Origin: Alphaproteobacteria bacterium
Lineage (GTDB): Bacteria > Pseudomonadota > Alphaproteobacteria > JAJTHO01 > CANGYM01
Direction of reading: 5' to 3'
NCBI GenBank assembly: GCA_947458235.1
Contig: CANGYP010000007.1
Location: 1 to 33,668, forward strand
Length of the DNA stretch: 33,668 bases
Shown piece by piece: positions 1 to 33,668 of the stretch. Position numbers and translations under genes: made by a program. Numbering within the stretch: the first letter of the stretch is position 1; the number at the start of each line of letters is the position of its first letter. The notes under the pieces were generated by a model, which made no database searches, was not told the DNA's origin, and saw nothing but the letters and a program-made list of their open reading frames with translations.

Positions 1-486
1 GAAACCAAGGGGATTGAGGTGGGGCATATTTTCACCTTTGGCACGCGTTACAGCGATCCTATGCAGGCCAAAGTGACTTTGGATGACGGCACACAAACCC
101 CTGTGATTATGGGATCCTATGGTCTGGGTGTGGGGCGTTTGGTGGGGGCTATGATTGAGGCCTGTCATGACGACCAAGGCATCATCTGGCCCAAATCCGT
201 GGCCCCTTATCGCTATGCCCTGATCAATCTGGGCGTCAATGATGCGGCGTGTGTGGATGTGTGTGATCGTATCTATACCCAAATGGGCGGTCGCGAGGCT
301 GTTTTGTACGATGACCGTGACGTGGGCATGGGTGTCAAGCTGAAAGATGCGGATTTAATCGGCCTACCCACCCAAATCATCGTGGGGCCCCGTGATTTAA
401 AAGAGGGCGTGGTGCAGATCAAAGATCGGAAAACGGGCGAAAAACGGATGGTGGGGTTGGACACTGTGAACACGATGGCTTGGTGA
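1..486 (+). CDS. proS: Prolyl-tRNA synthetase, C-terminal part (5' truncated by window edge)
   Basis: Frame is open from base 1 (ETKGIEVGHIFTFGTRYSDPMQA...); GHIFTFGTRYS, MGSYGLGVGRLVGAMIE and the C-terminal anticodon-binding domain are typical of bacterial ProRS. Confidence 0.93.
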   Translation, partial: ETKGIEVGHIFTFGTRYSDPMQAKVTLDDGTQTPVIMGSYGLGVGRLVGAMIEACHDDQGIIWPKSVAPYRYALINLGVNDAACVDVCDRIYTQMGGREAVLYDDRDVGMGVKLKDADLIGLPTQIIVGPRDLKEGVVQIKDRKTGEKRMVGLDTVNTMAW

Positions 487-527
487 TAACGCAGGGGCCT
501 ATACCGTCTATCGTGCGTGTTCTTGAA

Positions 528-2354
528 CTACGAAGATTGCAATCCGTCATAGATGCGTCGGGCCAAGGCTTTGCTGATGGTGGGGGCCCGTTCGAGATCC
601 TGCAATGATGCCTTTTTCACCGCATCTGTGCTGCCAAAATAGGACAGCAGAGCCCGCTTGCGGCTGGGACCTACACCAGCGATATCATCCAAAACACTCT
701 CCCGCAGGGATTTTTCGCGGCGTTTGCGGTGACGGGTTATGGCAAAGCGATGGACCTCATCCCGCAGGCGTTGCAGGTCGTACAAAACGGGGTCTCGTGG
801 ATCCAAACTCAAGGGGGGTTTGCTGGGTTGATACAATACCTCTCGTCCCGCGTTGCGATCAGGGCCCTTGGCGATGGCCACCACCGGTACATTCACGGCG
901 TGTTTTTCAAACACCTCTAAAACAGCGCTTAATTGCCCCAATCCTCCATCAATCAGCATCAAATCTGGCAAAGGCTGGTTGCCCGTTAAGCGTCGATGCA
1001 GCATTTGGCGCATCATGGCATAATCATCCCGCGTATCCAAATCCTGTCTGTTCATTTTATAGGTCCGATAGGACGATGGTTCGAACCCATCAGGCCCCAC
1101 CACCACCATAGCCCCCAAAGCGTAGGCCCCCTGTATATGACTGTTATCATACAGTTCAATGCGCTGGGGGGGATGGGGCAAATCAAAAACCTGACCAATG
1201 CGGGCCAGCATATCCTGATGATGGGCCATTTGGGACAAATCACGGGCCAAGGCGGCTTGTGCATTTTTTAAACAGGCCGCCACAATGTTATGTTTTTCCC
1301 CGCGCTTAGGACACACAATGGCCACCGAGTGACCAGCGCACTGATGCAACATGTCTTGCAAAACCTTTTGATCGTTGGGCAGAACAGACACCAAAATCTC
1401 TGACGGTGGCATAACGCCCGTATAAAACTGGGCCAAAAACGCTCCCATCATGGTGGCATCGTCACTATCCTCCCCATGTTTGGGAAAAAAGACACGATTT
1501 CCGTAATGACTGCCCCCGCGAAAGAAAAAAACCTGAATACAGGTTTTGCCCGCCCCCCGTGCCATGGCCAAAATATCCGCATCCCCCAGAGCCGCCGTGT
1601 GGACATTTTGATGTTGTTGAATCCGGCTGAGACTGGCGATACGATCCCGATAAAGGGCAGCCATTTCAAAATCCTGCGCCGCGCTGGCCGCGTACATGGT
1701 TTCTGAGAGTTTTTTTTGAATATCCGCATTTTTGCCCTTTAAAAAGGCCACCGCATCCGACACTTGTTCCGCATAGTCTTCTTTGGACACATACCCCACA
1801 CACGGGGCGGTGCACCGTTTGATCTGATATTGCAAGCAGGGGCGCGTGCGATGGGCAAAGTCATGATCTTGGCAGGACCGCAGCAAAAAGGCTTTTTGCA
1901 AAGCCTCCAACGTCTGATCCACCGCACCCGCCGATCCAAAAGGGCCAAAATAATGCCCCAATCGGGACCGCGCCCCGCGATGTTTCCCCATGGCGGGATA
2001 GGCGTGATCGGTGGGGATAAAGATATACGGATAGGCCTTATCATCTCGCAGCAAAATGTTATAGCGGGGCTTGAGTTTTTTAATCAGATTGCTTTCTAGC
2101 AGCAAAGCCTCTTGCTCGCTGTCGGTAACCACAAACACCATGGACCGCGTCAGGGCCACCATGCGTTGCAGACGGATGGGCAAAGCCTCGGGCCGCGTAT
2201 AGGCCACAACCCGTTTTTTCAGGGATTTGGCCTTTCCCACATACAGAACCGTTTCATCCTCTGCCAGCATCCGGTAAACACCAGGGGCCTCGGGCAAGGA
2301 GGCCATATGGGTTTTAATGACTTCAACACCAGTTTTTAAGGGAGCGTCTGTCAT
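528..2354 (-). CDS. uvrC: Excinuclease ABC subunit C
   Basis: GIY-YIG N-terminus (PGVYRMLAEDETVLYVGKAKSLKKRV), UVR motif, UvrC C-terminal HhH (DDIAGVGPSRKRALLSYFGS); start chosen at MTDAPLKTG rather than the longer ORF start at 2402. Confidence 0.95.
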   Translation of the reverse strand: MTDAPLKTGVEVIKTHMASLPEAPGVYRMLAEDETVLYVGKAKSLKKRVVAYTRPEALPIRLQRMVALTRSMVFVVTDSEQEALLLESNLIKKLKPRYNILLRDDKAYPYIFIPTDHAYPAMGKHRGARSRLGHYFGPFGSAGAVDQTLEALQKAFLLRSCQDHDFAHRTRPCLQYQIKRCTAPCVGYVSKEDYAEQVSDAVAFLKGKNADIQKKLSETMYAASAAQDFEMAALYRDRIASLSRIQQHQNVHTAALGDADILAMARGAGKTCIQVFFFRGGSHYGNRVFFPKHGEDSDDATMMGAFLAQFYTGVMPPSEILVSVLPNDQKVLQDMLHQCAGHSVAIVCPKRGEKHNIVAACLKNAQAALARDLSQMAHHQDMLARIGQVFDLPHPPQRIELYDNSHIQGAYALGAMVVVGPDGFEPSSYRTYKMNRQDLDTRDDYAMMRQMLHRRLTGNQPLPDLMLIDGGLGQLSAVLEVFEKHAVNVPVVAIAKGPDRNAGREVLYQPSKPPLSLDPRDPVLYDLQRLRDEVHRFAITRHRKRREKSLRESVLDDIAGVGPSRKRALLSYFGSTDAVKKASLQDLERAPTISKALARRIYDGLQSS

Positions 2355-2370
2355 CCTGCCGCCTTTCCCA

Positions 2371-2988
2371 TCAAACGCGTGCCACCTGTCGCAGGGCTGC
2401 ACGAATCAAATCCTGCGTGCTGGCCGCGACCGCAGGATTTTCGTTTTGCGCCCGCTCGCACAGGCCGTACGCTTCGGCGCGGCTATAACCCAACTGTTCC
2501 AACGCCAAAACAGCGTCTTGCTCTCTCTGGTGCTGCTCGGACACGGCACTGCCTGCACTGGGGGTGGAGGAAACCAGCACAGCCCCCTTAGCCACAACAT
2601 CTTTCAGCTCGGTAACAATCCGCGCTGCCAGTTTGGGCCCCACACCATCCGCGCGAGTCAGGGTGCGTTGATCTTGCACTTGGACAATTCTTTGCAAATC
2701 CTCGGGCGTGAAGGCCGACAAAAGCGCAAGGGCAATTTTTTTTCCAACACCCTGCACACGGCTGAGACAATGAAACCACGTTTGTTGCTGGGTGTTTTCA
2801 AACCCAAAGAGGCTAACACCATCCTCGCGCACCACATAATCCGTCAGTAAAAAAATATCTTGTTGTCCCACAGATAATTTTGACAACACTGGGGATGGAC
2901 AAAACACACGGTAACCCACACCGGAAACATCCATCACCACGTTATCCTCGGATAGGGTATGAACGCGTCCTTTTAAATGGGCAATCAT
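2371..2988 (-). CDS. ruvA: Holliday junction DNA helicase subunit RuvA
   Basis: MIAHLKGRVHTLSEDNVVMDVSGVGYRVFCP..., HhH RVQGVGKKIALALLSAF and DGVGPKLAARIVTELKD; start at MIAHLKG rather than the ORF start at 3066. Confidence 0.93.
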   Translation of the reverse strand: MIAHLKGRVHTLSEDNVVMDVSGVGYRVFCPSPVLSKLSVGQQDIFLLTDYVVREDGVSLFGFENTQQQTWFHCLSRVQGVGKKIALALLSAFTPEDLQRIVQVQDQRTLTRADGVGPKLAARIVTELKDVVAKGAVLVSSTPSAGSAVSEQHQREQDAVLALEQLGYSRAEAYGLCERAQNENPAVAASTQDLIRAALRQVARV

Positions 2989-3031
2989 GGGGAAAATCCT
3001 GTTTGATGGTAAAGGACTTTTGTACCATTTC

Positions 3032-3047
3032 TGGCACACCTTTTGCA
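3032..3047 (+). promoter_or_regulatory. Putative sigma-54 (-24/-12) promoter upstream of FliS-like gene
   Basis: tTGGCAC-ACCTT-TTGCA matches TGGCAC-N5-TTGCA with correct GG-N10-GC spacing; 37 nt upstream of the ATG at 3085. Confidence 0.7.
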
Positions 3048-3084
3048 AACATTGTGGCAAGACCAAAGTGCTTAAGGATTGATC

Positions 3085-3411
3085 ATGTACTCTTATAAAC
3101 CCCTAGACACCCTGAAAACATCCGATGTCATCACCATGTTTGATGATGTTTTGGATTCTTTGAAAAAAGCCCTGTATTACGGCTCTGTATCCAATACGCG
3201 GCAATTTTTTTACACTATCAGCCTTGCCAAGGGAGCCCTGATCAGTTTGTCCGAAAGCATCGATCAAAGCGATCACGTGGCCAAAAATCTGTATAACCTG
3301 TTGCATTTTATCTTGTACACTTTGGAAGACATTGACAGTCACGAAGATATCGTCGCCCTGCAGGATGCGCTGGATATCTTGGCACCGCTGCGGGACGCCT
3401 TGGCTGCCTAA
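3085..3411 (+). CDS. FliS-like flagellar export chaperone (putative)
   Basis: ~108 aa all-helical protein, pattern VITMFDDVLDSLKKALYYGSVSNTRQFFYTISLAKGALISLSESIDQSDHVAKNLYNLLHFILYTL resembles FliS; preceded by a sigma-54-type promoter. Confidence 0.6.
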   Translation: MYSYKPLDTLKTSDVITMFDDVLDSLKKALYYGSVSNTRQFFYTISLAKGALISLSESIDQSDHVAKNLYNLLHFILYTLEDIDSHEDIVALQDALDILAPLRDALAA

Positions 3412-3479
3412 GCCTCTGTTAAGGTTTTGTTGACTGTTTTCTGTGTATCATTTTGGCTTGGGTGTTTTGGGTCTTTTCC

Positions 3480-3770
3480 ATGACGATGTACGCAGATCTC
3501 ATGAGGTCGTTTTTTACAGACGGCACGCAGGCCGTGACCGTACCCTCGCTGGTGGATTTTTTGTCCTATAAAAAAAATCAGAAGAAAAAAAAAATACATG
3601 ACAGGGATGATCAAAAAACCCTTTCAGATCTTATGAAAAGCATCCGCTTTGTTGCGCATCCATCCCCAAAACCCAAAAACACGCAGGGAATTTTAGAGGC
3701 CCTGCATCAGGAATGCGATCATCAAAATACCCTAACCGCCCGTTTTTTGTACCATTTGCGCGATGTGTAG
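3480..3770 (+). CDS. Hypothetical protein with internal poly-A tracts
   Basis: ORF MTMYADLMRSFFTDGTQAV...KKNQKKKKIH... downstream of the FliS-like gene, same strand; A8 (3570-3577) and A10 (3585-3594) in the coding sequence. Confidence 0.5.
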   Translation: MTMYADLMRSFFTDGTQAVTVPSLVDFLSYKKNQKKKKIHDRDDQKTLSDLMKSIRFVAHPSPKPKNTQGILEALHQECDHQNTLTARFLYHLRDV

Positions 3771-3791
3771 GGTTGTGATAATCTGTGGGGT

Positions 3792-4469
3792 ATGCGCGTC
3801 ACCAGCCCTTTATTTAACCCCTTTCCCCATGTTGTGCATGGCTTTGGTGGCAGAGATACCTCTGCTGAGGCTATGGCCAACCATCATGGCCTCGGATCCC
3901 TTGTGCTTTTGGATCAAATTCATGGGGATGTGATTCATTCTATTGATGCTCCGCCCTCTGAACGTCCCAAGGGGGATGGGTGGATCACCGCCGCCCCCCA
4001 CATCGGGCTGGGGATCAAAACAGCCGATTGTGGATGTGTTTTGTTTTATGCGGAGGATACGGGCCGCATCGGGGCCGTTCATTCTGGATGGCCGGGCGTT
4101 TATCACAACATTGTGGGGCGCTGCGTGGAGGCCATGACCCAAAATCCCGCCTACCTGTATGCTGTTTTGGGGCCTTGTATTCGGCAGGAAAGTTATCAAG
4201 TCGATGATGCCTTTCGGCAACGGTTTTTGGAGCGTCATCCCGCCGCAAACGTTTTTTTTCAACCCGATCCATCCCACGAAAACCGTTTTTTGTTTGATAT
4301 GTCTGGCATGATTTTGGGGCAACTCAGGGATATTGGTGTGGTTCATGTCCACGATGTGGGCATCAATACCTATACCCATCCTGATTTTTACAGCCACCGG
4401 CGGGCCACCCATGCTGGCACGGCGGACGCCGAAGGCCGCCAGATTTCTTTCATTGCCCTGACATCCTAA
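3792..4469 (+). CDS. pgeF: Laccase-domain (YfiH/PgeF) purine nucleoside phosphorylase / peptidoglycan editing factor family
   Basis: HGFGGRDTS..., [43 protein letters not shown] motifs of the DUF152/laccase family. Confidence 0.88.
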
Positions 4470-4483
4470 CAGAAAGCATCATC

Positions 4484-5077
4484 ATGACACCCCGCACCGC
4501 CACGCTGGAACGCATCACCCACGAAACCAAAATTCAGGTGACGTTAACACTGGATGGTACGGGGCAGCGGACGATCAAAACTGGCATTGGGTTTTTGGAT
4601 CATATGTTGGATCAACTGGTCAAACACAGCCAAATGGACCTGATTTGCCTAGCCGAGGGAGATTTGCACATCGATGCGCACCATACCGTAGAGGACACGG
4701 GATGGGCCATTGGATCGGCCTTAAAACAGGCTTTGGGGGATAAACGGGGCATTCAGCGGTATGGCCATGCCTATGTGCCCATGGATGAAACCCTGACCCG
4801 CGTGGCTTTGGATTTGTCGGGGCGTCCGTTTTTGGTTTGGCATTTGGAGTTTTCCCAACCACGACTGGGGGAGATGGACACCGAGCTGTTTCGGGAGTGG
4901 TTTCAGGCCTTCGCCATGGCCTCTGGCACAACCCTGCACGTTGAAACCCTATACGGTATCAACAATCATCACAAAATTGAATCAACGTATAAGGCTTTGG
5001 CCTTGGCTCTGAAAAAAGCTTTTGAGCGGGATCCTGTCCGTTTGCATGATCTGCCTTCCACGAAGGGGGCGTTATGA
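4484..5077 (+). CDS. hisB: Imidazoleglycerol-phosphate dehydratase
   Basis: [59 protein letters not shown]. Confidence 0.96.
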
Positions 5078-5454
5078 TGAATTTAAAAGATTTTTTTGAT
5101 GATTACGAGTTCCATGACAGCCCGCTTGATGATATTGTGTTTGACAAACAAACAGAGCAACTGTCTCTTTCCATTGACTTATGTCTTTTCAACCAAAAAG
5201 GATATCAACAAGGGGGCCCTGAAAACCAAAAGGGAACACTCGTCTTTTCCCAAGTTAAACAATTCATTGCCGATCCTGACATAGACATCATTGATTGGAA
5301 GACACAAGATGGTGAGATTCTTGACGCTCGCCTTGACGATAAGGGGATGATTGTCATCCTTTTTAGTGTTTCTAACTATTCATTAAAACATGAAACCGTC
5401 TATGAAATTACATGCTCTGCTCAAAAAGCAACATGGAGACCTTCGGAAAGTTAA
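5074..5454 (+). CDS. Hypothetical protein (FHDS motif; function unknown)
   Basis: ATGA start/stop overlap with hisB; lower GC than hisB; no family recognised with confidence. Confidence 0.6.
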
Positions 5455-5460
5455 AAGAAA

Positions 5461-5477
5461 CCCCGATAACATCGGGG
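5461..5477. terminator. Bidirectional hairpin terminator between convergent genes
   Basis: CCCCGAT-AAC-ATCGGGG; on the minus strand followed by TTTCTTTT. Confidence 0.75.
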
Positions 5478-5503
5478 CGTCAATCTAGCCATAAAAACAA
5501 CGT

Positions 5504-5791
5504 CTAGGCATGAAAAGAAACCATCTGGGCCGCCTTGCGCTTGCCCACATTGCGAGACAACACCAACGATGTTTCCAACAAAGAAGACACCACAAAGGTC
5601 CGCACCGCCGAGGTAAAGCCCCCCTCTGTTTGCATATCCGCCACTTCGCTGCAAATGTCATTGATGTGACAGGACCTGCTTTTGCAAATGTAATCCAAGG
5701 CCTGCCATAATGTCGGCTCCAGACGAATGCTGGTGCGGTGTCCGTTCACCACAACGTTGCGACAGACCAGAGAACTTTTGTGTTGTGACAT
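5504..5791 (-). CDS. Ribbon-helix-helix domain protein
   Basis: VVVNGHRTSIRLEPTLWQALDYICKSRSCHINDICSEV resembles the alphaproteobacterial RHH_4-type family; start chosen at MSQHKSS. Confidence 0.75.
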   Translation of the reverse strand: MSQHKSSLVCRNVVVNGHRTSIRLEPTLWQALDYICKSRSCHINDICSEVADMQTEGGFTSAVRTFVVSSLLETSLVLSRNVGKRKAAQMVSFHA

Positions 5792-5803
5792 GGAAAACCT
5801 CAT

Positions 5804-5864
5804 GCAATCATAGGATGTTTTTTCTATAAAACACACCATGGTATAAAGAGCAACCATAGGATGT
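5804..5864 (-). promoter_or_regulatory. Paired 15-bp direct repeats upstream of RHH gene (candidate operator)
   Basis: gcaaTcataggatgt (5804-5818) and gcaaCcataggatgt (5850-5864), 14/15 identical, 46 bp apart, with a TATAAA-like box between them. Confidence 0.4.
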
Positions 5865-5881
5865 GTTTTTCGAGTGCAATT

Positions 5882-6628
5882 CTACCCAATGTTGTATTTT
5901 GCCCACACAATGAACTCTTGGTTGCCTTCGGGGCCGCGGATGGGGCTGGCGACGATGTTCATGGGGGTCCAATCCTGATGCCGCAACCACGCCATCACGC
6001 CGTTGCACACGTCTAGGTGGATTTGGGGATCGGACACCACGCCTTTGGTGCCAATGTCGTGTTGGGCGGCCTCGAACTGGGGTTTTACCAGCGCCAGCAG
6101 CGTGGCCCCAGAGCGAGCCAAGGTCAACGGTGCCGCCAAAACCTTGCGCAGGCCGATAAAACTGGCATCACAGACAATCACATCCAGCGGCTCAGGGATT
6201 TGCTGGTGAGTCAGGGTGCGGGCGTTGGTTTTTTCATACACCACCACGCGGGGATCTTGGCGCAACCGTTGATCCAACTGGCCATACCCTACATCCACGG
6301 CATATACCCGCGCCGCTCCATAAAACAACAAAACATCGGTAAATCCACCCGTTGAGGCCCCCACATCCAGCGCCACCACCCCCCCAAGGTCCACCCCAAA
6401 GGTTTTCACCGCATGATCCAATTTTTTGCCCCCCCTAGAGACCCACGTTTTTTCTTCGGGGTCTTTGCAGGTTAAGTGGGCGTTTTGATCCACCAGACTG
6501 GCGGGCTTGGACAGGGGCAGCCCTTGACAAAACACCAATCCAGCGGCAATTTTACTCTGCGCCTCTGTGCGGGAAGCCGCCAAACCCATGGCCACCAAAC
6601 GCTGATCCGCCCGTATTTTTTGGGACAT
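5882..6628 (-). CDS. tlyA: TlyA family rRNA 2'-O-methyltransferase / hemolysin-like
   Basis: S4 domain N-terminus (KIRADQRLVAMGLAASRTEAQSKIAAGLV), WVSRGGKKLDHAVKTFGVDL, ALDVGASTGGFTDVLL, LVKPQFE. Confidence 0.93.
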   Translation of the reverse strand: MSQKIRADQRLVAMGLAASRTEAQSKIAAGLVFCQGLPLSKPASLVDQNAHLTCKDPEEKTWVSRGGKKLDHAVKTFGVDLGGVVALDVGASTGGFTDVLLFYGAARVYAVDVGYGQLDQRLRQDPRVVVYEKTNARTLTHQQIPEPLDVIVCDASFIGLRKVLAAPLTLARSGATLLALVKPQFEAAQHDIGTKGVVSDPQIHLDVCNGVMAWLRHQDWTPMNIVASPIRGPEGNQEFIVWAKYNIG

Positions 6629-6679
6629 GCAAAGGCCTTTTATGAAACGATACGATGGTTATTAAAGGAATATGGTGCA

Positions 6680-7192
6680 ATGCTCAAGAACCCCTGTTCG
6701 CTTTCTGCCCCCTATACCCACATCGCGTTTCACAATCATATCTTTCCCTGCACGGTGGGGCGCGGCGGCATAACGGCGCACAAGCGGGAAGGAGACGGTG
6801 CCACCCCCATGGGGATCGTTCCCTTTCGGGCTGTTTATTATCGGCCAGATCGGGAAAATCGCCCCATAACGCCCTTGCCCGTTTTTGCCATCACCCTGAA
6901 CACAGGGTGGTGTGATGATGCCAAGGCCCCCGCCTATAACCGCCCTGTTGTCTTGCCCACACCCTACGGGGCAGAGGCTTTGTGGCGGGCGGATGCCTGC
7001 TATGACCTGATGATCGTCATGGGGCACAATGATGCACCAGCCCATCCCCACGCTGGCAGTGCATTATTTGTCCATCTGCCCCACAGCGATGGACGGGCTA
7101 CGGCGGGGTGTGTCGCCATGCAGCGCATCGCTTTGCTGACGTTGCTAAAGGAAGGATGCGAGGGCATTGTGATCACAGAGGGCATAGCCTAG
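6680..7192 (+). CDS. L,D-transpeptidase family protein (YkuD-like)
   Basis: GRGGITAHKREGDGATPMGIVPF ... MGHNDAPAHPHAGSALFVHL ... ATAGCVAM: catalytic HxxG/SxGC-like signature; ATG at 6680 with upstream AAGGA. Confidence 0.82.
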   Translation: MLKNPCSLSAPYTHIAFHNHIFPCTVGRGGITAHKREGDGATPMGIVPFRAVYYRPDRENRPITPLPVFAITLNTGWCDDAKAPAYNRPVVLPTPYGAEALWRADACYDLMIVMGHNDAPAHPHAGSALFVHLPHSDGRATAGCVAMQRIALLTLLKEGCEGIVITEGIA

Positions 7193-7298
7193 ACCCAAGC
7201 CCTATCCATCCAAACGTGTCCATAGGGCTGTTGGCATGGGCATTCAAACCCTCGCGCCATCCCAAATCATCCCTAAAAAAAAAGCGTACTGTGACAAG

Positions 7299-7323
7299 CA
7301 TCACATCACATCACATCACATCA
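7299..7323. repeat. 5-bp VNTR (CATCA)x5
   Basis: Direct reading: catcacatcacatcacatcacatca. Confidence 0.95.
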
Positions 7324-7327
7324 CATT

Positions 7328-7364
7328 ATATTGCGTAGGTCTTCATTGAAGACCTACGCAATAT
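7328..7364. repeat. Near-perfect 37-bp palindrome (18-bp arms, 1-nt centre)
   Basis: ATATTGCGTAGGTCTTCA-T-TGAAGACCTACGCAATAT; arms exactly complementary. Confidence 0.95.
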
Positions 7365-7380
7365 TAGGAATGGATTGACT

Positions 7381-7872
7381 ATGAAAAACCTACCAGATTT
7401 TTTTTATGTTCTTTTTGGCAAGATAGATCCTTGTTATTCTCCCAAGACGGATAATGCAAAACACCTTATCGAAACTTTTAGAACAGATGCCCAACGCGTG
7501 GTCATGCAAACAGATCCAGATGCTCTTGGTTTTCAGAGGCGCCAGACTATTTTGGTACAATCTCCAGGTGCCATTCCATCGGCAGTTATCTATCCAAAGG
7601 CAAAAAGCATAGCGAAAGCCTGTGTTCAGGGATATCTTTCAGGGAATGCAGAGGGTGCCCAAAGCAACCTTTGTACACTCTTGGACTACCTCATACAAGC
7701 CCCTAAACAAAAGGGATTTGCCCCAACGAAGCCATTTCTGGTGCCTGAAGAGATACAAGACTTGGTTTTAGTTGGTTTTTGCATAACCCCGCAGACTAAG
7801 GCAGGCGATACGGCTCAAATACCTTTGGTGGTTTTGTATACTTCAGGTGTGGCCCCGCTTTGGCGGGAGTGA
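7381..7872 (+). CDS. Orphan hypothetical protein
   Basis: 163-aa ORF MKNLPDFFYVLFGKIDPCYS...; no recognised family; composition differs from neighbours; 3' end lies in a repeat remnant. Confidence 0.5.
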   Translation: MKNLPDFFYVLFGKIDPCYSPKTDNAKHLIETFRTDAQRVVMQTDPDALGFQRRQTILVQSPGAIPSAVIYPKAKSIAKACVQGYLSGNAEGAQSNLCTLLDYLIQAPKQKGFAPTKPFLVPEEIQDLVLVGFCITPQTKAGDTAQIPLVVLYTSGVAPLWRE

Positions 7873-7896
7873 CACATTGAGGGTTTTCAGATGTGC
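7854..7896. repeat. Degenerate half-copy of the dispersed palindromic element at 25047-25157
   Basis: 43 nt aligning without gaps to 25113-25155 with 38/43 identities by eye. Confidence 0.8.
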
Positions 7897-7918
7897 TGCT
7901 CTGAAACATGTCTCAGAT

Positions 7919-7942
7919 GTGGGTGGACTTATACCCACCCAC
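7919..7942. other. Hairpin in sucD / orphan ORF convergent intergenic region (possible terminator)
   Basis: GTGGGTGG-ACTTATAC-CCACCCAC, 8-bp perfect stem; no clear T-tract. Confidence 0.4.
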
Positions 7943-8029
7943 TTAGACCATTAAGCCCCCTCTAGCCGTACAGTGTTGGCTGGGGGGGATTTTTCACAAG
8001 CGGGGGTACTGTCTTGACCGTCCTCTGGC

Positions 8030-8902
8030 CTACCCCATTACCTTCTTCATCGTCTTCCCTAGCTCCGCAGGGGAGGAACACACGGTAATCCCCGCATCCC
8101 GCATGGCATTCATTTTTTCTTGGGCGGTGCCTTTGCCGCCAGCGATGATGGCGCCGGCGTGGCCCATACGTTTTCCGGCGGGGGCCGTGACACCGGCAAT
8201 AAAGCCCACCACGGGTTTTTTGATGGTGGCGTTTTTGATGAAAGCGGCGGCCTCTTCCTCAGCCGATCCGCCAATTTCACCGATCATGATGATGCCTTCG
8301 GTTTCGGGGTCCTTTAAAAACAAATCCACACAATCCACAAAGTTCGTGCCATTGACAGGGTCCCCCCCAATGCCGATGCAGGTGGACTGGCCCAAACCTT
8401 CTGCCGTGGTTTGCGCCACCGCTTCATAGGTTAGGGTTCCCGAGCGCGACACGATCCCAATTTTTCCACGGCGGTGAATATGACCGGGCATAATCCCGAT
8501 TTTGCATTCCCCAGGGGTAATAACACCTGGGCAGTTGGGGCCGATCAGGCGGCTGTTGGTGCCAGAAAGCGAGCGCTTGACCCGCACCATGTCCAGAACA
8601 GGGATACCCTCGGTAATGCAGACGATCAATTCAATACCAGCATCGATGGCCTCGCAAATGGCATCCGCCGCAAAAGGGGGTGGGACGTAAATCACCGAAG
8701 CATTGCAATCGGTGGCGGCCCGCGCATCGCGCACGGTGTCAAAAATGGGCAGATTCAGGTGTTTTCCGCCGCCCTTACCTGGGGTCACACCGCCCACCAT
8801 TTTGGTGCCATAGGCGATGGCCTGTTCCGAGTGAAAAGTCCCTTGGGCGCCAGTGAAACCTTGGCAGATAACCCGCGTATTGTTGTTGACCAAAACAGCC
8901 AT
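8030..8902 (-). CDS. sucD: Succinyl-CoA ligase alpha subunit
   Basis: [45 protein letters not shown]..., [37 protein letters not shown]. Confidence 0.97.
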
Positions 8903-8927
8903 GATATAAACCCTATGTTATGAATGA

Positions 8928-10091
8928 TTATGGTTTTAACGTCGCCACAACTTTGGCCGCCGCATCCGCCAAATTATCGGCAGAGATGATGGGCAAACCC
9001 GATTCGGCCATGATTTTTTTGCCCAAATCCACGTTGGTGCCCTCTAACCGGACCACCAAGGGGACGTGCAAATTGATCTCGCGGGCGGCGGCAATGACGC
9101 CCTCAGCAATAATGTCACAGCGCATGATACCGCCAAAGATATTCACCAAAATGGCCTTCACATTCGGATCACGCAGAATGATTTTAAACGCAGCTGTGAC
9201 GCGCTCTTTGGTGGCTCCGCCGCCCACATCCAAAAAGTTCGCGGGGGAGGATCCGTACAATTTAATAATATCCATGGTGGCCATGGCCAAACCTGCGCCG
9301 TTAACCATACAGCCAATGTCCCCATCCAGCTTCACATAGTTCAAACTATGGGCCGTGGCTTCGATTTCTGCGGGGTCTTCTTCGGTTTCATCACGTAAGG
9401 CAAAAATATCGGGATGACGGAACAGGGCGTTATCATCAAAATTCATTTTGGCATCCAGTGCCACCAGATGATCGTCCTTCGTCACCACTAGGGGGTTAAT
9501 TTCCAGCATAGAGGCATCGGTGTCAATGAAGGCACGGTACATAGCCTCAAGAAACGTTGCGCATGCCTTGGCCGCATTGCCCGTCAGGCCCAGACCAAAC
9601 GCCACGCGGCGACCATGAAAGGGCATCAATCCTGTGACGGGATCCACCGTCAAAGTCATAATTTTTTCGGGGGTTTTCTCCGCCACATGTTCGATATCCA
9701 TCCCCCCCTCGGTGGAGGCAATGATGGTCACGCGGTATGTAGAACGATCAATCAACATGCCCAAGTAAAGTTCGCGGGCAATGGCGGAACCATCCTCAAT
9801 ATATACCCGCTCCACCTTTTTGCCTTCGGGGCCCGTTTGGTGGGTGACGAGCTGCATGCCCATGATTTTTTTGTACCAATCCAACGCCTCTTCGGGGGAT
9901 TTCGCCAACTTGACGCCCCCGCCAAGGCCACGACCACCAGCGTGAATCTGGGCCTTGATGACCCAGACGGGGCCCTTTAATTTGGCGATGGCCTCTTTGG
10001 CCTCAGCCTCTGAAAAAGCGGGATACCCCACAGGGGTAGCGACGTGATAGCGGGACAAAAGGGCCTTCGCCTGATACTCATGGATATTCAT
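8928..10091 (-). CDS. sucC: Succinyl-CoA ligase beta subunit
   Basis: [17 protein letters not shown]..., [67 protein letters not shown]. Confidence 0.97.
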
Positions 10092-10168
10092 GGAACAACC
10101 TGAAAAACTTTTAACATTTTGGGTGTAGTATGGTTATCGTATCTTTTCTTCATTCGCAACCAAAAAGT

Positions 10169-10585
10169 ATGACGCGCCCCCTTTTTCTCACCTTATGGCT
10201 TGTTTTAACAGCATGTAGCAGTGTTCCTGTCAGTCCTCACCCCTACAAATTGGCCTATGCCTTCAACACGTTGGATTTGGATCATGACGGGGGAATCTCT
10301 TACGAAGAGTGGTATCACGGCGTTTATCTGGAGCGCATGTGGTTTTATGGCAAATGTGATTATGGACTGGATCGCAAAATTTATCTTAGCGACGCCCGCA
10401 CCTGCGGCATGAGCGATGATGCGTTTGTGTATTACGATCAAAATAAGAACGGATTTATTGAGGTGGATGAATTCAAAAATCTGCAACCCAAAGCGTTTTT
10501 TGCCTTTGCAGATCGCAATCAGGACGGCACCTTAAGCGCATCAGAATACAGCCGTGTTGCCATCACCATAAGTCCAGTGCCGTGA
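10169..10585 (+). CDS. EF-hand lipoprotein (putative secreted Ca2+-binding)
   Basis: Signal peptide with lipobox LTACSS; three EF-hand loops DLDHDGGISYEEW, DQNKNGFIEVDEF, DRNQDGTLSASEY. Confidence 0.75.
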   Translation: MTRPLFLTLWLVLTACSSVPVSPHPYKLAYAFNTLDLDHDGGISYEEWYHGVYLERMWFYGKCDYGLDRKIYLSDARTCGMSDDAFVYYDQNKNGFIEVDEFKNLQPKAFFAFADRNQDGTLSASEYSRVAITISPVP

Positions 10586-10649
10586 CTCTGGGCCAAATAT
10601 ATGCTTTTAGGATATGCGACAACGCCTCGTGATTACAAACGGCTCTATA

Positions 10650-10780
10650 CTATAGTGTTTTCAATTTATTTTCGTACTGAGCAGAGAACAAGTCCAGCGG
10701 AGCGATGCCTAGTGAATCTAGGTGAGCGACGCTAGGCGCCGTTCGCAGGCCAGTACGGGAATAAAGTGGAAATACTATAG
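10650..10780. mobile_element. MITE-like element, ~131 bp with ~30-bp imperfect terminal inverted repeats
   Basis: CTATAGTGTTTTCAATTTATTTTCGTACTG (10650-10679) vs reverse complement of 10751-10780 CTATAGTATTTCCACTTTATTCCCGTACTG, 25/30 identical; no coding capacity. Confidence 0.75.
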
Positions 10781-12004
10781 GCTTTTCGTAGCCATAGCAC
10801 GTTCAAAATGCCGCGCAATGGCCCCGATGAAGGCTTGGGTGTTCAGCCATGTTTGGCCTTCCCCGATCAACAGGGCCATATCTCTGGTCATTTCCCCGTT
10901 TTCTACGGTGGCGATGCAGGCTTCCTCGAGGGTTTGGCTAAAGGCCTTTAAGGCGTCGTTGTTGTCCATGTTGCCACGGTGCCACAGACCACGGGTCCAC
11001 GCAAAAATAGAGGCAATGGGATTGGTGGAGGTTTCCGCGCCCCGCTGGTGACGGCGAAAGTGGCGGGTGACGGTGCCATGGGCCGCTTCACTTTCCACCG
11101 TTTTACCATCGGGGGTCAGCAGGATAGACGTCATCAATCCCAAGGATCCAAACCCCTGCGCTACGGAATCCGATTGCACATCCCCATCATAATTTTTACA
11201 CGCCCACACAAAATTCCCATCCCATCGCAGGGCCGAGGCCACCATGTCATCAATCAAACGATGTTGATAGGTGATGTTTTTTTCAGCGAAGGCCTCTTTG
11301 AATTCAGCATCAAAAACATCCTGAAAAATATCTTTAAAACGGCCATCGTATTTTTTCAAAATGGTGTTTTTTGTGGACAAATACACTGGCCAACCCCGAT
11401 GTAGGCCATAGTTCAAACACGAACGCGCAAAACCCCGAATGGATTCATCCAAGTTATACATGGCCATGGCCACCCCTGGGGATTCAAAATCGTAAACCTT
11501 ATGGGCAATGACGTCTCCTTTGCCGTCTTTGGGGGTGAAGGTGATGGTCAGGGTTCCTGCACAGGGCACCAGAAAATCCGTGGCTTTATACTGATCCCCA
11601 AAGGCATGACGCCCAATGGCAATGGGATGGGTCCAGCCAGGAACCAGACGGGGAACGTTTTTGATGATGATGGGCTCCCGAAAGACGGTGCCGCCCAAAA
11701 TGTTCCGAATGGTGCCGTTGGGGGAGGCCCACATTTTTTTTAAGCCAAACTCCGCCACCCGCGCCTCATCCGCCGTGATGGTGGCGCATTTGATGGCCAC
11801 ACCATACTTTTGGGTGGCTAGGGCAGAATCAATGGTCACCTGATCGTTGCTGGCATCCCGCGACTGAATGGACAAATCATAATAATCAATGGGCAAGTCC
11901 AGATAGGGATGAATCAATGTTTCTTTGATCAGATCCCACATCACGCGGGCCATTTCATCGCCGTCCATTTCCACAATGGGGTTTTTCACGATAATTTTCT
12001 TCAT
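10775..12004 (-). CDS. icd: NADP-dependent isocitrate dehydrogenase
   Basis: [44 protein letters not shown]..., [44 protein letters not shown]. Confidence 0.97.
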
Positions 12005-12240
12005 GATACACTCTCTGGCTGTGCTGCTAAGGATGTTGCCCTCACTTTATAGCAAAGATGTTGAGAAAGTCTTGCCCTAAATACATGTATGCATTTACTG
12101 GGTTTTGATAAGAGCCGTTTTCTTTTGCCACGCGGCCACGTGTTGTTGGGCGGCCTTTCGTTGTTTGGGGGTGGCAGTGTCCTGTTAGGGGAACAAAGAA
12201 GGCGTGGGTTGTATAAACGCATACAACATCCCGATCAAGG

Positions 12241-12576
12241 TCACACGTGAAACGATTCCCCGCAGCCACATTTCCCCTTTTCGTTGGGGTTGCGAAAGAT
12301 AAATCCCGATGAGGTATCGGTTTCTTCGAAATCCATCTCTGTGCCCAGAACATACATCAGGGCTTTGGGGTCGATGAGCAACAACAGATCATCCATGACC
12401 ACTTTTTCATCAAAAGGTTGAGTGTCATAGGCATAAGAGAGTTTATAGCGCAGGCCCGAACATCCCTTGGTTTCCAAACCAATGCGCAGGCCCAGAGGTG
12501 GGTCCCCCTCTTTGGCATGGATTAAATCCAAAACCCGACGTTTGGCGCTGTCTGTGATGGTGATGGGGGATCGCAT
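12241..12576 (-). CDS. iscA: HesB/IscA/ErpA family iron-sulfur assembly protein
   Basis: ITITDSAKRRVLDLI...LRIGLETKGCSGLRYKLSY...GFIFRNPNEKGKCGCGESFHV (C..CxC pattern); start at MRSPIT. Confidence 0.9.
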   Translation of the reverse strand: MRSPITITDSAKRRVLDLIHAKEGDPPLGLRIGLETKGCSGLRYKLSYAYDTQPFDEKVVMDDLLLLIDPKALMYVLGTEMDFEETDTSSGFIFRNPNEKGKCGCGESFHV

Positions 12577-12577
12577 A

Positions 12578-12988
12578 TCAGGCCGCCGGTGCCTCGGATG
12601 TTGTTTTTTTAGATTGTTTCTCTTTGTAATCGGCAATGGCGGCCTTGATGGCGTCCTCTGCCAAAATCGAGCAGTGAATTTTCACAGGGGGCAGGGCCAG
12701 ATGGTTGGCGATGTCTGTGTTTTTCAGATTTTCTGCCTCGCTGAGGTTTTTCCCCTTTAACCACTGCGTGGCTAAGCTGCTGGAGGCAATGGCGGATCCA
12801 CACCCAAAGGTTTTGAATTTTGCATCCTCAATCACACCAGCATCATTAACGCGGATTTGTAATTTCATAACATCACCGCACGCGGGGGCCCCCACCAGAC
12901 CAGTGCCCACCCGATCATCCGCTTTATCAAGGGACCCCACGTTGCGGGGATTGTTGTAGTGATCCAGAAGTTGGTTGCTGTAAGTCAT
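12578..12988 (-). CDS. iscU: Iron-sulfur cluster scaffold IscU
   Basis: MTYSNQLLDHYNNPRNVGSLDKADDRVGTGLVGAPACGDVMKLQI...KTFGCGSAIASSSLATQWLKGK...LPPVKIHCSILAEDAIKAAI; start at MTYSNQ with upstream GGAG. Confidence 0.95.
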   Translation of the reverse strand: MTYSNQLLDHYNNPRNVGSLDKADDRVGTGLVGAPACGDVMKLQIRVNDAGVIEDAKFKTFGCGSAIASSSLATQWLKGKNLSEAENLKNTDIANHLALPPVKIHCSILAEDAIKAAIADYKEKQSKKTTSEAPAA

Positions 12989-13008
12989 GATAAAAACTCC
13001 GTTTTTTT

Positions 13009-13043
13009 GTGAGTGGTGAGTGGTGAGTGGTGAGTGGTGAGTG
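13009..13043. repeat. 7-bp VNTR (GTGAGTG)x5 in the iscS-iscU intercistronic gap
   Basis: Five exact tandem copies by direct reading. Confidence 0.96.
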
Positions 13044-13047
13044 GCAA

Positions 13048-14301
13048 TCAATGCCCTGTCCATTGAATGGTGCGTAGGTCGATGCCTTCTTCCTTCACCA
13101 TTTCCCACAGAGGGGACATGGCGCGTAGTTTGGTGACGGCGGCGATGAGGGAGGCGGCAGCCTGACGGACCTCGTCCTCTGTGGTAAAGCGGCCAAAACC
13201 GATGCGTAAGCTGGTGTGGGCCAGCTCTTCCTCCACACCCAACGCCCGCAACACATAGGAGGGCTCTAAAGAAGCGGAGGTACAGGCGGACCCCGAAGAC
13301 ACCGCCAGATCCTTAATGGACATCATGAGTGACTCCCCCTCAACAAACGCAAAGCTGATATTGAGATTGCTTGGGATACGCTGTTGTTTGTCGCCGTTGA
13401 TATGCAAATCTGTTAAGGCTTCACTTAAGAGATTCAGAAAAAGATCGCGGTAAGACGTGAGGCGTTTGTTTTCCTCGGTCATTTCGGTTTTGGCCAGACG
13501 ACAGGCTTCGCCCAAGCCCACGCACAGCGGGGTGGGCAGCGTTCCAGAACGCATGCCGCGCTCTTGCCCGCCGCCGTGAATGATGGCAGACAGACGCACC
13601 CGCGGGTTGCGCCGGCGCACGTACAGGGCCCCGATGCCTTTGGGGCCGTAGAGTTTGTGGCCGGAGATGCTGAGCAGATCAATGTTCATGGCCTCCACAT
13701 CCAGCGGAATTTTTCCCGCCGCTTGGGCGGCGTCGGTGTGAAAGAAAACTCCGCGCTCTCGGCATAGCTTGCCAATGTCGGCCAGCGGTTGAATCACCCC
13801 AATTTCATTGTTCACGGCCATAATGGACACAATGGCCGTTTGGTCCGTTAAGGATTGCGCCAGCAAGTCAAGGTCAATGAGTCCGTTCGCCATGACGGGC
13901 AGATAGGTGACGTGAAATCCGTCTTCCTCTAGGTGGCGGCAGGCATCCAGAACACATTTGTGCTCGGTGACACAGGTGACGATATGATTTTTTCTGCCTT
14001 TGTAAAAAGACGCCACACCTTTGATGGCAAGGTTGTTGGATTCGGTGGCGCCTGAGGTAAAGATGATATCTTTGGCCTCGGCCCCGATCAAATCCGCGAT
14101 GTGCTCTCGGGCCATCAGGGTGGCCTCTTCCGCTTCCCATCCATATTCATGGTTGCGGGAATGGGGATTGCCGAATTTTTCCGTGAACCAAGGGATCATG
14201 GCCTCAACCACTCTGGGGTCGCAGGGGGTTGTGGCCTGATAGTCCATATAAATGGGTCTTTGGCGGGGGGCGGCGGTGGGGAGTGTGTAAATGTTATTCA
14301 T
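13048..14301 (-). CDS. iscS: Cysteine desulfurase IscS
   Basis: [83 protein letters not shown]. Confidence 0.95.
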
Positions 14302-14309
14302 AAAATGTT

Positions 14310-15404
14310 TCAGGCAACCTTTTGAAGATCATTGTATTTTTGAAGGAGAGATAACCAAGACTGAGAGATGCGTTCAAAATCTTGGGCCGTGGTGGCGTGA
14401 CCGCTGCTGATGCGCATGGCGCAGGCTGCTTCGGTTTCAGAAAAGCCCATGGCCCGTAAAACGGGGGATGGGGTGATTTTTCCCGACGAACAAGCGGCCC
14501 CAGCCGATACAGAAATCCCCGCCAGATCGCAATGAATAACTTGGGTGTCTGCTGATACGCGGGGCATGATGACACAGGTGGTGTTGGGAAGGCGCGGGGT
14601 GTTATCCCCCACAACAATGCCCCCGTTGTCTTTGAAGGTGGCCTCCATGGTGTCGTGAAGGGGTCTTAGATGGTTTTGATCGGATAGGGCATCACAAAGG
14701 GCCGTAAGACCCGCAAGGGCCACGGTGTTTTCCGTGCCAGCGCGGCGGCGGTGTTCTTGATTGCCCCCAAAAATCAGGGGCTCAATGCAATCTGCGCATC
14801 GGGATACAACGGCCCCTACCCCCTTGGGCCCCCCGATTTTATGAAAGGCAAAGGTGGCAAAGTCACAATAGGGCAAAACATCATCCAGCGCGATTTTCCC
14901 AAACGCCTGAACCATATCGCAGTGCAGGGAAACGCCAGCGTTGTAGGCCAGATTGGCAATATCGTCCATGGGCTGGATCACGCCTGTTTCATTGTTAGCG
15001 GCCATCACGGAAATTAGGGCGGGTTTATGATGATCCATCATGGTTTTCAGTGCGTTAAGATCCACAAGGCCCGCTTGGGTCACGGGGATGGTGGCGGTGA
15101 CATGGGGATTGTTCATCACCGAGGCATGTTCCACCGCGCTGCATAATACGGGTTTTCCCGCAAAGGCGGCCAAGACAGTGGTGTTGGCTTCACTGCCCCC
15201 GCTGGTGAAAAGAATTTGTCCTGCTTTTATGTTCAGGCGGTTGGCAAGGCTTTCGCGGGCCACTGTCACAATACGTCTGGCGGCCACACCATCACGGTGG
15301 ACGGATGATGGGTTGCCAAAAAGGTCCATAGCCTGAACCATGGCCTCTTGAACGGCGGGATGCAGGGGGCTGGTGGCATTATAATCCAGATAAATGCGCG
15401 TCAT
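14310..15404 (-). CDS. Second cysteine desulfurase, NifS/IscS-like
   Basis: [22 protein letters not shown]...[52 protein letters not shown] overlap with iscR stop. Confidence 0.9.
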
Positions 15405-15841
15405 GATACCCTTACCTGTTTTTGTGAGGTGGCAGGGGTTAGGCGTTTGTTGCACACATCCGACAGCGTCACGGTGGCTAGAAAATGATAGATGTTGGCC
15501 CCCAAGGCCTCCCAAAGGTCATGGGTCAGGCACTTGGCGTTTTCTTTCATACAGCCCCGCCCAGAATGGCAACGGGTGATGGTGATGGGCTCGTCCACGG
15601 CGGTGATGATGTCGGCAATGATGGTTTTTTCTGGTGGATGGCTGAGCTGATAGCCCCCCCCTGGGCCCCGCGTACTTTCCACGAGTCCCGCGCGTCTGAG
15701 TTTGGCAAACAGCTGTTCCAAATACGGCAGGGAAATGGCCTGACGCTCGGAAATGTCCTTCAGAGTCACGGGCTGCGGGCCCCATTGCACCAAATCGACG
15801 CAGGACATCACCGCATAACGACCTTGGGTATTTAATTTCAT
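15401..15841 (-). CDS. iscR: Rrf2 family transcriptional regulator IscR
   Basis: MKLNTQGRYAVMSCVDL...SLPYLEQLFAKLRRAGLVESTRGPGGGYQLS; cysteine triad CHSGRGCMKENAKCLTHDLW. Confidence 0.93.
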   Translation of the reverse strand: MKLNTQGRYAVMSCVDLVQWGPQPVTLKDISERQAISLPYLEQLFAKLRRAGLVESTRGPGGGYQLSHPPEKTIIADIITAVDEPITITRCHSGRGCMKENAKCLTHDLWEALGANIYHFLATVTLSDVCNKRLTPATSQKQVRVS

Positions 15842-15888
15842 TGCCTTAAATCCTGCGGATATGGTACAGACGTTTACAATCGTTCTTT

Positions 15889-15918
15889 ACTCTACAATAC
15901 CCTAGTAAAACAGTCAAC
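15889..15918 (-). promoter_or_regulatory. Putative iscR promoter with overlapping IscR-like site
   Basis: Minus strand: TTGACT (15917-15912), 17 nt, TAGAGT (15894-15889); GACT...CTAGGGTAT resembles half-sites of the IscR type-1 motif. Confidence 0.4.
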
Positions 15919-15922
15919 CATT

Positions 15923-16576
15923 ATGCCTGAAATTATGATCAGTGGTCCCGCGGGCCGCTTGGAGGCCCGTTATCACCCCCCTAAAGTGGCGGGGGCCCCC
16001 ATGGCCCTTGTGTTGCACCCCCATCCCAACCCCGAGGGGGAGATTGCCCATCGGGGCACCATGAACAACAAAGTGACTTACGCCCTGTTCCATACGCTGG
16101 CTAAGGCAGGATATGCCACATTGCGTTTTAATTTTCGCGGTGTGGGGAAATCCCAAGGGGCCTATGACAAAGGCGAAGGGGAATTGGCGGATGCCGCTGC
16201 CGCCATGGATTGGTTGCAGTCCCAAAATACGGAAGCCCAATATGCGGTTGTGGCGGGGTTTTCCTTTGGGTCATGGATTGCGATGCAACTGTTGATGCGT
16301 CGTCCTGAAATCTATCGCTTTATTGCGGTGGCCCCACCAGCCAACAAGTATGACTTTACGTTTTTGGCCCCCTGCCCGTCCTCTGGGATGATGCTGCTGG
16401 GGGATCAGGATGATCTTGTCACGGAATCCAGTGTGCGCCAGTTGGCCACAAAATTGTCCCGTCAAAAGGGGATCAAAGTGGATTATCGGTTATTGTCTGG
16501 TGTAGATCATTATTTCACCAACCGTCTGGACGATTTGGTGTATAACGTCAGCGATTATTTAGAAACCATTGGTTAG
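15923..16576 (+). CDS. Alpha/beta hydrolase family protein
   Basis: LVLHPHPNPEGEIAHRGTMNNKV, RFNFRGVGKSQGAYDKGEGE, VVAGFSFGSWIAM (GxSxG), SGVDHYF. Confidence 0.88.
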   Translation: MPEIMISGPAGRLEARYHPPKVAGAPMALVLHPHPNPEGEIAHRGTMNNKVTYALFHTLAKAGYATLRFNFRGVGKSQGAYDKGEGELADAAAAMDWLQSQNTEAQYAVVAGFSFGSWIAMQLLMRRPEIYRFIAVAPPANKYDFTFLAPCPSSGMMLLGDQDDLVTESSVRQLATKLSRQKGIKVDYRLLSGVDHYFTNRLDDLVYNVSDYLETIG

Positions 16577-16586
16577 GGAGTTTTCC

Positions 16587-17072
16587 ATGACATCTGCTTT
16601 TGCCCAAACATCCACTGTGGCCCCCTCCTCTTCCCCCGCGGCGGCGGGGACCCCTCAGGAGGGTTTGGCGGGTTTTATTCCCCTGCTCATTATTTTTGGG
16701 GTGTTCTGGTTGTTGGTCATTCGTCCCCAAAGCAAACGGATGAAGGATCAAAAAGTGATGATCCAAAACCTGAAGCGCGGCGATGAAATTCTCACCTCTG
16801 GCGGGATTATTGGTAAAATTGATCGGGTGGTGGATGACGGCGAAGTGACGGTGAAAATTGCCGATGGGATTACCGTCCGTCTGGCCCGTCAAAGCGTGGC
16901 GGCATTGTTGAGCAAGCCAGAGCCTGTGAACGAGAACATGGCCCATGCGGCAGCTGCGGGCAAAAAATCAAACAAAAACAAAAAAGACAAACAAGCGCAG
17001 GCGGTTTCGGATCCCCAAAGAGAAGAATCCGCCGCCGATCAAGAGAAAGCTCCACGGAAAGTCCTTGATTGA
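16587..17072 (+). CDS. yajC: Preprotein translocase subunit YajC
   Basis: PLLIIFGVFWLLVIRPQSKRMKDQKVMIQNLKRGDEILTSGGIIGKID; start at ATG 16587. Confidence 0.94.
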   Translation: MTSAFAQTSTVAPSSSPAAAGTPQEGLAGFIPLLIIFGVFWLLVIRPQSKRMKDQKVMIQNLKRGDEILTSGGIIGKIDRVVDDGEVTVKIADGITVRLARQSVAALLSKPEPVNENMAHAAAAGKKSNKNKKDKQAQAVSDPQREESAADQEKAPRKVLD

Positions 17073-18685
17073 TGCTGTATCCGAAAAAATCTACCTATTT
17101 TTTGTGTTTTTTGATCATTGCCCTTGGTCTTTGTGTGGCCTTACCCAGTGCCTTGAGTGTCTCCCAGAGGCAGTCTTTGCCATCGTGGTTTCCGTCACAA
17201 ACGGTGAATTTGGGACTGGATTTGCAGGGGGGTGTTTATGTCCTGTTGCAGGCCAATATGGAAGAGGCCAGAGACTCTCTGTGGCAAGATATTCGCTCGG
17301 GTGTGGCGGGGGCTCTGCGGGAAGCGGGAACCTTCCCTTTGTCTGTTGTGGGCGGGGATAAGGGGCTAACCCTGACGTTTGAGGCTAAAGCCCAAATGGA
17401 TAAAATCACAGAGGCCATTCGCGGCGTTGTAGGCACTGATTATGCGGTGCAAGCGGATCAGGGGGTGGTGCGCATCACGCTGAGCGAAACGGGTGAGCAA
17501 GCCTTTGAAAAAGACATGATGCAAAAGGCGCTGGATACCCTGCGCGTGCGGTTGAATGAAACGGGATTAAAAGAACCCTCGGTCCAGCAGCAGGGCAAAG
17601 ATTTAATCAATGTCCAGTTCCCAGGTGTAGGGGATCCTAGTCGGATCAAAGAGATCTTGGGACGCACAGCCAAGCTGTCCTTTCATTTGGTGGATGAGGG
17701 TCTAAGTCAAAGTTACAGTCAGGCCACACGCCTGCCCGCATCAAAAATGGCCCTGCCCATGAAGTCTGAGGGGGATGCTTTGCCTACGGCCTTGGTGTTA
17801 GAGCGCCGCGCCATGGTGACGGGGGAAATGTTGTCCTCGGCCTCCACCAGTTTTCAGGATGGTTTGCCCGTGGTGGCTATTCGGTTTAATACCGTGGGGG
17901 CCAAGCGTTTTGGGCAGGCTACCGCAGAAAACGTCAACCGTCGTTTCGCCATTGTTTTGGATCAAGAGATCATCAGTGCCCCTGTGATTCGGGATGCCAT
18001 CCCTGGGGGCAATGCCATTATTTCTGGGGGCTTTACGGCGGAGAGTGCGGGGGATTTGGCCCTGTTGTTGCGTTCGGGGTCCCTGCCCGTGACCTTAAAA
18101 ATTATCGAAGAGCGCACTGTGGGTGCCAGCTTAGGGGCCGATGCCATTCGTCTGGGACAACAGGCCAGTGTGTTTGGCCTGATTGCGGTGATGCTGATCA
18201 TGATTGCCCTGTATGGTTTGTTTGGGATGTATGTGGCGTTGGCACTGTTGGTGAACATGATACTTTTGGTTGCGGCATTGGTTATGATGCAGGCCACCCT
18301 GACTTTACCAGGGATTGCGGGGATTATTTTGACTTTGGGGATGGCTGTCGATACCAACATTTTGATTTTTGAAAGAATTCGGGAAGAATGCCTTGGCGGC
18401 CTGTCACTGGGGCAATCCTTGTCTCAGGGCTATCATCATGCCATGAGCACGATTATTGATGCCAACATGACAACCTTCATTTCCTCGGCGGTTTTGCTGA
18501 TGTTCGGGACGGGCCCTGTGAAAGGATTTGCCACAACGTTGATTTTTGGTCTGATCACGTCTTTGTTTACGGGTGTGGTGCTGACGCGTTTGATGATTGT
18601 CCGTTGGTATCGCCGTCAGGGAAAACAGGTCAGATTGCCAATTTTGGCCCCCATACAGGGAAAAAGTGGACAAAAACCTGCGTAG
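17072..18685 (+). CDS. secD: Protein translocase subunit SecD
   Basis: NLGLDLQGGVYVLLQ, DTLRVRLNETGLKEPSVQQQGKDLINVQFPGV, AVDTNILIFERIREE; TGATG overlap with yajC. Confidence 0.96.
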   Translation: MLYPKKSTYFLCFLIIALGLCVALPSALSVSQRQSLPSWFPSQTVNLGLDLQGGVYVLLQANMEEARDSLWQDIRSGVAGALREAGTFPLSVVGGDKGLTLTFEAKAQMDKITEAIRGVVGTDYAVQADQGVVRITLSETGEQAFEKDMMQKALDTLRVRLNETGLKEPSVQQQGKDLINVQFPGVGDPSRIKEILGRTAKLSFHLVDEGLSQSYSQATRLPASKMALPMKSEGDALPTALVLERRAMVTGEMLSSASTSFQDGLPVVAIRFNTVGAKRFGQATAENVNRRFAIVLDQEIISAPVIRDAIPGGNAIISGGFTAESAGDLALLLRSGSLPVTLKIIEERTVGASLGADAIRLGQQASVFGLIAVMLIMIALYGLFGMYVALALLVNMILLVAALVMMQATLTLPGIAGIILTLGMAVDTNILIFERIREECLGGLSLGQSLSQGYHHAMSTIIDANMTTFISSAVLLMFGTGPVKGFATTLIFGLITSLFTGVVLTRLMIVRWYRRQGKQVRLPILAPIQGKSGQKPA

Positions 18686-18705
18686 TTCTGTGGGTGTAGA
18701 AACAA

Positions 18706-18730
18706 AAAGGCCCCCGTTCGGGGGGCCTTT
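18706..18730. terminator. Strong rho-independent terminator (MCP gene on minus strand; possibly bidirectional)
   Basis: AAAGGCCCCC-GTTCG-GGGGGCCTTT; minus-strand tail TTTTTGTTT. Confidence 0.85.
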
Positions 18731-18764
18731 CGTCGTTGACATAATGGTCTTAGAAACGGAGAGG

Positions 18765-21413
18765 TTAGGCCCTCTTCTTCTTTTTGGGCGTATCAGAAAT
18801 GTTGAATTGGGACAACATTTGCTGCAGGGTTGCGGCCTGATCCGACAGAGATCGGACGGAGGAGGTCACTTCCTCTACCAAGGCAGCGTTTTGCTGGGTT
18901 GATCGGTCGATGCTGTTGATGGCGGAGCCCACTTCTTCCACACCAGCGGCCTGTTGTTCGCTGGTGGCACTGATGGTGCTGATCATGCCTTCAACAGATT
19001 GAACCTTGTTGACGATTTCCTCCAGACGTTTGGCGGATTGCGTCACAATTTCCACCCCTTCGTCCACGCGGTGGGTGCTGTCCTCAATTAAGGTTTTGAT
19101 TTCCGAAGAGGATTGGGCACTGCGCTGGGCCAGACTGCGCACTTCGCTGGCCACCACGGCAAAGCCTTTTCCAGCTTCCCCAACACGGGCGGCTTCTACA
19201 GCGGCATTCAGCGCCAGAAGGTTGGTTTGGAAGGCGATTTCGTCAATCACGGTCACAATATCCTTAATTTTGGTTGAGGATTCGTGAATCCGTTGCATGG
19301 CCACGGCAGCATCAGAAACGATACGCTCCCCTTCTTTGGCCGCTTCGCTGGTTTCCACAACAGAGGTGCGGGCTTGGGCGGCAATGCCAAGGTTTTGACG
19401 AATAGATTCAATCAACTCTTGGGACGATGCGGATGTTTCCTGAACCGCCGCAGCCTGTTGTTCGGTGCGAGAGGCCAGATCATCACTACCTGTTGCCAGT
19501 TCAGCAGAGGCACTGCTGACCACCATACCCAATTCATCCAGCTGAATCATAATGTTGCGCAGCTTGGTGATCATGGTGTTGATGTTGGTTTGTAACTCCG
19601 CAAAGGCCCCACTGTAATCGCCATCCATTTCACGGGTCAAATCCCCGTCGGCAACGGATTGCATCACATCTTTGACCTCAAACAGTGTTTTGTCCACAGT
19701 ACAGATCACGGCGTTCAGGCCCTCGCTGAGGGTGCGCACGAATCCGTTTTTACCCTCTAGACTGATGGTTTGGCTGAAATCTCCCGTAGCCGCACAGGTG
19801 ACGATTTTGGCAATTTCCGCCTCGGCGATCAGGTTGTCGGTGCGGTCGTCCCACTCCAAAATGGTTCCCAAACGTTCGTTGCCGTTAACGATGGGGGCCA
19901 GATTGATGGTAAAGGTGTGACCGTTGATCACCAGATCTGTTTTACCGCCAGCCTCGGGTTTGGACAGGGACAGTTTTGGACCCGTTTGGAAGCCTTCAAA
20001 CAACCCCATAGAAGTGCCAATCATCGATGCAGGGTTCAGGTCTGGTATAACAGCCTTCAGATGAACACCTTTTTTAGTGAACAGTTGAATGGCTTCACGG
20101 TTCATCTGGCTGATGCAGCCTTCGGTGTCCACAACCATAATGGGGGTTGAGGCATTTAGCAGACCCGCCTTCATCTGGTAGGCACTGACAGTGGCCTCTT
20201 TCAGGGCAGTACCAGCACGCTCCAGTTCGCCAACTTCATCGCGGCGTCCAGAATCTTTGATGGTTAAACCTTGTGTTTTTCCCGATGCCAAGGCCGTCAT
20301 GTTGTTGGCCAGATTTTGAATGGGGCGGGAAAAACGACCCGCATACCAGTACACAAATCCACCCATGGCAATCAATGTGATTAAAACGGTTATGATGGCA
20401 TCTTTGATCAACACTTTGTTACCAGCATACACTTCGTCTTCATCAATCATGCTGATCACAGCGTAGGGTGTGCCGTGAAAATCAAATTTGTGATGAATGG
20501 CCAGACGCTCTTTACCGTTCCATTCCATTTGACGGGACCCATTGTCCTCAGATAGGGCAGCTTTTAGGAATTCGGCATCAAAAGTCAGGCCTGCCACTTG
20601 ATCCGCACTATGAAACCGTGTCTCGGTAACAACTTTGTTTTGACTGTTGACCAAGAACCCTTCACCAGTTTCCCCTAGGCCATCAATATCTTTCATTTTC
20701 TCGGTCATCACACCCAGAGGCATCTGAAAGGCCAAAACCCCCATAGCCTGTCCATTGCTATCCATAATGGGAATGCCAATAAAACTCGCAGGGACATTGT
20801 TGCTGGGCGCATAGGGGGCAAAGTCAAAAAAGCGAATCTCGCCTTCTTTAGAGGTAACGGTTTCACGGAACAGTTTGCCCAAATCACTGTCTTTCCACTG
20901 ACCAGTTGTCAGGTTTGTGGCAAAATCTAGTTCCTTAAAAACGGTGTAAAGGAGATCGCCGTTTTTATCGAACAAGAAGATGTCATAATACTGATTTTGT
21001 TGCAAAACTGTACGGAAGTAGGGGTGATATTTTTTGTGCACTTGGTGATAGGCCAGATCCCCTTCGGCAAAATCCAGACGTTCTTTTTGACCTATGGGAT
21101 TGGGATTGCGGTGGATATAGGCATTTTGCAGAGTTTCCCTAGGATTCCCAGGGATTTGAGACCAAGCGGCGGAAAAATCCGAGATGGCTTGCTTGGTTAG
21201 AGGACTGATGGCGATGCTCTGTAAGTTTGCGTCGATGCTGTTAAGGTAAGAAGAGAGATCATCCTCCCGTAAATGGGTTACAACATTCAAACGCTCGTGA
21301 AATTGATCAAACGCATGTTGGGACCCAATGTAGGATGAGACTCCTAATTGAATGGCGGATGTGACAACGACAATGGTCGTAATCAGGATGGTGAGTTTCC
21401 AAGTGATTTTCAT
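18765..21413 (-). CDS. Methyl-accepting chemotaxis protein (Cache-like sensor, HAMP, PAS-like, MCP signalling domain)
   Basis: N-terminal TM and periplasmic region, TM at ~335-355, HAMP, PAS-like [16 protein letters not shown], signalling hairpin [48 protein letters not shown]. Confidence 0.95.
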
Positions 21414-21531
21414 GATGCACCCTATGGTAGAAAGTTTAAAACTTTTCCCATAATGCGCGAGAGTGTTTGAAAAAAGGTTAAGATCACAAAGAAAATGGTG
21501 AGAGTGGGCCTGTGAGGATTAAGGCATGGTC

Positions 21532-21819
21532 TCAGGTGGATCGCCGCTGTAGCTCCGCCACGATATCATCGGGATGAATACCCTGATTTAAGCATAACAC
21601 CAAAACATGGTAAAACAAATCGGCCATTTCATAAATCGTGGCGTCTTTGTCTTGTTGAACGGCGGCTAGGGCGACTTCGAGGCCCTCTTCCCCCACCTTT
21701 TGGGCAATTTTGGGGGTTCCACTGGCCAACAGGCGGGCTGTGTAGGAGGTTTCGGGATCCCCTCCCCGCTTGGCGGCCAAAGTTTGGTAGAGATCATCAA
21801 GAAAGGTTTGCAGGGTCAT
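21532..21819 (-). CDS. hisE: Phosphoribosyl-ATP pyrophosphohydrolase
   Basis: SYTARLLASGTPKIAQKVGEEGLEVALAAVQQDKDATIYEMADLFYHVLVLC. Confidence 0.95.
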   Translation of the reverse strand: MTLQTFLDDLYQTLAAKRGGDPETSYTARLLASGTPKIAQKVGEEGLEVALAAVQQDKDATIYEMADLFYHVLVLCLNQGIHPDDIVAELQRRST

Positions 21820-21848
21820 AAGGACTTGTCAACATCAAGGGGATATGG
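21814..21848. repeat. 35-bp direct repeat, copy 1 (overlaps hisE start codon)
   Basis: GGTCATAAGGACTTGTCAACATCAAGGGGATATGG, identical to 22620-22654. Confidence 0.97.
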
Positions 21849-21877
21849 AAAACACTATTGACAGTGTATTCCTGAAA

Positions 21878-22489
21878 CTAAACAGAATTTTTGGTAATGA
21901 TAGAGATAAAATGGAGATCCCTATCAAATAATTTATTAAAGGGAAACCTGTATAAATTAAGATTTAGAATGGATTTTTGAACATTTGCATGAACTTTCTT
22001 AAACAGTTGTTGCCATTCGGTTTTGGAGAGATAATTGTATGGTAAGGCAATATTGAAACGTTTGTTTCCTATATCATCCATGAATTTTAGAAATAGGTAG
22101 TCTAATTTGTTTTTGCAAATATGATCTTTGATAATAACACCTATTCTAGCAACGCGCAGGGATTCGGATAGTAATTCTTCTGCAGTATGAGTATGATGTA
22201 AAACATCAATAAAGCTAACGTAATCAAAAGAAGAGTCAGGAAAAGGAATATGTGTTCCATCAAAAAGAGTTACAGGGATTTTTGTTTTTTCTCTTATTAA
22301 AACATCGATACCATGAACTTCAATTTTTTTGTTGTTAGAAGCAATCATTGAGGCGATGGTGCCATCACCACAACCAACATCGAGTAGTGTTTTATCGGTT
22401 TCTAATAAAGATAGGACATGATTTGATAATTGAATGGTACGCCGATCAAAAATAAAATTTTTGTGAAAAAATTCAATTAAATTTACCAC
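21878..22489 (-). CDS. Class I SAM-dependent methyltransferase (Methyltransf_11-like), AT-rich
   Basis: LLDVGCGDGTIASMIA, IDVLIREKTKIPVTLFDGTHIPFPDSSFDYVSFIDVLHH; GTG start at 22489 with AAGGAG 7 nt upstream (the longer ORF begins at 22531). Confidence 0.85.
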   Translation of the reverse strand: MVNLIEFFHKNFIFDRRTIQLSNHVLSLLETDKTLLDVGCGDGTIASMIASNNKKIEVHGIDVLIREKTKIPVTLFDGTHIPFPDSSFDYVSFIDVLHHTHTAEELLSESLRVARIGVIIKDHICKNKLDYLFLKFMDDIGNKRFNIALPYNYLSKTEWQQLFKKVHANVQKSILNLNLYRFPFNKLFDRDLHFISIITKNSV

Positions 22490-22619
22490 AAAGGAACTCC
22501 TTTTTTGAAAATTTTTATGCTTTAATTTCAAGCTAAGACAGATTAAGGGAGATCAAAAGAATTCTCATGCTAGCTGCTAAATCCACCTTTTAAATTCGGT
22601 ATGTTGCTCTATTTAACTA

Positions 22620-22654
22620 GGTCATAAGGACTTGTCAACATCAAGGGGATATGG
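22620..22654. repeat. 35-bp direct repeat, copy 2 (upstream of yebC)
   Basis: Identical to 21814-21848. Confidence 0.97.
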
Positions 22655-22696
22655 CAAAAAACAAAGGCATTTTACAGGATATCAGAGATCAACGCA

Positions 22697-23437
22697 ATGG
22701 CCGGTCATTCCCAGTTTAAAAACATCATGCACCGCAAAGGGGCCCAAGATGCCAAGCGCGGAAAACTCTTTACCAAGCTGATCAAAGAAATCACTGTGGC
22801 CGCCAAGCAGGGAGACCCCGATCCTTCCAAAAACCCCCGTTTGCGGGCGGCTTTGGCGGAGGCTAGGGGGCACAATATGCCCAAAGACAACATCGATCGG
22901 GCCATCAAACGCGCATCAGAGGTGGGCGTGGGCGACGATTATGTCAGCATTCGCTACGAAGGCTACGGTCCCAAAGGATCAGCGGTGATTGTGGAAACCC
23001 TAACGGACAATCGCAACCGCACGGCGTCAGAGGTCCGTGCGGCCTTTAGCAAATATAACGGCAGTTTGGGCGAAACGGGGTCGGTAAGTTTTTTGTTTTC
23101 CTATGTGGGGGAGATTGTATATCCCGAAACCATCGCCCCCTTTGATCCCGTGTTCGAGGCGGCAGTTGAGGCCGGCGCAGAAAACTTAGAGGCGCATGAG
23201 GGTCATTATCTGATCACCACCCATGCGGATGATTTGCATCACGTGGCCTCGGCCCTTAGTGCCCGCTATGGGGACCCTTTGCAGGCCAAGCGCATTTGGG
23301 TGCCCGAGGCATTGGTCACCCTGCCCCCCGATGATGCCGCCACGTTGGCCAAGTTGGTGGACGTTTTGGAGGACAATGATGATGTGCAGACGGTTTACAC
23401 CAACGTGGCTCTGCCCGTCCAAACGGATGATGCCTGA
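22697..23437 (+). CDS. yebC: YebC/PmpR family protein (transcription/translation factor)
   Basis: [39 protein letters not shown]...[14 protein letters not shown]. Confidence 0.97.
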
Positions 23438-24198
23438 TGTTGTTGGCCGTTGATGTTGGCAATTCCCATACGGTGTTTGCGTTGTGTCAGGGCCACGAGA
23501 TTCGGGCCCAAGTTCGCATCCCCACAGACACACGCACCACGGCAGATGTTTTATTAGGATCTTTATCGGGGATTTTGGCCCTGAAGGCCTTTTCTTTGGG
23601 TGACGTTGGTCGTGTGGTGGTGTGTTCCGTGGTGCCTGCTTTGGAGCGCGTTTTAACAGAGATGGTGGCGGCTTTTTGCGCAGAACCAGCCCATTTTTTA
23701 ACCGCGCAGGATGTGGGGTTACCTATTGATTTGCCCCATCCAGAAACGGTGGGGATGGATCGGTTGGTGAATGCGGCGGCGGCCAAAGCGGTTTATGGGG
23801 CCCCTGTGATTGTGATTGATTTTGGCACGGCCACCACCTTTGATGTTGTGACGGAGAATGGGTTCTATGCGGGGGGGCTGATTGTCCCGGGGCCAGAGGT
23901 GTCTTTGCGAGCCTTGGCGCAGGCGGCGGCCAAATTGCCCATGATTGCCCTGTCCCCGCCGCCCAAAGTTTTGGGAAAAACCACGCAGGATGCCATGCAA
24001 TCGGGGCTTTATTATGGTTATCTGTCCATGATCGAGGGCTTGCTGCAGCGCTTGAAAACGGAGGTTTTTCCCGATATTGATCCCACCGTGATCGCCACAG
24101 GGGGTATCGCCCCCCTGTTTGCCCCTGCCCTGCGCATTCCCAGTGTGGCGGATTTGACCATTCAGGGCATTTTAAAAACGGCGGGGGCCAGCGTTTAG
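23437..24198 (+). CDS. coaX: Type III pantothenate kinase
   Basis: [76 protein letters not shown] overlap with yebC. Confidence 0.94.
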   Translation: MLLAVDVGNSHTVFALCQGHEIRAQVRIPTDTRTTADVLLGSLSGILALKAFSLGDVGRVVVCSVVPALERVLTEMVAAFCAEPAHFLTAQDVGLPIDLPHPETVGMDRLVNAAAAKAVYGAPVIVIDFGTATTFDVVTENGFYAGGLIVPGPEVSLRALAQAAAKLPMIALSPPPKVLGKTTQDAMQSGLYYGYLSMIEGLLQRLKTEVFPDIDPTVIATGGIAPLFAPALRIPSVADLTIQGILKTAGASV

Positions 24199-24220
24199 CC
24201 GCTGACCCCCCTTCCCTTTT
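24183..24220 (+). terminator. Rho-independent terminator overlapping coaX 3' end
   Basis: GGGGGCCAGCG-TTTAGC-CGCTGACCCCC then CTTCCCTTTT. Confidence 0.6.
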
Positions 24221-24241
24221 GGGTTTGTACGCCCTATTGGC

Positions 24242-24952
24242 TTAGTCGTCGCGCTGATTGCCAAACAGGCGCAGCATGGCCAGAAACATGTTGATAAAGT
24301 CCAGATACAGGGTTAAAGCCCCCGCAATGGAGAGTTTTTGCAAATCCTCGTGGCCCACACCGCTGTAATACAAATCCCGAATTTTTTGGGTGTCATAGGC
24401 GGTGAGTCCTGTAAAAATCACCAGAGAGATGGCACTCATGGCCATGGAGGCCGCGCTGCTTTGGAAAATAAAGGCGTTAAGCAAAGAGCCGATGATCAAA
24501 ACCCACAGGCCTACGTTCAAAAAGGTGCCCATGGAGGTTAAATCACGCTTGGTGGTGTAGCCATAAAGGCTGAGCCCCCCGAAAAGCGCGGATGTCATCA
24601 CAAACGCGCGTGCGACGCTTTCCCCCGTATAGACCGCCAGATACACCGAGGTTAGGGCCCCAAAAAGGGCAGCAAATCCGTAAAAGTAAAGTTGAAGGCC
24701 CACATAGGAAAGGCGGTTGACCAAAAAGCTAAACCCAATGGCCATACCCAACATCACCAAGCCCAGAATCAGGCTATTGCCAGCGATAAATGTCACCGCG
24801 CTTGGGGATTGTGATGTGAAATAAGCCACCAGAGCCGTCAGCAGCAACCCCACAAACATGTTATTGTAAACGCGAATCATATGAGCCCGCAGGCCGGGGT
24901 CCACCTGAACCTCCGCGCGGCCAGAGGAAGAAATGATTTTTTCATTGAGCAT
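24242..24952 (-). CDS. Bax inhibitor-1/YccA family membrane protein
   Basis: Seven hydrophobic segments; LFGALTSVYLAVYTGESVARAFVMTSALFGGLSLYGYTTKRDLTSMG, GLTAYDTQKIRDLY, ALTLYLDFINMFLAMLRLFGNQRDD. Confidence 0.93.
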   Translation of the reverse strand: MLNEKIISSSGRAEVQVDPGLRAHMIRVYNNMFVGLLLTALVAYFTSQSPSAVTFIAGNSLILGLVMLGMAIGFSFLVNRLSYVGLQLYFYGFAALFGALTSVYLAVYTGESVARAFVMTSALFGGLSLYGYTTKRDLTSMGTFLNVGLWVLIIGSLLNAFIFQSSAASMAMSAISLVIFTGLTAYDTQKIRDLYYSGVGHEDLQKLSIAGALTLYLDFINMFLAMLRLFGNQRDD

Positions 24953-25046
24953 AAAGCAATCTCCAAGGTTTTTTGTGTCTATAGGATTCCTACAGTCCAT
25001 CCCAATGTATCAATGTTGAGGAAAATAGTCAACTTTTATTTGGTAA

Positions 25047-25157
25047 GGGCACCTCTATTAATCGTGCCATCCCCGCGAAAGTGGGGATCCATGGTGTTGA
25101 TTTTTATAGATTCCCGCTTTCGCGGGAATGACACCTTGAGGGTTTTTAGAGGTGCCC
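25047..25157. repeat. 111-bp palindromic BIME/MITE-like element with perfect 11-bp terminal inverted repeats
   Basis: GGGCACCTCTA...TAGAGGTGCCC; internal inverted REP-like hairpins ATCCCCGCGAAAGTGGGGAT and ATTCCCGCTTTCGCGGGAAT. Confidence 0.85.
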
Positions 25158-25284
25158 ATAAATGTAAATGTATTTCCAAAGACGTTGAACCCTTTCGTTA
25201 TGGTAAGCTTGCCCTGCTCGATCTGCTTGCACCCTTGGGCAGAACATGCAACATATAAAAAAACGTCAGACGGAGTGATTGTTT

Positions 25285-25650
25285 ATGTCTCCTTTCTTCA
25301 CCCATACCCGATCCCTGTATCAGGCCCAGTTTGATGCTGTGCGCTCTCTGCAACAGTGGGCTTCGGATGCCTTTCAGGCAGCGGCCAAACGTCATCAACA
25401 TGTTGTTTCCGATATGGTCGCAGATGTGTTTTCCCATTGGCAGATGTGCCTGCGCCAAACATCACCCGTAGCTTTGTTGCATGCCAATCTCAGCTATATG
25501 GAAAAGCGCCTGCCTAAAATTCAAGGCAATATTCAGGAACAGGTTGATTTTTCAACCTATTCCCAGCGGGAGGTTCAAAAAGCCTTAACCAGCTGTCTTC
25601 AAGCCTATATCGGAACCACAAAGCAGACTCTGACCCCATTTCTGGGATAG
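25285..25650 (+). CDS. Phasin-like hypothetical protein
   Basis: ~121-aa helical protein QAQFDAVRSLQQWASDAFQAAAKRHQHVVSDMV; phasin-like pattern, weak. Confidence 0.45.
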   Translation: MSPFFTHTRSLYQAQFDAVRSLQQWASDAFQAAAKRHQHVVSDMVADVFSHWQMCLRQTSPVALLHANLSYMEKRLPKIQGNIQEQVDFSTYSQREVQKALTSCLQAYIGTTKQTLTPFLG

Positions 25651-25656
25651 GGCTGC

Positions 25657-28062
25657 ATGCGTGCATGGCTCTGGGCCCTAATCTTGGTGGGGGTGCTGGT
25701 AATGGCCTTGGCCCTTTATGTCACCTTTGCCGTATCTTGGGATCAAAAAATCACCACCTATTTAACCACCCTGAAATCCCAAACGGGTTGGGATATTCGG
25801 TCCACGCCCAAATCCCAATTCCGCTTTCAAGGGCTGCATGTTCAGGGCTTGGTGGTGACGGGGCCACGGGGTCTGCAGGGCGTTTTGCGGGATGTCACGT
25901 TTTCCCTTAACCTTCAGGGATGGCTCAGGGGGGAGGGGTTTTTTGATCAGATCCATTTGGGATCTTTGGAAATCCTGCGGCAGGGGCAGGTCCTGTATCG
26001 TCAAAACGATTTGACCTTTTCTTTGAAAAAAACAAAGGATCATCGTTTGATTTTATCGGGACAGGGTATGGCCCTGCGTGCATTGATGCGGCCAGAACGC
26101 ACGGATTTTGATGGTGTTGTTGGGGACAAATGGATCTTGTCTGGGTCATGGACTCCCGAAGGAAAGGTGGTGTTTCGCGGCCCCCCAGCAGGGTTTTCGG
26201 GGCTCAAGGGATCGTTGACGTTGGATCCCCAGAGGCTTTTGGGGGATATCACACTCATCACCAACCAACAGCATCAAAACGACGATAACGTATCTGCTTT
26301 GATGGCTGCTCTGGCTGGTTTTTCTGGGAATGGGATGATGCCGGATACTGTGGATTTCACCCTGCGCAGCGATAGCATAGGTGGGGTTAAAAAAGTGGCC
26401 GCCCGTTTTTATCGCACACACGCCACAGATCCTTTGGGTGTGGATATCACAGGGAATCATGACGTGGGGCCCTTCGCTGCCAGCTTAACAGTCCAAACAC
26501 AACAGGGGTGGCAGATAACCCTCAACACTCTGCGCTTAGGGGGCATCGAGGGATCAGGATCTTGGAGTACACAAACCCAAAAAGCCGAAGGCACGTCCCA
26601 TGATATCCGCCTGCGTTTGCGGCGTTTGTCGTTGTTGCCGTCATCGTCTCTGGGAATGTTGTCTCGGTTGCGGGGGCTTCAGGATCAATACCGTCTCTTC
26701 GTTGTGGCGGAGGAAACCCAACTGGGATCCGTCCCTCTGAATGCCCTCGAGGCCGATATGACGGTGAAACAAAAGGTTCTCAACATCCATACCCTACGCA
26801 TGAAAACCAGTTTAGAGGGGCGTTTTTCTCTCTCTGGCACCCTCGCTTATCCCACAAACACACCCCAAATGCGTTTGACAGTGCAAACAGCAGGGCCTTT
26901 TTTTACAGATATGATGGCGTTTCTTCCCAACCTACCCCGCATCTTTTCGTATTTGAATGGAGATTTGAAAGTCACGGCGGAGGGTTATGCCCATTATCCC
27001 AACATCTCTCTCAATCACAGAGATGACGGGGGGGGCATGGCCTCTTTTCAGGGACGCTTAGAACCCTTCACGGCCCCGCCTCGATTTAATGGCGTGATGG
27101 CTTATACCCTTTCCCCTGAAACCAAAGTGCAAATGGGTGTGATTCGGGGGGAGAAAGACCTGCGGCTTTCCAAGATACAGGGCACCTTTGGCGGCTTTCC
27201 CTTTTCAGGTCAGGGCAGTGCCGATTTAACCATAACCCCCCCTATACTACAGGCCAGCCTTTATGCCCCCAAGCTGTCTGTGCAGGCCTTATCCCGCATT
27301 GGACAGCTTAGCACTACGTCGCCCAACGCTTCGTCCTGTCCAGCGGGGCAGGCCCTGCCTTTGCCCACGGCAGCCAAAACCATGACCGCCCAAATTCGCC
27401 TGCGCACTGATCGTTTGATGACAGATTATGGGGATTTGACGCAGGTAGATCAAAAAATATCATTTTCGGAACAAGGCTTACAAACGGCCCTGACAGGACA
27501 ACATGGGCGGGGTCATCTGGCAGCACGCATGCATGTCATGCCTGGGCAGCAGGGCCTACCGATTTTAGAGATGAAACTTCATGCCAAAGATGTAGCCTTT
27601 TCTGACTGGGGGGGCAGCACAACGGTATCCCTGAAAACCGCGTCATGGGGGCCCTGTCTACAGGATCATGTATCTACCTTGACGGGACAAGGCACCTTCA
27701 GGGCTACGGGGATGCGTCCCCCAAGCAATGTGTTAAAAAATATCCAGAATCTGGCTGGTGCCGCATTATCTCGCCCTCTAACCCCCCAAGATCTGGATAT
27801 GCGTTCCGTATGGTTACAGGGGGATTTTCGTGACGGTACCTTGACCCTGCAAGGGGCAGAGGTAAAATTGCCAGCGGCAGATATCACCCTACAGGGTGCA
27901 TTGCAGATGACATCCCAACGGGTGAATCTCAGGGCCTCTGTCACCTCCCCCCAAACCACCAAACCCATCACCATCACCCTGAATGGCCCCATGGCCCGCC
28001 CAGAGGTTCAGATCAACAACCAGAGTTTATGGCAGTATTTGTTGTTGGGGGGGCGGCAGTAG
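25657..28062 (+). CDS. AsmA-like / DUF3971-like large envelope protein
   Basis: N-terminal TM, long beta-rich repeat protein, C-terminal VNLRASVTSPQTTKPITITLNGPMARPEVQIN typical of AsmA C-termini. Confidence 0.75.
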   Translation: MRAWLWALILVGVLVMALALYVTFAVSWDQKITTYLTTLKSQTGWDIRSTPKSQFRFQGLHVQGLVVTGPRGLQGVLRDVTFSLNLQGWLRGEGFFDQIHLGSLEILRQGQVLYRQNDLTFSLKKTKDHRLILSGQGMALRALMRPERTDFDGVVGDKWILSGSWTPEGKVVFRGPPAGFSGLKGSLTLDPQRLLGDITLITNQQHQNDDNVSALMAALAGFSGNGMMPDTVDFTLRSDSIGGVKKVAARFYRTHATDPLGVDITGNHDVGPFAASLTVQTQQGWQITLNTLRLGGIEGSGSWSTQTQKAEGTSHDIRLRLRRLSLLPSSSLGMLSRLRGLQDQYRLFVVAEETQLGSVPLNALEADMTVKQKVLNIHTLRMKTSLEGRFSLSGTLAYPTNTPQMRLTVQTAGPFFTDMMAFLPNLPRIFSYLNGDLKVTAEGYAHYPNISLNHRDDGGGMASFQGRLEPFTAPPRFNGVMAYTLSPETKVQMGVIRGEKDLRLSKIQGTFGGFPFSGQGSADLTITPPILQASLYAPKLSVQALSRIGQLSTTSPNASSCPAGQALPLPTAAKTMTAQIRLRTDRLMTDYGDLTQVDQKISFSEQGLQTALTGQHGRGHLAARMHVMPGQQGLPILEMKLHAKDVAFSDWGGSTTVSLKTASWGPCLQDHVSTLTGQGTFRATGMRPPSNVLKNIQNLAGAALSRPLTPQDLDMRSVWLQGDFRDGTLTLQGAEVKLPAADITLQGALQMTSQRVNLRASVTSPQTTKPITITLNGPMARPEVQINNQSLWQYLLLGGRQ

Positions 28063-28085
28063 AGGGAGGGCTCTAAGAATTTGTA

Positions 28086-28122
28086 AGCGACGCTAGGCGC
28101 CGTTCGCAAGCCAGTAGGGGAA
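28086..28122. repeat. Dispersed copy of the MITE core (matches 10725-10761)
   Basis: agcgacgctaggcgccgttcgcaAgccagtaGgggaa vs agcgacgctaggcgccgttcgcaGgccagtaCgggaa, 35/37 identical. Confidence 0.9.
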
Positions 28123-28195
28123 CCGTTTGGGTATTGAACAACAACGATAGATGACAGAATCAAGCGTCACCACATGACAGTCACAAGGGTAAACA

Positions 28196-29086
28196 CTATA
28201 AACCCGTGCTGAGGGATGCATCGGAAAACAACACAAGCCCCACCATACACACCACAAAGGCAAACCCAGCCCTGAGATCCGTCGGATCTGGCGTTTTTGT
28301 CACTTTATGATACAGCGTGATCCACAAAGGGGCCGTACAAATCAATGCCACCACATAAGACGGGTTGGCCACATCTCGCATGGCATACATTTTAAACAGG
28401 ATTAGCCCCGCCAGCGACAGCAAAAGCAACACCCCGCCGATCATGGCAGAAGGGGCAAAGGCATCCTGAAGCTTGACTTGGGGCATCAGAAACACATAAC
28501 TCAGGGCGCTGGTGATCCCCGCCGCCACCCCTGTGGCCGCCATGTACGCCAAGCCGATGTCAGGCAAACTGCCATAATCCAGAGCCACCTTGCTGGCGGC
28601 ATCAATGAAGGCCCCCAGCAAAGCAATCACCACCGAAATTTTAATGGCGCTGCGGGCAATGGGGTCATGCCGCATGGCGGATAAGGACACAATGCCCCCC
28701 ACCAAGCACACAATCACCGCCGCTGTTTGCCACACTGGCCATACCATCATCAAATCACGATACGCTGGATCATACACAATCCATCCCAAAAAAATAAAGG
28801 CAATGGAAATGGGGGTTAAGCGTCCCACGGTGCCAGCTCCGTAATCTTGGGCGGCGCGAAACATCAAAAAATCCAAAATTAAAACGACAAAACCCGCCAT
28901 ACCTGACAACACATAAAATTGTATATCTTCAGGCATGGTGACAAAAAACGCAAAGGGCCCAAAGGCCACCATGGCCCCCATCCCCCGATACAAAGACAGA
29001 ACTTTAGCATCTGCCTGCGATAGCCCCGTGGACAACAAATATCCTGCAAAACTCACACCCGCCAGCAGGGCGTATATCCACCACAT
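28196..29086 (-). CDS. EamA/DMT family transporter
   Basis: Ten-TM hydrophobic protein, MWWIYALLAGVSFAGYLLSTGLSQADAKVLSLYRG..., GTVGRLTPISIAFIFLGWIVY. Confidence 0.8.
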   Translation of the reverse strand: MWWIYALLAGVSFAGYLLSTGLSQADAKVLSLYRGMGAMVAFGPFAFFVTMPEDIQFYVLSGMAGFVVLILDFLMFRAAQDYGAGTVGRLTPISIAFIFLGWIVYDPAYRDLMMVWPVWQTAAVIVCLVGGIVSLSAMRHDPIARSAIKISVVIALLGAFIDAASKVALDYGSLPDIGLAYMAATGVAAGITSALSYVFLMPQVKLQDAFAPSAMIGGVLLLLSLAGLILFKMYAMRDVANPSYVVALICTAPLWITLYHKVTKTPDPTDLRAGFAFVVCMVGLVLFSDASLSTGL

Positions 29087-29115
29087 AAACGTCCTTTTTT
29101 TGTTCCTTTTTGGAT

Positions 29116-30513
29116 CTAATCCCCCGTGGCAATGCGGTCCACCAGTTGTTTGACGGTGGGAATAAAGCCGTTTTTATAAAACGGATCGGTGGCAAAGCGA
29201 TAGGCGTTGTGGCCAGCGAACATCAGTTGATCCTCGGTTTCGCCGCCGTGGGCGATGTCCTGCAGGGTTTTTTGGATGCAAAAAGATCGGGGGTCCGCGC
29301 GTTTGCCTGTGGTGCCCTCTTCATTCTGGGACCAGTTGCTAAAGGCGCAGGCACTCAGGCAGCCCATGCAGTTGATTTGGTCTTCGTGGATGGTGGCGGA
29401 TTCGGCGGGGGTGACAAAAACCACCGTCGCATCAGGGGTTTTCAACAATTCTGAATATCCTGCGGCAACATAGCTATCGGCTTTGATTTTATCCTCGGGC
29501 GTTAGGTAAATCAACCGGCCCCGCGCCCCGTGGGCAAAGGGGACACTGTGGGCCCCAAAGGGTTCTGAGGTAAAGGCCACCTGACGCTCGGATCGGGTTT
29601 TCAGCTCCTCTAAAAAACGATTATGCACGGCGGAGGAATAAAACCCCGTGGGACTAAAACGATTCAAATACACATCCCCAGGTTTTAGGTTCAATAGGCG
29701 GTGTTTCCATTGATCGGAAATGGGGCTTTCTTGGGTCAGCAAGGGGCGCGTGCCAAACTGAAAGGCGATGGGACCGATTTCTGGATTGTCCAGCCACGAT
29801 TCCCATTCCCGAAGATACCACACCCCGCCAGCCATAATGATGGGGATATGGTGCAGTCCCACGCTGTTCATCAGGGTTCGCAAATCCCGAACACGGGGAT
29901 AGGGGTCCTCGGGGATGTTCGGGTTTTCACTGTTGCTCAGGCCATTGTGGCCACCAGCCCGCCAAGGGTCTTCGTAAACCACGCCGCCCAAAAGATCGGA
30001 AAATTTCTGATACGCCCGTTTCCATAACGCACTAAACGCCCGCGCCGAGGATACGATGGGATAGTAATATAGGCCATAATGCGCGGAAATTTCCGCAATG
30101 CGGTACGGCATACCAGCACCGCAAGTCACACCGTGAATCAGGCCCTTGGCCCCCTCTAAAATGCCGTGCAAAATCTGCTCGGTGGCGGCCATTTCCCACA
30201 ACACGTTCATATGCAAACGCCCGCGACCGCCTGCCATATCATGGGCAATGCGGGCCTGACTGATGCCCCCGCGAATGGCGTAGGCAATCAATTCTTCGTG
30301 GCGTTGCCGGCGGGTTTTGCCGTGATAAATCTGGGGAATGACATGCCCGTTTTCATCATAGGAATCCGCATTCACCCCAGAAAAGGTTCCCACACCCCCT
30401 GCGGCGGCCCATGCGCCAGAGCTTTCGCCGTTGGATACGGAAATGCCCTTGCCGCCTTCAACAATGGGCAAAACCTCCGCACCGGAGATACGAAGAGAAG
30501 AAAGAGATTTCAC
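29116..30513 (-). CDS. Nitronate monooxygenase-like (NPD/NMO) flavoprotein with C-terminal Cys motif
   Basis: LPIVEGGKGISVSNG, GLIHGVTCGAGMPYRIAEI, GGHNG, HIPIIMAGGVW, IGPIAFQFGTRPLLTQES; C-terminal INCMGCLSACAFSNW. Confidence 0.85.
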   Translation of the reverse strand: MKSLSSLRISGAEVLPIVEGGKGISVSNGESSGAWAAAGGVGTFSGVNADSYDENGHVIPQIYHGKTRRQRHEELIAYAIRGGISQARIAHDMAGGRGRLHMNVLWEMAATEQILHGILEGAKGLIHGVTCGAGMPYRIAEISAHYGLYYYPIVSSARAFSALWKRAYQKFSDLLGGVVYEDPWRAGGHNGLSNSENPNIPEDPYPRVRDLRTLMNSVGLHHIPIIMAGGVWYLREWESWLDNPEIGPIAFQFGTRPLLTQESPISDQWKHRLLNLKPGDVYLNRFSPTGFYSSAVHNRFLEELKTRSERQVAFTSEPFGAHSVPFAHGARGRLIYLTPEDKIKADSYVAAGYSELLKTPDATVVFVTPAESATIHEDQINCMGCLSACAFSNWSQNEEGTTGKRADPRSFCIQKTLQDIAHGGETEDQLMFAGHNAYRFATDPFYKNGFIPTVKQLVDRIATGD

Positions 30514-30564
30514 GGGTTCAAAGCCTCCTAAAAAAACAACAACGCTACATTAACAGCAAAACCA

Positions 30565-31947
30565 TCATTCGCAATGATCCAGCCCGAGACTTTTCATTTT
30601 TCGGTGCAGGGCCGAGCGTTCCATACGAATGTTGGTGGCCACGCGGGAAATGTTGCCATTGTGACGCAACAGTTGGGCCTGCAAATACTCCCGCTCGAAC
30701 ACCGCCCGCGCATCCCGCAGGGTCAGGGCCATCAAATCCTTTTTGCGCTCGCTTTTTAAAATCATGGGGGCAGTTTCGTAAATGTCTTTGGGCAGCACAT
30801 CCACCGTGATGGGGTCGCGGGCGCCGCCAGTGCCCATGATCAAAAGCCATTCGATGGTGTGTTTTAACTGGCTAACGTTGCCCGGCCAAGAATATGCCTG
30901 CAACGCAGCCATGGCATCTTGGGAAAAAGGTCGCTCAGGCACTCCCAAAACAGAGGCGCACATCTGCATAAAATGATTGGCCAAGGGAATGACATCCTCC
31001 CTATGGTGGGCCAAAGGCAGCATGGGGATGCAAACAACATTCAAGCGGTGGTACAAATCTTCGCGCAAACTGCCATCCGCCAACGCCTCTTTTGGGTCCC
31101 GTGACGTAGAGGCCATAATGCGCACATCCACCTGCACGGGGTTCTGCCCCCCCACGCGGGTGAACTTTCCTTCCTGTAAAAAACGCACCAACTTAGCCTG
31201 AAATACGGGGGGCAAATGGCATACTTCGTCCAAAAACAATGTTCCGCCGTGGGCCTGTTCAAAAAACCCAACATGCCGTTGATCGTCTGTTTCCGTACCC
31301 ATAAAGCAGTGATCTGCGTGGAGATTGTCCTGAAAAAGGGTACAATGGGCCATAACAAAGGGAGATTCTTTCCGGCGTGAGGTCCGATGAATCTGACGCG
31401 CCAACAAGGTTTTGCCCGTTCCTGAGGGCCCCGAAATAAAAACACGGGCATTCAGGGTGCCCACTTTGGTCACCGTAGCCTGAAGCTGCTGAATAAAGGG
31501 GGAATGCCCCACAAAGGCATCTTGGGCAAAGGATTGTTTCCTCAGGGTGGCATTTTCCTGAAGCAAAAACTGCATTTGAAATACGCGCTCCAGAATGTGA
31601 AACAATTTTTCTGTTTTAAAAGGTTTTTCGATAACATCCTCGGCCCCCTTTTGCATGGCTTGGACGGCAATTTCTATGGTGGCATGACCACTCATCATCA
31701 CAATGGGCAGGGCGGGATGGTTGGACTTGAACAACACCAACAATTCTAACCCATCGCGTGCACTGCCCTGTAACCAGATATCCAGCAAAATCAAATGAGG
31801 GAGACGTTGAGACATTTGCTGCTCCGCCTCTTCGCTGCTACGGGCGACGCGAACGGTATAACCTTCGTCTTCTAAAATAGCCCTGAGCTGATCGCCAATA
31901 TCAGCCTCGTCATCAATAACCAAAATATCCTTTGTCATGCAGCACAA
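30565..31947 (-). CDS. ntrX: NtrX-like response regulator (REC, AAA+, Fis HTH)
   Basis: ILVIDDEADIGDQLRAILEDEGYTV, Walker A ISGPSGTGKTLLARQIH, HGGTLFLDEVCHLPP, VGGQNPVQVDVRIMASTSRD, C-terminal ISRVATNIRMERSALHRKMKSLGL. Confidence 0.92.
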   Translation of the reverse strand: MCCMTKDILVIDDEADIGDQLRAILEDEGYTVRVARSSEEAEQQMSQRLPHLILLDIWLQGSARDGLELLVLFKSNHPALPIVMMSGHATIEIAVQAMQKGAEDVIEKPFKTEKLFHILERVFQMQFLLQENATLRKQSFAQDAFVGHSPFIQQLQATVTKVGTLNARVFISGPSGTGKTLLARQIHRTSRRKESPFVMAHCTLFQDNLHADHCFMGTETDDQRHVGFFEQAHGGTLFLDEVCHLPPVFQAKLVRFLQEGKFTRVGGQNPVQVDVRIMASTSRDPKEALADGSLREDLYHRLNVVCIPMLPLAHHREDVIPLANHFMQMCASVLGVPERPFSQDAMAALQAYSWPGNVSQLKHTIEWLLIMGTGGARDPITVDVLPKDIYETAPMILKSERKKDLMALTLRDARAVFEREYLQAQLLRHNGNISRVATNIRMERSALHRKMKSLGLDHCE

Positions 31948-31956
31948 TCCTTAGGG

Positions 31957-33666
31957 CTAAGAAGGTAAGGTTATAACCACACGGGCCCCCTGTTTTTGAC
32001 CATCTGCGTCACAGATGTTTGACAGTGCGATGTTCCCCCCATGTTCGTCAACAATTTTTTGCACAATGGATAGCCCCAATCCCGTTCCCATGGCCTTTGT
32101 GGTGCGATAGGGTTGAAAAAACGGGGATAAATCATCCAGCCCATCAAACCCCACGCCATTGTCCTCTATCGTCAAAAGGACATGTTGTCCCTGATGGGCC
32201 AATGAACACAAAATTTGCCCCTCTGGAGCATTCGGGCCATGGCGTTCCTGAATGGACTCAAGCGCATTTTTAAACACGTTGGTGAACAGCTGGCGCATCA
32301 ATCCAGCATCACAGATCAGGGTAACGGCCTCTTGGGGTTTTGAAAAGGTCACCGACAGAGAGGGGTAACTGTGACGGTACAGGGCGATGATTTCAGACAC
32401 CAAGGCCGTTAGGTTTTCGAGCTGCTTTTGCGGGGTGGGGATACGGGCAAAGGATGAAAATTCATTCACCAAACGCATAATGTTATCCGTTTGCCGCAAA
32501 ATGGTGGATGTGCATTCCGCCACCATGGTTTTTTCCGCCTCTGCCAGATCCAAACGGCCCAAACGGCGCTGCATCCGCTCTGTGGACAATTGAATGGGGG
32601 TTAGGGGGTTTTTGATTTCATGGGCCAAGGTTTTGGCCACATCCGACCACGCCGCCACGCGTTGGGCTTGGGCGAGCTCGGTCACATCATCCAAACTGAT
32701 GACGGTGCCCCCTGTGTCGGTTTGTTGGGCGATGCGGGCTAAAATTTGGCGGCTGCCGTGGGGACGTTTTAGGGTGATGTGCTGTTCCCCCGTGCGCAGC
32801 GGCAGAATTTCGGGCAAAACGCCCTGCAACGCGATGTCAGAAAGCGGGGTTTCTCCCCCACATCCCAACAGGATTTGAGCGGGCCGATTCATCATTTGCA
32901 CCGATTGCCCCGCATCCAGAACAATCACACCCGAAGAGAGGGTTTGAAACATGGTTTCAATAAAATGACGCCGTTCATGCAGGGCTTCGTTCACCGACAG
33001 CAAAACCGTGCGCTGCTGGTCAATGTGGTCCATCATGGTGTTAAAGGCGAGGGATAAATCCTTGATTTCGTCCTCTGTTTTGGGAATTTTGACGCGGGTT
33101 TTCATCTCCCCCGCCTGAATATGTTGCGACGCTGTGGCCAGATCGCGAATGGGATTCACAATTTTTCCTGCCAAACGCAATCCGATGGACACGGCAATCA
33201 ACAGCAACAACAACCCCACGACCGCAATCACAATCAATACACCGTATTGCAGAAAGCTGCGCTTGGCATCGGCGGCTTGATAGGCATCTACCGCCCGCTT
33301 TGTGGTTTGGGTATGGTTTAATACCACGGGATCAATGGGCCGCGACACATACAAAAACGCATCCACAAACTGGGGTAAGGGCAGGATGGCATACACCCGA
33401 TCTTTTTCTGCATTTGTGGTAATCAGAAGCTCCCCCTTTCGGGCCTCCTCTAGCAGGGTTTGGCTCAGGCGCAGGGGGGCCTCTCGATCCGCCACCAGAC
33501 CGGCGCGGGCGATGATGGTTTGATTGCTGTCAAACACCGTCACTTCGCTGAGCGAGCGCAGCAGCAGCTGTGTGCGTAAAAAGTTGGCAAATTTTTGGGG
33601 ATCCCCCATCAAATCAAAGGCGTTTTGATTCAAATCGTTGGCCATGGCCTGAACGTCGCCGCGAAT
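31957..33666 (-). CDS. ntrY: NtrY-like sensor histidine kinase (5' truncated at window edge)
   Basis: HAMP KIVNPIRDLATASQHIQAGEMKTRVKI, HisKA AWSDVAKTLAHEIKNPLTPIQLSTERMQRRLG, HATPase EDNGVGFDGLDDLSPFFQPYRTTKAMGTGLGLSIVQKIVDEHGG; frame stays open past the listed Met to the window end. Confidence 0.93.
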   Translation of the reverse strand: MRGDVQAMANDLNQNAFDLMGDPQKFANFLRTQLLLRSLSEVTVFDSNQTIIARAGLVADREAPLRLSQTLLEEARKGELLITTNAEKDRVYAILPLPQFVDAFLYVSRPIDPVVLNHTQTTKRAVDAYQAADAKRSFLQYGVLIVIAVVGLLLLLIAVSIGLRLAGKIVNPIRDLATASQHIQAGEMKTRVKIPKTEDEIKDLSLAFNTMMDHIDQQRTVLLSVNEALHERRHFIETMFQTLSSGVIVLDAGQSVQMMNRPAQILLGCGGETPLSDIALQGVLPEILPLRTGEQHITLKRPHGSRQILARIAQQTDTGGTVISLDDVTELAQAQRVAAWSDVAKTLAHEIKNPLTPIQLSTERMQRRLGRLDLAEAEKTMVAECTSTILRQTDNIMRLVNEFSSFARIPTPQKQLENLTALVSEIIALYRHSYPSLSVTFSKPQEAVTLICDAGLMRQLFTNVFKNALESIQERHGPNAPEGQILCSLAHQGQHVLLTIEDNGVGFDGLDDLSPFFQPYRTTKAMGTGLGLSIVQKIVDEHGGNIALSNICDADGQKQGARVVITLPS

Positions 33667-33668
33667 GA

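Follow-up and report, generated by a model that had tools for sequence, protein, structure and literature searches.

Variable single genes can occupy the space between two conserved genes without bringing along any mobility genes, as in the minimal mobile elements of Neisseria. Direct repeats are not known to be a feature of such loci. Species comparisons have in addition revealed small variable segments, or genomic islets, with short direct repeats at their borders (Touzain et al. 2010, PMC2884548). Homology-facilitated illegitimate recombination in natural transformation has been found in Acinetobacter, Pseudomonas stutzeri and Streptococcus pneumoniae, as reviewed in the same paper (PMC2884548). 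Among transposable elements, IS1549 and IS1634 (IS1634 family) duplicate their targets over long and variable stretches, from tens to hundreds of bases (PMC2266710). Here we analysed a locus from a small-genome alphaproteobacterium (draft assembly of 1.40 Mb in 97 contigs, 94.7% complete), situated in a window of 33,668 nt, the whole stretch of DNA under study.

The sequence GGTCATAAGGACTTGTCAACATCAAGGGGATATGG forms a perfect 35-bp direct repeat in this window. One copy is found on the hisE side (21814-21848) and one on the yebC side (22620-22654), both read on the plus strand; the preliminary description had reported the pair as exact and at these positions, and so we found it. Exactness ends at 35 bp, where the preceding bases are G versus A and the following bases A versus C, while the repeat spans 39 nt if one mismatch is allowed. 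Beyond these two copies, no match with three or fewer mismatches was detected in the window or in the 1.40-Mb assembly, and the number of 35-mer matches expected in shuffled window sequence was 0. Thus, the genome-wide search identified a unique site and not a common genomic repeat, a possibility that had been raised earlier. The left neighbour, hisE (21532-21819, minus strand), is an open reading frame for phosphoribosyl-ATP pyrophosphohydrolase (PF01503, E=2.5e-24), and copy 1 holds its first six bases, as had been noted before. Copy 2 keeps the original order into the right neighbour yebC (YebC/PmpR-type; 22697-23437, plus strand), the product of which shares 96% amino acid identity with that of the same-genus genome. 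Between copy 2 and yebC lies the remainder of the original hisE-yebC spacer as a single copy (22655-22696). The segment enclosed by the repeats (21849-22619) comprises 771 bp with 30.9% GC, compared to 53% for the genome, and carries one gene, which bears out the early impression of an AT-rich segment with a single methyltransferase. With 0.245, the GC3 of this gene falls below that of every one of 472 host frames (stop-to-stop frames of at least 300 codons; mean 0.59, sd 0.065, minimum 0.34). By composition, the insert is foreign to its host (GC3 0.245 versus 0.59 ± 0.065).

If the repeats arose by insertion, the decisive check is the hisE-yebC junction of a close relative. The only other sampled member of the genus, genome G001, shares ~84% nucleotide identity with the genome studied here, so that the two species are ~16% apart. 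On contig 15 of G001, hisE adjoins yebC; the site is there once, and the 771-bp cassette is missing. When mapped onto this junction, the two flanks of the cassette (84-90% identical) overlapped by exactly 35 bp, and the junction, GGCATAGGACTTGTCAACATCAAGGGGATATGGCAAAAAACAAAGGCATTTTA, has a 48-bp identical stretch in common with the copy-2 side of the window. Since this empty site has one copy, the event was an insertion with a 35-bp target duplication, and the ancestral hisE-[35 bp]-yebC junction that the preliminary description had postulated is thereby corroborated. That is, the methyltransferase segment is an insertion with an exact 35-bp target duplication between hisE and yebC. Both copies in the window carry GGTCATAAGG where G001 reads GGCATAGG, which amounts to two changes within the first ten bases of the site. 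Because both have bases that differ from G001, they are most simply understood as copies of the resident sequence of this lineage, neither of them being borne by an attP. At a threshold of E=1e-15, no methyltransferase homologue was detected in G001 or in two genomes of the same order, and the insertion most likely dates from after the split of the two sampled species. Outside the genus, none of the sampled yebC loci was adjacent to hisE; outgroups can therefore not polarise gain versus loss, and the ancestral state is attested by one genome.

The gene of the insert (21878-22489, minus strand) encodes a class I SAM-dependent methyltransferase of 203 amino acids, as judged by profile and family alignment. 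It matches Methyltransf_11 (PF08241) with E=2e-12 and 47.7 bits against a curated cut-off of 21.2, and it has the glycine-rich motif LDVGCGDG. The GTG start at 22489 with a strong Shine-Dalgarno sequence had been recognised correctly (AAGGAG at 22498-22503, minus strand); an in-frame alternative TTG start is located at 22531. No equivalog cut-off for a named function (MetW, UbiG, BioC and others) was reached, the best score being that of MetW with 39 bits versus 189.5. The protein belongs to a rare subfamily. Among more than 1,100 genomes we found only four clear relatives (41-43% identity), and the alignment of the five members revealed the shared motifs LDxGxGxG, DVLHH, KDH and a GN...LP-x-N block. 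In two of the four, the methyltransferase adjoins one particular type of polyprenyl-phosphate-sugar-like glycosyltransferase. The neighbour in the third is, as recognised by eye, presumably a GtrA-like gene, and that in the fourth a gene we take to be fatty-acid-desaturase-like. The genome studied here encodes galE and, next to it, a GT2 of that same glycosyltransferase type on contig 9 (2867-5019), upstream of radA; this glycosyltransferase is 60% identical to its counterpart in genome G449 and did not turn up in the part of G001 that was read (79%; 1.11 of 1.4 Mb). Given the glycosyltransferase neighbours in the relatives and the GT2 and galE genes on contig 9, it is plausible that the methyltransferase acts on a lipid-linked sugar or on some other component of the envelope, for example a glycolipid.

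Insertion at this site affected the two neighbours differently. hisE and yebC are divergent, with an original spacer of 71 bp between them, and the 35-bp duplicate starts six bases inside hisE and stops 29 bp upstream of the hisE start. The proposal that both genes keep their shared promoter and leader thus holds for the yebC side, which retains the full spacer, but not for hisE, which regains only 29 bp. The spacer part at 22655-22696 now lies beyond the methyltransferase gene, which itself points toward hisE. As the insertion has separated hisE from most of the conserved spacer, the methyltransferase probably shares the transcription of hisE. No consensus promoter was recognised near the duplicated site, and no Rfam match came near the gathering score. 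The stop codon of the methyltransferase gene is closely followed by the hairpin GGAA-T-ACACTG-TCAA-TAGTGT-T-TTCC (21847-21872, minus strand; -10.7 kcal/mol, z -2.8), which forms the 3' end of the transcript and whose last two bases (CC) fall within copy 1. The scan for consensus terminators did not report it; the hairpin may be a weak terminator-like structure that ends part of the methyltransferase transcription. Across positions 22627-22674, 48 bp of the spacer are identical in both species (positions 1431-1478 of the G001 sequence), the genomes of which are ~16% different; the first bases of the single-copy spacer continue this stretch, the identity holding apart from the last few bases. 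Such identity between species suggests a constrained control region.

Next to an ancestral junction, the preliminary description had considered that the site might be att-like and served in trans, or that the insert might be a single-gene cargo unit; neither idea gained support. Among the open reading frames of the insert there is no transposase, transposase fragment, recombinase or integrase, and terminal inverted repeats are at chance level (the best score, 8, was also attained in 45% of shuffles). The cassette has no second copy in its own genome, and no DNA relatives were detected in plasmid and phage DNA. With tblastn, the methyltransferase gave no match in phages and, in plasmids, only matches of 27-31% to generic methyltransferases, while protein scans yielded none in viral contigs and one 31% relative in genome contigs. 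The 24-base core of the 35-mer had no viral-contig match, and, with two genomes of the genus to compare, the 35-mer was not found to recur with other cargo or on mobile DNA. The genome encodes two tyrosine recombinases, one Xer-like and one P4-type integrase beside tRNA-Ser. The position of the latter, the sole non-Xer integrase, marks a target different from the hisE-yebC site. IntI and attI of an integron were not found; the Xer-like recombinase has no visible cassette array, and the other recombinase is the P4-type at tRNA-Ser. DDE_Tnp_1 transposase genes or fragments were all located at contig ends, and neither they nor the two recombinases give a hint of a link to hisE-yebC. In sum, nothing shows that the insert belongs to a mobile element family, and such an assignment is not supported. 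A hairpin with a T run at the end of the insert would fit a retroposed, RNA-derived copy; this reading was dismissed because the hairpin is weak and nothing else spoke for it. The P4-type integrase, right after tRNA-Ser on contig 68 (~3700-6500), marks an integrated element in its own right, the next genes of which we take by eye to be a small HTH regulator followed by an ImmA-like metallopeptidase.

We also compared ~1.0 Mb of the genome with ~1.0 Mb of G001 and searched for insertions with direct repeats. Throughout the ~1.0 Mb compared, 13 large indels were listed, and an exact long target duplication was present only at hisE-yebC. A 1853-bp case on contig 12 and another case on contig 3 were rejected as target-duplication insertions, since they look like local duplications. 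Contig 8 offered a partial parallel, which was found separately. The insertion there has an exact repeat of 22 bp that lies within a second, diverged version of the nuoF 3' end; as a diverged 3'-end duplication, it was not accepted as a clean target duplication. The 1.2-kb segment behind nuoF on this contig (21725-22960) encodes a 295-aa protein without Pfam match, and the gene for this protein is followed by the second, diverged nuoF 3' end, after which comes a Fic-domain gene. An AT-rich one-gene insertion relative to G001 (39% GC; contig 1, 6329-7438) carries a ParA-type ATPase gene and has no flanking direct repeats. By eye, we take its flanking genes to be those of a shikimate-kinase-like protein and a TypA-like GTPase. 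On contig 42 (2615-3220), a tandem duplication with a distance of 390 bp was observed, the duplicated gene being presumably, again by eye, a Flp-type pilin.

Since no mobile-element feature was found and both repeats are most simply read as copies of resident sequence, we favour capture by host functions; the single clean event among the indels of ~1.0 Mb counted for a one-off. The locus thus probably, though by no means surely, originated by one-off illegitimate capture of a complete foreign methyltransferase transcription unit into the hisE-yebC spacer. A 771-bp foreign fragment with one complete methyltransferase transcription unit would have entered the 71-bp spacer at two offset breaks ~35 nt apart, which would have been filled in and joined to the incoming DNA. 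Template switching between sister chromosomes could have led to the same outcome. The offset of 35 nt is long for simple break repair, and no junction microhomology was found that identifies the joining step. A Ku gene was not found in the assembly (94.7% complete), which makes classical non-homologous end joining unlikely. The incoming DNA may have been acquired by transformation. ComEC and DprA are present in the genome, so DNA uptake is possible; both proteins, however, are widespread. The insertion would have been tolerated as hisE regained its start codon and the nearest 29 bp, while yebC kept its whole upstream region. Transcription that once reached hisE would now first cross the methyltransferase gene, or hisE might use a new promoter within the cassette.

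Other routes can lead to a single gene between two perfect repeats. RecA-dependent single crossover (Campbell integration) of a circular DNA that already carried the 35-bp segment would give an identical product structure, and 35 bp slightly exceeds the RecA threshold of ~30 bp for E. coli as quoted in PMC2884548. However, such a circle must have carried the exact hisE leader of this lineage, so that the origin of the duplication is shifted elsewhere, and searches of plasmid and phage DNA yielded no relative; we consider this route unlikely. If instead the 35-mer were an attachment site, a recombinase acting in trans could have placed a circular one-gene unit there. The perfect 35-bp end repeats and the clean empty site do have the appearance of attL and attR, and two tyrosine recombinases exist in the genome. 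But these are the Xer-like enzyme and the P4-type integrase beside tRNA-Ser, the 35-mer is unique in the genome, its core has no viral-contig match, and the cassette is single-copy. Moreover, the duplicate includes the hisE start, which differs in G001 and would be an unusual choice of att site, and the bases differing from G001 are common to both copies. Site-specific integration therefore appears quite unlikely. It is very unlikely that a route so far undescribed, for instance one driven by a trans-acting recombinase or integrase, brings single genes without further baggage into the promoter regions of divergent genes, with ~35-bp duplications that leave both neighbours functional.

Transposons offer a source of long duplications, since those made by IS1549 and IS1634 are variable and range from 8 to 514 bp (PMC2266710), and DDE_Tnp_1 transposase genes or fragments do occur in the genome. 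The insert could then be the remnant or passenger of such an element, but it has no terminal inverted repeats, no transposase or fragment thereof and no other copy, which makes this origin very unlikely. Alternatively, the genus ancestor might already have had the cassette, and G001 would have lost it through a precise deletion from repeat to repeat. Short repeats are common endpoints of deletions (PMC2884548), which also leave a perfect empty site, and the outgroups without hisE-yebC adjacency cannot polarise the change. Yet the foreign composition is not ameliorated, the 35-bp copies are identical although the species are ~16% apart and differ at two of the first ten site bases, and an earlier insertion with target duplication would still be needed. 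Such a loss is highly improbable. An assembly artefact, in which unrelated contigs were joined via a common 35-mer, might be suspected in a draft of 97 contigs, many assembly k-mers being longer than 35 bp. This would require a third, AT-rich molecule in which the 35-mer borders the gene at either end, whereas the cassette is a complete gene with a ribosome site and each flank is collinear with G001; we regard an artefact as highly unlikely.

The insert illustrates well how a single gene was recently acquired and is, on present evidence, a one-off and no new element. It represents a clean case in which one foreign gene was added to a streamlined genome without a visible mobile element, with junctions and empty site known. 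Such cases help to show how host repair captures genes, and why surviving insertions spare the control regions of their neighbours. As minimal mobile elements are generally described, the locus resembles them in having one accessory gene between conserved genes and no mobility genes; unlike them, it is known with one occupant and one empty site. With IS1549 and IS1634 it shares the long target duplication, but the hisE-yebC insert comes without transposase and inverted repeats. Homology-facilitated illegitimate recombination can add foreign DNA at a dissimilar site by host functions alone, and in this it is like the proposed capture; as outlined in PMC2884548, however, the incoming DNA has to carry a homologous anchor, and no trace of one is left at hisE-yebC. 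The genomic islets (PMC2884548) are likewise short accessory segments present in one genome only, with direct repeats and no known mobile element, and they have been ascribed to illegitimate recombination, as we propose for the hisE-yebC insert. While the islet repeats are mostly shorter than 30 bp and often linked to deletions, the repeat described here is 35 bp long, perfect and made from the target, and, unlike the islets, the segment between hisE and yebC carries a whole foreign gene.
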